This document shows positions 1-64,000 of a DNA stretch of 64,000 nt, piece by piece. Every line of letters begins with the position of its first letter. Position 1 is the first letter of the stretch. Under the pieces are notes generated by a model that worked only from the letters and a program-made list of their open reading frames with translations, was not told the DNA's origin and ran no database searches. The translations under genes and the position numbers were made by a program. The DNA is taken from the NCBI RefSeq assembly GCF_030545015.1, contig NZ_CP120653.1, forward strand, positions 62,001 to 126,000, read 5' to 3'. This DNA is from Myroides sp. JBRI-B21084. GTDB lineage: Bacteria; Bacteroidota; Bacteroidia; Flavobacteriales; Flavobacteriaceae.

Positions 1-289
1 GAATTATTGGTAGTAAAAAGGTACGAGTAAGGTAAACAACTGCAATGGATGGAACACCAAAAATAAAAACGGTTTTAAAATCTACGGTGTTTTGAAGTGC
101 GTTTCTTGTTCCACCTATTAAAGCGGTGCTGCCTACAACAAAAAGTGAGTAAGTTGTTGCTAAAATAGGGTTAACACCTATAATGTATACTAAAATGGGT
201 ACCGTAAGTATTGATCCACCACTGCCAATTAAGCCTAAAGAGATACCTACTAAAGTGGCTAAAAAATAGCCTAATATATTTGTTGCCAT
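1..289 (-). CDS. TauE/SafE-family membrane permease, N-terminal part (runs off the window)
   Basis: The minus strand from an ATG at 289 stays open to the window edge, giving about 96 residues beginning MATNILGYFLATLVGISLG. It shows hydrophobic segments separated by the glycine-rich GLIGSGGSILTVPILVY stretch, which is typical of TSUP (TauE/SafE) permeases that move sulfite, sulfonates or other small organic anions across the inner membrane. The second half (FKTVFIFGVPSIAVVYLTR) begins another membrane helix. The C-terminal half of the gene lies outside the window, so the substrate cannot be inferred. It lies about 100 bases downstream of rsmG on the same strand. Confidence 0.8.
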   Translation of the reverse strand, partial: MATNILGYFLATLVGISLGLIGSGGSILTVPILVYIIGVNPILATTYSLFVVGSTALIGGTRNALQNTVDFKTVFIFGVPSIAVVYLTRTFLLPII

Positions 290-393
290 ACTATTGTATT
301 AAGTAGGGCAAAAGTAGTTTGTAAAAAAAAGGGTGGCAGTAACATATGTTACAATTGCCCCTTTTTTTTTTAAAATAGTTATTAAAGTATCAT

Positions 394-1023
394 TTAAACC
401 TTATATTTTAAAGGTAAATGCACGACTTTTTTAGTTTCGAAAAATTCGTTCGAAAAAAAGTCACTTAAGTTATAAAGTGTAGCTTTAGGGAAATCTTTAA
501 GTTCTTCTGTTAAATCGCCACCTTTTAAATACAAAATTCCGTTTTCTAAATCGTGTAACGATTGTTTTTTGGTTTTGCCTTTAACCCACGATACAAAATC
601 AGGCATGTTTGTAACTGCGCGACTCACAATAAAATCGAATTTTTCAGTAACCAATTCGGCTCTTTTTTGTTCGGCTTTTAAATTTTTAAGGTTTAAAGCA
701 GCAGCAACTTCTTGCACTACTTTAATTTTTTTTGCAATAACATCAATTGCATAAAAATTAGTTTCGGGAAATAAAATAGCTAAAGGTATTGCCGGAAAAC
801 CGCCACCTGTACCAACATCCATTACCGATGCATTTGGTTTAAACATCATTATTTTAGCAATGCCTAACGAGTGTAAAACGTGTTTGGTGTACAATTCATC
901 AATATCTTTTCTTGATATTACATTTATTTTTGCGTTCCAATCTTGATACAAATCGTTTAATTGCTGAAATTGGTTTATTTGTGTTTCAGTTAAATTAGGA
1001 AATTGTGCTAAAATTTCATCCAT
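394..1023 (-). CDS. rsmG: 16S rRNA (guanine-527-N7)-methyltransferase RsmG
   Basis: A protein of 209 residues, the usual RsmG size. The SAM-binding motif I is MDVGTGGGFP at residues 68-77, followed by an acidic beta-2 end (AIDVIAKK, about 92-99) and the family motif VSRAVTNM at about 133-140. The family methylates N7 of G527 in 16S rRNA in the cytoplasm, using SAM; loss of function in other bacteria gives low-level streptomycin resistance. It is transcribed alone, divergent from the aminotransferase at 1173, with an AT-rich gap of about 150 bases between them. Confidence 0.95.
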   Translation of the reverse strand: MDEILAQFPNLTETQINQFQQLNDLYQDWNAKINVISRKDIDELYTKHVLHSLGIAKIMMFKPNASVMDVGTGGGFPAIPLAILFPETNFYAIDVIAKKIKVVQEVAAALNLKNLKAEQKRAELVTEKFDFIVSRAVTNMPDFVSWVKGKTKKQSLHDLENGILYLKGGDLTEELKDFPKATLYNLSDFFSNEFFETKKVVHLPLKYKV

Positions 1024-1172
1024 AAACTTTAATTTTTTACAAAAGTACAGTTTTAGTTTTGTAAAAGCAGAATATTTAATTTGTAATGAGTTAATTTTTA
1101 TTAATTATTAAAAATACATTCCGATTATTTGCATCATAATAATTACCTTTGAAGTTATAAATTATAAAAGGA

Positions 1173-2363
1173 ATGAGTGCAAACGCGTTATCAGATAGAA
1201 TTAATAATTTATCTGTTTCACAAACATTAGCTATGGCAGCTAAAGCCCGCGAATTAACAGCATTGGGTAAAGATATTATTAGTTTAAGTTTAGGCGAACC
1301 CGATTTTAATACGCCCGATTTTATTAAAGAAGCTGCTAAAACAGCAATTGATGAAAATTGGAGTAACTATCCGCCTGTTGATGGTTATTTAGAACTTAAA
1401 AATGCCATTATTAATAAGTTTAAACGCGATAATGATTTAGAATACCAACCTGCAAATATTGTGGTTTCAACAGGTGCTAAACAATCATTATACAACATTG
1501 CACAAGCCATGATAAATGATGGCGATGAAGTAATTTTACCTGCACCTTATTGGGTAAGTTACTACGAAATTGTGAAAATGGCAGGTGGTGTTCCAGTGGT
1601 TGTACCTACAACAGTTGATTCTGATTTTAAAATGACAGCAGCTCAACTTCAACAAGCCATTACTCCTAAAACAAAAATGATGTGGTTTAGTTCGCCATGT
1701 AATCCGTCGGGTTCAGTTTATAGCAAAGAAGAACTAACTGTATTGGTTGAAGTTTTAAATAAGCATGAGCAAATTTATGTGGTTTCTGATGAAATTTACG
1801 AACACATAAATTTTACAGGTAGTTATTGCAGTATTGGTTCGTTACCAGGTATGTTAAACAGAACCATTACAGTGAATGGTGTTGCAAAAGCATTTGCTAT
1901 GACAGGTTGGCGTATTGGTTATATTGGCGCACCTGAATTTATTGCAAAAGCTTGTACAAAATTACAAGGACAAGTAACTAGTGGTGCAAATTCAATTGCA
2001 CAACGCGCAACAATTGCGGCTTTAAATGCTAATCCTTCTGAAATTAATTATATGGTTGATGCTTTTCATAAGCGTAGAGATTTAGTTATGCAGTTGGTAA
2101 ACGATATCCCTGGCTTAAAAGTAAATATGCCCGAGGGTGCTTTTTATGTTTTTCCCGATGTATCGTACTTTTTTGGTAAAACACTTAATGGCGTAGAAAT
2201 AAAAGATGCTGATGATTTAGCGTTGTATTTATTAGAATATGCAAATGTAGCCACAGTTACAGGTGCGGCTTTTGGTAATCCAAATTGTATTCGTTTATCA
2301 TATGCAACTAGCGAAGATGTTTTAATTGAAGCTTTTAAACGTATTAAGGCAGTTTTGTCTTAA
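1173..2363 (+). CDS. PLP-dependent class I aminotransferase (aspartate aminotransferase type)
   Basis: A protein of 396 residues, full length for class I/II fold-type I aminotransferases. Visible motifs are GEPDF (41-45), the NPSG loop with Asn177, Asp206 (SDEIYE) contacting the pyridine nitrogen, and the Schiff-base Lys239 in VAKAFAMTGWRIG, followed by the phosphate-binding Arg. The family transfers an amino group between aspartate (or aromatic/prephenate donors) and 2-oxo acids. The sequence resembles the Ib subgroup of aspartate aminotransferases, but substrate preference is not decidable here. A flavobacterial -7 box (TACCTTTG, 1144-1151) precedes the ATG and a strong hairpin terminator follows the stop. 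Confidence 0.93.
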   Translation: MSANALSDRINNLSVSQTLAMAAKARELTALGKDIISLSLGEPDFNTPDFIKEAAKTAIDENWSNYPPVDGYLELKNAIINKFKRDNDLEYQPANIVVSTGAKQSLYNIAQAMINDGDEVILPAPYWVSYYEIVKMAGGVPVVVPTTVDSDFKMTAAQLQQAITPKTKMMWFSSPCNPSGSVYSKEELTVLVEVLNKHEQIYVVSDEIYEHINFTGSYCSIGSLPGMLNRTITVNGVAKAFAMTGWRIGYIGAPEFIAKACTKLQGQVTSGANSIAQRATIAALNANPSEINYMVDAFHKRRDLVMQLVNDIPGLKVNMPEGAFYVFPDVSYFFGKTLNGVEIKDADDLALYLLEYANVATVTGAAFGNPNCIRLSYATSEDVLIEAFKRIKAVLS

Positions 2364-2392
2364 AAAAATAAGAACATATTATATAATAGTTT

Positions 2393-2419
2393 AACCTCCC
2401 TTTTTTAGGAGGTTTTTTT
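2393..2419 (+). terminator. Rho-independent terminator after the aminotransferase gene
   Basis: A perfect 7-bp stem (aacctcc / ggaggtt) with a short loop is followed by a run of seven T. It closes the aminotransferase unit 30 bases after its stop and lies on the left side of the restriction-modification island. Confidence 0.85.
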
Positions 2420-2615
2420 GTAGAACAAATTCTTCTTTGTGATGTCCGTTACTTTAAGAAATATGTTTTTTGCTACAAGTTTTAGTGGGTTTTAGAAGTG
2501 GCGGGGGTGTTTTGTGCGGAGGCTTGCGTTTGTATAAAACAGTTGGGGCTAAATTTTTTACAAAAAAAAAAATTAAAAAAATGTAGTACATTTAGCATTT
2601 TAAAATTTAACATAT

Positions 2616-4226
2616 ATGCCAACACTCAATTGGATAGGAAAAGACAAAGTAATTAACCATCATCAAGATGTACCTTATAAAGTTTTAGAACAGCAATATA
2701 CGTATAGCAATGGTTCAGAACACACTTTTAATTTCCCTCCTTTGGAGGGGTGTCCGCAGGACGGGGTGGTTCATAGTGAAAACAAAATTATTCATGGAGA
2801 TAACCTTGAAGCTTTAAAGAGTTTGCTACCACAATATGAGGGCAAAATAAAGTGTATTTATATTGACCCTCCTTACAATACAGGAAATGAAGGCTGGGTT
2901 TATAATGATAATGTAAATGACCCTAAAATTAAAAAGTGGTTAGGACAAGTTGTTGGAAAAGAAAGTGAAGATTTATCTAGGCATGACAAGTGGTTGTGTA
3001 TGATGTACCCCAGATTAAAGTTACTTCATAAATTATTAGCTGATGATGGTGTAATATTTATTTCATTGGATGATAATGAATTTGCAAACTTGAAACTAAT
3101 TTGTGATGAGATTTTTGGTATTTATAATTTTTTAAATGATGTAATTTGGCAACATAGCATACAACCAAAAGGTTATCTTGGGAAATTTTCAATACATCAT
3201 AATCATACTTTAGTTTACTCAAAAAACACAAGTTTTATTCTTGGAAATTTAGAAAGAACAGATGAACATAACAAAGCTTATTCAAATCCTGACAATGACC
3301 CAAGAGGAAAATGGAGAACAGGTGATGTTAGAAATGCATTATATAGACCTAATTTAATTTATGATATTCAAACTCCTTCAGGTAAAATAATTAAACCTCC
3401 AAAAAATGGTTGGAGATGGAGTAAAGAAACTTTAAATGAAAAGATTGAAACAAAAGAGATTTTCTTCAATAAAGATGAAACTAATATTGTAAGAAAAATT
3501 TATTTGACAAATGTTGAAGGAAGAGCACCTGAAACAATTTGGTTTGGTCAAGATGTAGGAACTACAAGAGATGCGAATAAAACACTAAAAGAGATATTCC
3601 ATAACGAAGATATTCCATTTGACACACCAAAACCAGTAAATTTAATAGGTAGAATTTTAGAAATATCAACTGATAAAAACTCTATAATCCTCGATTCTTT
3701 TGCAGGTTCAGGCACAACAGCTCATGCTGTTTTAAACCTAAACAAACAAGATGGAGGTAACAGGAAATTCATTTTAATTGAAATGGAGAATTATGCCAGC
3801 ACTATTACAGCTGAAAGAGTAAAAAGAGTAATTAAGGGTTATGGTACAGAAGCTAAACCTATAGAGGGAACAGGTGGCCATTTTAGTTTTTATGAGTTAG
3901 GAGAACCTATATTTTTAGAAAATGATTTATTAAATGAAGCCATTGGCATAGAAAAAATTCATGAGTATGTGTGGTTTTCAGAAACAAAATCTAGTTATAC
4001 AAAGCAAGAGGAACAATACTTACTTGGATTAAAAGAGCAAACTGCTTACTATTTCTATTATGATGCAAATGCTATGACCACATTAGATGAAAGTTTTTTA
4101 AGAAAATTAAAAACTAAAGCAGAGCAGTATATAATTTATGCAGATAATTGTTTGTTAGATGAAAAACTAATGAGTAAATATCACATTATTTTCAAAAAAA
4201 TACCTAGAGATATAACAAGGTTTTAG
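2616..4226 (+). CDS. mod: Type III restriction-modification system DNA methyltransferase (Mod)
   Basis: A protein of 536 residues. The catalytic motif IV DPPYNTG is at 84-90 and the SAM-binding FAGSG motif is at 362-366. The catalytic motif therefore comes first, which is the beta-class amino-methyltransferase order, with the target-recognition region between (about 150-340). Mod recognises the site, modifies adenine on one strand, and is required for cleavage by Res. Oddity: residues 40-52 (FPPLEGCPQDGVV) are encoded by a 40-bp palindromic repeat (2733-2772) related to repeats around 47.4-48.2 kb, inserted in frame ahead of the SAM/catalytic domain. The next gene starts 2 bases after the stop. 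Arginine is mostly AGA, unlike the neighbouring chromosome, which suggests acquisition by transfer. Confidence 0.92.
   Translation: MPTLNWIGKDKVINHHQDVPYKVLEQQYTYSNGSEHTFNFPPLEGCPQDGVVHSENKIIHGDNLEALKSLLPQYEGKIKCIYIDPPYNTGNEGWVYNDNVNDPKIKKWLGQVVGKESEDLSRHDKWLCMMYPRLKLLHKLLADDGVIFISLDDNEFANLKLICDEIFGIYNFLNDVIWQHSIQPKGYLGKFSIHHNHTLVYSKNTSFILGNLERTDEHNKAYSNPDNDPRGKWRTGDVRNALYRPNLIYDIQTPSGKIIKPPKNGWRWSKETLNEKIETKEIFFNKDETNIVRKIYLTNVEGRAPETIWFGQDVGTTRDANKTLKEIFHNEDIPFDTPKPVNLIGRILEISTDKNSIILDSFAGSGTTAHAVLNLNKQDGGNRKFILIEMENYASTITAERVKRVIKGYGTEAKPIEGTGGHFSFYELGEPIFLENDLLNEAIGIEKIHEYVWFSETKSSYTKQEEQYLLGLKEQTAYYFYYDANAMTTLDESFLRKLKTKAEQYIIYADNCLLDEKLMSKYHIIFKKIPRDITRF
2733..2772 (+). repeat. REP-like palindromic element inserted in frame in mod
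   Basis: A 40-bp element with two adjacent hairpins, ccctcc-ttt-ggaggg and gtcc-gca-ggac, ending in the tail ggggtggttc. The same architecture and tail occur in the intergenic repeats at 47475-47518, 48090-48130 and 48133-48171. Here it is read through as 13 codons without disrupting the frame. It is GC-rich compared with its surroundings. Confidence 0.85.
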
Positions 4227-4228
4227 AT

Positions 4229-5221
4229 ATGGAAGAAAACTTAAATAAATTTATTTTATATACTGCTCCAAGTGGAGAAGTACGAGTTGATGTTTTACTT
4301 CAAAATGAATCTGTTTGGTTAACTCAAAAAGCTATAGCAGAATTATTTGGAGTGCAAGTGCCAGCAATTAGCAAACACTTTAAGAATATTTTTGAAGAAG
4401 GAGAGCTTATTGAAACTTCAGTTATTTCCAAAATGGAAACAACTGCATCAGATGGGAAAAAATATGTAACAAATTATTATAACCTTGATGCTATTATTTC
4501 AGTTGGATATCGTGTAAATTCTACAAAAGCTACACAATTTAGAATTTGGGCAACCAAAACCTTAAAAGAATATATTATAAAAGGGTTTGTATTAGATGAT
4601 GATAGACTAAAACAAGGAAATGCACTTTTTGGTAAAGATTACTTTAAAGAACTTTTACAAAGAGTTCGCTCTATTAGAGCCAGTGAAAGAAGAATTTACC
4701 AACAAGTTACCGATATTTTTGCTGAATGCTGTATTGATTATGATAAGAATTCAGAAATTACCAAAAACTTTTATGCTATGATTCAGAATAAGTTTCATTT
4801 TGCCATTACAGGTAAAACAGCTGCTGAAATTATTTATAGCAAAGCCAATAAGCAAGCAGATAAAATGGGACTTACCACTTGGAAAAACAGTCCAGATGGT
4901 AGGGTCTTAAAACAAGATGTCGTAATTGCTAAAAATTACTTAGAAGAAAAAGAAATTAAGCAATTAGAAAGAACTGTAACCTCTTATTTTGATTATATTG
5001 AAGGTTTAATAGAACGAGAAAACACATTTACCATGGCAGGTTTAGCTGAAAGTGTGAACAAATTTTTAAACTTTAATGATTATAAAATTTTGCAAGGCAA
5101 AGGTAAAGTATCAAAAATACAAGCAGATAAAAAAGCATTAAAAGAATATGAGGTTTTTAATAAAACTCAAAAAATAATTTCTGATTTTGATAAAGAAATT
5201 AAGAAATTAAATAAAAAATAA
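4229..5221 (+). CDS. RhuM-family protein embedded in the type III R-M operon
   Basis: A protein of 330 residues matching the RhuM ('virulence RhuM') family by its N-terminal pattern: SGEVRVDVLLQNESVWLTQ, then LFGVQVPAISKHFKNIF, a helix-turn-helix-like segment, and YNLDAIISVGYRVNS (about 90-105). The family has no firmly established biochemical role and recurs in restriction and defence islands. It starts 2 bases after mod and ends 2 bases before res, so the three genes are probably translationally coupled. That position suggests an accessory or regulatory part of the R-M system (inference). The C-terminal half is helical and lysine-rich and shows no catalytic motif I recognise. Confidence 0.85.
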   Translation: MEENLNKFILYTAPSGEVRVDVLLQNESVWLTQKAIAELFGVQVPAISKHFKNIFEEGELIETSVISKMETTASDGKKYVTNYYNLDAIISVGYRVNSTKATQFRIWATKTLKEYIIKGFVLDDDRLKQGNALFGKDYFKELLQRVRSIRASERRIYQQVTDIFAECCIDYDKNSEITKNFYAMIQNKFHFAITGKTAAEIIYSKANKQADKMGLTTWKNSPDGRVLKQDVVIAKNYLEEKEIKQLERTVTSYFDYIEGLIERENTFTMAGLAESVNKFLNFNDYKILQGKGKVSKIQADKKALKEYEVFNKTQKIISDFDKEIKKLNKK

Positions 5222-5223
5222 AA

Positions 5224-7887
5224 ATGGAGCTAAAGCCATACCAACAAGACGTAATAAAAGATTTAGAAAATTACCTTTCTTATCTACAACAACATACCAA
5301 TCCAGCTAAAGCTTTTAATGAGTTTTGGACTGACAGAGTGGGTGCGTATAATCCACTTACTCAAACAGGAATGAAACCTTACAAAGACAATATTCTTGGA
5401 GCAGTACATATTGCTGTAAAAGTTCCAACTGCTGGTGGTAAAACTTTCATAGCTTGTAATGCCTTGTACACTATAAATAAATTTTTCAATCAAGGAAATG
5501 CAAAAGCTGTGGTTTGGCTTGTGCCTTGGAGTAATTTGCTACAACAAACTTATAATAATTTGAATAACTCAAGTCATCCTTACAGGGAAAAAATCAATAG
5601 TTTGTTTAGTCATAAAGTTGAAGTATATCAAAAAGACCAACTATTACAAGGAGCAAATTTTAATCCAACTTCTGCAACAGAGCAATTGAATATTTTTGTT
5701 TTGAATTTTAGTAGTTTACGAATTGATAAAGCTAAAAAAGAAGACAGAAAGATATTTCAAGAAAATGGTGCTTTAGAAGCTTTTAGAGACACTATTATAA
5801 ACAAAGATTTAGTACTTGAAGATACAGATGAAACTGCTTTAATCAATGTTATAAGAAGTTTAAATCCTATTGTAATTGTAGATGAAAGCCACAATGCAGA
5901 AAGTGATTTGAGTGTGGAAATGCTTAAAAACTTAAACCCCTCTTTAGTTTTGGATTTAACAGCTACACCAAAGGAGAACAGTAATATTATCAGTTTTGTT
6001 AGTACTTTAAAATTAAAGCAAGAGCATATGGTAAAATTGCCTGTAGTAGTATATAATCATCACAAGAAAGAAGAAGTTATCAATAGTGCATTACATCTTC
6101 AAAGACAACTAGAATTATTAGCCAAAGAAGAAGAAACTATCACAGGAAAATATATTAGACCAATCATTTTATTTCAGGCTCAATCTAATATCAAAGGAAA
6201 GGATAATACAACTTTTCAAAAAATTAAAGAGCAATTAGTTAAGTTAAGAATACCAGAAGAACAAATCAAAATCAAAGTTAGTGGTATTGATGAGTTAAAA
6301 GGAATTAATCTAATGGATAGAAATTGTCCTGTTAGATATATAATAACTGTAAATGCACTTAAAGAGGGTTGGGATTGTCCTAATGCATACATATTAGCAT
6401 CTTTAGCTGACAAATCTTCTCCTGTAGAAGTAGAACAAATTTTAGGTAGAGTTTTAAGACAGCCTTATGTAACCAAACATAATAGTCCTTTATTAAATAT
6501 GTCATTTGTACTAACTGCATCTACTAGATTCAATGATACCTTAGACAATATTGTAAAAGGATTACAAGATGCTGGATTTTCTAAAGAAGATTATTTTGCA
6601 GAGGAATTACCAGAACCAAAATTAACTAATGAAGAAATTTTACAACAAGATTTGTTTGAAAATCCTGTTGTAACAGAAGTTAAATCTGATGATGATTTTA
6701 ATATAAATGCTATTGACTTTAACCCTGATGAAGAGGTTACATTAGAAAGCTATACAAATAATATAACAGTTATAGGACATATTACTGAAAAAGCTGTATT
6801 AGAGAGTAAAGTTTTTGAAGAAAAAGTAAACAGCATAGAGATTGATGATAATACCACCTTTTTTACAGAAGTTATGAAGCAAACTCCAAAAAGATATGTA
6901 ATAGATAAACAATTTGAATCTTTTACAAAAACTATTGTATTACCTCAATTTTTCTTAAAGACTGAAACAGATGAATTAGCTCAAAATATTTTATTTGAAG
7001 AACTTACAGAAAGTGATTATTTACTAAACAAAAATAGTTTACTCAAAGGTTTCAACTTGCTAGAGTGTGATACTAAAATTAATTTTGATGAAATTTCAGC
7101 TGAGATTTATTCTGTAGATTTTGATAGTAGCAAAGGAACTGCAACAGCTAATAAAGTTTCACAAAGAGCAAAAAATATATTGGTAGATACTATTTTGTCT
7201 AAACCAAAAGAAAACCAGATTAAAGATGTAAGTAAATTTATTGTAAGCAAATTAGGTGATATGACACCTATATCAGAGCATGACTTAAAGCGTTATGTAG
7301 GTAGAGTATTTGAAAGTTTATCAAATGACCAAATTAGAGATATCATCAATAATGAATTTATCTATATTCAGAAAATTAAAAACAAAATCAATGACTTAAG
7401 TTCTGCATATTCAAAAGAAAGATTTAAGATATTACTTGATTCTAATGAGGTTTTTGTAAAAGAGAATTTTTCATTTAGTGAAAGTATTAACCCTATCAAC
7501 TTGAGTACTGCAATTGGGAAATCATTATATGAACGTGAAGATACTATGAATGGATTTGAACAAGATATGATTATGACCATTGCAACAATGGAAAACATAG
7601 TATTTTGGCACAGAAACTTAACACGTGGTAAAGGCTTTTTTATTAATGGATATTATAGAGACCACTACCCTGACTTTATCATTTACACTCAAAAAGGGAA
7701 CATTGTTTTAATAGAAACTAAGGGAGACCATTTGGATAATGATGATAGTAAGGATAAAAATAAATTAGGCAAAATTTGGGCTGAAAAATCAGGAGAGAAA
7801 TACAAGTATTTTATGGTTTTTCAAACTAAAAATGTAGAAGATTGCTATACAGCAAATACAATAATTGAAGTTTTAAAGAGGTTGTAG
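5224..7887 (+). CDS. res: Type III restriction endonuclease subunit (Res), SF2 helicase-nuclease
   Basis: A protein of 887 residues. Superfamily 2 motifs are in order: Walker A-like TAGGKT (69-74), motif II DESH (220-223), motif III TATP (246-249), and motif VI QILGRVLR (about 405-412). The C-terminal PD-(D/E)xK nuclease is visible as YPDFII (about 815) and IETKGDHL (about 831). Res uses ATP to communicate between two inversely oriented Mod sites and cuts nearby DNA, and it acts only in complex with Mod. Both activities look intact, so the system is probably functional. The AAA ATPase gene starts 4 bases downstream. Confidence 0.93.
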   Translation: MELKPYQQDVIKDLENYLSYLQQHTNPAKAFNEFWTDRVGAYNPLTQTGMKPYKDNILGAVHIAVKVPTAGGKTFIACNALYTINKFFNQGNAKAVVWLVPWSNLLQQTYNNLNNSSHPYREKINSLFSHKVEVYQKDQLLQGANFNPTSATEQLNIFVLNFSSLRIDKAKKEDRKIFQENGALEAFRDTIINKDLVLEDTDETALINVIRSLNPIVIVDESHNAESDLSVEMLKNLNPSLVLDLTATPKENSNIISFVSTLKLKQEHMVKLPVVVYNHHKKEEVINSALHLQRQLELLAKEEETITGKYIRPIILFQAQSNIKGKDNTTFQKIKEQLVKLRIPEEQIKIKVSGIDELKGINLMDRNCPVRYIITVNALKEGWDCPNAYILASLADKSSPVEVEQILGRVLRQPYVTKHNSPLLNMSFVLTASTRFNDTLDNIVKGLQDAGFSKEDYFAEELPEPKLTNEEILQQDLFENPVVTEVKSDDDFNINAIDFNPDEEVTLESYTNNITVIGHITEKAVLESKVFEEKVNSIEIDDNTTFFTEVMKQTPKRYVIDKQFESFTKTIVLPQFFLKTETDELAQNILFEELTESDYLLNKNSLLKGFNLLECDTKINFDEISAEIYSVDFDSSKGTATANKVSQRAKNILVDTILSKPKENQIKDVSKFIVSKLGDMTPISEHDLKRYVGRVFESLSNDQIRDIINNEFIYIQKIKNKINDLSSAYSKERFKILLDSNEVFVKENFSFSESINPINLSTAIGKSLYEREDTMNGFEQDMIMTIATMENIVFWHRNLTRGKGFFINGYYRDHYPDFIIYTQKGNIVLIETKGDHLDNDDSKDKNKLGKIWAEKSGEKYKYFMVFQTKNVEDCYTANTIIEVLKRL

Positions 7888-7891
7888 AAGT

Positions 7892-10159
7892 ATGATTACA
7901 GAAATAAAACTTAAAGGAGTTACTAGTTACAAAAATGAGGTCATTATTCCAGAATTAAAAAAATTAAATTTTTTCTTTGGTAATAATGGTAGTGGTAAAT
8001 CTACAATTGCAAAGTATTTGTACAATTTAAGTTTAAATGAAGATGAGAGATTTTTAAACATCTCTAATTGTAATCAGAATGGTTATAATCCAATAGAAAA
8101 TGAAATTCTAGTTTATGATGAAAATTTTATTAAAAGGAATTTCATTGATAAAGATTCTCTTAATGGAATTTTTTCACTAAATGAAAAAAATGCAATTATT
8201 GATACAATTATTGAAAAAGAGCAGAATTTAATTGATAAATACAAGCTGTATTTAAAAGATAAACTTACTATTGAGAGAGCTAAAATTTCAAAAGACATTT
8301 CTGATAAAGAGAAAAAATTAAAAGAAGATTGTTTTAAAAAAAGAAATCCATACAATGAAAGTTTTTCAAAGTTAAGTTTAAAACATTCTGGAAATAGTGC
8401 TAATCATTTGAGTGAAATTAGAAAACTTCTAAAAGATAATAAAGAAAAGAATCATTCATTTAATGATTTGCTGAATAGTTATAATTTACTTTATGAAAAG
8501 GAATTAAAAAAAATAAATTCAAATATTGATATAGTTTTATACAAGAAAGTCAGAAAGCTAGAATCTAAGATAAATAATATTTTACAGGAAGTAATAATAG
8601 GAAACAATGATGTTGATATTGCAGATTTAATTAATTCATTAGGAATAAAAAAATGGGTTGAAGAGGGTACAGGATATATTAATCTAACTCTTGAAAAACA
8701 AAAATGCCCATTTTGTCAAAATGATACTATTGATAAAGAGATTATTGAAAAATTCAATGATTATTTTGACATAAATTATAAAAATAAAATCAATGAAATT
8801 GAAAATCTTAAAAATGAATATTCTGATTTAATTTTATCTGTAAATGAGAATTTTAATGCAGTTAAAAATGAGATAAATAGTACTGCTATTAATGAATTGA
8901 TAGCTGATTTCAAAGATTTTATTTATGACAATGAAAAGACTTTTAGAGTAAAGTTAGAAAAATCTAATGAGAAAAAGTCTTTGCGCTCTATTCTTGAATT
9001 TAAAACCAATTTGAAAAAAATTATAAATGATATTAAACTAAATAATAGTGTTTTTGAGAATATAGTAACAAATAAATCTAAGCTAGATACTGAAATTTGG
9101 GAAAGATTAGCTTTTCAATCTAAAAGTATAATAGATGATGCAGATTTAGAAATTTCAAAATTAAATAATAGAATTAAAGCTTGTGATAGACTTAAAGTTT
9201 ATATAAATGACAAAATAGCTAATTCGGAAAAAATCATAGATGAGAATAAAGAAAATACAGTAAATACAGAAATTGCAAAAGATAATATAAATACAATTCT
9301 TAGGAGTAGTGGTTTATCAGGTTTTGAAATTGCACCAAAAACTACAGAAAATAACATTACTCAATATTATTTAAAAAGAGAAAATTACAATGATTCTGTT
9401 TTCAAAACTTTAAGTGAAGGAGAAAAGAATTTTATTTCTTTTTTGTACTTCTATCAATTATGTATATTAACTGATGATGAGAGCAAAAAAGACAAAAAAA
9501 AGATTATTGTTATTGATGACCCTGTTTCAAGTTTAGACAGCCAAGTGCTTTTTTTGGTAACAACTTTAATTAGAGAATTAGTAAAGAAGAAAGGTAAAAG
9601 TCCCAACCATAATGAATTTGCATTACCTAATATTGAGCAAGTTTATGTGTTAAGTCATAACATATATTTTTTTAAGGAAGTTACTTTTGTACAAGGGAGT
9701 AATAATAAACTTTGTAATGACTTAAATTATTTTCAAATTACCAAGATTAATCAACAAAGCTCTGTAATTAAATTACATAAAAACAATATCAATAGTGATT
9801 ATAATTTACTTTGGAAAGGTTTGTACACTCTTAAAAGTTCTTCTAATAATGACATGAACATTGTAATAAGTAATTTAATGAGACGTATTATTCAAAGCTA
9901 TTTGAATTTTACTAGACTAGATAATATTGAATGGAATATTATAAATGATTTACCTCCTGAAGAGCCTAAGAGAATAATTTTTAGTGCATTAATTTCACAA
10001 ATTAATGATGATAGTCATCATACCTCACCTTTTGAAGAAATGCATTATCAAAAAATATCAAATACAACTCCTGAATTATTATTTGAAGTTTTTGAGAAGA
10101 TTTTTGATGAAATTGGCAAAGAACATAAAGAAGCAATTATTAAGTATGTGACAGCATAA
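7892..10159 (+). CDS. AAA family ATPase, RloC/COG4694-like, with a Cys hook
   Basis: A protein of 755 residues built like an SMC/Rad50-type ATPase: Walker A GNNGSGKST (30-38), a long lysine/glutamate-rich coiled coil interrupted by a zinc-hook-like CPFC (272-275), an ABC signature TLSEGEK (about 505-511), and Walker B VIDDPVSSLD (about 541-550). This is the AAA_13/RloC-like group, often found with restriction systems; RloC itself is a tRNA anticodon nuclease activated by DNA damage. In the C-terminal part the arrangement RRIIQ has Gln where the PrrC/RloC R-x3-E motif would place Glu, so nuclease activity is doubtful. It lies 4 bases after res and is probably a defence backup or DNA-sensing partner (inference). 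Confidence 0.8.
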   Translation: MITEIKLKGVTSYKNEVIIPELKKLNFFFGNNGSGKSTIAKYLYNLSLNEDERFLNISNCNQNGYNPIENEILVYDENFIKRNFIDKDSLNGIFSLNEKNAIIDTIIEKEQNLIDKYKLYLKDKLTIERAKISKDISDKEKKLKEDCFKKRNPYNESFSKLSLKHSGNSANHLSEIRKLLKDNKEKNHSFNDLLNSYNLLYEKELKKINSNIDIVLYKKVRKLESKINNILQEVIIGNNDVDIADLINSLGIKKWVEEGTGYINLTLEKQKCPFCQNDTIDKEIIEKFNDYFDINYKNKINEIENLKNEYSDLILSVNENFNAVKNEINSTAINELIADFKDFIYDNEKTFRVKLEKSNEKKSLRSILEFKTNLKKIINDIKLNNSVFENIVTNKSKLDTEIWERLAFQSKSIIDDADLEISKLNNRIKACDRLKVYINDKIANSEKIIDENKENTVNTEIAKDNINTILRSSGLSGFEIAPKTTENNITQYYLKRENYNDSVFKTLSEGEKNFISFLYFYQLCILTDDESKKDKKKIIVIDDPVSSLDSQVLFLVTTLIRELVKKKGKSPNHNEFALPNIEQVYVLSHNIYFFKEVTFVQGSNNKLCNDLNYFQITKINQQSSVIKLHKNNINSDYNLLWKGLYTLKSSSNNDMNIVISNLMRRIIQSYLNFTRLDNIEWNIINDLPPEEPKRIIFSALISQINDDSHHTSPFEEMHYQKISNTTPELLFEVFEKIFDEIGKEHKEAIIKYVTA

Positions 10160-10194
10160 AAAAATAAAAGAGTAAAGCAAATTATATAGAATAA

Positions 10195-10287
10195 ATGAGA
10201 GATATAATTAATGAAACAGCTTTTGAAAATCATATCAGAAAGGATAATTTAACTGTTATTATTAAACTTAAATCCAATTTATTTTGA
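10195..10287 (+). pseudogene. 30-codon 5' remnant of a restriction-associated gene
   Basis: A short reading frame beginning MRDIINETAFENHIRKDNL stops after 30 codons exactly where the OmpA remnant takes over. The opening resembles N-termini of type I R-subunit-like proteins ('INETAFE.HIR'). It looks like the first codons of a fourth or fifth gene of the R-M island cut off at the island's right junction. The fragment is short, so the family assignment is weak. Confidence 0.4.
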
Positions 10288-10612
10288 TTTAGACAAGTAT
10301 AATATACGTCCGGATGTAGCGGCAGAATTAGCCAAAGTATTAGCGGTATTAGAAGAGTATCCAACGATGAAGATAGATATACGTTCGCATACCGATAGTA
10401 GAGCGCCGTTTAAATACAACGAAAAATTATCAGATAATCGAGCGAAATCAACCAGAGCATGGTTAATAGCCCAAGGAATAAGCGCATCGCGTTTAACAGC
10501 CAAAGGCTATGGCGAACGCCAATTGGTAAACGAATGTTCAGACGGAGTGAAATGTACCGAAGAACAACACCAAGCAAACCGCAGATCTGAGTTTATTATT
10601 GTAGAAATGTAG
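10253..10612 (+). pseudogene. OmpA-family protein, C-terminal domain remnant
   Basis: This frame has no convincing start and encodes only the peptidoglycan-binding OmpA domain: LNPIYFDLDKYNIRPD, the signature RSHTDSRAPFKYNEKLSDNR, and a C-terminus ending RRSEFIIVEM. It aligns throughout with the last ~115 residues of the complete OmpA/PD40 protein at 20540-22492 (KPIYFDYDKDNIRTD, RSHTDSRGSDLYNEK, RRSEFIVLEL). About 530 upstream residues are missing, and instead the R-M island abuts it. An internal ATG at 10367 could give an 81-residue product, but that lacks the first strands of the domain and is unlikely to fold. A terminator follows it. Confidence 0.85.
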
Positions 10613-10641
10613 GATAAAATTGAATTAATAAATACCTAAAA

Positions 10642-10679
10642 AACCGAGTGTTACCTAATGTAATGCTCGGTTTTTTTAT
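10642..10679 (+). terminator. Rho-independent terminator after the OmpA remnant
   Basis: A hairpin with arms aaccgagtgttac and gtaatgctcggtt (12 of 13 pairs Watson-Crick, one mismatch) is followed by seven T. It is the original terminator of the truncated OmpA gene and still separates the island from pgk. Confidence 0.85.
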
Positions 10680-10709
10680 AAATAGAAACAAAATAAAAGC
10701 ACAAAATTG

Positions 10710-10717
10710 TATATTTG
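10710..10717 (+). promoter_or_regulatory. Flavobacterial -7 promoter box for pgk
   Basis: TATATTTG matches the Bacteroidota sigma-ABfr -7 consensus TAnnTTTG and lies 31 bases upstream of the pgk ATG. No good -33 TTTG is visible at the usual distance. Confidence 0.5.
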
Positions 10718-10748
10718 CCAAATAAAACAATTCAACTTTTAAAAATAA

Positions 10749-11942
10749 ATGAAAACAATTAACGATTTTAACTTCAACAACAAAAAAGCCATAATAAGAG
10801 TAGATTTTAATGTGCCTTTAAACGAACAGTTTCAGGTTACTGATGACAATCGAATTGTAGCTGCAAAACCTACTATAAACAAAATTGTAAATGACGGCGG
10901 TATTGCAATATTGATGTCTCACTTAGGTCGCCCTAAAAATGGTCCTGAAGATAAGTTTTCGTTAAAACATATCGCATCAAAAGTAGAAGAAGTTATAGGT
11001 AAAAAAGTAACTTTTGTAAACGATTGTGTTGGAGATGAAGTAGAAAAAATTGTTTCAAATGCCCAAGCAGGCGATATTATTTTATTAGAAAATTTACGTT
11101 TTTATAAAGAAGAAGAAGCAGGCGATGAAAATTTTGCTGAACAATTATCTAAATTAGGTGATGTATATGTAAATGATGCATTTGGAACAGCACACCGCGC
11201 ACATGCATCAACAACTATCGTTGCAAAATTTTTTCCTAATAATAAATGTTTTGGCTTTTTGTTAGCAAAAGAAATTGAAAGTATTGATAAAGTTTTAAAT
11301 TCTACAGATAAACCAGTAACTGCAGTTTTAGGAGGTTCAAAAGTTTCATCGAAAATAACAATTATCGAAAATATTTTAGATAAAGTTGATCACATGATTA
11401 TTGGTGGTGGAATGATGTTTACATTTATAAAAGCACAAGGGGGCGAAGTTGGAAACTCTATTGTTGAAGACGACAAAATGGAATTGGCTTTAGAAATTTT
11501 AGAAAAAGCTAAAGCTAAAAACGTACAAATTCATATACCTGTTGATGTAGTTGCTGCAGATGCTTTTTCAAACGATGCCAATACGCAAGTTGTAAACGCA
11601 AATGAAATACCTGCTGGTTGGAAAGGATTGGACGTTGGACCTAAAACATTAGAAATGTTTAATAAGGTAATAATGAATTCTAAAATTATTTTGTGGAATG
11701 GACCGTTAGGTGTTTTTGAAATGGAAAAATTTGCTTCGGGAACCATTACATTAGGGAATTTTATTGCTGATGCAACCGATGCTGGAACTTTTTCGTTAGT
11801 AGGTGGTGGCGATTCTGTTGCGGCAGTAAAACAGTTTGGTTTAGAAAGTAAAATGAGTTACGTATCAACAGGAGGTGGTGCTATGCTTGAAATGCTTGAG
11901 GGACAAACTTTACCAGGTATCGCTGCTATTTTAAATGCATAA
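10749..11942 (+). CDS. pgk: Phosphoglycerate kinase
   Basis: A protein of 397 residues, normal for bacterial PGK. Motifs include the N-terminal substrate signature [11 protein letters not shown] (about 17-27), HLGRPKN (about 59-65), [11 protein letters not shown], the Rossmann-type segment [10 protein letters not shown] (about 195-204), and the nucleotide-binding [13 protein letters not shown] and [13 protein letters not shown] near the C-terminus. It transfers phosphate from 1,3-bisphosphoglycerate to ADP in glycolysis, and the reverse in gluconeogenesis, in the cytoplasm. It is monocistronic between two strong terminators and uses the CGT/CGC arginine codons typical of the host genes. Confidence 0.97.
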
Positions 11943-11963
11943 ATAAAATTAAATTATAAAAAA

Positions 11964-12004
11964 AACAAGAGGCTGTCCGAAAAGACAGCCTCTTGTTTTT
12001 TTAT
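11964..12004. terminator. Bidirectional terminator between pgk and the convergent propeller gene
   Basis: A perfect 14-bp stem (aacaagaggctgtc / gacagcctcttgtt) is flanked by an A run on the left and a T run on the right, so it can terminate both pgk (+) and the converging minus-strand gene ending at 12006. Confidence 0.9.
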
Positions 12005-12005
12005 G

Positions 12006-13499
12006 CTATTTCGATTTAAAAAATCGTATAAAATTGCCTTTATAACTACCAAAAGAATCTGGAGTAAATGTTGAAATAGAATCTTTTTTGGAAGCAAAAG
12101 GACTTTTTTCTGATTGATAATTGCTTGCGTGTCCTATAGTATAAAAACCGTTTAAGGTAGGAATGCTAAATCCTGTTTCGTTCGCTTCGTAACCCAAAAA
12201 AGTATTGTAAAGTTGTTTTGTACCGTCTACAGAAAGTAAATAGGTGTAAACATCGTTTAAACCACCATGATTTTGCTGAAGTGCTTTTTTATTTTCAATT
12301 ACTGGTAAATTTAAGTTTTTATTATTTACAGTAGTACTTAAAAATAAACTGTTGTTATCTAGTGAGTTATATAAAAATCCGTAAAAAGGTAAATAAGTTG
12401 TAAAAACTCTTTCGCCTTTAGAATTAAATTTTGTAAGTGTATGGTTTTCTAATTCATATGGTGGGGTTTCAAGAAGTGTTTTTGCAGTAGCTAAATTTTT
12501 CATATTATTTAAAATACTGTTGTTATGTAAACAAATAAAATACACATCATCACCAATTACGGTCATATTTGCTGGATTTTGATTGATGTTGTCAAAGCTA
12601 AAAGGAACAAAAGTTTTAACGTTTCCAAAATACGAACTCCACAAACGATTTCCATCAAAACTAAATTTCGAAATAAAAATACTCGCCGTACTATTTATAT
12701 TTGAACTAGTAACAGGTAAAAAACTACCCTCTGTACCAAAATAAGTACTTTTATTTGTATTGGCTAAATGCATTCCGTACACATAAATACCGTTTGATGC
12801 TGCCATTATGGCATTGATTTTAGATTGATCTTTAACATAAAAGGTACTCCAAACGTGTGTTCCATCAGGGTTTAATTTTGTAATAACATCTTGGTATTTG
12901 GTATGTGTAGATAAATCACCAGTTGGTTGAAAATGACAAGGTTTTAAAGTGTTGGTGTTTAATTGGGTGTTTAAAATGTATATATTGTCTTCATTATCAA
13001 TGGTTAATGCTTGGCTGTTTGCAGGGATTTCATAAAAATAAGTGAACCAAGCTAAAGTGCCATCGTTGTTAATTTTAGTTACAAAAGTATATCCATTATT
13101 AAAATTAGAATCAATTTCTTTACTAAACGCATTTGTTGTATACAGACCAGAAGTTATTGTTTTACCTGTAATGATTAAATTATTTTTAGAATCGAATTTA
13201 ATTTGTGTGATTTGAGTACCGTTATCTTTATGCGGAAATTTATAATATAGTTTTGATTTGGAATTTTTACTATTGTATTCAATTATTTCATCAAATTTTT
13301 CGCTAACTACATATAAATTGCCGTTATTTTTGTTTACTTCGGCAACAAAAGGAGTGCTTAAAACTTTACGTGAGGCTGTAAAAGGTTTTATAGGTTTATC
13401 ATACATTGGTATTAAACTGCTCCAAACTTCTTTATAATTCATTTGGCAAAAGCCAATATTGGTTGTTAAAATAAGTAATAAAATAATTATTTTTTTCAT
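12006..13499 (-). CDS. Secreted SBBP-type beta-propeller repeat protein
   Basis: The open frame extends upstream to 13598, but the ATG at 13499 is preferred because it starts a clean signal peptide (MKKIIILLLILTTNIGFCQ). That leaves 497 residues. The mature part repeats blades of the type 'L.PDGTHVWSTFY' and 'FSFDGNRLWSSYFG' followed by 'I..DNEDNIYILN', the pattern of SBBP beta-propeller proteins common in Bacteroidota exoproteomes. I see no lipobox and no convincing type IX C-terminal signal, so it may be periplasmic or surface-exposed. It is monocistronic. The function is unknown; propellers usually bind polymers or proteins. Confidence 0.75.
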   Translation of the reverse strand: MKKIIILLLILTTNIGFCQMNYKEVWSSLIPMYDKPIKPFTASRKVLSTPFVAEVNKNNGNLYVVSEKFDEIIEYNSKNSKSKLYYKFPHKDNGTQITQIKFDSKNNLIITGKTITSGLYTTNAFSKEIDSNFNNGYTFVTKINNDGTLAWFTYFYEIPANSQALTIDNEDNIYILNTQLNTNTLKPCHFQPTGDLSTHTKYQDVITKLNPDGTHVWSTFYVKDQSKINAIMAASNGIYVYGMHLANTNKSTYFGTEGSFLPVTSSNINSTASIFISKFSFDGNRLWSSYFGNVKTFVPFSFDNINQNPANMTVIGDDVYFICLHNNSILNNMKNLATAKTLLETPPYELENHTLTKFNSKGERVFTTYLPFYGFLYNSLDNNSLFLSTTVNNKNLNLPVIENKKALQQNHGGLNDVYTYLLSVDGTKQLYNTFLGYEANETGFSIPTLNGFYTIGHASNYQSEKSPFASKKDSISTFTPDSFGSYKGNFIRFFKSK

Positions 13500-13659
13500 G
13501 CGATGGATTTTAAAAAAGTAAAAATAGTGTTTATTAATTTCTATAAAACTTAAATTAGACGTAATAAACATAATTTTTTTAAATTTTAACGAATACATTC
13601 AATTAATAAAGCAAAATAATTAATAGCTAATGTTTAAATTTACCAAACAAAAGTGAAAT

Positions 13660-14649
13660 ATGAAAAGCTTTTTATCGATATTAATTTTAAGTTTAATTGT
13701 TGGATGCAGTAAAAATCAACAAGAAACAGTTACTTCTATGCAAGCATCTTTTGGGAACCGAAATGAATTGGTTTTAGTGATTGATGATAGTTTGTGGGTT
13801 GGTAATTTAGGCGATAGTATACGTGCACATTTTGCACAACCAATTTTTGAAGATGTATCTTCGGAACCAATTTTTGATTTGATTCAATTAGATCCAAATA
13901 TTTTTACGCAACGTGCTAAAAAAGCTAGAAATATTGTTTTGTTTTCAGTACAAACTCAACACGAATTTTTATTACAAAAAAGCGTGTATGCAACACCACA
14001 AAACTTCTTTTTTTTAAGAGCCAAAACAAAAAACGATTTATTAAAATTGTTTAAATCTAAAGCCGATTCTATTACAAGTGTTTTTAAAGCAGCTGAATTA
14101 AACGAAGAAATGCACAAAGTTGTGCGCACTTCAACAAAAGATTTGTCAGAATTAAAAGATTTTTTTGGCTGTACCTTAAAAGTGCCAAACGCATATCATT
14201 TACAAGTGAAAAGCGAATTTCCGTTTTTATGGTATCAAAAAGATTTACCATCGGGAAATGTAAATTTAATTTTATACGAATTTCCTATCACTGAGATAGA
14301 AAACCAAAAAGCACCTTTAGAAGATCATCTTTTGCAAGCGCGTAATTATATGGGTAAAAAGTTTTTAAAAACAGCAAAAGATTCCGCTTATTTAACAACA
14401 AATACGTTTCAAAACCCCAAAATTACTACCGAAACAATTTTGCAAATGCCTGCTTATAAAATCACAGGTAATTGGGAAACGGTGAACGATTATTTAAAAG
14501 GGCCATTTGTGTGTTATGCAATAAAAGATGAGTATTACCAACGATATTTGTTTATAGAAGGTTTTGTTAATAACCCTTTAAAAAACAATCGCGACCAAAT
14601 TTTAGAAATTGAAGCTATAATTAAAACCATTAATTTTAATGAAAACTGA
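13660..14649 (+). CDS. DUF4837 family lipoprotein
   Basis: A protein of 329 residues with a lipoprotein signal MKSFLSILILSLIVGC (lipobox Cys16) and then the DUF4837 hallmark GNRNELVLVIDDSLW. The family is confined to Bacteroidota and has no assigned function; the lipobox implies anchoring in the outer or inner membrane, facing the periplasm. Its last 11 bases overlap the start of the GNAT acetyltransferase gene, so the two are translationally coupled. Confidence 0.85.
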   Translation: MKSFLSILILSLIVGCSKNQQETVTSMQASFGNRNELVLVIDDSLWVGNLGDSIRAHFAQPIFEDVSSEPIFDLIQLDPNIFTQRAKKARNIVLFSVQTQHEFLLQKSVYATPQNFFFLRAKTKNDLLKLFKSKADSITSVFKAAELNEEMHKVVRTSTKDLSELKDFFGCTLKVPNAYHLQVKSEFPFLWYQKDLPSGNVNLILYEFPITEIENQKAPLEDHLLQARNYMGKKFLKTAKDSAYLTTNTFQNPKITTETILQMPAYKITGNWETVNDYLKGPFVCYAIKDEYYQRYLFIEGFVNNPLKNNRDQILEIEAIIKTINFNEN

Positions 14650-15079
14650 AATTAAATTATTTAATAATTTGAATGTAAGTGAATTATATGCTATTTTAAA
14701 CTTACGCAATCAAGTTTTTGTTGTGGAACAAAACTGTATTTATTTAGATACCGATGGAAACGACACATTAGCACACCATATATTAATTTGGAATGCTAAT
14801 GAACTTGTGGCTTATGCACGCATTTTTAAACCTGGATTAGTTTATGAAACCAGTAGTATTGGCAGGGTAGTAGTTAACCCAGCATATCGCGGTAAAAAAA
14901 TTGGACATTTGCTAATGCAAAACGCTACCCATGCAATTAAAAACTTGTATAAAAGCAATCGCATAACCATATCGGCGCAATCACATTTACAAAAATTTTA
15001 TAATGCGCATGGGTTTAAAACCATTTCTACTCCATATTTAGAAGATGATATTCCTCACGTAAAAATGATTAAAGAGTAA
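14639..15079 (+). CDS. GNAT family N-acetyltransferase, ElaA-like
   Basis: A protein of 146 residues with ElaA-type features: LYAILNLRNQVFVVEQ near the N-terminus, and the acetyl-CoA pyrophosphate-binding loop GRVVVNPAYRGKKIGHLLM (about 79-97). GNAT enzymes transfer acetyl from acetyl-CoA to an amine; the substrate of ElaA-like members is unknown. The ATG lies inside the DUF4837 gene (11-base overlap). The next gene, an XRE regulator, converges from the other strand 5 bases after the stop. Confidence 0.88.
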   Translation: MKTEIKLFNNLNVSELYAILNLRNQVFVVEQNCIYLDTDGNDTLAHHILIWNANELVAYARIFKPGLVYETSSIGRVVVNPAYRGKKIGHLLMQNATHAIKNLYKSNRITISAQSHLQKFYNAHGFKTISTPYLEDDIPHVKMIKE

Positions 15080-15084
15080 TTAGC

Positions 15085-15396
15085 TTAGTCATTTTTTTTA
15101 TCAATTACATTTTTTAAAGTATTTATGTGTTCTTTCAATAGCGTAATGGTCTCTTGATAATGTTCAATTATTGGAGTGTTATTAAGTTTTGATTCTTCTT
15201 CCATTTTAAAAAAATCAATTATTGAAGTTTCTAAAATATCTAAAATTTCTGTTAATCGGTCTACGGTTAATTGTGTTTCTCCATTTTCAATTTTAGAATA
15301 AGCCCTTGTTGACAGTCCTATTTTTTCGGCAATATCAGATTGAGTAATTTTTTTTTGTTTCCGTAACTTTTTTAGTTTTAAATAAGCTTGTTCCAT
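15085..15396 (-). CDS. XRE-type helix-turn-helix regulator
   Basis: A protein of 103 residues. Residues about 5-60 form a lambda-repressor-like HTH (KKITQSDIAEKIGLSTRAYSK followed by IENGETQLTVDRL), and the tail (about 65-103) is a short charged helix that may dimerise. It is divergent from the surface-protein operon starting at 15645. The 248-base gap between them holds repeated and palindromic motifs (15491-15609), so it is a plausible regulator of that operon (inference). Confidence 0.88.
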   Translation of the reverse strand: MEQAYLKLKKLRKQKKITQSDIAEKIGLSTRAYSKIENGETQLTVDRLTEILDILETSIIDFFKMEEESKLNNTPIIEHYQETITLLKEHINTLKNVIDKKND

Positions 15397-15490
15397 TTTT
15401 TTGTTTGTGTGTTTTTATAAAAGCAATTTTAACTTTTTTTTATGTTTTATTTGTTCAGGAATAAATTATTCGTATTTTTATTCTAATTAC

Positions 15491-15609
15491 GAACATTTAG
15501 TTCTGGTTTTAGTGTTTTATAATCTAAATAGTTCAAATATTGTACCAAAATAATTGAAATAGTTCACAATTTACGAAAAAAGGTATAAATATAGACTATC
15601 CAAGATAGT
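15491..15609. promoter_or_regulatory. Candidate operator cluster between XRE gene and surface operon
   Basis: Within the divergent intergenic region are the palindrome GAACATTTAGTTC (15491-15503), a direct repeat AAATAGTTCA at 15526-15535 and 15557-15566 (31 bases apart, close to three helical turns), and the palindrome actatc-caa-gatagt (15595-15609). These are visible symmetries; their use as binding sites is an inference. Confidence 0.4.
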
Positions 15610-15644
15610 TAAAATATTTTCAGATCTAACAAACATTAATTATT

Positions 15645-17390
15645 ATGAAAAAAATTATTTTATCAGCTGTATTTTTAGGAACTGCCTATTTTTCACATGC
15701 CCAAGTGGGAATAGGTACTTCAGAACCAGCGTCTTCTTCAATGTTAGAAATTTCGGCTACAAATAAAGGGGTTTTAATTCCAAGAGTGGCTTTAACTTCA
15801 ACGACATCGTTTAGTACTATTAGTGGTACCGAAACCGAAAGTTTATTAGTTTACAATACAGCAACTGCAGGTACTGGCAACACTGCAGTAATGCCTGGTT
15901 TTTATTATTGGGTGGCTCAAAATGGCGCTGTTGTAGCTCATTGGGAACGCATAGTAAACCAAAGTCAGTTAGACGATGCGCTTGCAAACATCACAAATGT
16001 ACAAGCCGATTTAGCTAAAATTATTAATCTTTTAAAGGTTGCTTTTCCAGCAAATAATTTAGTTGATCCGGTTGTAACGGGCGATACATTTGGTGGAGGC
16101 ATGGTGTTTACACCTGGTGCCAATCCTACTATAGAATATGTGTATTTTGATGGTACCAATTATGTTAAAAAGGATATAACTAACGATATTAAAAGTTTAA
16201 TACGTGGTACAGAATCTAAAACAATGCTTGTTAAAACAAATGTTGCAAACGCTGCAATGAAACAATATTATTTATCAGAAACCTATATACAATCGGTTAC
16301 AGATGCTTCAGGAGTGGTAACGTTGCCAACGCAAGCTATCATTAATGGTTGGACACCTGGTACCTTACCTGCAGGTGTATATGAAATTGATATTGTTGCG
16401 GGTGTTGCAACAAATTTTGAAACTATATTAGACCAAACCACAACAATTGAAACAACAACACCAGGTACTTATTATACGGTTGAAGAGTATATTGAATACA
16501 TTTCAATGAATGCTTTAGAAAACGGTATTACAAAAATTGTTTTAGATGGTACCGGACAAGCTAGTTTTCAACAATGGAACAGCACTACAAAAACTTGGGT
16601 GCCAGTTGCAAACACCGCTTTTAAAGATATAGTTACAGCAAATGAAACGCAAACAACTATTGCAAAAAGTACAGATAATGCTGCTTATACGCAAGTGACT
16701 TCTGACCCAAAAGCAATTGATAAAATTGTTTACGAATATGTTACTGAAAATGCGTCGGTAAAAAATTATATCGATGTAACAGCTGATGTTCAATGGTCTA
16801 TTGAAAACAATGCAAACGTACAAAACGCAATAACTAATTTACTTAACCAAGGCGGAAATGTATATTTTACAAAAGTTGATATTGCTGCAGGTACACCGGC
16901 GGGGCAATTAGCTATTCCAGCTTTTTCATTTTATACCATAAACCCTTCAACAGGAGTAAAAGAGTTAATAGATATTGCTCAAACAATTGTTAACGCAATT
17001 ACAAATGCAACAGCAGTTCAAAAACAAGCAATAAAAAACCAATTAGGTGATAATTTTTCTAGCACAACTGTTGTAAATACAGGCGATACGTGGATAGACG
17101 GTGGCTTTATTTACAAAGGAATATTTAACGCAACGGTTACGCAAAATACTGCAAATGTTTCAACAATAACATTAGATGATATGGGCGGAACTATTGGCGA
17201 TGTGGTTGGAATAACCATACTTAATGCTTCAACAAACCAAATAATTAATACAGCAACAACAAGTGTATCTGTTTCAGGAGATTTGTTATCATTTAAAATT
17301 GGTACCGGAAACATGTTTGTGGTTTTACCAGAAGCAGTAGGTGCTAATTTTAGTATTAAAGTAATTGTTGAATATTCGGTAACACCGTAA
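15645..17390 (+). CDS. Secreted surface protein with 'VGIGT...NKGVLIPR' N-terminus
   Basis: A protein of 581 residues with signal peptide MKKIILSAVFLGTAYFSHAQ and the head motif VGIGTSEPASSSMLEIS followed by NKGVLIPRVALTSTTSF, shared with the paralogues at 17466, 22977, 24496 and 26338. This head is common in Bacteroidota surface or tail-fibre-like proteins. The body is rich in Thr, Asn and Val, with little Cys, and predicted beta structure (inference). A short helical segment (about 105-130, LDDALANITNVQADLAKII) may trimerise. There is no own sorting domain. It is the first gene of a cluster that includes type IX secretion components. Confidence 0.75.
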   Translation: MKKIILSAVFLGTAYFSHAQVGIGTSEPASSSMLEISATNKGVLIPRVALTSTTSFSTISGTETESLLVYNTATAGTGNTAVMPGFYYWVAQNGAVVAHWERIVNQSQLDDALANITNVQADLAKIINLLKVAFPANNLVDPVVTGDTFGGGMVFTPGANPTIEYVYFDGTNYVKKDITNDIKSLIRGTESKTMLVKTNVANAAMKQYYLSETYIQSVTDASGVVTLPTQAIINGWTPGTLPAGVYEIDIVAGVATNFETILDQTTTIETTTPGTYYTVEEYIEYISMNALENGITKIVLDGTGQASFQQWNSTTKTWVPVANTAFKDIVTANETQTTIAKSTDNAAYTQVTSDPKAIDKIVYEYVTENASVKNYIDVTADVQWSIENNANVQNAITNLLNQGGNVYFTKVDIAAGTPAGQLAIPAFSFYTINPSTGVKELIDIAQTIVNAITNATAVQKQAIKNQLGDNFSSTTVVNTGDTWIDGGFIYKGIFNATVTQNTANVSTITLDDMGGTIGDVVGITILNASTNQIINTATTSVSVSGDLLSFKIGTGNMFVVLPEAVGANFSIKVIVEYSVTP

Positions 17391-17409
17391 ATATAAAATA
17401 TTAATCTAA

Positions 17410-17438
17410 AAGCCTTTTTATCTCATTTAAGAAGGCTT
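17410..17438 (+). terminator. Weak intercistronic hairpin
   Basis: Arms aagcctt and aaggctt separated by 15 bases, followed by a short A run and then a T run. It could attenuate transcription between the first and second surface-protein genes. Confidence 0.4.
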
Positions 17439-17465
17439 AAAAATTTTTTTAAAAGAAAATAAACT

Positions 17466-18257
17466 ATGAAAAAGAGAATAAGTATATTATCAATAATATT
17501 AATTAGTGCTGTTGCATCTGCACAGGTTAAAATAGGTGGAACCGATGGTACACCAAACGTAAATGCTATGTTAGATATTGAAGCTACAAATAAAGGGGTA
17601 TTGTTACCACGCGTAGCATTATCGGTAACCACATTGGCATCGCCTTTAAGCGCACATGTAGCAGGTATGATAGTTTATAATACAGCTACAGCAGGAGATG
17701 TTGTTCCAGGACAATATTATAACGATGGTACTAAATGGCAAAGGGTATTAAACCCTAGTGACATTGGTAATTTTGCTGGTGCTAAGAACACAACTGTTTA
17801 TAGCGCTTCTAAAGATGGAGCTTGGAATTTATTGAGTTTAGGTATTAGTGGACAAAGTTGGAATAAAATTAATGTTACTAGTACCGATACTAAAGTGGGT
17901 AACTCTGCCCTTTTTTCAAGTGGGGTTTACACAGTACCAAGTTCAGGCGTTTATGTTGTTAGATACAGTGTAGAGTTAGACTCAGGAGTAGATTTAGGAG
18001 TTTTAGGCGATAAAAAATTAGTGCTAATTAAAAATAATGCACAGTTAATTGAAGAAAAACTTTTTGAAAGTGTACGTGTAAGTGTACTTGGTTTAGGTTT
18101 GGTACAAGTTCCATTAACATCTACAAGTATGGAAACTATGGTTCAGTTAAATACAAATGATACCGTTACTTTTGGTGTAGATTCTTCTACCATTTCTTTA
18201 AGTGCGTTAACCGATGGTAAAATATCATTATACATTTACAAAATTTCCAATTTATAG
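17466..18257 (+). CDS. Secreted C1q-like protein with the shared surface-family head
   Basis: A protein of 263 residues: signal peptide (MKKRISILSIILISAVASAQ), the family head VKIGGTDGTPNVNAMLDIEA and NKGVLLPRVALS, then a C-terminal ~140-residue domain whose pattern (FSSGVYTVPSSGVYVVRYS, VQLNTNDTVTFGVDS, ISLYIYKIS) resembles a C1q/TNF-like jelly roll. Such domains usually form trimers and bind ligands or surfaces. It is the shortest member of the array and lies 75 bases downstream of the first paralogue. Confidence 0.7.
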   Translation: MKKRISILSIILISAVASAQVKIGGTDGTPNVNAMLDIEATNKGVLLPRVALSVTTLASPLSAHVAGMIVYNTATAGDVVPGQYYNDGTKWQRVLNPSDIGNFAGAKNTTVYSASKDGAWNLLSLGISGQSWNKINVTSTDTKVGNSALFSSGVYTVPSSGVYVVRYSVELDSGVDLGVLGDKKLVLIKNNAQLIEEKLFESVRVSVLGLGLVQVPLTSTSMETMVQLNTNDTVTFGVDSSTISLSALTDGKISLYIYKISNL

Positions 18258-18265
18258 TTTGTGAT

Positions 18266-18287
18266 TTTGTATCAAAAGCGATACAAA
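18266..18287 (+). terminator. Short intercistronic hairpin
   Basis: An 8-bp stem tttgtatc / gatacaaa with a 6-base loop lies just after the C1q-like gene. It is followed by only a few T, so it may act as an mRNA-stabilising or partial-termination hairpin. Confidence 0.35.
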
Positions 18288-18341
18288 TTTATTCATTTAA
18301 CAAATTATATGTTTTAAAGGTTTCATTTAAAATCATAAACT

Positions 18342-19595
18342 ATGAAAAAGATTTATACAAATGCACTAATGCTATTAGCACCTTTTGGTATGGCTGTTTT
18401 TGCACAAAACAATGCAATTACAGTAAATAAAGGGCAGCTATATGTATTGCCCAATACGCTAATTGCAACGCATGCAAATTTTGAAAACAGAAATTCGGGA
18501 ATTGTTTTTAACGATGGTGAATTTCAATTTTATAAAAATTATACAAATAACGGTTTGTTTACGCATACCACTTCTAAAACTACGGGATATACAGTTTTTC
18601 AAGGCAATCAAGAGCAACTTATTGCTGGCGAACAACCATCTAAACATTTTGATGTATTATTTAATAACTCGGTTGCTTTTTTTAATCTAAACAGTGATAT
18701 TATCATAAATGGTACCGGTAATTTTAACAATGGTATTGTAAAAATAAATAATGCAAATGGTGGCCAAATGATGTTTGGTAACAATGCCAAGCAAATAAAT
18801 GCTAGTGATAAAAGTTATGCACAAGGTATGGTTGAAAAGCAAGGTGCCAACGCATTTACTTTTCCAATTGGTAAAGAAGGATTTTATCGTATGGCAGCTA
18901 TATCAGCACCAGAAAATACAAATGCTTTGTATACAAGCGAGTATTTTATCGCCAATACCAATAACATGTATCCACATAAAGATAAAACAGGTATAATAGA
19001 GGCGGTTGATAATGCAGAATATTGGCAAATTAATAAAGCCGATGCTACAACAGGGTCGGTTATTGTAACCTTGTCATGGCATCAACAAACCACACCTGCA
19101 GCATTTTCAAATAACGCTAATTTACATGTAGTTCGCTGGGATGCTAAACAAAATTTATGGGTTGATGAAGGTGGAATTGTTGATATGAACGCAAAAACAA
19201 TTACCACACCAGTTAATGTAGAAGGTTTTGGCATTTTTACCATTGGCAAAATAAAAGAAAAGTATAACAATCCAGGCGATGTAGTTATTTACAACGGAGT
19301 GTCTGCCGATAACGATGGGGTTAACGATTATTTTATTATTGATAACATTAATTATTTTCCTGATAACTCGGTAACTATTTTTAATCGTTGGGGTAGAAAA
19401 GTATTCGAAACCACTAATTACAATTCAAACGGAAATGTTTTTAAAGGTTACGTTTCAACCAACCAAACTACCAATACTAAAGAAAAACTACCTTCGGGTA
19501 CGTATTATTACGTGGTAGAATATTTATATAACCGCAATGGTGAAAATAAATTAATTAAAAAAGTAGGACACCTACATTTAGAAAACAATAACTAA
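18342..19595 (+). CDS. Surface protein with gliding-motility-associated (type-B) C-terminal domain
   Basis: A protein of 417 residues with signal peptide MKKIYTNALMLLAPFGMAVFA. The C-terminal ~105 residues (from about 311) are the CHU_C / gliding-motility-associated domain: VIYNGVSADNDGVNDYFII, VTIFNRWGRKVFE, LPSGTYYYVVEY. This type-B CTD directs export through the type IX secretion system and attachment to the surface. The N-terminal region is shared with the protein at 30435 (same length and matching blocks such as WDAKQNLWVDEGGI), so the two are paralogues. It precedes porP/sprF by 12 bases, the partner such CTDs need in known systems. Confidence 0.9.
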   Translation: MKKIYTNALMLLAPFGMAVFAQNNAITVNKGQLYVLPNTLIATHANFENRNSGIVFNDGEFQFYKNYTNNGLFTHTTSKTTGYTVFQGNQEQLIAGEQPSKHFDVLFNNSVAFFNLNSDIIINGTGNFNNGIVKINNANGGQMMFGNNAKQINASDKSYAQGMVEKQGANAFTFPIGKEGFYRMAAISAPENTNALYTSEYFIANTNNMYPHKDKTGIIEAVDNAEYWQINKADATTGSVIVTLSWHQQTTPAAFSNNANLHVVRWDAKQNLWVDEGGIVDMNAKTITTPVNVEGFGIFTIGKIKEKYNNPGDVVIYNGVSADNDGVNDYFIIDNINYFPDNSVTIFNRWGRKVFETTNYNSNGNVFKGYVSTNQTTNTKEKLPSGTYYYVVEYLYNRNGENKLIKKVGHLHLENNN

Positions 19596-19607
19596 ATCTA
19601 ATAGGCA

Positions 19608-20528
19608 ATGAAAAGATTAAAAATCGTACAGGCTTTGTTAGCTTTAGTAAGCTTATCTGCCACAGCACAACAAGATCCTCAGTACACACAATACATGTAC
19701 AACACCGTTAACGTAAACCCAGCCTATGCGGGCAGTAGGGGGGCATTAAGTATATTTGGTTTACACCGTACCCAATGGGCTGGTTTAGAAGGTGCTCCAC
19801 AAACAAATGCTTTTTCCATAAATACACCACTTGGCGATTCTAAACTTGGTTTAGGCGTTGGTTTTGTAAACGATGCTTTAGGAATTATAGATGAAAATAC
19901 AATTAATGTTGATTTATCGTACACTGTTAATTTAAACAATTACGGAAGCAAATTAGCATTTGGTTTAAAAGGTTCGGGTAACTTTTTAAACGTTGCTTAT
20001 TCAGAATTGTTAACATACAATCCTAACGATCACAATTTTGAAACGGATATTAAAGGTCAGTTTAATCCTAATATTGGAGCAGGTATCTATTGGCACAATA
20101 ATAAATCGTATGCAGGTTTTTCTATACCTAATATGTTAGAAACCACACGTTTTGATAACAATATTCAAAGCAACATGCAACAACGTATGAACTATTATTT
20201 CATAGGAGGACACGTGTTTGAAATTAATCCGGTATTATTATTAAAACCAACTTTTTTAGTAAAAGCTACAAAAGGTGCGCCATTACAAGCCGATTTTTCG
20301 GCCAACTTGTTAGTGCATGAAAAGCTTACTGTTGGTGCAGCCTATCGTTGGGAAGCCGCTTGGAGTGGAATGCTAGGTTATCAAATTACTAATAGTTTAT
20401 TTGTTGGTTATGGTTACGATGCCGATACAACTAAATTAGCAAATTACAATAATGGTTCGCACGAGCTTTTTTTGCGATTTGAATTGTTTAACATGTTTCG
20501 TAAGGTGAATACCCCACGATTCTTCTAA
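19608..20528 (+). CDS. PorP/SprF family type IX secretion outer-membrane protein
   Basis: A protein of 306 residues with signal peptide ending in ATA and mature start QQDPQYTQYMYNTVNVNPAYAGS, the diagnostic PorP/SprF opening. Alternating amphipathic strands and a C-terminus ending RFF fit an outer-membrane beta-barrel. In Flavobacterium johnsoniae, SprF is required for secretion of SprB-type adhesins carrying type-B CTDs. Here it sits directly after such a CTD protein and 11 bases before an OmpA-family gene, a conserved trio. It is probably the dedicated translocon partner for proteins of this locus (inference from context). Confidence 0.92.
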   Translation: MKRLKIVQALLALVSLSATAQQDPQYTQYMYNTVNVNPAYAGSRGALSIFGLHRTQWAGLEGAPQTNAFSINTPLGDSKLGLGVGFVNDALGIIDENTINVDLSYTVNLNNYGSKLAFGLKGSGNFLNVAYSELLTYNPNDHNFETDIKGQFNPNIGAGIYWHNNKSYAGFSIPNMLETTRFDNNIQSNMQQRMNYYFIGGHVFEINPVLLLKPTFLVKATKGAPLQADFSANLLVHEKLTVGAAYRWEAAWSGMLGYQITNSLFVGYGYDADTTKLANYNNGSHELFLRFELFNMFRKVNTPRFF

Positions 20529-20539
20529 AAATAAAAAAC

Positions 20540-22492
20540 ATGAAAAAAGGATTTACAATAATTGCCTTAGCGTTTTTTGTATTTTTAGGAAATACTATGG
20601 CATTTGCACAAGCGGGTTTAAAAAAAGCAAATAAAAAGTACGATCAATGGTCGTACACTCAAGCTGCTACAATTTACGATAAAGTATTTACTCGCGGTTT
20701 TTCTAATGCGGATATGCTTCAAAAATTAGGAAATGCACATTTTTTTAATGCACGTTATACTCAAGCACATACTTTTTATGAGCAACTGTTTACCCAATTT
20801 AATACGGCAGATATTTCTGCAGAATATTTTTATAGATATGCTCAAACATTACAGCATATGGGGAATACAGCAGAGGCAAAAAAATATTTTGAACTTTTTG
20901 TAGAAAAAACGCAGAATAACTCACAATTACAAAAAATCATTTTAAATAATGACGCACAACGAAAACAAATTGTCGAAAATTCTGGTAGATACAACGATGT
21001 TACAAATTTAGCAACTAACACAACTTTTGCTGATTATGGCAGTTTTGTTCACAATGCTAATTTATATTTTACAAGTGCACGTGATACAGGTTCATTTGCT
21101 AAAAATATACATACTTGGACCAACGCTGCTTTTACAAAATTATATACATTAAATTTAAGCGAAAACAATAAGCCTAAAAAAGTAAATGGTAAAGTTAACA
21201 GCAAACTAAATCAAGCATCTGCGGTTATTACGGCAAATGGAAAAACTATGTATTTTACGCGCAATAATATGATAAATGGCAAACGCGGGTACGATAGTTC
21301 AAAAGCAACCCGACTTAAAATTTATAAGGCAGAATTGGTTGATGGCACTTGGCAAAATATAACCGAACTTCCTTTTAATGCCGACGATTTTAACACAGCA
21401 CATCCTACTTTAAGTCCTGATGAAAGTACGTTGTACTTTGTATCTGATAGAGAAGGTGGTTTTGGCGATGCTGATTTGTGGAAAGTTTCAATTAACGGAA
21501 ATAATTACGGCGTACCTGTTAATTTAGGTGCACATATAAACACTGCGGGTAAAGAAACGTTCCCCTTTGTGAATAGCAATAACGAATTGTATTTTGCTTC
21601 TGATGCCCGTTTGGGATTAGGTGGTTTAGATGTATACGCTGTAAAAATTAAAGACGATGGTAGTTTTTATGATGTTCAAAACGTAGGTGAACCCATAAAT
21701 TCAAATTTCGATGATTTCGCCTATTTTATTGATTTTAATTCAAAAGCAGGTTTTTTCTCATCCAACCGAAAAGGCGGTAAAGGTAACGATGATATTTACA
21801 GTTTTATTGAAGCAAAACCTTTAAAATTAGGTTGTTCACAGGATTTATCAGTAACAGTTATCGATGCTAAAACGCAAAATATTATTCCAAATGTTTCTTT
21901 AGAACTTTTTAATGCTAATAATCAATCAATAGCATCAACCAACACATTCACTAACAGCGGATATCGTTTTAATACGGATTTTGTTTGCGGAGGTACATAT
22001 CAAATTAAAGCAATTAAAGAGGGTTATGTAAATAGCACAGAAACAGTTACTTTAAATGCAACTTCAGGTGTAACTGATTATAAATTGGTGCTTCATCCTA
22101 AAAAAGTAGAGGTGAAGAAAAACGATGATTTATTTAAAGTTTTAAAACTAAAACCTATTTATTTTGATTACGATAAAGATAATATTCGTACCGATGCAGC
22201 AGTAGAACTTGCTAAAGTTGTTGAAGTTTTAAAAGATTATCCACGTATGAAAATTGATGTACGTTCACATACCGATAGTCGTGGGTCTGATTTGTATAAT
22301 GAAAAATTATCGCAACGCAGAGCTAAATCAACTGCGCTGTGGATTATAAATCAAGGAATTGATGCGGCACGTGTTACTTATAAAGGATATGGTGAAACTC
22401 AATTAATGAATGAATGTAAAAATGGAGTAAAGTGTACCGACGAAAGGCACGAAGAAAATAGAAGATCAGAATTTATTGTTCTAGAGCTTTAA
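20540..22492 (+). CDS. OmpA-family protein with TPR-like and PD40 repeats
   Basis: A protein of 650 residues: signal peptide (MKKGFTIIALAFFVFLGNTMAFAQ), a TPR-like helical region (about 25-150), PD40 beta-propeller-type repeats (about 225-430; 'HPTLSPDESTLYFVSDREGG' type), a carboxypeptidase-regulatory-like beta-sandwich (about 440-520), and a C-terminal OmpA peptidoglycan-binding domain (about 545-650; RSHTDSRGSDLYNEKLSQRR). This architecture is that of PorE-like proteins anchoring type IX machinery to the cell wall. It closes the first half of the locus, and its OmpA domain is the intact relative of the remnant at 10253-10612. Confidence 0.9.
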   Translation: MKKGFTIIALAFFVFLGNTMAFAQAGLKKANKKYDQWSYTQAATIYDKVFTRGFSNADMLQKLGNAHFFNARYTQAHTFYEQLFTQFNTADISAEYFYRYAQTLQHMGNTAEAKKYFELFVEKTQNNSQLQKIILNNDAQRKQIVENSGRYNDVTNLATNTTFADYGSFVHNANLYFTSARDTGSFAKNIHTWTNAAFTKLYTLNLSENNKPKKVNGKVNSKLNQASAVITANGKTMYFTRNNMINGKRGYDSSKATRLKIYKAELVDGTWQNITELPFNADDFNTAHPTLSPDESTLYFVSDREGGFGDADLWKVSINGNNYGVPVNLGAHINTAGKETFPFVNSNNELYFASDARLGLGGLDVYAVKIKDDGSFYDVQNVGEPINSNFDDFAYFIDFNSKAGFFSSNRKGGKGNDDIYSFIEAKPLKLGCSQDLSVTVIDAKTQNIIPNVSLELFNANNQSIASTNTFTNSGYRFNTDFVCGGTYQIKAIKEGYVNSTETVTLNATSGVTDYKLVLHPKKVEVKKNDDLFKVLKLKPIYFDYDKDNIRTDAAVELAKVVEVLKDYPRMKIDVRSHTDSRGSDLYNEKLSQRRAKSTALWIINQGIDAARVTYKGYGETQLMNECKNGVKCTDERHEENRRSEFIVLEL

Positions 22493-22513
22493 AAGAAAGT
22501 ATTAACTAGTTTA

Positions 22514-22555
22514 AAAAGGCTAAAAGTATAATTTATACTTTTAGCCTTTTTTGTT
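22514..22555 (+). terminator. Rho-independent terminator after the OmpA/PD40 gene
   Basis: A near-perfect inverted repeat aaaaggctaaaagtata / tatacttttagcctttt followed by TTG and T-rich sequence. It ends the first surface operon. Confidence 0.88.
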
Positions 22556-22976
22556 TTGTTAATAAAATAACTTGTAAAATAATATGTTTTAATGAAGTTT
22601 TGTGTTAAAAAGTAGTGTTTAGAGTATATGTATTTTAAATGTTTTAAATGTAAAAAATTATGATTTTTCGTAAATTAAAATGTTAAAAAAACGAATGTTT
22701 TGTCTCTATTTGTAGAACAAGTTCTATAAATAGTATGTTTATGGTACTACAAATAATTGTTTCTATTGTGTTTAAATTTGATATGTTGTTAAAGTTTAAT
22801 ATTTAATATAAAAAAATAATAGTTACAAAATAGAAAAAAAGCGGTTTAAATGTGAAAATTTACTTGTTTTAATATAAGTAGTAACACAAAAGCGCTATGG
22901 GCTAATAGTTTGTTCTTTTATGTATAAAAAAACAAACTTAAATTTATTAAGAATTTAGAAATTAAGTAATTAAGAT
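22556..22976. promoter_or_regulatory. AT-rich 420-base leader region of the second surface array
   Basis: No gene is visible. The region is extremely AT-rich and holds a 28-bp imperfect palindrome at 22706-22733 (ctatttgtagaac, 2-base spacer, gttctataaatag; one G-T mismatch). This is a candidate operator for the following gene cluster. Nothing else is recognisable apart from A and T tracts. Confidence 0.4.
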
Positions 22977-24440
22977 ATGAAAGCAAAAGTATTTTTAATA
23001 GTAATTATACTCTTCTTTTGTAATTCATATAGCCAGGTAGGTATAGGAACATTAACACCTAGCAACTCTGCCCAGTTAGATGTAATAGCAAATAATAAAG
23101 GGGTACTAATTCCTAGGGTATCGCTAACAAGTATTACCGATGCCACTACAATTTCTAACGGAAATGTAGAATCTTTATTGGTTTATAATAACAATACTAC
23201 CGCTAACCTTACACCGGGGTATTATTATTGGTACAACAATCATTGGAATAAAATGTTAACAGCAACAGACATAAGTTTAGATGTGTTAACTGTTTTAAGT
23301 TATGACGAAGCAACTCACACCTTAACCTACGTTGATGAACGTAACGTAACGCACACTTTTAATTTAAAAAATACTACAAATGATAGTTTTTTATTTAATG
23401 CTGTTACAAACATTCTAACTTTAACTGATTCTGAAGGAAATAATGTAACGGTAGATTTAACACCTTTAGCAAAAAACACAACTATTACTAATGTTTCGTT
23501 TAATCCAACTTCAAACATTATAACAATCACCGACTCTGATGCAAATACACATCCCGTTAACATAGCTGGTTTATTAAAAGCTAAAAACGGATTACATGTT
23601 TCAGTTGATAATAACGTGGTTTTAGGAGGAGCTTTAATTGAAGAAACAACAATTTCAACCAACGGCATTAGTTTAAACATTACTGGCTTGCCAGTTACAG
23701 TGTTATCTAATACAAACAAAACAATGCTGGTAGATGATTTAACGGGTCAATTAAAAGTAGCTTCTTTTAAACAACTTACCGATTTAAATACAAATGTTGA
23801 TGTAAATTCAGCTGCTAATACGTTATCGGTTACCGTTAATGGAAAAAATGATACAACACCTATCATTAACGATAATTCATTAACTGTTATTGGAACAACA
23901 TTAACGTCAAGTGTTAACGGGGTTACATCAAATGTAGATTTAAAACAAGCCATTCAAAACGGACAAAAAACAACTACCGTAGTTAACGGAACTAATACAA
24001 CGGTAACAAACACAATTTCTGGTGATAATACAGAATACAAAGTTCATGTACCAACAGCTACTAATACTGTTTTAGGTGTTGTTAAAGAAGCTGAAACCAA
24101 TCCAACCGTATTCATTAATGCTAATGGTGAATTAAGTACAAATGGTTGGGCTGCAAACAATATTGTAGAAGTAAATCAAAATTATACAATTACAAATGCT
24201 GATGTGGTGGTTTTAGGAAAAGCAACTTCAGATATAACCATAACATTGCCAAACCCTGTTGGCATTAAAGGTCGTAAGCTAACCATTAAAAAAAGCGATA
24301 TGGCAAATACTACTTATGTAAACGTAGTAACGGCTGGTGGTTCTATTGATGGGGAGCCTGACATGTACACCTCATTGCCATTCACCGGATGGGATTTTAT
24401 GTCAGACGGAACCAATTGGAAAATTGTAAATAAATTTTAA
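22977..24440 (+). CDS. Secreted surface protein of the VGIGT family
   Basis: A protein of 487 residues with signal peptide MKAKVFLIVIILFFCNSYSQ and head VGIGTLTPSNSAQLDVIA, NKGVLIPRVSLTSITD. The body contains repeated phrases: 'LTYVDERNVTHTFNL', 'NILTLTDSEGNNVTVDL' and 'NIITITDSDANTHPVNI' are successive copies of one beta-rich unit. The C-terminus (about 400-487, ITLPNPVGIKGRKLTIKKSD through DGTNWKIVNKF) resembles C-terminal modules of phage tail-fibre-like proteins. It has no sorting domain of its own. It is the first gene of the second half of the locus and is preceded by a 420-base leader. Confidence 0.75.
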   Translation: MKAKVFLIVIILFFCNSYSQVGIGTLTPSNSAQLDVIANNKGVLIPRVSLTSITDATTISNGNVESLLVYNNNTTANLTPGYYYWYNNHWNKMLTATDISLDVLTVLSYDEATHTLTYVDERNVTHTFNLKNTTNDSFLFNAVTNILTLTDSEGNNVTVDLTPLAKNTTITNVSFNPTSNIITITDSDANTHPVNIAGLLKAKNGLHVSVDNNVVLGGALIEETTISTNGISLNITGLPVTVLSNTNKTMLVDDLTGQLKVASFKQLTDLNTNVDVNSAANTLSVTVNGKNDTTPIINDNSLTVIGTTLTSSVNGVTSNVDLKQAIQNGQKTTTVVNGTNTTVTNTISGDNTEYKVHVPTATNTVLGVVKEAETNPTVFINANGELSTNGWAANNIVEVNQNYTITNADVVVLGKATSDITITLPNPVGIKGRKLTIKKSDMANTTYVNVVTAGGSIDGEPDMYTSLPFTGWDFMSDGTNWKIVNKF

Positions 24441-24495
24441 AATACGAACAAACAAACTACTATAAGCAATAATTATCAACTAAAATTTTAGCATC

Positions 24496-26319
24496 ATGAA
24501 AAAAATTACTTACACTATATCGTTCGCTTTTGCAGTATTAGCATCTTCAAATGCAATAGCACAACAAGGTTTTGGTACAAATCGTCCCGATAAATCTTCA
24601 GCAATCGAAATTAAATCGCCAAATAAAGGTTTATTAATCCCTAGGGTTACTTTAACAAGTTTAACCGATGTTACTACAATTGTAAATCCAGCTAATTCAT
24701 TGTTGGTTTACAATACAACTGTAAATTCAGCTTTAAACGAGGGGTTTTATTATTATAACACTACTTTAAGTAAATGGATCGCTTTTACCGATGAAAGCAA
24801 TCAAGACAAAGTAACTGTTACTCAAGATGGTCAAAATTTATCAGTAGTTGGTACACCAACAACAAATGCAAACGGCAGCACAACAACCGATTATAAAGTT
24901 AAAATTGTACCTGCTGCAACCGAAAAGCAATTTTTAGCAACAACTATGGTTGGTACCGAATTACAAACAACTTGGGTAAGTTATGACGATATTATGGAAG
25001 CTACAAATGGTTTAACTAAAGTTGGTAATACCATAAAATTAGGTGGAACTTTAACAGAAGATACCACTTTGGTTACTGCCGGCCATAAAGTAATGGTTCA
25101 AGGATTAACTCAGGTGACTGATATGACCGATCAAGTTGTGGCTGTAGGTCACTACCAAACTGGCGAAGTAAAAGTTGCAACCCCTAAACAAATTGTTGAC
25201 AAAGGTATCGACAATAATTTAAGTTCATCAGTAAACACCATGACATCAACTGTGAATGGCGATGTAGCAACAGCATCTATCATTAATTCAAACGATTTAT
25301 CAATTGATGCAAACAGTACCGTGTTAAAATCTTCGGTTAACGGTGTAGAAGATACTCAAGATTTAAAAGAAGCAATACAAACGGGACAAATTAAATACGA
25401 TGTAACCGCAGGTACCGGAATAACTATTGATACTACGGGTTCTACGGTCGATTTAAAAACATTTAAAGTAGGTGCCGATTTAGCAAATATTACATTAAAT
25501 GGCGATGTTACCGGTGCAGCTAATAACAATACCGTTGCTAAAATTCAAAATGTAGCGGTAAGTGCAACAGCTCCAACTGCAGGTCAGGTTTTAAAAGAAG
25601 TATCAGGTGTTTGGACACCGTCTACATTAACAGTTGCAGATATTACTGCGGGCAAAACATTATCATCAACAGATTTAGATGTAACATCACCAACAAACAA
25701 AGCGTTGTTAGAAGATGTTACCATTAATATAAAAGATAATGCAGTTACAGCAGCAAAATTAAATGATGATACTGCCGGTGCAGGTTTGGTACGCAATGCA
25801 ACGACTAAAGCTTTAGACGTAAATGCAAAAAATGGTTTAAATGTAGGCAGTGATGATTTTGTAAAATTAGGTGGCGCTTTAACCGAGGCTACAACTATTA
25901 CAACCGATGCTACTAATACATTGGCTTTAGCAGGTTTACAAGACTATACTGATGCTGATAAAACTGTTTTAGTAATTGATGCTAATAATGTAGTTAGAAA
26001 AGCAAATATTAACACAGCTAATGCAATTGCTACTAAAACAGCCGATTATGCAGCATTGGCAACCGATGAAACCATTTTGGTTGATGCTACAAGTAACCAC
26101 GTAATTGTAACGATACCTGCAGCAACTACCGAAAATAAAGGAAAGCGTTTTTACGTAAAATTAATTGCTACAAATGCAGCTAATACAAATGAGGTGCGTA
26201 TTACAAGTAGCAGTATGATTGATGGACTTGCTGGTCCTAATCAAATTGAATCTTCTAATCCATATCAAGCATGGTTGTTGCAATCAGATGGAATGGCTTG
26301 GTACGTGGTTGGATACTAA
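24496..26319 (+). CDS. Secreted surface protein of the VGIGT family with GDVTG repeats
   Basis: A protein of 607 residues with signal peptide (MKKITYTISFAFAVLASSNAIAQ) and head GFGTNRPDKSSAIEIKS, NKGLLIPRVTLTSLTD. A segment 'LNGDVTGAANNNTVAKIQN' followed by 'AGQVLKEVSGVWTPSTL' is nearly the same as one in the next gene (26338), showing recent duplication or exchange between paralogues. The C-terminal module (ETILVDATSNHVIVTIPAA to AWLLQSDGMAWYVVGY) matches that of the gene at 22977. It is likely an exported, surface-attached adhesin-like protein; the attachment mechanism is not visible. Confidence 0.75.
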   Translation: MKKITYTISFAFAVLASSNAIAQQGFGTNRPDKSSAIEIKSPNKGLLIPRVTLTSLTDVTTIVNPANSLLVYNTTVNSALNEGFYYYNTTLSKWIAFTDESNQDKVTVTQDGQNLSVVGTPTTNANGSTTTDYKVKIVPAATEKQFLATTMVGTELQTTWVSYDDIMEATNGLTKVGNTIKLGGTLTEDTTLVTAGHKVMVQGLTQVTDMTDQVVAVGHYQTGEVKVATPKQIVDKGIDNNLSSSVNTMTSTVNGDVATASIINSNDLSIDANSTVLKSSVNGVEDTQDLKEAIQTGQIKYDVTAGTGITIDTTGSTVDLKTFKVGADLANITLNGDVTGAANNNTVAKIQNVAVSATAPTAGQVLKEVSGVWTPSTLTVADITAGKTLSSTDLDVTSPTNKALLEDVTINIKDNAVTAAKLNDDTAGAGLVRNATTKALDVNAKNGLNVGSDDFVKLGGALTEATTITTDATNTLALAGLQDYTDADKTVLVIDANNVVRKANINTANAIATKTADYAALATDETILVDATSNHVIVTIPAATTENKGKRFYVKLIATNAANTNEVRITSSSMIDGLAGPNQIESSNPYQAWLLQSDGMAWYVVGY

Positions 26320-26337
26320 ACCATTAAATAAAGGATT

Positions 26338-28764
26338 ATGAAAAAAACAATTTTAAATATAAGTTTAATTCTTGCTTTGGCAAGCACCACAAGCGTGTTT
26401 GCCCAGCAAGGAATTGGTACAAATAATCCGGATAAGTCGGCTGCGTTAGAAATTGCTTCAACAAACAAAGGCTTGTTAATTCCACGTATGAATTTAACAT
26501 GGGTTAGCAATGCCATTAACGCACCAATTGTAACACCTGCAAAAGGTTTATTAGTTTATAATGCAACAAGCATATCAAATGTACCAGAAGGTTTTTATTA
26601 TTTTGATGGAACCAAATGGGTTCCTATAGGAACAACCGTTTTACAAGATAGTAATACCACAACAATTTCCGGAAACGGTACCGCAAGCAATCCTTATAAA
26701 GTTGAGGTAAACGATTTAGCGGGCGATGTAACTGGATCAATTTTAACAAATAAAGTTCAGAAAATACAAAATTTTCCTGTAAGTGCAACAGCCCCCTCTA
26801 CAGGACAGGTTTTAAAAGAAGTAGCAGGTGTTTGGACACCTTCAACTCTAAAAACTACCGATGTTTCCGATTCTAAAGCATTAACAACAACTAGTCCATT
26901 AAAAGTAAATGCAGCCAATTCCGAAGCTAACGCTGTTTTAGCAGATGTTAATTTATCGGTTGATAAAGCTACCGAAACAAGTTTAGGAGTTGTACAAGTA
27001 GGTAATAATATTAATGTTGATGCAAATGGGGTTATTAGTGTTAATTTTCCAACTGCAACTGTTGATACCAATACAACAACTACGGTTTCTACAGATCAAT
27101 CATATGTAACGATTGATAAAACACAAACAGTTGGTTTAGAGACTGATGCTGTTAATACTCGCGATTATAAAATTGGGGTAGATAAGGCAACAGCATCAAC
27201 ATTAGGAGTGGTGATGCCTGGAACAGGTTTAAATGTAGATACTGATGGCAAGTTAAATGTTGTTTTAGATGGTTCAGAAACCAAACTAGCAAATGGCACC
27301 AACACAACAGTAACGGGAACAGGAACAACAGCCGATGCATATAAAGTAAACGTAGCAACAGCTAATGGTACAGAATTAGGTGTGGTGCAAGAGGCCGCAA
27401 CCAATCCAACGGTAAATGTAAGCAATGGTGTTTTAGCAGTTAATTTATCAAACACTACCTTATCAGGTGAAGTAACAGGCCCTTTAAATGCTACAGAAGT
27501 TGCCAATGATGTAATCGACGCCGCAAACTTAAAAACCGATGCCGTTACAACAATAAAAATAGTTGATGAAAATGTAACTCCAGCAAAAATAAAAGGAGGT
27601 ACCGAGGGACAAGTTTTAACAACAGATAGCGCAGGAAAAGCCATTTGGACAGCTCCTGTAGCCGATGTTGTAACAACATTATCCAACACCTTATCAAGCG
27701 GTAATGCAATAGGAACGTATGAAAACGAAGCGGGAACCGATGTAGTTGTAAATGAAACAGTTACTACGTTAACCAATACATTGTCGGCTGGGAATACTAT
27801 AGGAACATATAAAAACGAAGCAGGAACCGATGTTGTTTTAAAAGAAACCATTACAAGTTTAACACAAGACGCAAGCGGAATAAGTTATACGCCAGAATCG
27901 GGCACTGCACAAACGGCAAAAGTGGTAAGTGCCGATGCTACAAATTTGGTTACATCAGGAACCGATTTTGGAGCGTTGTTCACAAAAAGCAATTTACAAA
28001 GCAATCAAGTAAAATACGAAGTAATTTCGGGTACAAATACCACAGCAACATTAGATCCGTCAAGTACAACCGATTTACAAAAATATAAAGTAGATGTTAC
28101 CTTTCCAGCAGCTCCAGATGGTTCAGAAACCAAACTAGCAAATGGCACCAACACAACAGTTACAGGAACAGGAACAACAGCCGATGCATATAAAGTAAAC
28201 GTAGCAACAGCTAATGGAACTGCGTTAGGCGTGGTAAAGCAATCTGCTGCAACTGGTGAAGAAGTTACAGTAGCTGCAGATGGTAGTTTAGCTATTAACG
28301 AATCGAATGTAAATTTAATAGGTAATGTAACAGGTCCTATTAATAATAATAAAGTTGTTAAAATTCAGGATGTTAATGTAAATGCTACTTTACCAACAGC
28401 AGGTCAAGTTTTAACAGCTACAGGTTCAGGAAGTACATTAGAGTGGAAAGCGACCAATTCGGCTATGCCAACGTTCTTTTACATGCCAGCTGTGCTTTTT
28501 GATACAACAACCTTAGGAACCGGTTTCACTAAAGATTTGTATGCAGCTTATTCAACACAATTCGGTACGCCCCTAGTTAAAAGTACAGGTGCAGCAGCAG
28601 CTATACCTACTTTTACAGCAACTCAATTGCAATATTATATTACATATTATGATACAGCCGTTTTTAGTAATATTAGCATAGATGCAAATGGTGTAATGAC
28701 GTATGATATAATAGGAAATGCAACTGCTTCAACATATTTAAACATTGTTTTTGTTGTGAAATAG
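26338..28764 (+). CDS. Large secreted surface protein of the VGIGT family with internal repeats
   Basis: A protein of 808 residues, the largest paralogue: signal peptide (MKKTILNISLILALASTTSVFAQ), head GIGTNNPDKSAALEIAS, NKGLLIPRMNLTWVS, then many Thr/Asn/Val-rich repeats. A 101-bp DNA segment occurs twice (27268-27368 and 28117-28217), encoding DGSETKLANGTNTTVTG and onward, and a second tandem pair encodes 'TLSSGNAIGTYENEAGTDVV' and 'TLSAGNTIGTYKNEAGTDVV'. GDVTG/GEVTG/GNVTG motifs recur three times. These features fit a repetitive adhesin whose length may vary by recombination. It starts 18 bases after the previous stop. Confidence 0.78.
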   Translation: MKKTILNISLILALASTTSVFAQQGIGTNNPDKSAALEIASTNKGLLIPRMNLTWVSNAINAPIVTPAKGLLVYNATSISNVPEGFYYFDGTKWVPIGTTVLQDSNTTTISGNGTASNPYKVEVNDLAGDVTGSILTNKVQKIQNFPVSATAPSTGQVLKEVAGVWTPSTLKTTDVSDSKALTTTSPLKVNAANSEANAVLADVNLSVDKATETSLGVVQVGNNINVDANGVISVNFPTATVDTNTTTTVSTDQSYVTIDKTQTVGLETDAVNTRDYKIGVDKATASTLGVVMPGTGLNVDTDGKLNVVLDGSETKLANGTNTTVTGTGTTADAYKVNVATANGTELGVVQEAATNPTVNVSNGVLAVNLSNTTLSGEVTGPLNATEVANDVIDAANLKTDAVTTIKIVDENVTPAKIKGGTEGQVLTTDSAGKAIWTAPVADVVTTLSNTLSSGNAIGTYENEAGTDVVVNETVTTLTNTLSAGNTIGTYKNEAGTDVVLKETITSLTQDASGISYTPESGTAQTAKVVSADATNLVTSGTDFGALFTKSNLQSNQVKYEVISGTNTTATLDPSSTTDLQKYKVDVTFPAAPDGSETKLANGTNTTVTGTGTTADAYKVNVATANGTALGVVKQSAATGEEVTVAADGSLAINESNVNLIGNVTGPINNNKVVKIQDVNVNATLPTAGQVLTATGSGSTLEWKATNSAMPTFFYMPAVLFDTTTLGTGFTKDLYAAYSTQFGTPLVKSTGAAAAIPTFTATQLQYYITYYDTAVFSNISIDANGVMTYDIIGNATASTYLNIVFVVK
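27268..27368 (+). repeat. 101-bp direct repeat within the 808-residue surface protein, copy 1
   Basis: Nearly identical to 28117-28217 (only a few base changes over 101 bases), in the same frame and orientation and 849 bases apart (a multiple of three). Recombination between the copies would delete 283 codons without a frameshift. Confidence 0.9.
28117..28217 (+). repeat. 101-bp direct repeat within the 808-residue surface protein, copy 2
   Basis: Second copy of the element at 27268-27368; starts gatggttcagaaaccaaac and ends gcaacagctaatgg. Confidence 0.9.
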
Positions 28765-28833
28765 CGTGTTCAGTTTACTTTAATGTAAAACGAACCTAAT
28801 TTAGAGAATGTTTATGAATCTAAATTTTTTAAG

Positions 28834-30390
28834 ATGAAACTAAAATTACATATCAATAAGCTATTGTTTCAACATAAAACGTTGTTGTATTTAATTGGAT
28901 TATTTTTAATAATATCAACCAATACAAATGCGCAAAATCAATGTACATTTACGTTAGATTCAAATTCGGTATTAGTAAGCGCAACAGTTACAGGTACATC
29001 AACCAATAATAAATTAGTACCTAAATACGTTTTTGTTGGGATGACAACGGGCTCTACTGTCCCAAAATTGTATGTTGCAGCTGAAATGGATAATCAAGGA
29101 AATAAGCACGCTACAGATATAACTATTGGAAATGCAAATACAATTACTTCAACTTCAAAAGTATGTGATAATGGGTCATCTACATTTACAATAGGAAGTA
29201 CAACGTATACAGCATCTAATACATTTCACTGGGAAATTTTTGAATTTGATTTAACAGGTGTAAATATTCCTAACGGTACTGTTAATTATTCAGTAACGGC
29301 AGGTGCAGGTGGTTTTGATGTTTCTGGTACTATGATATTAAATGTACAGGCTCCACCAGTAGATGTAACAGTTACAAAAAACTGGATAGACAATAGTGCT
29401 ACAACTAGACCAACTTTACAAATGCAAGTAATTGGTACTCCGTCAGGTGGTATTTCACGAGTTTTAAAAACAGAAACCGTTACAGGTACAGGTAATACAT
29501 GGACGTACACTTTTACTCAAATTCCGAAATACGATGTAATTGGTAGATTAAATGTTTTTACTGCCGATGAGGTTGATTTAACAGGATATTGTAAACAACT
29601 AAATGGTTTAACAGTTACAAATTACATTGTGCCTACTATAAGTATTTCTTCTTCTTATGTGTGTTATGGTCAAAATGTTACGTTAACGGCAACTTCAGAT
29701 AAAGGAAACGATCCTTTTGGGGGAACAACCTATCAATGGCAACGCAGTTCAGATGGTGTAATTTGGACAAACATTTCCGGTGCCACAAGTATTACTTATA
29801 CCATTAATAATTTACAATCTACAGATTTAAATTATACTTATAGAGTACAATTTATACCGCAAGGTCAAACAGTTTGTATTGCTAATGCACCCGCTTTTCA
29901 ACTGCAAATTGATGCAGCTTGTACGGCTGCTGTAAGTATTACAAAAGAAGGAACGTTTAACGATTTAAATAACGACAATATTGCGCAGCCTAACGAAACA
30001 ATTTCGTACACCATTACAGTTAAAAACAATGGAACAATTGCTTTAACTAATATTGTTGTTAACGATCCTTTGTTAGGAGGGAATTTATCTGTAATTCCTA
30101 CTGGAGATACGAATTTAAACAATATTTTAGATCTTACAGAAACTTGGACTTATACGGTTGTTTATTCGGTAACAAGTAACGATATTTTTGTAAATAAAGG
30201 TGTATATAATAGGGCATCTGTTACTGCTACTGCACCGCCTGGTAATGTAAGTGCACTATCAACAGATCCAACGCCTTATACCATTTCAACGCCAGGATAC
30301 GATGTGAATAGACCAAATCATACCTATGTTAGTCTTAAAGGACAAAGTGTAGTGATTTCTAACCCAATGATTTATCAAAAAGCTAAATAA
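28834..30390 (+). CDS. Secreted protein with Ig-like and DUF11/DUF7507-type domains
   Basis: A protein of 518 residues with a long signal peptide (cleavage near TNTNAQ, about residue 34). The middle region (about 268-350, ISISSSYVCYGQNVTLTAT, YQWQRSSDGVIWTNISGA) is an Ig-like/PKD-type fold frequent in Bacteroidota surface proteins. The next domain (about 365-485, SITKEGTFNDLNNDN, TISYTITVKNNGTIALTNI) is a DUF11/DUF7507-type beta-sandwich. No type IX CTD is visible at the C-terminus. It lies between the VGIGT paralogues and the second type-B CTD protein, so it probably belongs to the same surface assembly (inference). Confidence 0.78.
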   Translation: MKLKLHINKLLFQHKTLLYLIGLFLIISTNTNAQNQCTFTLDSNSVLVSATVTGTSTNNKLVPKYVFVGMTTGSTVPKLYVAAEMDNQGNKHATDITIGNANTITSTSKVCDNGSSTFTIGSTTYTASNTFHWEIFEFDLTGVNIPNGTVNYSVTAGAGGFDVSGTMILNVQAPPVDVTVTKNWIDNSATTRPTLQMQVIGTPSGGISRVLKTETVTGTGNTWTYTFTQIPKYDVIGRLNVFTADEVDLTGYCKQLNGLTVTNYIVPTISISSSYVCYGQNVTLTATSDKGNDPFGGTTYQWQRSSDGVIWTNISGATSITYTINNLQSTDLNYTYRVQFIPQGQTVCIANAPAFQLQIDAACTAAVSITKEGTFNDLNNDNIAQPNETISYTITVKNNGTIALTNIVVNDPLLGGNLSVIPTGDTNLNNILDLTETWTYTVVYSVTSNDIFVNKGVYNRASVTATAPPGNVSALSTDPTPYTISTPGYDVNRPNHTYVSLKGQSVVISNPMIYQKAK

Positions 30391-30434
30391 ACTAATTTAC
30401 ATAAAGCCTTTGATGAATTTAAATACTAAAAATC

Positions 30435-31679
30435 ATGAAAAAAATAGTATATATCTTTTTGGTTTTTCCTTTATTAGGATTATGCCAAACAGTCAATAAA
30501 GGTAATTTAGCTGTTAATTCAGGTACACAAGTTTCAACGTATTTTGATTTTACAAACGAGCAAACAGGGAATGTTTTGAACGATGGCGCTATTCATTTTT
30601 ATGGACATTACAACAACCAAGGTTTGTTTAGTTACAGTACAAATAAAACAACTGGTTACGTGGTTTTTGAAGGTTTAATGCCCGAAATGCAAAAAATTGC
30701 AGGAACATCACCAAGTAGTTTTTACGACGTACTTTTCAATAAAAACCAAACCGAAACTGCGTTTAATTTATCAAACGATATAACAACTGCGGGCACCGTA
30801 AACTTATACAATGGTGTGGTTTTAATGAATAAAGAACAAGGAGGATCGTTTGTGTTTTTAAAAGGATCAAATCATATAAACACCACCGATAAAAGTCATT
30901 TACAAGGCGAAGTTGGAAAAGTAGGAAACGAAGCTTTTAAATATCCAATTGGCGATAAAGGCTATTATAGATTTGCAGGTATTTCGGCACCTATTTCAAA
31001 TAATGAACAATATACCGGCGAATATATTTTAGAAAACAGTAATGTAAAATATCCGCACGAAAGTCGGACTGGAGTTTTACAAACAATAAATAACACTGAA
31101 TATTGGATTGTTAATCAAAGTACACCTTCAAAAAATTCAATTATTTTAACTCTTTCATGGGATCTACGTACTACACCAACAGATTTAACAAAGAATCCTG
31201 ATTTATTACACATTGTACGTTGGGATGCAAACCAGAAACTTTGGGTAGATGAAGGTGGAATTGCAGATCATGCAAACCAAACGGTATCTACACCTATAAA
31301 TGTGGAAGGTTTTGGTGTATTTACATTAGCAACTATAAAAGAAAATGTTTTAAGCCCAGGTGATGTTGTTATTTACAACGGAGTAACACCAAATGGTGAT
31401 GGAATGAATGATTATTTTATTATTGATAACATTAATTATTTTCCAAACAACAGCGTAACTATTTATAACCGTTGGGGTAGAATTGTTTATCAAACACAAA
31501 ATTACGATAGTACAGGAAATGTTTTTAAAGGAACTGCCCAAGGTGTTGATGTAATTAATACCGGTGAAAGTTTACCTACAGGTACTTATTACTATGTGGT
31601 AGAATATATGTACGATAGAAACGGACAAAATCAATGGATTAAAAAAGTAGGTTACCTTCATTTAGAAAGTAGTAACTAA
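30435..31679 (+). CDS. Surface protein with gliding-motility-associated (type-B) C-terminal domain, second copy
   Basis: A protein of 414 residues, paralogous over its whole length to the one at 18342: shared 'VNKGNLAVNSGTQV' type opening, KTTGYVVFEG, TDKSHLQGEVGKVG, WDANQKLWVDEGGI, and the type-B CTD from about residue 309 (VIYNGVTPNGDGMNDYFII, VTIYNRWGRIVYQ, LPTGTYYYVVEY). The CTD directs type IX export. Unlike the first copy it is not followed by porP/sprF and ompA genes, so it may rely on the PorP/SprF at 19608 or one elsewhere. A terminator follows 30 bases later. Confidence 0.9.
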   Translation: MKKIVYIFLVFPLLGLCQTVNKGNLAVNSGTQVSTYFDFTNEQTGNVLNDGAIHFYGHYNNQGLFSYSTNKTTGYVVFEGLMPEMQKIAGTSPSSFYDVLFNKNQTETAFNLSNDITTAGTVNLYNGVVLMNKEQGGSFVFLKGSNHINTTDKSHLQGEVGKVGNEAFKYPIGDKGYYRFAGISAPISNNEQYTGEYILENSNVKYPHESRTGVLQTINNTEYWIVNQSTPSKNSIILTLSWDLRTTPTDLTKNPDLLHIVRWDANQKLWVDEGGIADHANQTVSTPINVEGFGVFTLATIKENVLSPGDVVIYNGVTPNGDGMNDYFIIDNINYFPNNSVTIYNRWGRIVYQTQNYDSTGNVFKGTAQGVDVINTGESLPTGTYYYVVEYMYDRNGQNQWIKKVGYLHLESSN

Positions 31680-31712
31680 AAGATTTTAACCTTTTGCTAA
31701 TGTGTTTAAAGC

Positions 31713-31743
31713 AAAAAAAATCCCGATTAATCGGGATTTTTTA
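31713..31743. terminator. Bidirectional terminator between the surface locus and yceI
   Basis: A perfect palindrome aatcccgattaatcgggatt embedded between an A run and a T run. It ends the surface operon and the convergent yceI gene. Confidence 0.9.
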
Positions 31744-31746
31744 AAA

Positions 31747-32409
31747 TTATTTAGTTGCTTTTACAACAAATTTCAATTTAATGTTATCGTTAATCACTTT
31801 ATCGCCTAAATCTTTAACAATAGATCCAGAGTTGTAGTTAACAGCCCATTTAGTTCTATCAATTTCAAATTCATCCGAAGCAATTGTAACGTCACCTTCT
31901 GTAACAGTAACTGTTGCAGGAAATTTAATACCGTGTGTAGCTTCTTTAATAGTTAAATTACCTTCTACCATTTGTTTACCGTTTTCATCTGCAACTTTAG
32001 TAATTTCAAAAGTAGCAGTTGGAAATTTTGATACGTTAAAAAAGTGGTCAGCATTTTCTGCAGTAGCACCTTTTAAATGGCCTTCTAAACCAGCTTTTTT
32101 CTCAGCATCAGTAATATCGGTAACAGTGATAGTATTCATATCAATTGTAAATTTACCACCTGTAACCATATTGTTTGCCACCATTACCATACCTTCTTTT
32201 AAAGCAATAGTACCAGCGTGTTGGTCACCAGAAACTTTGCTTCCAATCCAGTCAATTTTAGATTCAGCAGCAACAGCGTTATAAGTAACTGCATCAGCAG
32301 CCGGTGCATCAGCTTCTACCGCGTCAGTTTCAACAGTTGCGTTTTCTTTTTTACATGCAGTTAACGATAATGCCGCTAATGCAACTAAAGCAAATACATT
32401 TTTTTTCAT
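31747..32409 (-). CDS. YceI family lipoprotein
   Basis: A protein of 220 residues with a lipoprotein signal peptide ending LSLTAC (Cys19), then a Ala/Glu/Asp-rich linker and the YceI lipocalin-like domain: SKIDWIGSKVSGDQHAGTI, FTIDMNTITVTDI, GHLKGATAENADHFFNV, FPTATFEITKV, and the C-terminal FEIDRTKWAVNY. YceI proteins bind amphiphilic or polyisoprenoid molecules in the periplasm. Single gene. A similar gene is common in flavobacteria, and no specific partner is visible here. Confidence 0.92.
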   Translation of the reverse strand: MKKNVFALVALAALSLTACKKENATVETDAVEADAPAADAVTYNAVAAESKIDWIGSKVSGDQHAGTIALKEGMVMVANNMVTGGKFTIDMNTITVTDITDAEKKAGLEGHLKGATAENADHFFNVSKFPTATFEITKVADENGKQMVEGNLTIKEATHGIKFPATVTVTEGDVTIASDEFEIDRTKWAVNYNSGSIVKDLGDKVINDNIKLKFVVKATK

Positions 32410-32587
32410 AATTCAATTATTAATTTTCATTGCAAAGATATTTAAAAACTAATACCAACAAATTAAAAAATGAAGTCTGTTAGCATTTCTTAATATAGAT
32501 TAATTTTTTTAAAACTGCCAATTTGTCTAAAAAATAAATGTGGCTTTACTTTTGTTTATTATAAGTTGATTATAATAGTTTGTAATA

Positions 32588-33124
32588 ATGGAAAAAGACG
32601 ATTTAAAAAACAACATACAGCAAAATGCTGAACAACAAATAGCTGAAAACGAAAATGTAGATACTACAGAGCAATTGTCTGAAACAGAACGTTTAAATGA
32701 GCAGTTAGCTGCAGAAAAAGATAAGTTTTTAAGGTTGTTTGCCGAGTTTGAAAATTTTAGAAAAAGAACTGCTCGCGAACGTATTGAATTGTTTACAACA
32801 GCAAACGAAGATGTAATGAAAGGTATTTTACCTGTTTTAGATGATTTTGATAGAGCTATTTCTCAAATGGAAAAGTTAGGTGAAAGCGAACATTTGACAG
32901 GTTTTAATTTAATTGCAACAAAATTACGTGACAACTTGTCGGCAAAAGGCTTAGGTTTAGTTGAATTAAACCAAGGCGATGTGTTTAATGCTGATGTTGC
33001 TGAAGCGGTAACACAAATACCAGCGGGCGACGATCTAAAAGGAAAAATTGTTGATGTGATTGAAAAAGGATATAAATTGGGCGATAAAATCATCCGTTTT
33101 CCTAAAGTTGTTATTGGTCAATAA
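32588..33124 (+). CDS. grpE: Nucleotide exchange factor GrpE
   Basis: A protein of 178 residues. A Gln/Glu-rich N-terminus and long helix (about 25-75, ERLNEQLAAEKDKFLRLFAEFENFRKR without interruption in the frame) is followed by the GrpE head (about 85-178) with the conserved DNFDRA-like 'PVLDDFDRAI' and the terminal IRFPKVVIGQ. GrpE exchanges ADP for ATP on DnaK in the cytoplasm. It is 9 bases upstream of dnaJ, forming the usual flavobacterial grpE-dnaJ operon; dnaK is not in the window. Confidence 0.95.
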   Translation: MEKDDLKNNIQQNAEQQIAENENVDTTEQLSETERLNEQLAAEKDKFLRLFAEFENFRKRTARERIELFTTANEDVMKGILPVLDDFDRAISQMEKLGESEHLTGFNLIATKLRDNLSAKGLGLVELNQGDVFNADVAEAVTQIPAGDDLKGKIVDVIEKGYKLGDKIIRFPKVVIGQ

Positions 33125-33133
33125 AATACTACA

Positions 33134-34258
33134 ATGAAAAAAGATTATTACGAAATATTAGGTATTGATAAAAGTGCTGATGCAAATGCAATAAAGAAAG
33201 CATACCGTAAAAAAGCAATTGAGTTTCACCCCGATAAAAATCCAGGGAATAAAGAAGCCGAAGAAAACTTTAAACTTGCTGCTGAAGCTTATGAAGTTTT
33301 AAGCGATCCTGATAAAAAAGCACGTTACGACCAATACGGACATGCGGCTTTTGATGGCGCAGGTGGTTTTGGCGGCGGTGGCTTTAACAATATGGAAGAT
33401 ATCTTTAGCCAATTTGGAGATATCTTTGGTAGTGGTTTTGGCGGCTTTGGTGGTTTTGGCGGTTTTGGCGGCGGCGGCGGACAGCGCCGTGTTAAAGGTT
33501 CTAATTTGCGTATAAAAGTAAAACTTACTTTAGAAGACATTGCAAATGGTGTTGAGAAAAAAGTAAAGGTAAAACGCAAAGTGCAAGCAGCCGGTGTTAC
33601 ATATAAAACCTGTACAACTTGTAACGGTTCGGGGCAAGTTATGCGCGTACAAAATACCATTTTAGGTCGAATGCAAACAGCTTCACCTTGTCCTACATGT
33701 CAAGGTGCAGGGCAATCTTTAGATAAAAAACCACAAGGTGCCGATGCAGAAGGAATGATAACCGCCGAAGAAACGGTTTCAATAAAAATTCCAGCAGGTG
33801 TTTCAGATGGTATTCAACTTAAAGTTTCAGGTAAAGGTAACGATGCTCCGGGTGCCAACAGCGTACCTGGCGATTTAATTGTTGCTATTGAAGAAATTGA
33901 ACATGAATTTTTAAAACGCGAAGGCGAAAATATTCATTACGATTTGTATTTAAACATTGCCGACGCCGTTTTAGGTGGATTTAAAGAAGTAGATACCGTA
34001 AATGGTAAAGTACGCATTAAAATAGAAGAAGGCATACAATCGGGTAAAATATTACGTTTAAAAGGCAAAGGATTACCAAGTTTAAACGGGTACGGTAACG
34101 GAGATTTCTTAATTCATATAAACGTATGGACACCTAAAAAATTATCAAAAGAACAAAAAGATTTTTTTGAAAAAATGAAAAATGATGAAAATTTTATACC
34201 ACATCCGCAGAAAGGCGATAAAAGTTTTTTTGAAAAAGTAAAAGAAATGTTTTCTTAA
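33134..34258 (+). CDS. dnaJ: Chaperone DnaJ with a reduced zinc-finger region
   Basis: A protein of 374 residues. The J domain (1-70) has the HPD motif in EFHPDKNPG, followed by a Gly/Phe-rich linker (about 75-118), a cysteine-rich region, and C-terminal substrate-binding beta domains. The cysteine region has only two CxxCxGxG-type repeats (CTTCNGSG and CPTCQGAG) instead of the canonical four, so it can bind at most one zinc. This short form appears usual for flavobacterial DnaJ rather than a defect. DnaJ delivers unfolded clients to DnaK and stimulates its ATPase. Confidence 0.95.
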
Positions 34259-34326
34259 ATGAAAATGTTTTGTACTTTTGTGGTACACTTATAAAACGGT
34301 GGATTTTCTTTTTCATAGCAATTTTT

Positions 34327-34360
34327 CCCATCCTTGTGCAAACAAGGATGGGTTTTTTTT
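34327..34360 (+). terminator. Rho-independent terminator after grpE-dnaJ
   Basis: A perfect 10-bp stem cccatccttg / caaggatggg with a 6-base loop, followed by eight T. Confidence 0.93.
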
Positions 34361-34370
34361 AACTACTTTG

Positions 34371-34378
34371 TATATTTG
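34371..34378 (+). promoter_or_regulatory. Flavobacterial -7 promoter box for the ABC transporter operon
   Basis: TATATTTG fits the TAnnTTTG consensus and lies 16 bases before the ATG at 34395, just after the dnaJ terminator. The -33 element is not clear. Confidence 0.5.
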
Positions 34379-34394
34379 TGTATATTTTTAAATT

Positions 34395-35318
34395 ATGAAT
34401 CATATCTTAACGGTAAATAACGTTGTTAAAAAGTATGGTGATAAAACCGCTTTAAACAATGTGTCTTTAGCCATTCCTAAGGGAAGTGTGTACGGATTGC
34501 TTGGACCTAATGGTGCAGGTAAAACTTCATTAATTCGCATTATAAATCAAATTACGTTTCCCGATAGTGGCGAAATTTTCCTTGATGGCGAAAAGCTAAA
34601 TCCTAAACATGTAAAACATATTGGTTACATGCCCGAAGAACGCGGTTTGTACAAAAGTATGAAAGTGGGCGAACAAGCTTTGTATTTGGCGCAATTAAAA
34701 GGAATTTCTAAAGATGAAGCCAAAAAACAACTAAAATATTGGTTTGATAAGTTAGAAATTGGCGATTGGTGGAACAAAAAAATTCAAGAGTTATCTAAAG
34801 GTATGGCGCAAAAAATACAATTTGTAGTAACTGTTTTACATCAGCCTAAATTGTTGATTTTTGATGAACCCTTTTCTGGTTTCGATCCTGTAAATGCCAA
34901 TATTATTAAAGATGAAATTTTAGAATTGAAACAAAAAGGCAGTACCATCATTTTTTCAACACATCGCATGGAAAGTGTAGAGGAAATGTGCGACGAAATT
35001 GCCCTAATACATAATTCGAATAAATTGTTAGACGGTTCTGTGGTTGATATTAAAAAACAATTCCGTACAAATAGCTATGATTTAGGTATAAAAGCTAACA
35101 ATCAACAACAATTAACAGATTTTTTAAAATCTAAATATAAAATAAACCAAACGGCTTTTAAATCGTTAGATAACGAATTGAAATTGGCTGTTTCGTTGGG
35201 TGAAAAGTTACCTAACGAGTTGTTAAACGATGTACTTGCTTTTGGTCAAATAACTCATTTTTCTGAAAAAATTCCGAGTGTAAACGATATTTTTATTCAA
35301 ACCGTAACTGCTAACTAA
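34395..35318 (+). CDS. ABC-2 type transporter ATP-binding protein (NatA-like)
   Basis: A protein of 307 residues: Walker A GPNGAGKTS (about 38-46), signature LSKGMAQK (about 134-141), Walker B LLIFDEPFSG (about 154-163), H-loop STHRME, and a C-terminal DUF4162-type extension (about 220-305). This is the ATPase of an ABC exporter of the NatA/CcmA kind; the substrate may be ions, lipids or a drug and cannot be told from sequence. Its stop overlaps the permease start by one base (TAATG), so the two are translationally coupled. Confidence 0.92.
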   Translation: MNHILTVNNVVKKYGDKTALNNVSLAIPKGSVYGLLGPNGAGKTSLIRIINQITFPDSGEIFLDGEKLNPKHVKHIGYMPEERGLYKSMKVGEQALYLAQLKGISKDEAKKQLKYWFDKLEIGDWWNKKIQELSKGMAQKIQFVVTVLHQPKLLIFDEPFSGFDPVNANIIKDEILELKQKGSTIIFSTHRMESVEEMCDEIALIHNSNKLLDGSVVDIKKQFRTNSYDLGIKANNQQQLTDFLKSKYKINQTAFKSLDNELKLAVSLGEKLPNELLNDVLAFGQITHFSEKIPSVNDIFIQTVTAN

Positions 35319-36607
35319 TGAGTGTTTTAGCTTTAATTATTAAAAGAGAATTTATTTCTAAAGTTAGAAATAAATCATTTATTATAATGACGTTTGTTAG
35401 TCCGCTAATTTTTGTGGCTGTTGCAGCGCTTATTGGGTATTTAAGTTCTATGAAAACCGATATTAAACATGTTGGTATTCACGATGAATCGGGTATGTTT
35501 GTAAACGAATTTAAAAGTAACGAAAGTTATAAATACCACGATGTTTCTAAAATCGATTCTAAAATTTTAAAAGATAGCGTATCGCAAGCTAATTACGAAG
35601 GCGTTTTGTTTATCCCTAAAAAAGATAATTTAAAAGAATACGAAACAACTATAGAATATGTTTCAGAAGACAGTCCAAGTTTAGGATTTATTGCCGATGT
35701 TGAATCTAAATTGTCAGAAAAATTACAACGTAAAAATTTATCTATTCAAGGTATTGATACCCTTTTGTTAGATAAATCTAAAATCGATGTAAACATGCAT
35801 CTTACCAAAGCATCAGGCGAAGAAACGGTTAAGGGGCTTAATGAAATGAAGGTTGCAATAGGTTCGGTTTTTGGTTATTTAATCATGATGTTTATTATTA
35901 TTTACGGCAATATGGTAATGCGCAGTGTAATTGAAGAAAAAACCAATCGTATTATCGAAATCATTGTTTCATCAATAAAACCTATTCAATTAATGATGGG
36001 TAAAATTATAGGTACTACGCTGGCAGGAATTTTACAATTTATAATTTGGGCAATTGTTGGTGGTATTTTATTGTTTATTGCTAATTTTGTTTTTGGTTTA
36101 AACACTTCAACGCCAACAACCGAAATGGCAATGCAAAATGCACCAGTTAATGAATTAGGAGTTTATTTTAACGAATTTTTAAAACTGCCATTGTTAAGCA
36201 TGTTGGTTTATTTTCTTGTATATTTTATAGGCGGATACTTTCTATACAGTTCATTATATGCAGCAATTGGTGCTGCTGTTGACAACGAAACCGATACCCA
36301 ACAATTTATGTTTCCAGTAATTATGCCTTTAATGTTAGGGGTTTACATTGGCTTTTTCACAGTAATGAACGAACCACATGGTACAGTAGCCACTATTTTT
36401 TCAATGATTCCATTTACATCGCCAATTGTAATGCTTATGCGTTTACCTTTTGGGGTGCCTTTTTGGCAAATTGCACTGTCTATTTTGCTTTTATTTGCTA
36501 CCTTTATAGCTATTGTTTGGGTGGCATCAAAAATTTACCGTGTAGGTATTTTAATGTATGGTAAAAAACCAACTTGGAAAGAACTTTTAAAATGGCTTAA
36601 ATATTAA
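35318..36607 (+). CDS. ABC-2 type transporter permease (NatB-like)
   Basis: A protein of 429 residues with an N-terminal membrane helix (about 20-42), a large extracytoplasmic domain (about 45-175), and five or six further helices in the C-terminal half (from about 178). The segment VIEEKTNRIIEIIVSSIKP is the conserved cytoplasmic coupling motif of ABC-2/NatB permeases. It is the membrane partner of the ATPase encoded immediately upstream. It is followed 2 bases later by the sigma-54-type regulator gene. Confidence 0.92.
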   Translation: MSVLALIIKREFISKVRNKSFIIMTFVSPLIFVAVAALIGYLSSMKTDIKHVGIHDESGMFVNEFKSNESYKYHDVSKIDSKILKDSVSQANYEGVLFIPKKDNLKEYETTIEYVSEDSPSLGFIADVESKLSEKLQRKNLSIQGIDTLLLDKSKIDVNMHLTKASGEETVKGLNEMKVAIGSVFGYLIMMFIIIYGNMVMRSVIEEKTNRIIEIIVSSIKPIQLMMGKIIGTTLAGILQFIIWAIVGGILLFIANFVFGLNTSTPTTEMAMQNAPVNELGVYFNEFLKLPLLSMLVYFLVYFIGGYFLYSSLYAAIGAAVDNETDTQQFMFPVIMPLMLGVYIGFFTVMNEPHGTVATIFSMIPFTSPIVMLMRLPFGVPFWQIALSILLLFATFIAIVWVASKIYRVGILMYGKKPTWKELLKWLKY

Positions 36608-36609
36608 AT

Positions 36610-37773
36610 ATGGCTAAAATTTTAATTATAGAAGACGAAGCTTCAATACGCAGAGTATTGTCTAAAATATTGGCTGAAGAAAATGATAGCTATCTAGTAA
36701 CTGAAGCTGCCGACGGAGATGAAGGTTTAGAAAAAATTAAAAACGAAGATTTTGATTTAGTGGTGTGCGATATTAAAATGCCTAAGAAAGACGGCGAAGA
36801 AGTATTGCAAGAAGCTAAAAAATTAAAACCCGAAGTGCCTTTTATAATGATTTCAGGTCACGGCGATTTAGAAACAGCTGTGAATACCATGCGTTTAGGT
36901 GCTTTTGATTATATTTCAAAACCCCCCGATTTAAACCGTTTACTTACTACCGTTCGCAATGCATTAGACAATAAATTGTTAGTGGTTGAAAACAAACGAT
37001 TAAAGAAGAAGGTAAGCAAAAGCTACCAAATGATTGGTGAAAGTGAGCCAATTATGCAAATAAAGCAAATGGTTGATAAAGTAGCCGAAACCGATGCACG
37101 TGTTCTTATCACGGGTCCAAATGGTACAGGTAAAGAACTTGTTGCTCATAATTTACATGAAAAAAGCAATCGTGCTCAATATCCGTTAGTTGAGGTGAAC
37201 TGTGCTGCTATTCCTTCTGAATTGATAGAGAGCGAACTTTTTGGCCACGTAAAAGGAGCTTTTACATCGGCTGTTAAAGATCGTGCCGGAAAGTTTGAAG
37301 CTGCTGATAAAGGAACTATTTTTTTAGATGAAATTGGCGATATGAGTTTGGCAGCACAAGCAAAAGTTTTACGTGCATTACAAGAAAATATAATTACTAG
37401 GGTAGGTGCCGATAAAGATATTAAAGTAGATGTTCGTGTAATAGCTGCTACCAATAAAGATTTGCGTAAAGAAATTGAGGAAGGGCGTTTTCGTGAAGAC
37501 TTGTACCATCGTTTAGCGGTTATCCTTATAAAAGTACCTGCTTTAAATGATCGTCGTGACGATATCCCGTTGTTAATTGAACATTTTACAAAAAAAATAG
37601 CGGAGGAAAACGGCAGCGCTCAAAAAGTTTTTACATCCGATGCGATACACCTTCTAAAACAATACGATTGGACGGGTAATATTCGCGAATTAAGAAATGT
37701 TGTAGAGCGTTTAATTATTTTAGGCGGTAAAGAAATTTCAAAAACCGATGTTGAATTGTTCGCATCAAAGTAA
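36610..37773 (+). CDS. Response regulator with sigma-54-type AAA+ domain and no DNA-binding domain
   Basis: A protein of 387 residues. An N-terminal receiver domain (1-125, phospho-acceptor Asp in VVCDIKMPKKDG) is followed by an AAA+ domain (about 140-375): Walker A GPNGTGKE, Walker B FLDEIGDM, and the sigma-54 contact loop reading GAFTSA instead of the canonical GAFTGA. The protein stops right after the AAA+ lid, with no Fis-type HTH. It therefore may act from solution or via a partner rather than binding enhancers. It is co-transcribed with the ABC exporter genes and a degenerate helicase-like gene. Confidence 0.88.
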   Translation: MAKILIIEDEASIRRVLSKILAEENDSYLVTEAADGDEGLEKIKNEDFDLVVCDIKMPKKDGEEVLQEAKKLKPEVPFIMISGHGDLETAVNTMRLGAFDYISKPPDLNRLLTTVRNALDNKLLVVENKRLKKKVSKSYQMIGESEPIMQIKQMVDKVAETDARVLITGPNGTGKELVAHNLHEKSNRAQYPLVEVNCAAIPSELIESELFGHVKGAFTSAVKDRAGKFEAADKGTIFLDEIGDMSLAAQAKVLRALQENIITRVGADKDIKVDVRVIAATNKDLRKEIEEGRFREDLYHRLAVILIKVPALNDRRDDIPLLIEHFTKKIAEENGSAQKVFTSDAIHLLKQYDWTGNIRELRNVVERLIILGGKEISKTDVELFASK

Positions 37774-37779
37774 TACAAA

Positions 37780-38418
37780 ATGAATTTAAAAAAGATAAAT
37801 CCCCATTTAAAACAAGCTTTAGTTGAAAATGGTTTAACCGTTGCGCCAACTGTTATTAACGATGCTTTTGGAACTATTAAATCAGGCAACGATGTAGTTT
37901 TGGTTATTGAAAATCAAGAAGAACGTGAACTGGCTATTGCTATTTCAGTAATACAACGCCTTGAAAAAGCTGTTTTGCTTTCACCGCGAGCGTTGGTTAT
38001 TGTCGAGGATAAGCCACAAGCTTTACAAATGGAAAGTGTGTTTAAAAAATTGGCTAAGTATACCGATTTACGTATTTTTATGACACATGATAAAACCGAT
38101 TTAGACGAAGATAAAAATCAAATTTCAATTGGAATTGATGTGTTAATTGGCACGCCAGAGCGTTTAAGTTTTATGTTTGGAAATGCAGGTTTTGATGTGA
38201 ATCAATTAAAAATGTTGGTTTTAAACAACACCGATGAATTACTGCGTTTACGTCATGATTCTCGTATGTACCGTTTGTCTGAAAGTATTGGTAAAACACA
38301 AAGGTTGTATATAACCGAAAAAGAAACCGAACGTTTAGAAATTTTTGTTGATAAAACCATGCTTGATAGCTATTGGTTTGCTAATGAAGATGACTTTGAA
38401 GATGCAGAAGATATATAA
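37780..38418 (+). CDS. Degenerate DEAD-box helicase-like protein (RecA1-like domain only)
   Basis: A protein of 212 residues resembling the first RecA domain of DEAD-box helicases: FDVNQLKMLVLNNTDELL aligns with the motif II region, and INPHLKQALVENGL with the Q-motif region. The Walker A (GxGKT) is absent, motif II reads NNTD instead of DEAD, and there is no second RecA domain. ATPase or helicase activity is therefore unlikely. It may be an RNA-binding or regulatory derivative (inference). It begins 6 bases after the response regulator and ends at a terminator. Confidence 0.75.
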   Translation: MNLKKINPHLKQALVENGLTVAPTVINDAFGTIKSGNDVVLVIENQEERELAIAISVIQRLEKAVLLSPRALVIVEDKPQALQMESVFKKLAKYTDLRIFMTHDKTDLDEDKNQISIGIDVLIGTPERLSFMFGNAGFDVNQLKMLVLNNTDELLRLRHDSRMYRLSESIGKTQRLYITEKETERLEIFVDKTMLDSYWFANEDDFEDAEDI

Positions 38419-38424
38419 TAAAAA

Positions 38425-38450
38425 AACAGAGCTTAATGCTCTGTTTTTTT
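38425..38450. terminator. Terminator between helicase-like gene and rny
   Basis: An 8-bp stem aacagagc / gctctgtt with a 5-base loop, with A run before and T run after. It serves both converging genes. Confidence 0.9.
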
Positions 38451-38455
38451 ATGCT

Positions 38456-40018
38456 TTATTTAGCAATATTAACCGCTCGGGTTTCTCTAATTACTGTAAC
38501 TTTTACTTGGCCAGGGTAGGTCATTTCTGTTTGTATTTTGTGCGATATTTGAAACGATAAATTAGAAGCTAATTCATCAGAAACCTTTTCGCAATCTACA
38601 ATTACACGTAATTCTCTACCAGCTTGAATAGCGTAGGCATTTTTAATGCCTCCAAAACCATAGGCAATATCTTCTAAATCTTTTAAACGCTGAATGTAAG
38701 AGTCTAATACTTGTCTACGCGCACCAGGTCTTGCTCCAGAAATAGCGTCACACACTTGAATAATTGGTGAAATTAAAGCGTTCATTTCAATTTCATCGTG
38801 GTGGGCACCAATAGCATTACATACTTCTGGTTTTTCACCATGTTTCTCTGCTAACTGCATACCTAACAATGCGTGTGGTAATTCACTTTCAGTTTCAGGA
38901 ACTTTACCAATATCGTGTAACAAACCAGCACGTTTAGCTAATTTTACGTTTAAACCTAATTCTGCTGCCATTAAGCCACATAATTTAGCAACTTCGCGTG
39001 AGTGGTGTAATAAATTTTGTCCGTATGATGAACGGTATTTCATACGCCCCACCATTTTAATTAATTCGGGGTGTAAACCATGAATTCCTAAATCAATAAC
39101 GGTGCGTTTACCGGTTTCAATAATTTCTTCGTCAATTTGTTTTGCTGTTTTAGCAACCACTTCTTCAATTCTAGCAGGGTGAATACGTCCATCAGTTACT
39201 AAGCGGTGTAAAGATAAACGTGCAATTTCTCTGCGAACTGGGTCAAAACATGAAAGTATAATAGCTTCAGGCGTGTCGTCTACAATAATTTCAACTCCTG
39301 TTGCAGCTTCTAAAGCGCGTATATTTCTACCTTCACGACCAATGATGCGTCCTTTTACATCGTCTGATTCAATGTTAAATACCGATACACAGTTTTCAAT
39401 AGCTTCTTCGGTACCAACGCGTTGAATGGTGTTAATGATGATTTTACGAGCTTCTTGTTGCGCAGTCATTTTAGCTTCTTCAACAGTATCTTGTATATAA
39501 GCCATAGCCTGTGTTTTAGCTTCAGCTTTTAAACTTTCAACAAGTTGAAGTTTTGCTTCGTCGGCAGTTAAACCAGCAATTTGTTCTAGTTTTTCAACTT
39601 GTATGCGGTGTAACTTTTCGGTTTCTTCTTGTTTTTTTTCTAACGACTCAAGTTTTAATTGATAGTCTTTAATACTTTTTTCACTTTCGTCTGCGGCTTT
39701 TTTAGCACGGTTTAATTCATTTGAAACTTGTGATTCTTTATCACGCGTTCTTTTTTCAGCTTCTGCAATTTTTTTATCTCTTGATAAAATAATTTGTTCG
39801 TGTTCTGATTTTAATTCAATAAATTTTTCTTTTGCCTGAAGTATCTTGTCTTTCTTTATAGTTTCACCTTCGGCTCTAGCATCTTTTAAAATACCTTTTG
39901 CTTCGTTTTGTGCACTTTTTATTACAGATGATGCGCTGTTTTTTTCGATATATTTTGCAATTGCAAAACCAATTCCGGCACCAATTATAATTGCACTAAT
40001 GATTAATATTGCTTCCAT
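38456..40018 (-). CDS. rny: Ribonuclease Y
   Basis: A protein of 520 residues, the usual length. An N-terminal membrane helix (about 3-22), a long coiled coil (about 25-200), a KH domain (about 210-275; [20 protein letters not shown]) and an HD phosphohydrolase domain (about 330-430; [11 protein letters not shown] and [10 protein letters not shown]). RNase Y is the membrane-anchored endoribonuclease that begins mRNA decay in many bacteria lacking RNase E. It lies just downstream (same strand) of the 6S RNA and zapA. Confidence 0.96.
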
Positions 40019-40037
40019 TTATGTGTAAATAGTTAAT

Positions 40038-40200
40038 AAAAAAAGCCCACATCAGAAGAGTTGCATAAACTCGGGAAAACAAGTTTTGAGCTATCTTACC
40101 GTTCTAGGATCCATTCAAAGATGGCTTGCTATAGTGATAAAGTTTCGCCCATTTTAATTTGTTAGTGTTGAGTTTATCAAACAGTAGCTAATGTGAGCAG
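40038..40200 (-). ncRNA. ssrS: 6S RNA
   Basis: The 205-base gap between zapA and rny holds a structured RNA read on the minus strand. Its 5' part (tgctcacattagctactg...) and 3' part pair as gctcacat / atgtgggc, then aaactc / gagttt, enclosing a long irregular hairpin with a large central region, and end in a T run (A run 40038-40044 on the plus strand). This closing-stem/bulge layout, about 160 nt length and location directly downstream of zapA are the hallmarks of bacterial 6S RNA. It mimics an open promoter and sequesters RNA polymerase holoenzyme in stationary phase. Confidence 0.8.
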
Positions 40201-40225
40201 TAAATTTAAACCTAAAAATAGGTTG

Positions 40226-40531
40226 TTACTTTATATGATATTTTAATAATATTGTGTCTAAACTTTTATTAAATTCAACTAATTTTTCTTTAGAATTGTC
40301 TAAACCTTCTTCGTTTTGTATTCTATTTTGTTCTACTTGAGAAGCAAATTGTAATGCACAAAAAGCTAAAACATCTTGTTTGTCGCGCATAGCAAAGTTC
40401 TCTTCAAGCTGTAAGGTCATTGCTTCAATTTTTTTAACTGCTGCGCGTATACCTTCCTCTTGGTCAGAATTTACGGTAAGGGGATACACACGATCGGCAA
40501 TTGAAACTCTTATTTTTATTTTTTCTTCCAT
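40226..40531 (-). CDS. zapA: Cell division protein ZapA
   Basis: The open frame extends to 40570, but the ATG at 40531 (MEEKIKIRVSIADRVYPL) gives the normal ZapA start and a 101-residue protein; the upstream extension overlaps the preceding gene. It has the family pattern of an N-terminal globular head (VSIADRVYPLTV, EEGIRAAVKKIE) and a C-terminal helix (about 45-95). ZapA bundles FtsZ filaments at the division site. It starts 5 bases after the coiled-coil gene at 40537 and is followed by 6S RNA. Confidence 0.92.
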   Translation of the reverse strand: MEEKIKIRVSIADRVYPLTVNSDQEEGIRAAVKKIEAMTLQLEENFAMRDKQDVLAFCALQFASQVEQNRIQNEEGLDNSKEKLVEFNKSLDTILLKYHIK

Positions 40532-40536
40532 TACAA

Positions 40537-40836
40537 TTAATCTTTGGTAAGGTTTAATTGTGCTATGCAATGATCTATCTCGCGAACTATTGAATTTATC
40601 TTTAGTTTGGTATCTTTTTTAAAATCTTCACTGCCCAATAACGCATTTGCAATTTTTAACTGATCGTATTTTTGTTGTAAATCAATATAACTTTCTTGCA
40701 ATTCGTTTTGCTGTGTTTGTTGTTGTAAAATTTCATTTTTTAAAATTTCATTTTCTTTAACAACAGTATCTAAATGCTTTATAAGCTTTGTTAACTTCGT
40801 TTCAACCGCTTTGGTTATGTCACTTAGTTTTTCCAT
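40537..40836 (-). CDS. Coiled-coil protein upstream of zapA (ZapB-like)
   Basis: A 99-residue protein that is almost entirely a predicted coiled coil (heptads through ETKLTKLIKHLDTVVKENE and QNELQESYIDLQQKYDQLK). It is co-transcribed with zapA (5-base gap), an arrangement conserved in flavobacteria. A role with ZapA at the divisome, like ZapB, is an inference from length, structure and context, not from sequence identity. Confidence 0.75.
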   Translation of the reverse strand: MEKLSDITKAVETKLTKLIKHLDTVVKENEILKNEILQQQTQQNELQESYIDLQQKYDQLKIANALLGSEDFKKDTKLKINSIVREIDHCIAQLNLTKD

Positions 40837-40995
40837 ACCTATTTAGCTTCTAGTTTATACAAAAATACTATTTATTCACCGAAATTAAAAAAAAAAAACC
40901 AATAAACCACATTGTTTTCCTTTTAATTTTTTTAGCTTTTTCTTTTGTTGAATCGTTTTTTTTGTGTTATCTTCTTCTTTCTTAAAATTTTATCT

Positions 40996-42663
40996 ATGTT
41001 ATATCGTTTTTTAATTGTGATGTTATTTTTTACAAATACTTATGGGCAAGTAACTATAGAACAGTTTAATGTACCTATAAAAATACCATTATTAGTTGGT
41101 GGTTCTTTTGGTGAGTTACGACCAAATCATTTTCATGCGGGCGTAGATTTTTCTTCAAATTATAAAATTGGTGATCCAATTTACGCTCCTGCCGATGGTG
41201 TTGTAAACCGCATTAAGGTTAGTAGTTTTGGGTATGGTAAAGCATTGTATGTAAAACATGCAAATGGTTTTACAACAGTTTACGGACATTTAAGTGCTTA
41301 CAACGATACAATTGCTACTTATGTTACCAATCAACAATATAAATTAGACCAGTTTGAAGTAGAGTTGTTTCCTTTAGCAAATGAATTACCTGTTAAAAAG
41401 GGTGATGTTATTGGATATATTGGCAATACAGGAGGTTCGGGTGGACCCCATTTGCATTTTGAAATTAGAAATACCAAAACCGAACATGTTTTAAATCCAC
41501 TTTTTTATGCCTTGAGTAGTGCAATTACAGATACTGAACAGCCAATAATTAACGGAGTGTATGTTTACCCGTTAACAAACGAAACAATAATTAACAATAC
41601 ACATTCGTTTTTTGAAGTAGCACTTAATAAAACAAACAATGCTTACCGTAGTGATATTATTCAAGCCAAAGGAACTATTGGTTTTGGCATAAACACACAC
41701 GATACCCAAAATAACAGTCGAGGTAAAAACGGAATTTTCAAATTAATTACATATTTAAATGGTATTAAACATTTTGAAGTAGTTTTTGACGAGTTTGCTT
41801 TTGATGAATCTAAATATTTAAATCAATACATAGATTATAAGTATTATCAACAGTCGGGCAATAGGGTACAAAAGTTATTTGTTGTAAACGATTTGCCTTT
41901 AAATTTTATAAAAACAAACAAAAACAATGGAAAAATTGCGGTTGATGACGCCCAAGATTTAAATTACAAAATTGAAGTGTACGATGTGCATAACAACAAA
42001 CAAACCATTGAAATTCCTATAAAATACAGTGATTATACACCAATTGAGCCTACTAAACCAAGCGGTAAATTTATTGATTATTTAAAAGATTATGCTTTTC
42101 AAGATAAAAATATTTCGGTTGAATGGGATGCTCGTACTTTTTTTGAAGATGTGTACATGGATATCAATTTTATTGAAAATGGTATTGTTTTACATAAAGA
42201 TGAATATCCAGTTCAAAAAAATATAAACATTAAAATTTTAGTACCCGAAAATTACCCAAACAAAGCACAAACTTTTATAGGTAAAATAAATGGTAACAAG
42301 ATAAAATACATTGAAACTTGGAAACGCGACAACGATTTTCGTATTCGCACAAAAGAATTAGGTACCTATCAATTAGTGCAAGATACCGTTGCGCCTACCA
42401 TTACTTTTACAAGTGCCAACCAAACTTTTAACCTATCCGATGAATTGGTTTTTGAAATTGAAGATAACCTAGCAGGTATTGGTACCTATAACGGTTTTTT
42501 AAATAACGAATGGATTTTATTTGAATATGATTATAAAACAAAGAAATTATTTCATAAATTAAGCCATAAAAAATTTAACACCGGTACAAATACTTTGCGA
42601 CTAGAAGTTGCCGACCGTGTTGGAAATAATACTACATTTGAACAAACAATAGTGGTTAATTAA
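40996..42663 (+). CDS. M23 family metallopeptidase (LytM domain)
   Basis: The frame is open from 40945, but the ATG at 40996 starts a compact signal peptide (MLYRFLIVMLFFTNTYGQ), leaving 555 residues. The LytM/M23 domain (about 25-150 of this form) shows zinc ligands in HFHAGVDFSS, the VYGHLS motif and GGPHLHFEIRN. The rest is beta-rich and Bacteroidota-specific, with no further catalytic motif. M23 enzymes cut peptide cross-links of peptidoglycan in the periplasm. It is 10 bases upstream of the TonB-dependent receptor gene. Confidence 0.88.
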   Translation: MLYRFLIVMLFFTNTYGQVTIEQFNVPIKIPLLVGGSFGELRPNHFHAGVDFSSNYKIGDPIYAPADGVVNRIKVSSFGYGKALYVKHANGFTTVYGHLSAYNDTIATYVTNQQYKLDQFEVELFPLANELPVKKGDVIGYIGNTGGSGGPHLHFEIRNTKTEHVLNPLFYALSSAITDTEQPIINGVYVYPLTNETIINNTHSFFEVALNKTNNAYRSDIIQAKGTIGFGINTHDTQNNSRGKNGIFKLITYLNGIKHFEVVFDEFAFDESKYLNQYIDYKYYQQSGNRVQKLFVVNDLPLNFIKTNKNNGKIAVDDAQDLNYKIEVYDVHNNKQTIEIPIKYSDYTPIEPTKPSGKFIDYLKDYAFQDKNISVEWDARTFFEDVYMDINFIENGIVLHKDEYPVQKNINIKILVPENYPNKAQTFIGKINGNKIKYIETWKRDNDFRIRTKELGTYQLVQDTVAPTITFTSANQTFNLSDELVFEIEDNLAGIGTYNGFLNNEWILFEYDYKTKKLFHKLSHKKFNTGTNTLRLEVADRVGNNTTFEQTIVVN

Positions 42664-42673
42664 AATTGATATT

Positions 42674-45130
42674 TTGAGAAAAAGCACCTATATAATTTTA
42701 TTTACTTTATTTACAGCATTTGGGTTTGCACAAACGGCTCAAATTAAAGGAGTTGTGTTGAACGACTTTGATGTTCCTGTAAAAGATGTTTTGGTAAAAG
42801 TACAAAACAAGCAAACTGTAACAAACGAGAACGGTTTTTATTTCCTTGAAGTTTCTCCTGCAAATAATGTTTCTATACAATTTCAGGCCGAAAACTATAT
42901 GCCAGTTGTGTATGTTGAAAATGTACAAGAAAATCAAGCAATAGAATTAAACATTAGATTAAGCCAGCCAACCGAAGAGTTGAAAGAAATAGTTATCGAT
43001 CAAAATTTAAAAAAACGTTTTGAAGGAACAACTATAATATCACCCGATGTGATAAGACGTATTCCTGGAGCAAACCCTGGAGTAGAAAACCTTTTAAAAA
43101 CCTTACCAGGAGTTTATTCTAACAACGAATTATCAACACAATATGCTGTTCGTGGTGGTAATTACGATGAAAATTTAGTTTATGTAAATAATATCGAAGT
43201 ATATCGTCCGTTTTTAATACGTTCAGGGCAACAAGAAGGTTTAAGTTTTACAAATACATCAATGACTGATAAGGTTGATTTTTCTTCGGGTGGATTTCAA
43301 GCAAAATACGGCGATAAAATGTCATCGGTTTTAGATATTACCTACCGTAAACCAACACAATTTGGTGGTCAGTTCGATGCCAGTATTTTAGGAGGTGGTT
43401 TAACAGTAGATTTGGCATCAAAAAACAAAAAATGGAATGCAATAACCGGCTTTCGTTACCGCAACAATGCCTTATTGGTAAAATCGCAAGATGTTGATGT
43501 AGATTATAAACCTCGTTTTTTAGATGTACAATCGTTAATAACCTATCAACCATCGGCAAAGTGGGAGTGGAGTTTGTTACTAAATGCATCAAGCAATGTG
43601 TATGAATATACCCCTTTGTTTAAACGTACTAAATTTGGCACCATACAAGATGCTAAAGAATTGCAAGTGCGATACCAAGGCAGCGAAATAGATCAGTATA
43701 AAACCTATTTTAGCGCGTTAAAAGGTGTTTTTAAACCTAATTTACAAAATAGTTATTCGGTTATTGCATCGGCATATCATACCAAAGAAGAAGAATATTA
43801 CGACATTTGGGGTTCCTACGCTATGGGTAATGTTAGTGGCGATTTAGGGGGAAATGCTGGTGAGGTTGAGTATACCGTTGGTTTAGGTTCGCAACTTAAT
43901 CATGGACGCAATAATTACGATGCGTTAATTGCTAGTGCCGAAATTAGTGGTCAACACAAACGCAACGAAAAAGAAATTGAATGGGGCGTACGTTACGTTA
44001 GTGAAGACATTCGCGACCGTTTGGTAGAATGGGAGGTGGTAGATTCGGCTGGTTTTTCATTAGCACACCCGTATTTTTCAACTCCAAACAACCAACCATA
44101 CGAACCTTACAAAGGGCAATTGTTGCCTTACCAAAACGTTCGCGCAACAAATTTTGTAACTATTAATCGTTTAAACGGATACGCACAATACAGCAAAAGA
44201 GGCGTAATTAATGAACACGAAACTTTTGTGAATTTTGGTGTACGTGCCCATTATTGGAACGTGCAAGCAGAAGGGTATCAAAGCAATAACGCACAAGTAA
44301 CTGTTAGTCCACGAATGCAATTTGCTATAAAACCAAATTGGGAAAACGATATGGTTTTTCGTTTATCGGGCGGTTGGTATCATCAGCCACCTAGTTACCG
44401 TGAGTTGCGTGCTATGGATGGATCCATCAACCCTAATGTAAAAGCACAGCAATCTATACACCTTGTATTCTCTAACGATTACAGTTTTAAAATTAAAAAT
44501 ACCCCTTTTAAATTGTTTACAGAATTGTATTATAAAGATATTAGCAATGTAAATACCTATACATTAGAAAATGTGCGCATACGCTACCGTGCCGATAACA
44601 ATGCAACTGCTTATGTATATGGTGCCGATGCACGTTTAAATGGCGAAATTGTACCGGGTATAGAATCGTGGTTTTCTGTGGGGTATTTAAAAACCGAAGA
44701 AAACTATAACAATCGCGGTTTTATTGCCCGCCCAACAGATCAGCGATTAAAAATGGCTTTAATGTTTCAAGATTATATGCCTACCATACCTAATTTAAAA
44801 TTGTATTTAAACCAAGTGTACAATACAGCATTGCCGGGTGGTTCGCCTTCGTACGTTGATCCATACGATTATCAATTGCGATTAAAAAATTACATGCGTA
44901 CCGATGCTGGTTTTTCGTACATTTTTAAAGATCAAACTTTTACATCAAATAAAAAATGGTTGCAACCGTTTGAAGAAGTTGCTGTTGGCTTTGAAATTTA
45001 TAACTTGTTTAATAACGAAAATGCCATTACAAACACTTGGGTTCGCGATGTGTATTCTAAAGTAATGTACGCTATTCCAAACCGTATGACTATGCGTACC
45101 TTTAATTTAAAGCTGAATATGCGTTGGTAA
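42674..45130 (+). CDS. TonB-dependent receptor with carboxypeptidase-regulatory-like N-terminal domain
   Basis: A protein of 818 residues. The start codon is TTG at 42674; no ATG is better placed, and RKSTYIILFTLFTAFGFAQ makes a good signal peptide. A CarboxypepD_reg-like domain (about 22-100) is followed by the plug (about 110-225; LLKTLPGVYSNNE, AVRGGNYDENLVYVNNIEV) and a 22-strand-type barrel ending in LKLNMRW, with the aromatic C-terminal residue. It imports a large substrate through the outer membrane with TonB energy. No SusD partner is next to it, so it is more likely a siderophore/cofactor-type or unknown-substrate receptor. Confidence 0.9.
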   Translation: MRKSTYIILFTLFTAFGFAQTAQIKGVVLNDFDVPVKDVLVKVQNKQTVTNENGFYFLEVSPANNVSIQFQAENYMPVVYVENVQENQAIELNIRLSQPTEELKEIVIDQNLKKRFEGTTIISPDVIRRIPGANPGVENLLKTLPGVYSNNELSTQYAVRGGNYDENLVYVNNIEVYRPFLIRSGQQEGLSFTNTSMTDKVDFSSGGFQAKYGDKMSSVLDITYRKPTQFGGQFDASILGGGLTVDLASKNKKWNAITGFRYRNNALLVKSQDVDVDYKPRFLDVQSLITYQPSAKWEWSLLLNASSNVYEYTPLFKRTKFGTIQDAKELQVRYQGSEIDQYKTYFSALKGVFKPNLQNSYSVIASAYHTKEEEYYDIWGSYAMGNVSGDLGGNAGEVEYTVGLGSQLNHGRNNYDALIASAEISGQHKRNEKEIEWGVRYVSEDIRDRLVEWEVVDSAGFSLAHPYFSTPNNQPYEPYKGQLLPYQNVRATNFVTINRLNGYAQYSKRGVINEHETFVNFGVRAHYWNVQAEGYQSNNAQVTVSPRMQFAIKPNWENDMVFRLSGGWYHQPPSYRELRAMDGSINPNVKAQQSIHLVFSNDYSFKIKNTPFKLFTELYYKDISNVNTYTLENVRIRYRADNNATAYVYGADARLNGEIVPGIESWFSVGYLKTEENYNNRGFIARPTDQRLKMALMFQDYMPTIPNLKLYLNQVYNTALPGGSPSYVDPYDYQLRLKNYMRTDAGFSYIFKDQTFTSNKKWLQPFEEVAVGFEIYNLFNNENAITNTWVRDVYSKVMYAIPNRMTMRTFNLKLNMRW

Positions 45131-45145
45131 CCTATTAAAAAAATG

Positions 45146-45153
45146 TATATTTG
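45146..45153 (+). promoter_or_regulatory. Flavobacterial promoter for the lipoprotein gene
   Basis: TATATTTG (-7) at 45146-45153, with TTGG at 45124-45127 as a possible -33 box, 18 bases away. This lies in the short gap between the receptor stop and the lipoprotein ATG, so the latter may have its own promoter. Confidence 0.5.
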
Positions 45154-45172
45154 AAGGAAGATTTTTAAGCCT

Positions 45173-45895
45173 ATGAAACGTTATTTATCAATAGCAACTA
45201 TCTGTTTATCTGTTTTTTGTTCATGCACAAAAGATACAGAAAAACCAAAAGTTATTTACGAAACGCAAAAAAGTAAAACCGAAACTACGTATCAAAAAAT
45301 AGATTCAACCCAAATAAAAATTGCCGATTTACCTATAAAATTTAACGGTACTAATTATTTATTACACCCTGTAGGTAATGTTAGGGTGTATAATACTGGT
45401 TCATCGCGTTACGGCAGTTCCAAAATTAACAGTCAAGTAAGCTATAAAATTTCAAATTACGCTACGCCCGAAATCACAGGTTTTATTACCAATGTTATGT
45501 TTCAGCATAAAGATTCGTTAAGTTTGAAACCTTTGACCGAAAATAAAATGGAAATTTTATCAATTACCTTTTTAGATGAATTAGCACTTAAAACAAATAA
45601 ACAATTATTGGTGTATTCTTTGGTTGATAAGGATACAAATAAAGACGGTAAATACGATGATAACGATATTAAAACCTTATATATATCAACTATTAACGGA
45701 CAAAAGTTTACTAAACTTACAAAAGATTTACACGAATTGCTTGATTGGCAGTTAATTGATACCAAATTGTATTTTAGATCTATTGAAGATATTAATAAAA
45801 ACGGCGAATTTGATTCGAACGATACCGTTCACTATTCCTTTATTAACTTATTAAACGATACGTGGCAACCCGAAGTTTACAATCCACTGGGATAA
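45173..45895 (+). CDS. Hypothetical lipoprotein with EF-hand-like calcium loops
   Basis: A protein of 240 residues with a lipoprotein signal (MKRYLSIATICLSVFCSC, lipid Cys16 or Cys18). Two aspartate-rich loops, DKDTNKDGKYDDNDIK (about 156-171) and DINKNGEFDSNDTV (about 206-219), match the D-x-N/D-x-D/N-G calcium-binding pattern of EF-hand or dockerin loops. The family is unknown to me. It is downstream of the TonB receptor but has its own promoter-like sequence and a terminator. Confidence 0.7.
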   Translation: MKRYLSIATICLSVFCSCTKDTEKPKVIYETQKSKTETTYQKIDSTQIKIADLPIKFNGTNYLLHPVGNVRVYNTGSSRYGSSKINSQVSYKISNYATPEITGFITNVMFQHKDSLSLKPLTENKMEILSITFLDELALKTNKQLLVYSLVDKDTNKDGKYDDNDIKTLYISTINGQKFTKLTKDLHELLDWQLIDTKLYFRSIEDINKNGEFDSNDTVHYSFINLLNDTWQPEVYNPLG

Positions 45896-45914
45896 CATTT
45901 TTTATCATATTTAA

Positions 45915-45947
45915 AAAGGGACTTATAAAATGAGTCCCTTTTTTTGT
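45915..45947 (+). terminator. Rho-independent terminator after the lipoprotein gene
   Basis: A 9-bp stem aaagggact / agtcccttt followed by T-rich sequence. Confidence 0.88.
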
Positions 45948-46025
45948 TTTATAAATTGTAAATTAATTTATTAAACATATTAACTGAATAATTTAGTCGT
46001 TAAAAGTTGTTGCTTTTTTAAATCA

Positions 46026-47324
46026 TCAATCCAACTCATCAAACTTAGCTTTCATAGTAGGGTTGCCGTAGGTTAATTTTTTAATGGTTAAATCTTCGGC
46101 TTTTTGGTTAGCTAGGCGCAGGTTGTTAACGGAAGACAATAAGGCATCTTTTGTTTTTTGTAAATGAAGAATAGTTTTGTCTATTTCATCAATAGCATTT
46201 TTAAACTGTCGGCTAGCTAAATCGTAATTTCTTGCAAAACCTTCTTTAAATTGATTTATTTTTTCTTCAAAGTTGGTAATGTCTATGTTTTGATTGCGCA
46301 CTAAAGCCAATTCGGCTTTGTATTTTAACGAATTCATGGCAGCATTACGCAACAAGGTAATAATTGGAATGAAAAACTGCGGACGTACCACATACATTTT
46401 TGGATATTTGTGCGAAACATCTACAATGCCGGTGTTGTAATACTCACTATCGGCTTCTAATAAAGATACCAAAACGGCGTATTCGCATTTTTTTTCGTTA
46501 CGGTCTTTATCCAATTCTTTAAAAAAATCTTCGTTTTTCTTTTTAGTAGCTGTTTCATCGCCTTCGTTTTTCATTTCAAACATAATAGAAATGATTTCGT
46601 TACCAGCTTCATCTGTTTCTTTGTAAATAAAATCGCCTTTACTGCCAGAGCGCGCATCGTTGTCTTTTTCAAAATAAGCATTTTGAAAAGCAGTAGCACG
46701 CAATTTGTTAAATTCAATTTCGCAATGTTGTTCTAATGTTTCGCCGATCATTTTGGTTGAAAGTTTGGCTTTCATATCTTTAACACGGGCAATTTCTTCG
46801 TCTTTGTATTTAATAATAGCTTCTTTGGTTTGAATTTCTGCAGCAAATTGATGTTTTAAGGTGCTTTCTAAATTTTGTTTTTCTAGTTCTTTGGTTCTAA
46901 CTTCATTCAACAAAGCATCGCGCTCTCTTTCCATTTTTTGAACGGCCTCGGTAATGGCTAATTTTTTGCTTACTTCGGCATTATCTAACTGCGCTTTTAT
47001 TTGCGTTAAAGCATTCATTTTATCGGCCTTCAATTGTGCTACTTCAGCTTCTTTTTGTGCTAATTTCTGAGTTAATTCCGCAGCAGCTTCTGATTTTAAT
47101 ATAGACAATTCAATGTCTTTTTGTGCCAGTTGTTGTTGTAGCGCCTCTTTAATTTTTGCTTCAGCAATTTGTATAGCACTAAGTTTCTCTTTTTCGGCTA
47201 ACTGTAAGCGATTATGCAATTCTTCTTCAAATTGATGGTCGCGTACTTGTTTTAAAATATCGGCATATCCAGCTTCATCAACTTTAAATGCTTTATGACA
47301 GTGAGGACAAATTATTTCGTTCAT
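46026..47324 (-). CDS. DUF2130 domain-containing protein
   Basis: A protein of 432 residues: a small N-terminal zinc-ribbon-like motif (CPHCHKAF, about 5-12), a long Gln/Glu/Ala-rich coiled coil (about 30-190), and the C-terminal DUF2130 domain (about 190-400; [58 protein letters not shown]). The DUF2130 domain resembles a restriction-endonuclease-like fold with E/K residues ([15 protein letters not shown]), but activity has not been shown for the family as far as I know. It is monocistronic and lies next to the DUF559/repeat unit. Confidence 0.85.
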
Positions 47325-47397
47325 TTTTTAATTTTTTTATTGATAAAATTTAATTGTTTTACACTTCGGCTTTAAGTTACCCTTCCCAAGAGATCTC

Positions 47398-47518
47398 CAC
47401 CCCGGTTTTCACTTTCGTGGTATTTTCCACCACGGTCTTCGACCACCCCTCCGAAGGAGGGGAAGTATCACATTCATTCCCCTCTTTTTAAGAGGGGTGC
47501 CCGCAGGGTGGGGTGTTC
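47398..47518 (+). repeat. 121-bp flanking repeat, copy A (3' side of the DUF559 gene)
   Basis: Begins caccccggttttcactttcg and ends gcagggtggggtgttc. It contains one palindromic unit in reverse orientation (gaccacccctccgaaggagggga, 47441-47463) and one in forward orientation (attcccctc...gggtggggtgttc, 47475-47518), i.e. a REPIN-like inverted pair. It is almost identical to copy B at 48009-48130, in direct orientation. It is strongly GC-rich compared with the surrounding DNA. Confidence 0.9.
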
Positions 47519-47536
47519 CTTTGTAAATTAAGCTAT

Positions 47537-47959
47537 TCACCCTTCGCCAAATGTGTTTACAATAAAAGTTTCTAGTTCAAGCATCACATTATCTAAATCG
47601 TGTTTTATTCTAAAATCGGAAATTCTGTAAACAGCTAATCCTAAATTAGTTAAAAAATCTTCACGCATAGCGTCATACTCTTCTTTTCCATTATGGCTAT
47701 TTCCGTCAATTTCAATAATCAAACCTAATGATTTTACATAGAAATCAACAATAAAACTACCAATAATTCGCTGTCTATCAAAATCAATGTTCCAAAAAGT
47801 ACCGGCACGTACTTGTTTCCAAAAAATAACTTCAGATAAAACGCCTGCTTTTCTTAAAGCTCTTGCTCGATTTCTAAATGCCTGATTAGTAGGTAAAACC
47901 GGAATGGATTTTCGAAATATGGGTTTGCTGTTAATGTAAGTTACAATTTCGTTTTTCAT
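47537..47959 (-). CDS. DUF559 domain-containing endonuclease-like protein
   Basis: A protein of 140 residues of the DUF559 (Vsr-like, PD-(D/E)xK) family: Glu43 in SEVIFWKQVR, then FDRQRIIGSFIVDFYV with Asp72 and LIIEIDGNSH with Glu83 and Asp85, the expected catalytic residues, all present. Vsr itself nicks DNA at T:G mismatches; DUF559 proteins have no firmly known role. The gene sits between two direct copies of a 121/122-bp palindromic repeat and its stop is about 18 bases from copy A. This suggests that the nuclease and repeats form one mobile or maintained unit, as RAYT transposases do with REPs (inference). Confidence 0.88.
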   Translation of the reverse strand: MKNEIVTYINSKPIFRKSIPVLPTNQAFRNRARALRKAGVLSEVIFWKQVRAGTFWNIDFDRQRIIGSFIVDFYVKSLGLIIEIDGNSHNGKEEYDAMREDFLTNLGLAVYRISDFRIKHDLDNVMLELETFIVNTFGEG

Positions 47960-48008
47960 TGTCTTTTTCTGTGTTTCACTTTTTATTGTTACATGGAGGT
48001 GAATTTTG

Positions 48009-48130
48009 CACCCCGGCTTTCACTTTCGTGGTATTTTCCACCCCGGTCTTCACCACCCCCCTCCGAAAAAGGGGGAGTATCACGTTCATTCCCCTCTTTT
48101 TAAGAGGTGTGCCCGCAGGGTGGGGTGTTC
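48009..48130 (+). repeat. 122-bp flanking repeat, copy B (5' side of the DUF559 gene)
   Basis: Same structure and orientation as 47398-47518, with about ten differences, several of them compensated in the hairpins (for example cccctccgaaaaaggggg replacing the copy-A stem). It begins 50 bases upstream of the DUF559 start codon. Confidence 0.9.
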
Positions 48131-48132
48131 AC

Positions 48133-48171
48133 TTCTCTTTTTAAGAGGGGTGCCCGTAGGGTGGGGTGTTC
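48133..48171 (+). repeat. Third, partial palindromic unit
   Basis: A single forward unit (ttctctttttaagaggggt through gggtggggtgttc) follows copy B directly. A further decayed start (aatcctctttttaaaccctc, 48171-48190) follows. Units therefore accumulate in tandem on this side. Confidence 0.85.
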
Positions 48172-48397
48172 AATCCTCTTTTTAAACCCTCTTTGTAAGA
48201 AAGGTTTTTATCTGTATTTCGCAATCATTTTATAAAGATTAAGCTATCAGCATTGTATTTTAATAATACATAAACTAAAATAAGATTTTTTTTAATAGAA
48301 ATTATAAGTAAGTAGGGATGTTTGTACGAATGATTTTATAACTTTTAATAAAAGATACTTGGGGGATACTTGGGGGATACTTGGGCCAAATAGGCAT

Positions 48398-48436
48398 AAA
48401 AAAACCTAACAAATTGCGTGCAATTGTTAGGTTTTG
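48398..48436. terminator. Bidirectional hairpin next to the attachment-like site
   Basis: cctaaca-a-attgc / gcaat-tgttagg forms a 12-bp stem with one bulge, flanked by A7 on the left and T4 on the right. Confidence 0.8.
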
Positions 48437-48441
48437 ACTCC

Positions 48442-48459
48442 TGCGGAGAAAGAGGGATT
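48442..48459 (-). other. tRNA-Ser 3'-end fragment, putative attachment site (attL)
   Basis: On the minus strand this reads AATCCCTCTTTCTCCGCA: a T-stem 3' strand (CCCTC), a 7-base acceptor 3' strand (TTTCTCC), G73 and the CA end of a tRNA, most like tRNA-Ser. The rest of the tRNA is absent. Tyrosine recombinases of Bacteroidota integrative elements often use the 3' end of tRNA genes and leave such a fragment at one junction. The matching copy is not in the window. Confidence 0.55.
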
Positions 48460-48620
48460 TGTCATCCATTTCTAACCGATTGATATTGTTGATTTTAATA
48501 TCTTTTAAATTCCTAGGGTCTCGCTTTTGCATCGATAAATAATGTGCAAATTTTTCGAAATCTTATTGAGACAAATGTATGAATATTAGAGGATTAATCA
48601 AAGTAAAAAGGTATAATTAT

Positions 48621-48644
48621 TGTTCATTTATTGAACTGGTTAAG
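48621..48644. promoter_or_regulatory. Palindromic site 1 flanking the small HTH-like gene
   Basis: GTTCA-tttat-TGAAC followed by tggtta. It shares TTGAACTGGTT and GTTCATTTAT with site 2 (48988-49020) on the other side of the 67-residue gene. Confidence 0.4.
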
Positions 48645-48698
48645 AGTGTAAAAAGAGGTTAAAATGAAGTTTAATAATTACAACTTTCTTTGTCAATC

Positions 48699-48902
48699 TT
48701 ATCCAATTATTAAAGGTTCTACTTGTTCAATTTTTAAGCTTGTGTAACTACAGAACTCTTCAATCGATACAAACTCATTTTCAAGCTTTTTAAGGTCAGT
48801 TCTTATCTTTTGCAATAATCTTGCACTCTGTCTATAACTCTTCCCTGTAATGCGTTGTATGTCCTTTGGATAGATACATATTCTCTTTTTTTCGATTTTC
48901 AT
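48699..48902 (-). CDS. Small basic helical protein of mobile elements
   Basis: A protein of 67 residues, MKIEKKRICIYPKDIQRIT and then GKSYRQSARLLQKIRTDLKK, EFVSIEEFCSYTSLKIEQVE. The two helical segments around DIQRITGKSYRQSARLL and VSIEEFCSYT resemble a degenerate helix-turn-helix. I recognise the sequence type as recurrent in flavobacterial integrative elements, without known function. Palindromic sites on both sides suggest autoregulation (inference). Confidence 0.6.
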   Translation of the reverse strand: MKIEKKRICIYPKDIQRITGKSYRQSARLLQKIRTDLKKLENEFVSIEEFCSYTSLKIEQVEPLIIG

Positions 48903-48987
48903 ACTTTATCTATGCCTTTGACTAGGCTTTGAGTTACTTAATTCATACTGATTATCAGAATTAATTTTAGTAAAAATAATTATTATT

Positions 48988-49020
48988 TGAACTGGTTCAG
49001 AAACGATAAATGAACTTGTT
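48988..49020. promoter_or_regulatory. Palindromic site 2 in the divergent promoter region
   Basis: TGAAC-tg-GTTCA (48989-49000) followed by ataaatgaacttg. It lies upstream of both the 67-residue gene (-) and the cassette starting at 49188 (+), and shares two blocks with site 1. Confidence 0.4.
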
Positions 49021-49187
49021 TAGATGTCATATATGTCGAATTTGGACAAATGTGTAATGTGATGACACACTACTTTGAGACTTTCATTTATTGTTTAAAT
49101 TTTGTTCCTAAATCAATCTGAAAATGTTGCAACGTGATGGAGATTGAAGGAGTTTTTAACTGATTTATTAATAAAATTTTTGAAGTT

Positions 49188-49946
49188 ATGGCTAGACAGA
49201 AAGGCATAATTAAATTGAAAGGTACTATCGGGGATATTACCTTTTACAAAACACAAGACGGTCATTTAGCACGTGAGAAAGGTGGAATTGATGCTAGCAG
49301 AATTGCGAGTGATCCTGCGTTTCAAAGAACGCGTGAAAATGGTTCTGAGTTTGGTAGAGCTGGAAAAGCCGGTAAGGTTTTAAGAACGGCTTTACGACCA
49401 TTGCTTTTGAATTCTGCCGATGGTAGAATGGTGAGTCGTTTGACTCAAAACATGGTAAAAGTTATTCAAGCTGATGCTGTGAGTGAAAGAGGATTACGTA
49501 ATGTAATTGATGGTGAAATTGAATTGGTACTTGGATTCGAATTTAATATTCGTGGAAAATTAGGTACTTCTTTATTTGCTCCGTTTACCTCTGCAATTGA
49601 TAGAGTTGCAGGAACGTTAAGTGTTTCTATTCCATCGTTTGTACCTGCGAATATGATTGCTGCTCCAAGTGGAACAACTCATTTTAAAGTGATTTCTGGA
49701 GGAGCTGAAATCGATTTTACAAACGAAACTTATGTAGTAGAAACTACAGAAACGGCAATTTTGCCTTGGGATGGAACAGCTACAGCTGTAATCAACTTGA
49801 GTAATGCCGTTACGGCTAACTCTACTCATCCTTTAGTTTTGGCTTTAGGTATTGAGTTTTACCAAGAGATTAATGGACAAATGTACCCTTTGAAAAATGG
49901 TGCTTTTAACCCGTTATCGATTGTTAAAGTTGATGGTGGCGTGTAA
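49188..49946 (+). CDS. Conserved flavobacterial protein of unknown function (252 residues)
   Basis: A protein of 252 residues beginning MARQKGIIKLKGTIGDITFYK. The basic N-terminal half (about 1-110: DGHLAREKGGIDASRIASD, FQRTRENGSEFGRAGKAGK) recurs in many flavobacterial genomes; the C-terminal half is beta-rich. There is no signal peptide. I recognise the family as common on mobile DNA but know no function. Its stop overlaps the DUF5675 start by one base (TAATG), so the pair is coupled. A virion- or particle-like structural role is possible but unsupported. Confidence 0.75.
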   Translation: MARQKGIIKLKGTIGDITFYKTQDGHLAREKGGIDASRIASDPAFQRTRENGSEFGRAGKAGKVLRTALRPLLLNSADGRMVSRLTQNMVKVIQADAVSERGLRNVIDGEIELVLGFEFNIRGKLGTSLFAPFTSAIDRVAGTLSVSIPSFVPANMIAAPSGTTHFKVISGGAEIDFTNETYVVETTETAILPWDGTATAVINLSNAVTANSTHPLVLALGIEFYQEINGQMYPLKNGAFNPLSIVKVDGGV

Positions 49947-50341
49947 TGGTTATTTGGTTAACTAGAACTTATTTCCCTGAAGGAACAAATGGAAAACTCG
50001 AATGTGAAGGAAAATTGATATGTAATACTATAGAATTGCCTTGGAAGATGAACGAAACAAGGGTTTCCTGCATTCCGGAAGGGAAATATTTTATTAAAAA
50101 GCGATATAGCTCAAAATACAAATGGCATTTGGAATTAGTGGATGTACCAAATAGAAAATACATTCTTTTTCATCCTGCTAATAATGCACTTAAGGAATTA
50201 CAAGGCTGTATTGCTCCAGTTACTAAACTTTCTGGTCCTGGATTAGGTTTGTTATCCAGAAAAGCTTTTGAAAAGCTTAAAAATATTGTTTACAAAGCTT
50301 TAGAGAATCAGGAAAGTGTTACGTTAATTGTTAAATCTTAA
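49946..50341 (+). CDS. DUF5675 family protein
   Basis: A protein of 131 residues: WLTRTYFPEGTNGKLECEG, TIELPWKMNETRVSCIPEG, ILFHPANNALKELQGCIAP, with the conserved IPEG-Y and H-x-N-x(5)-L-x-GC pattern of DUF5675. This small family is frequent in phages and mobile elements of Bacteroidota and has no assigned activity; the HPANN...GC pattern recalls a peptidase-like active site (speculative). It is the second gene of a four-gene cassette. Confidence 0.85.
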   Translation: MVIWLTRTYFPEGTNGKLECEGKLICNTIELPWKMNETRVSCIPEGKYFIKKRYSSKYKWHLELVDVPNRKYILFHPANNALKELQGCIAPVTKLSGPGLGLLSRKAFEKLKNIVYKALENQESVTLIVKS

Positions 50342-50350
50342 ATTTTAATT

Positions 50351-50566
50351 ATGAAAAATATCATTAATAGAGTTTCGGCTCCCACACCTAAGTTTTTTAA
50401 AGTGCTTCGTACAATTGGTTTGGCATTAGCGGCAGTTGGTGGAACTATTTTAGCAGCTCCAGTAGCTTTACCAGTTGTTGTTACAACAATTGGAGGTTAT
50501 GTAGCGGTTGCTGGAAGTGTTTTGACAGCTGCAAGTCAGTTGACCATTACAAATGACAGCGAATAA
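50351..50566 (+). CDS. Small membrane protein, holin-like
   Basis: A protein of 71 residues with a basic N-terminus (MKNIINRVSAPTPKFFKVLR) and one long or two short hydrophobic helices (about 22-62, Ala/Val/Gly-rich). Size and topology resemble phage holins, but there is no diagnostic motif. It starts 9 bases after the DUF5675 gene and its end overlaps the next small gene by 14 bases. Confidence 0.6.
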   Translation: MKNIINRVSAPTPKFFKVLRTIGLALAAVGGTILAAPVALPVVVTTIGGYVAVAGSVLTAASQLTITNDSE

Positions 50567-50729
50567 TCACACGCTAATAGGTACTGCAGGAGGCACATTT
50601 TTAAGTATTGCACCGAATATTCAATCTGAAGATATTGCAAAAACGGTTATCTTAGCCACCGTTGGAGCTATAGTCAGTTTTACTATTTCGTTAGTACTTA
50701 AAAGGCTGAATAAGAAGCACAAAAAATAA
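50553..50729 (+). CDS. Small membrane protein, second of the pair
   Basis: A 58-residue frame beginning MTANNHTLIGTAGGTFLSIA, with one strong transmembrane helix (about 29-49, AKTVILATVGAIVSFTISL) and a very basic C-terminus (KRLNKKHKK). Its ATG lies within the end of the preceding gene (14-base overlap), typical of coupled phage-type genes. Together the two small proteins look like a holin or holin/regulator pair (inference). A terminator follows. Confidence 0.6.
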   Translation: MTANNHTLIGTAGGTFLSIAPNIQSEDIAKTVILATVGAIVSFTISLVLKRLNKKHKK

Positions 50730-50771
50730 GTTTATCCCTAGTTGTGGTGACCTTTGGGGTAAACAAAGCGA

Positions 50772-50800
50772 AAGCCTAGTCGTAAGACCAGGCTTTTTTT
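50772..50800. terminator. Terminator after the four-gene cassette
   Basis: Stem aagcctagtc / gaccaggctt (one G-T pair) with loop gtaa and eight T. The converging gene ends at 50799, so the hairpin serves both. Confidence 0.85.
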
Positions 50801-51221
50801 ATTTGTTGCGATACCTCATCAAAATGGCATTTCGAAGCTCGTTGATTAAGTGAATGTTTTTTGCATAATGTGATTCCTGTTGTTGCAAGAGCTGTAGCGC
50901 TTTTACATTTTTTTGATGTTGCTCGTGTTCTTGTAGAAAACGATTAACTTTTGGGAAAAATTCCTTTTGAAACTCATAAAGTGCCAAAAATGGAATTACA
51001 GAACCTCGCAAATAAGGTATCCAAAATTTTGATTTCCATAAACTAGAAGCAATCCAAAACACGTCTTCTTTGTCTTCTTCTTTTTGGAAGATCAAGACAA
51101 AGGAATTCGCAAAAGGTTCATTTTGTGGTTTTCCGCTGTTTAGACCTTTGTTTAACACAAAGAAATGCGGTTTTGAATACGATTTACCGACTACGTGGCT
51201 TTTAACAATGAAATTGGTCAT
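50799..51221 (-). CDS. DUF6943-like protein
   Basis: The open frame reaches 51353, but its first 44 residues are Phe/Lys/Ser-rich low-complexity sequence; the ATG at 51221 (MTNFIVKSHVVGKSYSKPHF) starts a normal 140-residue protein. It has GKSYSKPHFFVLNKGLNSGK, NEPFANSFVLIFQ and LRGSVIPFLALYE, the pattern of a Bacteroidota mobile-element family annotated DUF6943, function unknown. The C-terminal helix (about 95-140) is Gln/His-rich. Confidence 0.65.
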   Translation of the reverse strand: MTNFIVKSHVVGKSYSKPHFFVLNKGLNSGKPQNEPFANSFVLIFQKEEDKEDVFWIASSLWKSKFWIPYLRGSVIPFLALYEFQKEFFPKVNRFLQEHEQHQKNVKALQLLQQQESHYAKNIHLINELRNAILMRYRNK

Positions 51222-51367
51222 AAGTAAAGAATTAAAGGTTAATTCTTCTTTTCTCTCCACTTCTTGGTTACTTCCAGAAGATGATTTGGTTCGGACAGCC
51301 CTCACACAAAATTTCTTTTCAAAAGAAAAAAGGAAAAAAAAGAAAGCCATCATTTCATGTGGAAGGT

Positions 51368-51511
51368 TTCAAAAAAGCAAGTTTTTCAGATGAAATACTA
51401 CCCCATATAAGTGAGTAGTAATCAGTCGCAGTGTTCAGATAAATAATGTTTATGAGACTTTTGGGGTGGAGATTTTATCTGAAACCGAAGGCTTGAACTT
51501 GCTTTTTTGAA
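51368..51511. repeat. Nested inverted repeat with 16-bp perfect outer arms
   Basis: Outer arms ttcaaaaaagcaagtt (51368-51383) and aacttgcttttttgaa (51496-51511) are perfectly complementary. Immediately inside, ttcagatgaaa pairs with ttttatctgaa (10 of 11), with an 11-base insertion on the right arm, and cagataaa (51436-51443) can alternatively pair with tttatctg (51474-51481). Confidence 0.75.
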
Positions 51512-51780
51512 TACATGGAACAAACCTTTGCCTTCTTTTTTTTACTTTTTTTGTTTTGAAATACTGATTTTCAATTTAAAAGCAATAGCATTTTGTTTGT
51601 TGTTATGAAAACTAAACGTGATTTGAAAACGAGTCGTGGAAAGGGTGTGCAATTTTTAATTGTACATCCTTTCTTTTTTGATTTTTAGGGTGGCTAATTG
51701 TTGAGTGGAAATTAATACGTGAATATTAAAAAGATTATGTTTTGTGGAAATGCAAAGCCACTCTAAAAAACAATGCAAAT

Positions 51781-51961
51781 ACTTACCGCTTCTGGGTGGG
51801 AGCTTTGGAGTGCGGATATTTTACATAATAACCCTTATAACTGCCGCTGCCGGAGCGTTGGGATTTTCAAGGAAGGAATTATAAGGTTTATTATGTAACA
51901 TAGCTTGGGAGTGGTTTAGCCGTTGGAAGACAGCTTTTGTTTTTTAGCGTTGGCAGTAAGT
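51781..51961. repeat. Nested inverted repeat with 20-bp arms and a GC-rich inner hairpin
   Basis: Arms at 51821-51840 and 51879-51898 pair over 20 bp with one mismatch (ttacataataacccttataa). The 38-base spacer contains the mini-hairpin cgct-gccgg-agcg (51845-51857). An outer pair acttac / gtaagt encloses the whole (51781-51786 and 51956-51961). No protein is encoded across it. Confidence 0.8.
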
Positions 51962-52171
51962 GGATAAAAAAAGGGTTACAGTGTGCGATGGGTTTGGGAA
52001 AACTGGAATCCTTTTTTTATTGGCTTACATAGGGAAAAACAAATGCTGTGCGCGTGGGAAATACCACTAGTGCGGTGGGGAGCGTTGGACTGGGTGGGAT
52101 GAAAAGACCTCAGCGTTAGCGTACCTATTTCTTTTATATGAAATTAACGAAATGAAGCAAACAAAGAATTG

Positions 52172-52345
52172 ATGCTAGGAATACTTGGACTAGGAGCGAT
52201 TTTTGTGCAGGTGAATGAGGTAATTGAGTTACTTAAAGTGCTTTTTATGGCATATTTTTTGTTGTTTAGTCTAATGAAAATACTATTTGTAGTTTGCTAT
52301 AGATACATTTTTTATATAAAACTTGTTTTTTGTTATAAGAGTTGA
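52172..52345 (+). CDS. Possible 57-residue membrane peptide
   Basis: A short frame MLGILGLGAIFVQVNEVIEL continuing into LLKVLFMAYFLLFSLMKIL and ending CYKS, mostly hydrophobic with at least one membrane helix. Its ATG overlaps the TGA of a preceding mini-frame. No clear ribosome binding site or family. It may be chance in AT-rich DNA. Confidence 0.25.
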   Translation: MLGILGLGAIFVQVNEVIELLKVLFMAYFLLFSLMKILFVVCYRYIFYIKLVFCYKS

Positions 52346-52415
52346 TATATTTGCAGAGTCATTTCCCTAGGGAAAAGGACCTGGTCGGCCACAACACCTT
52401 AGTTGTGGCATTTTT
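52322..52415 (+). ncRNA. Candidate small RNA with its own promoter and terminator
   Basis: A near-consensus flavobacterial promoter (TTG at 52323-52325, TATATTTG at 52346-52353, 20-base spacer) is followed about 35 bases later by a strong terminator: gccacaac / gttgtggc, 6-base loop, then T5ATTTT (52388-52415). The predicted transcript of about 55-60 nt also contains ccctaggg and gacc-t-ggtc palindromes and no open frame. It could be an sRNA or a stand-alone attenuated leader. Its target is unknown. Confidence 0.55.
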
Positions 52416-52899
52416 ATTTTACCCTTTTTTCATATTTGTCATTATAATATTTTTGATTCTTATCATCATCAATATGAAAACACGTAACTATTACATAGTC
52501 TGGTGTTATTTTTTCCATGACAACTATAAACCCTCCTTCTTTAAACCAAAAATAATCTCTTATTTTACCATCTGCTTCTAAAAATTGAAAACAGGTTACA
52601 TCTTCACTATCTTTATTATCTAAGATTGGTTTTATCCAATGGATTTTATTTGCCCTTTTCTTATCAAAACATCTCTTACCTTTCACACCTCTAGTTATAA
52701 TTTTTACAAAAGTATGTGGATATTTTTCGTAGCCTTCTTCCTTAGAGTTTCTAATATCTATGATAACTTTACAACCATCAAAGTAAAATTCATTATCAAT
52801 AAAATCAGATTTAAATAGTTGATAAAGCTCTTCTAAATGTTCATCTGATGGGTCAATACCTAAATTAGGAATATGATCATCTAAATTTAATAAATCCAT
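52414..52899 (-). CDS. Small protein of the candidate defence operon, possibly an RNase-type toxin
   Basis: A protein of 161 residues with no firm family. The pattern HTFVKIITRGVKGKRCFDKKR, NKIHWIKPILDN, YFWFKEGGFIVVMEKI, YVIVTCFHIDDD resembles small nucleases of the BECR (barnase/EndoU/colicin/RelE-like) type found in phage- and mobile-element-borne toxins; this is a tentative reading. It overlaps the DUF3800 gene by one base (TAATG), so it is made with it. It is the last gene of the three-gene operon 55652-52414. Confidence 0.55.
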   Translation of the reverse strand: MDLLNLDDHIPNLGIDPSDEHLEELYQLFKSDFIDNEFYFDGCKVIIDIRNSKEEGYEKYPHTFVKIITRGVKGKRCFDKKRANKIHWIKPILDNKDSEDVTCFQFLEADGKIRDYFWFKEGGFIVVMEKITPDYVIVTCFHIDDDKNQKYYNDKYEKRVK

Positions 52900-53609
52900 T
52901 ATAGCTTTATTTTAGGTTGATGATCAAAAATATTAAATTTAGATTCCCATGGTGGTGTACCTTCCTCTAGATTAAATCCTGATTTTAACTCTAAATATTT
53001 AATGAAATCCATTCTGTTCTTAGTTGGATTTACAATATTATTCATTACAACTCTCGTTTTATAAGTTATAGCTCCAATAAAAAAATCAGCTAATTGAAAG
53101 AAATTATTGTCGTGAGAATGTAAATGCTGGAAATGTTTGAATGGACTATTACCTTTATATTCAGAATTAAAAATCTCTTTAATTTTTTTTAGTTTTTCTC
53201 TACCACGAGTATTTTGGATATCAATAAAAACCCTATATTCATCTCCATTGTTATTGTTTGGATGTAATAGATAATAGGTCATTTTGTAATAGAAATTATC
53301 ATGGGAACCTTGATTATAATCGATATGATTTAAACGCTCTTTGTATTTGACTAAAACACAACGAAATTGTAATGATGATCTAAAAAAGTAATCGACCAAT
53401 TCTTTATATAATTCAATTCTAGCATTTGAAAATTTATTCCATTTTAACTCTGAATTTTGATTATATTTTGCTAGAATTTGATTGAATTCATTTTGTAATT
53501 CATTATACTCATTCATTGGTACTTTGATGTAACCAATACACATTACCGGAATTTTGTCGTGTTCTAAATGACAACTTTCATCTATATAAAAATCATATTT
53601 ATTATTCAT
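52899..53609 (-). CDS. DUF3800 domain-containing protein
   Basis: A protein of 236 residues with the DUF3800 hallmarks: N-terminal YDFYIDESCH (Asp9 or so, the first acidic residue of an RNase H-like fold), RVFIDIQNTRGREK (about 125-138) and C-terminal FFQLADFFIGAITY (about 173-186). The domain is widely found in defence islands and is predicted to be a nuclease of the RNase H superfamily. It lies 27 bases after the GHKL ATPase-nuclease gene and overlaps the following gene by one base. Confidence 0.85.
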   Translation of the reverse strand: MNNKYDFYIDESCHLEHDKIPVMCIGYIKVPMNEYNELQNEFNQILAKYNQNSELKWNKFSNARIELYKELVDYFFRSSLQFRCVLVKYKERLNHIDYNQGSHDNFYYKMTYYLLHPNNNNGDEYRVFIDIQNTRGREKLKKIKEIFNSEYKGNSPFKHFQHLHSHDNNFFQLADFFIGAITYKTRVVMNNIVNPTKNRMDFIKYLELKSGFNLEEGTPPWESKFNIFDHQPKIKL

Positions 53610-53636
53610 TGTGAATTTTTAGAGCTAATTAAAAGT

Positions 53637-55652
53637 TTAATTTAATTGACCGTTCGTGGCAATTTCTGTTAATTCATTTGAAGCATCTTTATTTAAATTT
53701 ATTCCTTTTGCTTCTAAGTTTTCGATTACGGCAGATTTGAATTCTAATTTATTAATTAAGTGTTTGTGTTTTATTTTGAACAACATAAATAAATCATCCC
53801 AAGTCATTGCATATATTTCGTAATTTCTAATTGATTGAACTAAATATTTTTGTCCTTTATTTTTTTGGTTTTCATATAAATCAATAATATAATCATCTAC
53901 TTTTTTACCTACTAAAATAAATTTCCAATTTCTTCTTAAGCTATTAAAACGTTCTTCCTCAATAATAAATCTTAAATATCTTTCAACTTGTTGAAACTGT
54001 TCTGAACCTATAACAACTGAAGGCCTTTTTAATTCAACTATAATATTTTCTTCAATTGTTAAATCATTATTTGTGGCATCTGGAATATCTGATTTTCTAC
54101 TAATAAAAATATCTGGACGTTTAAGCTTCTCCTTAGTATCAATTGTTTCGGGCTTTTTATTATTTATTTCAAGATGAGCATAATAATTGTTTAGTAACAC
54201 TTCAAAGTTTTTATCCGCAGAAACTAGATGAAATTGTTCTCCAAATAACCAATAGTTATCCTCTATAACTTTTTGAATATGTTCTCTCTCATTTGTGAAT
54301 TTTTCTAAATCATAGATTAATGTTTTTAAAATTTCAACAACATTGAATCTATTTTCTAATAGTTTTATAAGGGCATTAATATGGGATAAGTTTGTCTTCT
54401 TTAAAGTTTTGGCTAATTCATCTCTTTCTTCATCAGTGAGTTTTACAACATTTTCAACAATAGACAATACACTTTCTCTTTGATCAGTGTCGAGTAACAA
54501 ATTTAAAAATCCAATAATTGTTTTACTTTGAGTTGTAGTTAAACTTTGAAAAATTTTTGGTTGTAAACTATATAATTCTTTGATCACATTTTCTAAATCA
54601 ATTTTTCTTAAATTGTCATAAGAATTATTTTTAAAAGCTGGAAACACCTTGCTTTTATTGTAATTATCAATTAACTCATTTGCTTTTGAATTTCTAATGA
54701 ATAATTTTTCTTTTTCTGAAACAAATTCATTTAGTAACTCGATAAGATTCCTAAACGTAATATCTGTTTGATTTTTTCCTGAAAAGTCAAATGTAGGGTT
54801 ATCTTCTTTTGTTATATTAAAACTGTCAAAATAGCTAGATTCAATGTACAAAGAATGGTGAAAGTCTACTGCTTTGTTGTTAAATGAAGTATGTTTTCTA
54901 AACACCTGCTTTTTCTCGTCATCTAAGAAATAATAATAGTACTTGTCACCAATTTTTTCTTTCCATCTAATATAACTTACCTTAAAATTATAATCTCCTA
55001 TTGGTATATTTTTTTCATCTGTATCATCAATAACAGAGAAATAGTCTAAAGAATTATTATTGATAAGTATTTTAAAATCTCTTTCTTTATTTAAATACAG
55101 GAACCATCCAAACTCATTTGCTAAAAACTTTTCGAAATCTTCGTTATCTAATAAATCGCTATAAATTTCACTAAAGTCTTCAAAAATTACTGTAGTACCA
55201 GTTCTTTGTTGATTAGAAATTGTTCTCTCAAATGTTTCAAAATCTTGGCTACTTTCTTTTTTAATTTGAATGTTATATTCTAAATACTTACCTTCTTTAG
55301 ATTTAAAAATTGTATTCCATGTTGCCTTATTACAAAAAGTTGAGAAAGAATATCTCCCTTTACCTTTTTTCCCTTTTACAAATCCCGTTTCTGAAAATGA
55401 ATTGGCTTTTAATGAAACCATAAAATTTCCGAAAGTGTCTGATATATTTTCAAAACTAATACCAGAACCATCATCAGAAATCGAAAAATTTTCCAAAGTT
55501 CCAATAGAATTACCTAAGAAATTAATATTTATTGTAGTTGCTCCAGCATCAAAACCATTCCATATATATTCGGCTATAGCTTTCTTATAATCGGATGGTA
55601 ATCCACTACCTTCAATACTTTTTGATGTTAATTTTGTAGTATGTTTTTTCAT
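53637..55652 (-). CDS. GHKL (MORC/Hsp90-type) ATPase fused to a PD-(D/E)xK Shedu-like nuclease
   Basis: A protein of 671 residues. The N-terminus is a Bergerat-fold ATPase: N-box AIAEYIWNGFDA (25-36; Glu28, Asn32), G1 box DDGSGI (60-65), and lid/G2 GKKGKGRYSF (94-103). The middle (about 110-460) is helical. The C-terminus matches a DUF4263/Shedu-type nuclease: EDNYWLFGEQF, RPDIF (Asp514), VELKRP (Glu540, Lys542), and GSEQFQQVERY. All catalytic residues look present. Such GHKL-nuclease fusions are candidates for phage defence that sense DNA. It heads an operon with DUF3800 and a small protein, inside an integrative remnant. Confidence 0.85.
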   Translation of the reverse strand: MKKHTTKLTSKSIEGSGLPSDYKKAIAEYIWNGFDAGATTININFLGNSIGTLENFSISDDGSGISFENISDTFGNFMVSLKANSFSETGFVKGKKGKGRYSFSTFCNKATWNTIFKSKEGKYLEYNIQIKKESSQDFETFERTISNQQRTGTTVIFEDFSEIYSDLLDNEDFEKFLANEFGWFLYLNKERDFKILINNNSLDYFSVIDDTDEKNIPIGDYNFKVSYIRWKEKIGDKYYYYFLDDEKKQVFRKHTSFNNKAVDFHHSLYIESSYFDSFNITKEDNPTFDFSGKNQTDITFRNLIELLNEFVSEKEKLFIRNSKANELIDNYNKSKVFPAFKNNSYDNLRKIDLENVIKELYSLQPKIFQSLTTTQSKTIIGFLNLLLDTDQRESVLSIVENVVKLTDEERDELAKTLKKTNLSHINALIKLLENRFNVVEILKTLIYDLEKFTNEREHIQKVIEDNYWLFGEQFHLVSADKNFEVLLNNYYAHLEINNKKPETIDTKEKLKRPDIFISRKSDIPDATNNDLTIEENIIVELKRPSVVIGSEQFQQVERYLRFIIEEERFNSLRRNWKFILVGKKVDDYIIDLYENQKNKGQKYLVQSIRNYEIYAMTWDDLFMLFKIKHKHLINKLEFKSAVIENLEAKGINLNKDASNELTEIATNGQLN

Positions 55653-55828
55653 GAATTTAATTATTAAACTAATTCGATTGAATAACTTTTAAAGTTTTAA
55701 AAGAAAACAATTGCTCAAAAATATAACAAAAAAATCAATAATAAATCACACTCTTTATCATAATTCAAACTCACACTTTGTTCAAATTAGGTTGAAGATG
55801 TAAAATAAAGACAATCCTGATTATTTAA

Positions 55829-56467
55829 CTATGAAATATCTGTTTTGTTAATCGTATCGATATAAAACTGCAATTCATACAATTCGATTAATTCTTCATT
55901 ATTATTCGAAAGTTGTGCTAATTGGACAAAGTTTATATTTTGATATAAAGACTTTTCACCCAATAGATCTTGAAGGATGATGTAGATTATTTGTTGCCAT
56001 GTTTTTGTATTGCAATTGATGGTGTAGTGTTTTAGGTAAATGATTATATCAAGCTTTTTGATTTTAGCATCGTAGTTTAATGGTAGGAATTTGATTTCGC
56101 TTGTTTTAATTGTTATTTTTTGAAAAACGTAGGGTTCGTCTAAACCATTCATGATTTCGTCAATTTTGGCAGTAGGTTGAATGAATGCTGTAAATTTCCA
56201 ATGTTTTAGTACTGGTGCATTATTAATTAATTCAATGACTTGATTGAAGTAATCCGGATTACCGTTTGCTGTAATGATTAATTCTGCTTTTTGGTTTTCT
56301 TTTTTTGGAAAGACTATCATAAAATCTAAATCTTTGGAGTAATAACCTAATTGTTTGGCTAACCAATAGCAGATTTGCTTTTGATTTATTAGTGTTTCGT
56401 TGTTGAGGTTTTTGATAGTTTGGTTGTTGTCCTGGAACCAATTCCAAAAGATGTTTATTTTTCTCAT
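55829..56467 (-). CDS. Hypothetical protein of the integrative element
   Basis: A protein of 212 residues I do not recognise. It starts MRKINIFWNWFQDNNQTIK, has a Phe/Pro-rich segment FMIVFPKKENQKAELIIT (about 49-66), PVLKHWKFTAFIQPTAKID (about 89-107), and a helical C-terminus. There are no membrane segments or catalytic motifs. It begins 15 bases after the DnaC-like ATPase gene, on the same strand, so it is probably part of the same operon. Confidence 0.55.
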   Translation of the reverse strand: MRKINIFWNWFQDNNQTIKNLNNETLINQKQICYWLAKQLGYYSKDLDFMIVFPKKENQKAELIITANGNPDYFNQVIELINNAPVLKHWKFTAFIQPTAKIDEIMNGLDEPYVFQKITIKTSEIKFLPLNYDAKIKKLDIIIYLKHYTINCNTKTWQQIIYIILQDLLGEKSLYQNINFVQLAQLSNNNEELIELYELQFYIDTINKTDIS

Positions 56468-56482
56468 TGTTGTACTGTTTTG

Positions 56483-57094
56483 TTAGCGTTTGTCTAGTGA
56501 GGATTTATCAAAAGCGATGAGGTTGAGCATGGCTCGTAATCTTGAACGAACTCGGTTGCCGTACATGGTTTCGATTTCTGAAGCTGAAAGATTTGTAGTA
56601 ATATGGGTTATGACTTTTTTTGAAATGAATAGATCATATCGTGATAGGATAATTTCTGCCATAACATTACATTCGTTGCCATAGTATTTTAAATTGCTTT
56701 CTACTCCTAAATCGTCAAAACAATAATTTTTACAATCTGTTTGGGAATAACTTCCACGACTATACTTGTGAATTATTTCGTAGCCTTCTTTAATGAATTC
56801 AAAACTTACATCTCGACAAGTTCGCATGTAGAATTTGTTTTCTTTTTGAGTGATGTATTTCATTATGGTCATTAAGGTTGTTTTACCTGAACCTACTGGT
56901 CCAGATAGTAGAATACCTTTTGACAAGTCTAAACCGAATTCAGCTGCCGTTAGTTCATCTTTTAAGAAATAGGCCACAAGCTTCTTAATATTCTGCATAT
57001 CTTCTTCAATGAAATGGAAATTAGAACCGTAATCTTGTTTTGCTTTTTGTTCTAACCATGTTAGGATTTCTGGATAATTGTATTGTGAAGTCAT
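56483..57094 (-). CDS. DnaC-like AAA+ ATPase
   Basis: A protein of 203 residues with Walker A GPVGSGKTTLM (about 69-79), Walker B YCFDDLGVES (about 128-137), and sensor-1 THITTNLSAS (about 165-174), plus a C-terminal arginine-rich box VRSRLRAML. This is the DnaC/IstB-like type of helicase loader. It is the middle gene of a minus-strand block with an initiator-like gene (57176) upstream, and probably helps replicate the integrative element after excision. Confidence 0.82.
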   Translation of the reverse strand: MTSQYNYPEILTWLEQKAKQDYGSNFHFIEEDMQNIKKLVAYFLKDELTAAEFGLDLSKGILLSGPVGSGKTTLMTIMKYITQKENKFYMRTCRDVSFEFIKEGYEIIHKYSRGSYSQTDCKNYCFDDLGVESNLKYYGNECNVMAEIILSRYDLFISKKVITHITTNLSASEIETMYGNRVRSRLRAMLNLIAFDKSSLDKR

Positions 57095-57142
57095 AGTTAA
57101 AAGTTGACGGTTTACAGTTTACAGATGGTTTGTAATAAGAGT

Positions 57143-57168
57143 AGATCCTGAAACAAGTTCAGGATGAC
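57143..57168. repeat. Palindromic repeat of class 'atcctgaa...ttcaggat'
   Basis: The hairpin atcctgaa-acaag-ttcaggat followed by gac lies just downstream of the initiator-like gene. I recognise this as a dispersed repeat family in Bacteroidota genomes. It is one of three repeat types on this gene. Confidence 0.7.
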
Positions 57169-57175
57169 AAGGTTG

Positions 57176-58024
57176 TCACAATGGTTCTGCATAGTTTTTG
57201 TCTTCGGTAACTTGTAATTGTTTGGCTCGTGGTTGTTCTTTTATTTTTGGATTTTGTGGGAGATTGATTGTGAATTTGGCTGTGTTTAATATCCAATTAC
57301 GAGCTGCTGCATGCCAGTCTATCATTTTGGTTTTTCCGCCAATAAGCCAACCGTTACTGGTGTAATAATTGTAAAATCGTTCAGCTTCAAATTCTGAGAA
57401 TTCTTCTTGTTTGAAATAGTCTTTGACTTGTTCGATTGATGGAGTTGATTTTTCATTGCGAGACACTTCGAAAAGCTCAGTGTGACAATTGGTATTTTCT
57501 TTTTCTTTTTTTGCGGAACTTTTTTCTTTTCTCTGAATTTCTAAAAAATCTTCATCCTTTAAAATTTTGGAATTGCTATTTATAGATATGTTTTTATTGT
57601 TTTTAGATGTTTTCTTCTTATTATATATATTGGGTTCATTGACTTGTTCAGTAGCGTTACCATTAGCTTGGTTATTTATTGGTTGGGTTTGGTCAATAAT
57701 TGAACTGGTTTGTGTTTTAAAAACAGCTTTTCTATCTGACAAATCGTGTAAAATCACTTCAGAACCTGAATAGGGATTATACGATGGTATGTACTCTATA
57801 AATCCTAAATTTTGCAGTTCTTTAATGCACTTATGATAGGTCGCTTTTGAAGCTATTCGGCTTGCTTTCATCATTTCATCTCTAGAGATGGCAATTGGGT
57901 TTTTGAACCGATTGACGTTCCAACTTTGAAATAAAGCGAGATACAGGCTTATATGTGTGGGGTATATGGTTTCTTCAGCTGCTATGCGAATGAAAAAACC
58001 TGTTAGGTGTTTGATGTAGTTCAT
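57176..58024 (-). CDS. Replication-initiator-like protein with N-terminal winged helix
   Basis: A protein of 282 residues. The N-terminal ~95 residues (HISLYLALFQSWNVNRFKN, ISRDEMMKASRIASKATYH, LQNLGFIEYIPSYNP) form a winged-helix domain of the DnaD/initiator kind seen in Bacteroidota integrative elements. A poly-Asn/Lys linker (about 115-175) follows, then a C-terminal region (about 195-282) ending in a DnaD-like VKDYFKQEEFSEFEAERFYNYY segment. Oddity: residues 179-191 (NCHTELFEVSRNE) are encoded by an in-frame palindromic repeat (57454-57490). Precedes the DnaC-like gene; probably the element's replication initiator. Confidence 0.75.
   Translation of the reverse strand: MNYIKHLTGFFIRIAAEETIYPTHISLYLALFQSWNVNRFKNPIAISRDEMMKASRIASKATYHKCIKELQNLGFIEYIPSYNPYSGSEVILHDLSDRKAVFKTQTSSIIDQTQPINNQANGNATEQVNEPNIYNKKKTSKNNKNISINSNSKILKDEDFLEIQRKEKSSAKKEKENTNCHTELFEVSRNEKSTPSIEQVKDYFKQEEFSEFEAERFYNYYTSNGWLIGGKTKMIDWHAAARNWILNTAKFTINLPQNPKIKEQPRAKQLQVTEDKNYAEPL
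57454..57490. repeat. Palindromic repeat in frame in the initiator-like gene
   Basis: cattgcgagacacttcg followed by aaaagctcagtgtgacaatt, with complementary acact/agtgt ends. It is a known dispersed repeat type ('...CTGAGCTTTTCGAAGTGTC...') here translated as NCHTELFEVSRNE inside the linker. Confidence 0.7.
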
Positions 58025-58062
58025 TTACTAGTGATTAGTAATTAGTGAAAAGTGATTAGAAA

Positions 58063-58087
58063 AGATTGCTTCGTTCCTCGCAATGAC
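58063..58087. repeat. Palindromic repeat of class 'attgc...gcaat'
   Basis: agattgcttcgttcctcgca then atgac, with attgc/gcaat ends, in the gap between the excisionase-like and initiator-like genes. It matches the common 'GTCATTGCGAGGAACGAAGC' repeat type. Short tandem agtgattag-like repeats (58029-58059) lie beside it. Confidence 0.7.
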
Positions 58088-58088
58088 T

Positions 58089-58376
58089 TTACTTGAACAG
58101 AGTAGGCAAAGCATTTACTTTGTTTCCATTTAATAATTTTTCAATATCAGTATTGTTGTAATACATGATGCCGCCTATTTTGGTATAGGAAAGTGTTCCG
58201 TTGATGCGGAGGTTTTGGAGTGTTCCTGGAGAGATGTTTAACAGTTTACGGACTTCATTGGATTTGAGCCACTGTTTTGTTTGTTGCGGTTTGGATTGAA
58301 TGATTTCTTTTAAATCTTTCAAAAGAAGACTTCTGAATTCGTTTAAGTCTTCACGAGTAATAACTTCGATAGCCAT
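58089..58376 (-). CDS. Excisionase-like helix-turn-helix protein
   Basis: A protein of 95 residues: a helical N-terminus and a C-terminal MerR/excisionase-type winged helix of the helix_turn_helix_17 group, KQWLKSNEVRKLLNISPG through TLQNLRINGTLSYTKIGG and IMYYNNTDIEKLL. In Bacteroidota integrative elements, proteins of this type control excision or transfer. It sits between RteC and the initiator-like gene. Confidence 0.85.
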   Translation of the reverse strand: MAIEVITREDLNEFRSLLLKDLKEIIQSKPQQTKQWLKSNEVRKLLNISPGTLQNLRINGTLSYTKIGGIMYYNNTDIEKLLNGNKVNALPTLFK

Positions 58377-58465
58377 AACGTATATTTTAGATTGTTATGG
58401 CACAAATTTGTGAAGTTTGGTTTGTTTTATTTCACAACGGAGTTCGTGTTGTGAACGATTTTTGT

Positions 58466-59314
58466 TTAAATGGCTTCATCTGATTTTTCCATACGTTTTA
58501 ATAAAGCTTCATTTAAAGTAGTAATGAATTTTGATTTTTCGCTCTTTCTGGCTCTAATTTCAAGGAAAACACGACGGTATTGTCCTAAGTCGATATCAAA
58601 AGTATATTCAAAATAATTGGCAATATCTTTTAAATCAGCAGCACCATTATTAAAAACTCCTTCGGTATGCAAGGCATACATTAATTCAATTAACGCTACT
58701 TTTGAACCTGTCCACATCAATTTCATGTTGGGTTTGCGTTGTGATTTATCCCCAAGTTCTTTATTATCTATCATAATTAATTGGTCTTCGAGGTATAATT
58801 GTATTAAATCGTTAGCTAGAATTCTAGCCACTTTAAAATCATGAGAAGTTGAAAACGAACTATCGGTTTCAAAATAATAACTATCTAATGCCAATTTTAT
58901 GTCGTACTTTCCTCTTAGGAAATATTTATAATCTAAATAAGAACTACCTGAACGATAATATTTGTAGAAATCTAATTCGTTGTCAAAATAAGCTTTTAAC
59001 TTTTGTAGTTCATTATTGTAGTATTTTTTTAAAACTCGATTACCACCATTTGGTCTTTTCATTTCAATTTTATAAACCATATTGTAATAAATGAGTTTAG
59101 AAGTGAATTGAGGTTTGATATCTTTAAAAAAATGGATTTCCTCAGCATTAGATTTAAAACCTATTTTTGTAACAACCTTTTTTACATTTGCAATAGCTAT
59201 TAATATTATTTCTATTGCTTTTTCCGATTTTGAAATAGGATTGTCAATTTCTAAATCTATGAAGTTTAGTTGTTCATATAAGTTAGCAATAAGTTGATTA
59301 ACTTTTAAATTCAT
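58466..59314 (-). CDS. RteC-domain protein
   Basis: A protein of 282 residues of the RteC family, a regulator required for excision of conjugative transposons such as CTnDOT in Bacteroides. Features are the N-terminal helical region (about 1-110), a central GGNRVLKKYYNNELQKLKAYF, and the C-terminal HTH-like part: KLMWTGSKVALIELMYALH, DIANYFEYTFDIDLGQYRR, and the EIRARKSEKSKFI tail. Its start is only 20 bases from the histidine kinase stop on the same strand, so it may be co-transcribed with kdp or lie at the element's right end. Confidence 0.85.
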   Translation of the reverse strand: MNLKVNQLIANLYEQLNFIDLEIDNPISKSEKAIEIILIAIANVKKVVTKIGFKSNAEEIHFFKDIKPQFTSKLIYYNMVYKIEMKRPNGGNRVLKKYYNNELQKLKAYFDNELDFYKYYRSGSSYLDYKYFLRGKYDIKLALDSYYFETDSSFSTSHDFKVARILANDLIQLYLEDQLIMIDNKELGDKSQRKPNMKLMWTGSKVALIELMYALHTEGVFNNGAADLKDIANYFEYTFDIDLGQYRRVFLEIRARKSEKSKFITTLNEALLKRMEKSDEAI

Positions 59315-59333
59315 TTGTAATAGATACTTTCTA

Positions 59334-61058
59334 TTAAACCGTAAACTTTACAATAAATGTACTTCCTAAACCTAATTCACTTTCAACCGAAATGGTGCCT
59401 CCCTGTGCTTCAATAAATTCTTTACTAATTGCTAGACCCAAACCAGTGCCTCCTTTTTTCGTGCCAGGAACTCTAAAATAACGATTAAAAACTTTTTCTT
59501 TATATTCATTTGGAATTCCTTGACCGCTATCTTGTACAGAAAAAATGATTTGATTGTTAGAAACAGCGATACTAATGTTAATTTTTGAATTTTCATATGA
59601 ATACCGAATTGCATTTGAAATTAAATTTGTAACTACCCATACGGTTTTTTCTAAATCTGCTTCTATTTGAGGTAAATTATCAGCGTAATCTGTTACTAAC
59701 TGAATGTTTTTTTGTTCCGCTTGAATTTTATTTGCATCTATTGCATAATTGACTATTTCTACTGGATTTATAAAACTTTTCTTTAATTGAATTTTACCAC
59801 TTTCTAATTGCGTCATATTTAGCAATTCACCAGTAATTTTTAACAATCGTTTTGAATCATCATCTATACTATTTATCAGATGTAACTGTTCTTCATTTAG
59901 CATTCCTATTTGATTGTTTTTTAATAAATCTAAACTCATTTGAATTGAAGCAATAGGGGTTTTAAATTCATGAGAAACAGTAGCAATGAAATTTGTTTTT
60001 GCAAAATCTAATTCTTTGAATAGAGTTATGTTTTTAAGCATTATTACTTGTCCAATAAATTGTGATTTATTTTCTCCCGTGGGCGTAATGTTAATTTCTA
60101 CAATTTCTTTTTCAAAATAGCTTTCTTTGTTATCCGCAAATATTTTAATGGTATTCTTATTCGTTTGATTCTTTTGCGGTAAAACTATATCTTGACATAA
60201 ATCTCTAATTAAATCATTATAAATTGCTATATCCTGAATTGGTTTTCCTAATAAATTTTCGAGTTTTAATCCAGCTATTTTTAATGCTTCATTATTAGCA
60301 AATAACACAGTCTTGTTTTCATCTAATCCAATTACAGGATCGTGCATATTATTAATTAAAGCTTCTATTCTTTTTTTACTTTTAATAATCTTGTCTAATT
60401 TACTTTCAGAATACTCTTCTAGTTTTTCAGCCATTGTATTGAATGATTTAGCTAATTCACCAAACTCGTTGTTTTTTTCAAACTTAACACGTTCTTTATA
60501 ATTTTGATTAGCAATTTGCTTAATACTTTCTGTTAATTCTTTTATTGGGTTTGCAATGTTTCCGGGTAGATTAATTAGTAATATAAATGCGGTTAAAAAA
60601 CAAATAGCACCCATTATTGAAATTATCATAATTGCTGTTTCAGCAGTTTTATTTGCAGTATCACTTTTCCTTTCAATAGCCTTCATATTTAAACTCATGA
60701 CTTCTGTAATATTTTTTCTAATTGATGACTTGAGTTTAGAATTTTTTGGGTTTGTTTTTAGTTCATAAAATTGAATGGTAATTTTATCGGTTAATTTTTT
60801 TTCGCCAATCTCTGTTATGTTTTCTTGCTGTTTAATTAGATTTTTTTCAAATTCTGAAAATGTATTATCTCCTTCGTTAATTAATTCAAGTGATGAAATC
60901 ATATTTCTTGAATATTCAAGCGTGTTATAATTAGCCACTAAAATATTCTTTGTGTCATTCTTCAATTTATATATAAAAAAGATACTTATCACAGATAAAA
61001 GAAGTATAATCGTGAATAATAACCCAACACCAGAAATAAGTTTTGTTTTGATTTTCAT
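59334..61058 (-). CDS. Sensor histidine kinase of the kdp locus
   Basis: A protein of 574 residues: membrane helices (about 8-30 and 142-163) around a periplasmic domain, HAMP (about 165-218), PAS (about 230-345), HisKA with the phospho-acceptor His363 (IATVSHEFKTPIA), and HATPase_c (about 475-574; NLISNAIRYS, GQGIPNEYK, GGTGLGLAIS). Complete through the usual end (TFIVKF). It is coded 18 bases after a short KdpD and probably supplies the kinase half that KdpD proteins normally carry themselves. No KdpE is in view. Confidence 0.9.
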   Translation of the reverse strand: MKIKTKLISGVGLLFTIILLLSVISIFFIYKLKNDTKNILVANYNTLEYSRNMISSLELINEGDNTFSEFEKNLIKQQENITEIGEKKLTDKITIQFYELKTNPKNSKLKSSIRKNITEVMSLNMKAIERKSDTANKTAETAIMIISIMGAICFLTAFILLINLPGNIANPIKELTESIKQIANQNYKERVKFEKNNEFGELAKSFNTMAEKLEEYSESKLDKIIKSKKRIEALINNMHDPVIGLDENKTVLFANNEALKIAGLKLENLLGKPIQDIAIYNDLIRDLCQDIVLPQKNQTNKNTIKIFADNKESYFEKEIVEINITPTGENKSQFIGQVIMLKNITLFKELDFAKTNFIATVSHEFKTPIASIQMSLDLLKNNQIGMLNEEQLHLINSIDDDSKRLLKITGELLNMTQLESGKIQLKKSFINPVEIVNYAIDANKIQAEQKNIQLVTDYADNLPQIEADLEKTVWVVTNLISNAIRYSYENSKINISIAVSNNQIIFSVQDSGQGIPNEYKEKVFNRYFRVPGTKKGGTGLGLAISKEFIEAQGGTISVESELGLGSTFIVKFTV

Positions 61059-61076
61059 TTCAATTGAATTTTAGAA

Positions 61077-62201
61077 TTAAGATAAGATTATTAGATCAAT
61101 ACTATTTGTGGATAATTTTTTTAAAAGCGTATTAAATGTATTAGTAGAAAGAATGATTTTCCATAAATTAAAATGAGGTCTTCCTACACAAACAGTTGTA
61201 ATTTTTCGTTCTTCTACTTGTTGCAAAATAGCACTGGTAATTGATTTGTCTTGAACTTTTATTATTTCAGCACCTAATTCAGTAGCTAGTTTAAAATGAT
61301 TTATTAAATGACGTTGTTTGTCGAGAGGAATTTTATTCGCATCCTCAGCAGGTGTTTGAACATATAAAACATACCATTTGCTGTGATAATAATTAGCTAA
61401 ACGTGCTGATTTTCTAATTACTGTTTTTGCCGTTTTTTCATTACTGCTTATACATGCTAGAAATCGTTCGTGTTTTATTGTATGCGGTTTAATGATTTCG
61501 GTTTCTACTTTTCTATTTACCTGCGAGGCAACTTCTCTTAATGCTAATTCTCTTAATTGTAGAATATTATCTTCCTGAAAGAAATTTGATAAAGCAGTAA
61601 CGATCTTATCGGATGAATATATTTTTCCTTCTTTTAATCTTGTTATTAACTCGTCTGAGGTTAAATCAATATTTACAACTTCATCTGCTTGTGCTAAAAC
61701 ATTATCAGGAACTCTTTCTTTTACCTCTATGTTAGTAATGTTTTTAATTTCTTCATTTAAACTTTCTATATGTTGTATATTAATTGCAGAAATTACATTA
61801 ATTCCAGCATCTAAAATTTCAAATACATCTTGCCATCTTTTTTCATTTTTACTGCCTTCAACATTTGTATGCGCTAATTCATCAACAATAACAACTTCTG
61901 GACGTAAGCTAATAATAGCTTGAACATCCATTTCTTCTAATTCTTTTCCTTTGTAGTAAATTTTTCTTCTAGGTATAATAGGTAAGCCTTCTAATAAATC
62001 ATGTGTTTCTTTTCGGTTATGTGTTTCTATATAACCAATTTTAACATCAATACCACTTTTGAGTAGTGAATGTGCTTCTTGAAGCATACGATAGGATTTT
62101 CCCACTCCAGCACTCATTCCTATATATACTTTAAATTTTCCTCGTCTGGATTTTTTAATCAATTCTAAAAATTGTTCTGCAGATTTTTTTTGCTCTTCCA
62201 T
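61077..62201 (-). CDS. Short KdpD: N-terminal sensor and universal-stress-like domains only
   Basis: A protein of 374 residues corresponding to the first part of KdpD: the KdpD domain (about 18-225) with Walker A-like GMSAGVGKSY and VIVDELAHTNVEGS, and a universal-stress-protein domain (about 245-370; FLACISSNEKTAKTVIRKS, VCVGRPHF). The membrane, histidine kinase and ATPase domains are missing; the separate kinase gene 18 bases downstream replaces them. In the K+-sensing system KdpD controls the KdpFABC pump. Bacteroidota often show this split. Confidence 0.9.
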   Translation of the reverse strand: MEEQKKSAEQFLELIKKSRRGKFKVYIGMSAGVGKSYRMLQEAHSLLKSGIDVKIGYIETHNRKETHDLLEGLPIIPRRKIYYKGKELEEMDVQAIISLRPEVVIVDELAHTNVEGSKNEKRWQDVFEILDAGINVISAINIQHIESLNEEIKNITNIEVKERVPDNVLAQADEVVNIDLTSDELITRLKEGKIYSSDKIVTALSNFFQEDNILQLRELALREVASQVNRKVETEIIKPHTIKHERFLACISSNEKTAKTVIRKSARLANYYHSKWYVLYVQTPAEDANKIPLDKQRHLINHFKLATELGAEIIKVQDKSITSAILQQVEERKITTVCVGRPHFNLWKIILSTNTFNTLLKKLSTNSIDLIILS

Positions 62202-62270
62202 AGTTGATTATACCATAAAAGTACCTAAAAATTAATTTAGGTACTTATTTAATTTTATTTTAAAAAAATA

Positions 62271-63362
62271 TTAAAACGAAACGGCTAAAGCTGTCACTGC
62301 AATAAAACTGTTTTGAGCAGTTGTTTCATTTTGATTTAAGAAGATAGCATCTTTACTATTCAGATTTTTTATTTCAGTACGCCAAACTAAATTAGGCAAA
62401 ATTTTGTAATCTGAGTTTAGAGAGAATCCAAAAGTTTTAAAGCCATTTTCTGTATCAGTAGCAATAATTACACCTGCTTTATCTTGATAATATTCACCTC
62501 TAGCAGAAAAACTTAATTTGTCAGACACATTGTACTTAGCAATCAGAACAGGAGCATACCAAGTATTGTAATCACTACTTCCTTTTGTTTTCTGTTGAGC
62601 TCCAATATCAAACCCAGCAATTAAAGCAAAGTTGTCGTTACATTCAAATTGACCATATAAATTATGAAAATAGCGCATCAAACGATTTGCATCTGGCTGA
62701 TCATTGCCAATAAATGAGCTACTGTTTAACGTAACTTTATCAGATGGTTTATACGTAAGTTGATGCCCAAAAGCAGGGGTTGTATTACCATCAATTCTTT
62801 GTATTCTTTGCCAACCATTTAAAACTAAAAATGCCATACTCCATTTTTCATTTGTTGTACTGTATGATAATTTTGCACCAGTTTCAAAATAAGGAGAATT
62901 ATCGGCTAACATACTTCTGGTAAGGGTAAAACAATCTGCACCAATAGCACTTTCAAAACCAATATGCGAAGGCATGATTCCTGCATCTAGCCAAAGGTTG
63001 TGTTTTTGAGAAAGTTTTACACCTACATTAGCTTCAAAAATATTTTTTAGGACTCCTTCTTCTGCTGCATAATTTGCATTCATATAAGAACCAACACCAA
63101 AGGCAAGATTAGCTCTAAGCTTATCTTTCTCATAGTTTGCTTTAATTAAACCCAAATTTAAACTCACTTCATTATTTCTATTATGGCTGTAAACAAAATT
63201 TGGGCGTGTATTATTTAGTGGGCGATTTGCATCGTATTGGTAATATACTTCAGCATAACCACTTATTGTTAACGGTTTTTTTGTTTCTGTAACTTCTTCT
63301 TGTGCAGTTACATTTATGATGCTTCCAATTGCTAAAATTGAAGCTGTAAAAATTTTTTTCAT
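62271..63362 (-). CDS. Outer-membrane beta-barrel porin (BBP2/OmpL-like) of the kdp operon
   Basis: A protein of 363 residues with signal peptide MKKIFTASILAIGSIINVTA and a run of amphipathic beta strands (ISGYAEVYYQYDANRP, NEVSLNLGLIKANYEK, LWLDAGIMPSHIGFESA). This is the putative beta-barrel porin-2 type. It is encoded between kdpC and the short kdpD, as in other Bacteroidota kdp operons, so it may let K+ or another ion through the outer membrane (inference). Confidence 0.85.
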   Translation of the reverse strand: MKKIFTASILAIGSIINVTAQEEVTETKKPLTISGYAEVYYQYDANRPLNNTRPNFVYSHNRNNEVSLNLGLIKANYEKDKLRANLAFGVGSYMNANYAAEEGVLKNIFEANVGVKLSQKHNLWLDAGIMPSHIGFESAIGADCFTLTRSMLADNSPYFETGAKLSYSTTNEKWSMAFLVLNGWQRIQRIDGNTTPAFGHQLTYKPSDKVTLNSSSFIGNDQPDANRLMRYFHNLYGQFECNDNFALIAGFDIGAQQKTKGSSDYNTWYAPVLIAKYNVSDKLSFSARGEYYQDKAGVIIATDTENGFKTFGFSLNSDYKILPNLVWRTEIKNLNSKDAIFLNQNETTAQNSFIAVTALAVSF

Positions 63363-63390
63363 TTTGTTTTTATAAAATTTAAAGGTTTAT

Positions 63391-63951
63391 TTATTTTAAA
63401 TTGTTTAATGCAATATTGAGTTTTAATACATTAATTTTTTCTGTTCCAAATAATCCGAAAAGAGGCTTTTCTATATTTTTTTCAACTAATTCGTTTAATC
63501 GTTCTTCCTCAATATTACGTACTTTGGCAATTCTTTTAATTTGGATTCTTGCCGCTTGCACAGAAATATGAGGGTCTAAACCACTACCGCTGGCAGTAAC
63601 TATGTCAGAGGGAATGTCTGCTTTATCAATATCTGGATTATGTTTTAGAAAATGTTGAATACGCTCTTCTACTTCTTTTAAATAATCTGGGTTAGTAGGA
63701 CCAAGGTTGCTTCCTCCAGAACCTGCAGCATCATAATCTACAGCTGATGGTCGAGACCAAAAATAGTTGTCTTGTGTGAAACTTTGTGCCACATTAACAT
63801 GATATGTCTTGCCATTGTCTGAAATTGTGAATCCTTTTCCATTTCCAGGAGCCAATTGAGCAACTGCCCAAACGGCAAGGATGTAAATACCACAAAAGAA
63901 AACCAAACAAACCAGAGTTAATCGAATTGCTGGGATAATATTTTTTTTCAT
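63391..63951 (-). CDS. kdpC: Potassium-transporting ATPase KdpC subunit
   Basis: A protein of 186 residues: one N-terminal membrane helix (about 8-30), then the KdpC signature pattern QDNYFWSRPSAVDYDA, GSGGSNLGPTNPDYL, SDIVTASGSGLDPHISVQAA. KdpC is the periplasmic-side stabilising subunit of the KdpFABC high-affinity K+ pump. Its ATG is 11 bases past the kdpB stop. Followed in the operon by the porin and KdpD. Confidence 0.95.
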   Translation of the reverse strand: MKKNIIPAIRLTLVCLVFFCGIYILAVWAVAQLAPGNGKGFTISDNGKTYHVNVAQSFTQDNYFWSRPSAVDYDAAGSGGSNLGPTNPDYLKEVEERIQHFLKHNPDIDKADIPSDIVTASGSGLDPHISVQAARIQIKRIAKVRNIEEERLNELVEKNIEKPLFGLFGTEKINVLKLNIALNNLK

Positions 63952-63962
63952 TGTTTTAAATT

Positions 63963-64000
63963 TTAAATGAATAATGTAACGATAAGGTCAATTAGTTTGA
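63963..64000 (-). CDS. kdpB: Potassium-transporting ATPase KdpB, last 11 codons (runs off the window)
   Basis: Reading into the window on the minus strand from its edge, the frame KLIDLIVTLFI followed by TAA fits the hydrophobic C-terminus of KdpB, the P-type ATPase subunit. It is 11 bases upstream of kdpC on the same strand, exactly where kdpB is expected. Only the tail is visible, so the call relies on position and composition. Confidence 0.65.
   Translation of the reverse strand, partial: KLIDLIVTLFI

Follow-up and report, generated by a model that had tools for sequence, protein, structure and literature searches.

The window, a 64,000-nucleotide stretch of the Myroides sp. JBRI-B21084 genome (contig NZ_CP120653.1), codes on its minus strand (47537..47959) for a standalone 140-residue DUF559 (PF04480) nuclease, recognized by a profile match above the curated cut-off (88.7 bits against 20.6, E 2.8e-25) and by fold matches to I-Bth0305I and NGO0050. 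The gene is bracketed by two direct repeats, one of 121 bp and one of 122 bp, each made of two inverted palindromic units: repeat 1 lies on its 3' side (47398..47518) and repeat 2, a direct copy, on its 5' side (48009..48130). An earlier note on this DNA had placed the DUF559 gene between two directly oriented repeats, each with one palindromic unit in reverse and one in forward orientation as in REPINs, and our profile search and repeat comparison confirm both points. Its wording "almost identical" is slightly strong for two direct copies that align in two blocks, one of 73 nt at 93% identity and one of 52 nt at 88%. The third unit that it had noted stands singly on the plus strand at 48131..48171, and the decayed fourth, at about 48172..48192 of the same strand, is plausible by eye only.

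A related solo unit of 39 nt, likewise proposed in that note, does stand in frame in a type III-like mod gene (unit 2733..2771, plus strand; gene 2616-4226), without a counterpart in any of the seven homologues compared; three of these are exactly 13 codons shorter and the remaining four, in a variable stretch, 6 to 12 codons shorter. With up to three mismatches allowed, the unit core GGGGTGCCCGCAGGGTGGGGTG has four matches in the window as against none in 100 shuffles; these four are all that the 2.5-Mb genome holds, three of them at its one DUF559 match. Folded as single-stranded DNA, repeat 1 is better than all 200 shuffles (z -4.1), while the folding of repeat 2 and of the mod unit alone is unremarkable (z -1.7 each, with 12 and 11 of 200 shuffles as good). 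An Rfam search at the DUF559 locus gave no match up to E 1. The left neighbor of the gene, a DUF2130 gene, has homologs in seven of 60 other genomes of the genus; no DUF559 gene or unit was noticed in these seven stretches (at most 1.1 kb), and they were rejected as a guide to an unoccupied version of the window locus because their flanks are not syntenic. Elsewhere in the window (52414-55652, minus strand) adjoining genes code for a HATPase protein, a DUF3800 protein and a small protein that matches no Pfam family, perhaps a defense cluster, although this role is a guess.

The enzyme and the architecture of the unit

The structure model of the DUF559 protein (mean pLDDT 89) matches 3hrl and the homing endonuclease I-Bth0305I (3r3p, E 1.4e-4), both at E <0.001. 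The same relationship emerges from sequence, as the family profile A1 recovers 3r3p (E 5.7e-6) along with 3hrl, the window sequence alone matching 3hrl only; hence, by both profile and model, the catalytic domain is homologous to that of the EDxHD homing endonucleases. The available part of a 2022 paper also places a DUF559 gene in the EDxHD family (PMC9403480). The window gene differs from that of I-Bth0305I in lying outside any intron or intein and in being framed by repeats that also exist alone. With Vsr it shares a fold family, but the match of the model to Vsr is weak (E 0.19-0.21). The DUF559 protein also matches, weakly, a model of type II methyl-directed enzymes (E 1.8e-4). The Caulobacter protein VsrA, which contains a DUF559 domain, caused an SOS response in cells lacking a cytosine methyltransferase, according to the portion of PMC12907096 at hand.

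A typical unit reads TTCCCCTCC-TTT-GGAGGGG-TG-CCTGAAAGG-C-GGGGTGG, that is, a C-arm followed by a G-arm, then a small hairpin and, last, the second G-run. In other units a short linker, for instance CTA or TTA, takes the place of the small hairpin. The 33 distinct versions of this mini-hairpin, drawn from 110 distinct contexts, have C-G as their outer pair in 15 cases, G-C in seven, T-A in four and A-T in one. The outer position is thus paired in 82% (shuffles: mean 36%, maximum 61%), and the inner variable position also in 82% (shuffles: mean 55%, maximum 79%). We count these paired changes in favor of the reading that the units belong to a DUF559 element. The loop has the form GNA in 25 of the 33 versions, many of the loci having been fetched with patterns that favor G and A there.

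Palindromic units at the flanks of DUF559 genes

The flanks of DUF559 genes were surveyed in three sets. A scan of genome contigs gave 32 loci related to that of the window, of which 31, all from Flavobacteriaceae, were used, a partial match from Candidatus Desantisbacteria (L127) being left out. The family set comprises 57 standalone genes, from 13 loci and 44 of 46 further regions; two split genes (L094, L095), fusions to helicase, HisD-like and HemD-like proteins and weak partial matches were set aside, as was the gene of the window itself, and one of the 57 lies at a contig end and was unusable, leaving 56 for the flank rule. The third set stems from a tblastn search against plasmids (42 records), from which 12 regions were fetched and one with a long fused frame (L237) dropped, leaving 11 standalone genes from Cyanobacteria, Alphaproteobacteria and Deinococcus. 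Gene names at unannotated loci (uvrA, leuS, aroA, polA, purN, hemD and others) were read from translations.

By a three-run flank rule drafted after the data had been seen, a unit flanks 31 of 31 window relatives, 45 of the 56 standalone genes in the family set and all 11 plasmid genes of other phyla, as against two of 203 neighboring genes. All of these controls come from loci of window relatives, and there is no GC-matched control for the GC-rich plasmid set. Repeats shared from flank to flank exceed the 99% control point in 24 of the 31 relatives, 37 of the 56 family genes and six of the 11 plasmid genes. The inverted-flank score ranges from 18 to 80 in the window relatives, with 23 of them at 43 or above, while its maximum in 192 neighboring genes is 39. 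Plain hairpin strength passes the 95% control point in just one of 31 relatives, two of 57 family genes and five of 11 plasmid genes, and it was rejected as a marker of the unit since neighboring genes reach the same scores.

Read by eye, the window relatives usually have one unit directly before the gene and its reverse complement directly after it, resembling terminal inverted repeats, and the three-run rule places units on both flanks in 24 of the 31. One unit per gene end in inverted orientation is the core arrangement at many loci; at two others (L096, L109) entire unit pairs stand in direct repeat as in the window, so that the units bracket the gene either as inverted copies or as whole direct-repeat pairs. 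The downstream unit was not seen by eye at four window relatives (L097-L099, L107), and three loci (L080, L083, L092) fail both the flank rule and the test of flank-to-flank similarity. By our reading, the window-relative gene occupies about ten different chromosomal places.

The units also follow the gene in sequence: flank similarity has a median score of 73.5 within a locus (n=56) as against 22 between loci (n=560), and it rises with the identity of the DUF559 proteins (Spearman 0.41 over 1540 non-independent pairs). The earlier note had suggested asking whether the repeats flank DUF559 genes beyond chance and whether unit sequence co-varies with DUF559 phylogeny; in these surveys the repeats flank the gene far beyond the controls, and unit sequence goes with the protein.

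Several DUF559 domains are fused to other proteins. At six loci (L008, L013, L015, L021, L022, L032) the domain is fused in frame ahead of a HemD-like protein, between genes that read as hemC-like and hemE-like; palindromes precede the start codon, and several of these fusions also encode palindromes in the linker. At another locus (L012) a HisD-like protein ends in a fused DUF559 domain, and a palindrome follows directly on the stop codon.

A thirteenth region, from an Escherichia coli record, holds ycjD, the DUF559 gene of this species, which in K-12 lies between sapF and fabI (1351407-1351760). Between ycjD and fabI, and thus on one side of ycjD only, stands a published intrastrand triplex motif (1351205-1351239), number 9 among the 23 K-12 motifs that Holder et al. 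2015 (PMC4666352) list in their Table 1. That one of 23 motifs should lie beside this chosen gene is, by our own arithmetic, roughly a 1-in-100 event by chance, which is suggestive only. In the available part of that paper the motif is identified with BoxC and PIT elements, variability is reported to be higher around it, triplex formation is described in vitro with E. coli oligonucleotides and without in vivo support, mobility-conferring activities are said never to have been found at it, and its origin is left open; ycjD and fabI do not appear in its main text. The strict E. coli consensus occurs nowhere in the window and in none of the 31, 57 and 11 DUF559 flanks of the three sets; one of the six hemD fusions, L022, has it, as do both E. 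coli loci. Hence, an outright identity of the window's units with BoxC was rejected: judged from their sequence, they have the layout of BoxC and the triplex motif, not the E. coli consensus.

A sapF-ycjD query is matched by 5313 of 5426 E. coli genomes, with at least 80% of it covered in 3309, and the ycjD copies fetched include one frameshifted and one truncated. No clean empty ycjD site was seen among the seven fetched E. coli lacking the gene, all of which have a transporter gene after sapF, and the sapF-fabI region looks like a site of repeated replacement.

Empty sites, solo units and co-occurrence across genomes

The end of uvrA was located in 60 of 61 genomes of the genus. Among the 30 loci compared at this site (L156 was left unparsed), L136 and L137 carry the element, and at nine uvrA and the next gene are only 15-168 nt apart. 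Past the occupied elements, a portion of the uvrA end is present a second time, over up to about 98 bp, and in L114 the duplicate abuts the element; the duplication score exceeds the 99% point of shuffles in 11 of the 25 loci scored out of 31, namely L103 and ten loci of the uvrA site. Since these ten are related to one another, the duplication represents one or a few events.

Solo units have comparable empty sites. In leuS a window-type unit stands at one place in L213, L238 and L239, other palindromes occupy the same place in L249 and L262, and the other 26 of the 30 loci compared have none, as if this place, with its several palindrome types, were a tolerated landing site. In aroA there are two units in L268, one in L269 and none in L298, a close copy of the gene from the same assembly, which is listed at 7% contamination. 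By reading, a polA-like gene (L301) also has one unit. The solo units of mod, leuS and aroA stand in frame, and at ten loci with solo units, whose translations were read by eye, no other nuclease was noticed beside them. The empty sites for which the earlier note had suggested looking were thus found at uvrA for the gene, and at leuS, aroA and mod for solo units.

Across 121 genomes of the genus, the unit pattern occurs in 30 and a reversed control pattern in none. Standalone DUF559 genes, classed by hand as covering about 70 or more of 109 positions without a long fused frame, are likewise present in 30, a 113-residue fragment in G188 being counted as absence. Unit and gene occur together in 20 genomes, the unit alone in ten and the gene alone in ten, and the remaining 81 have neither of them (p 9e-9). 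The 20 genomes that combine the two contain 102 units, 41 of which fall within 1 kb of the DUF559 midpoint as against 0.07 expected, and 18 of the 20 contain such close units; the other 61 units are scattered at more than 1 kb from the gene. That repeats might be equally common without DUF559, which the earlier note had named as an outcome that would speak against its proposal, is not what we observed, the genomes having 3.4 units on average with a standalone gene and 0.43 without one. Across 149 genomes of the family, 72 have a PF04480 match, and all six with a stricter unit pattern are among them.

DUF559 genes and units as a candidate mobile element

That DUF559 genes and repeats belong together in this family is close to certain, and it is likely that DUF559 moves or maintains the repeats; the suggestion of the earlier note that a non-RAYT nuclease of the Vsr/DUF559 type may do so is thereby supported, and we regard it as strongly favored that DUF559 is the candidate engine of their spread. 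Specifically, we propose that a standalone DUF559 gene would form, together with the palindromic units at its two ends, a small mobile element, and that single units and unit pairs elsewhere would be its non-autonomous copies, much as the REPs and REPINs are of the RAYT transposases, which are unrelated enzymes. The DUF559 nuclease, of the Vsr/EDxHD homing type, might recognize the folded unit, with its hairpin, mini-hairpin and second G-run, when this is single-stranded, for example at a replication fork, and nick or cut there; repair would then insert a copy of the unit, or of the whole unit-gene-unit block, at a new site. In this manner the nuclease would spread its own gene and, in trans, the palindromic units. 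To the element and this recognition mechanism jointly we assign a probability of about 0.68. The kinship to I-Bth0305I and the SOS response reported for Caulobacter VsrA are counted in favor of this reading. The uvrA duplication fits widely spaced nicks followed by repair synthesis, and most other sites have no such duplication. Against mobilization we count the ten of 30 unit-bearing genomes without a recognized standalone gene, the ten of 30 genomes with the gene that lack this unit pattern, the loci without repeats (L080, L083, L092) or without a downstream unit (L097-L099, L107), the one-sided motif at ycjD, the failure of hairpin strength to set DUF559 genes apart, the plasmid set's want of a GC-matched control and the post-hoc nature of the flank rule.

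The kinship of DUF559 to a homing endonuclease permits an account, which we regard as unlikely, in which the palindromes would be the host's own or those of another mobilizer and the nuclease would home into them as landing sites and homology arms, without spreading them. The ten of 30 unit-bearing genomes without a recognized standalone gene, and the 61 of 102 units standing alone at more than 1 kb from it, are in keeping with such homing; nevertheless, the unit sequence tracks both protein and locus, the units of the window genome are almost confined to its DUF559 gene, and the ten loci read offered no other nuclease beside solo units. It is improbable, in our estimate, that DUF559 is an accessory of repair or restriction and the palindromes terminators or incidental. 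The weak match to a methyl-directed type II enzyme, the Caulobacter VsrA work (as given in the part of PMC12907096 at hand) and the undiagnostic nature of hairpin strength would agree with this, but terminators leave unexplained the three-run layout (31/31 against 2/203), the matching copies on two sides and the in-frame insertions, and the DUF559 locus is without an Rfam match. Least probable is the mobilization of the palindromes by RAYT/IS200 (Y1) transposases with DUF559 as a passenger: Y1_Tnp is indeed found in 87 of 121 genomes, including that of the window with two weak matches, but its association with the units is weak (25/30 against 62/91, p 0.08) and five unit-bearing genomes have no Y1. 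Thus, a RAYT origin of the units is unsupported.

The proposed DUF559 element shares with the RAYT/REP/REPIN systems a single enzyme gene flanked by short palindromes, inverted palindrome pairs both at the gene and elsewhere, dispersed non-autonomous copies, and copies within genes. It differs in that the partner is a PF04480 protein with a fold match of the PD-(D/E)XK nuclease type in place of a Y1 (HUH) transposase, and in that its units have a second G-run or mini-hairpin, with no GTAG tag noticed. With BoxC, PIT and the triplex motif, as described in the accessible part of PMC4666352, it shares the C-run, G-run and second G-run, the inverted pairs and the presence in many genomes, but the linker of the window unit is longer than the 1-6 nt loop given there. 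The CGTC-tagged REPs and the Rickettsia palindromic elements (PMC3733652) are similarly orphan palindromes whose mobilizer is not known and some of which lie in genes; in the published description of the CGTC REPs (Di Nocera et al. 2013, PMC3733652), stems start with A-T pairs and most tails are CCA, features that the DUF559 units do not have, and for this reason an identity with them was rejected. No title or abstract in the openly licensed PMC literature, where 14 papers mention DUF559, was found to link it to repeats.

In its boldest form, the reading would make DUF559, including E. coli YcjD, a widespread second class of palindrome mobilizers, namely Vsr/homing-type enzymes that recognize folded or triplex repeats and copy their own gene and units of the BoxC/triplex type, in frame into essential genes too. 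We hold this at even odds, lowered from slightly better than even on account of the absence of the strict E. coli consensus from most DUF559 flanks. If true, it would supply the missing mobility enzyme for a class of repeats known since the 1990s, give bacterial palindromic repeats at least two unrelated engines, the HUH transposases and Vsr-type nucleases, provide a function for a family of unknown function, and explain why some proteins carry short peptide insertions like those of Mod, LeuS and AroA. As one example of a nuclease gene framed by units of BoxC layout lies in E. coli K-12, the question is testable in the laboratory.

Two loci are noteworthy for the number of their units. Around one DUF559 gene (G220:C1:1810126-1813645) we observed 17 units, the most of any locus listed. 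At another (L214, G194:C94), tandem unit pairs recur every 421 bp next to the DUF559 gene, each repeat of the array including about 350 bp of other sequence.
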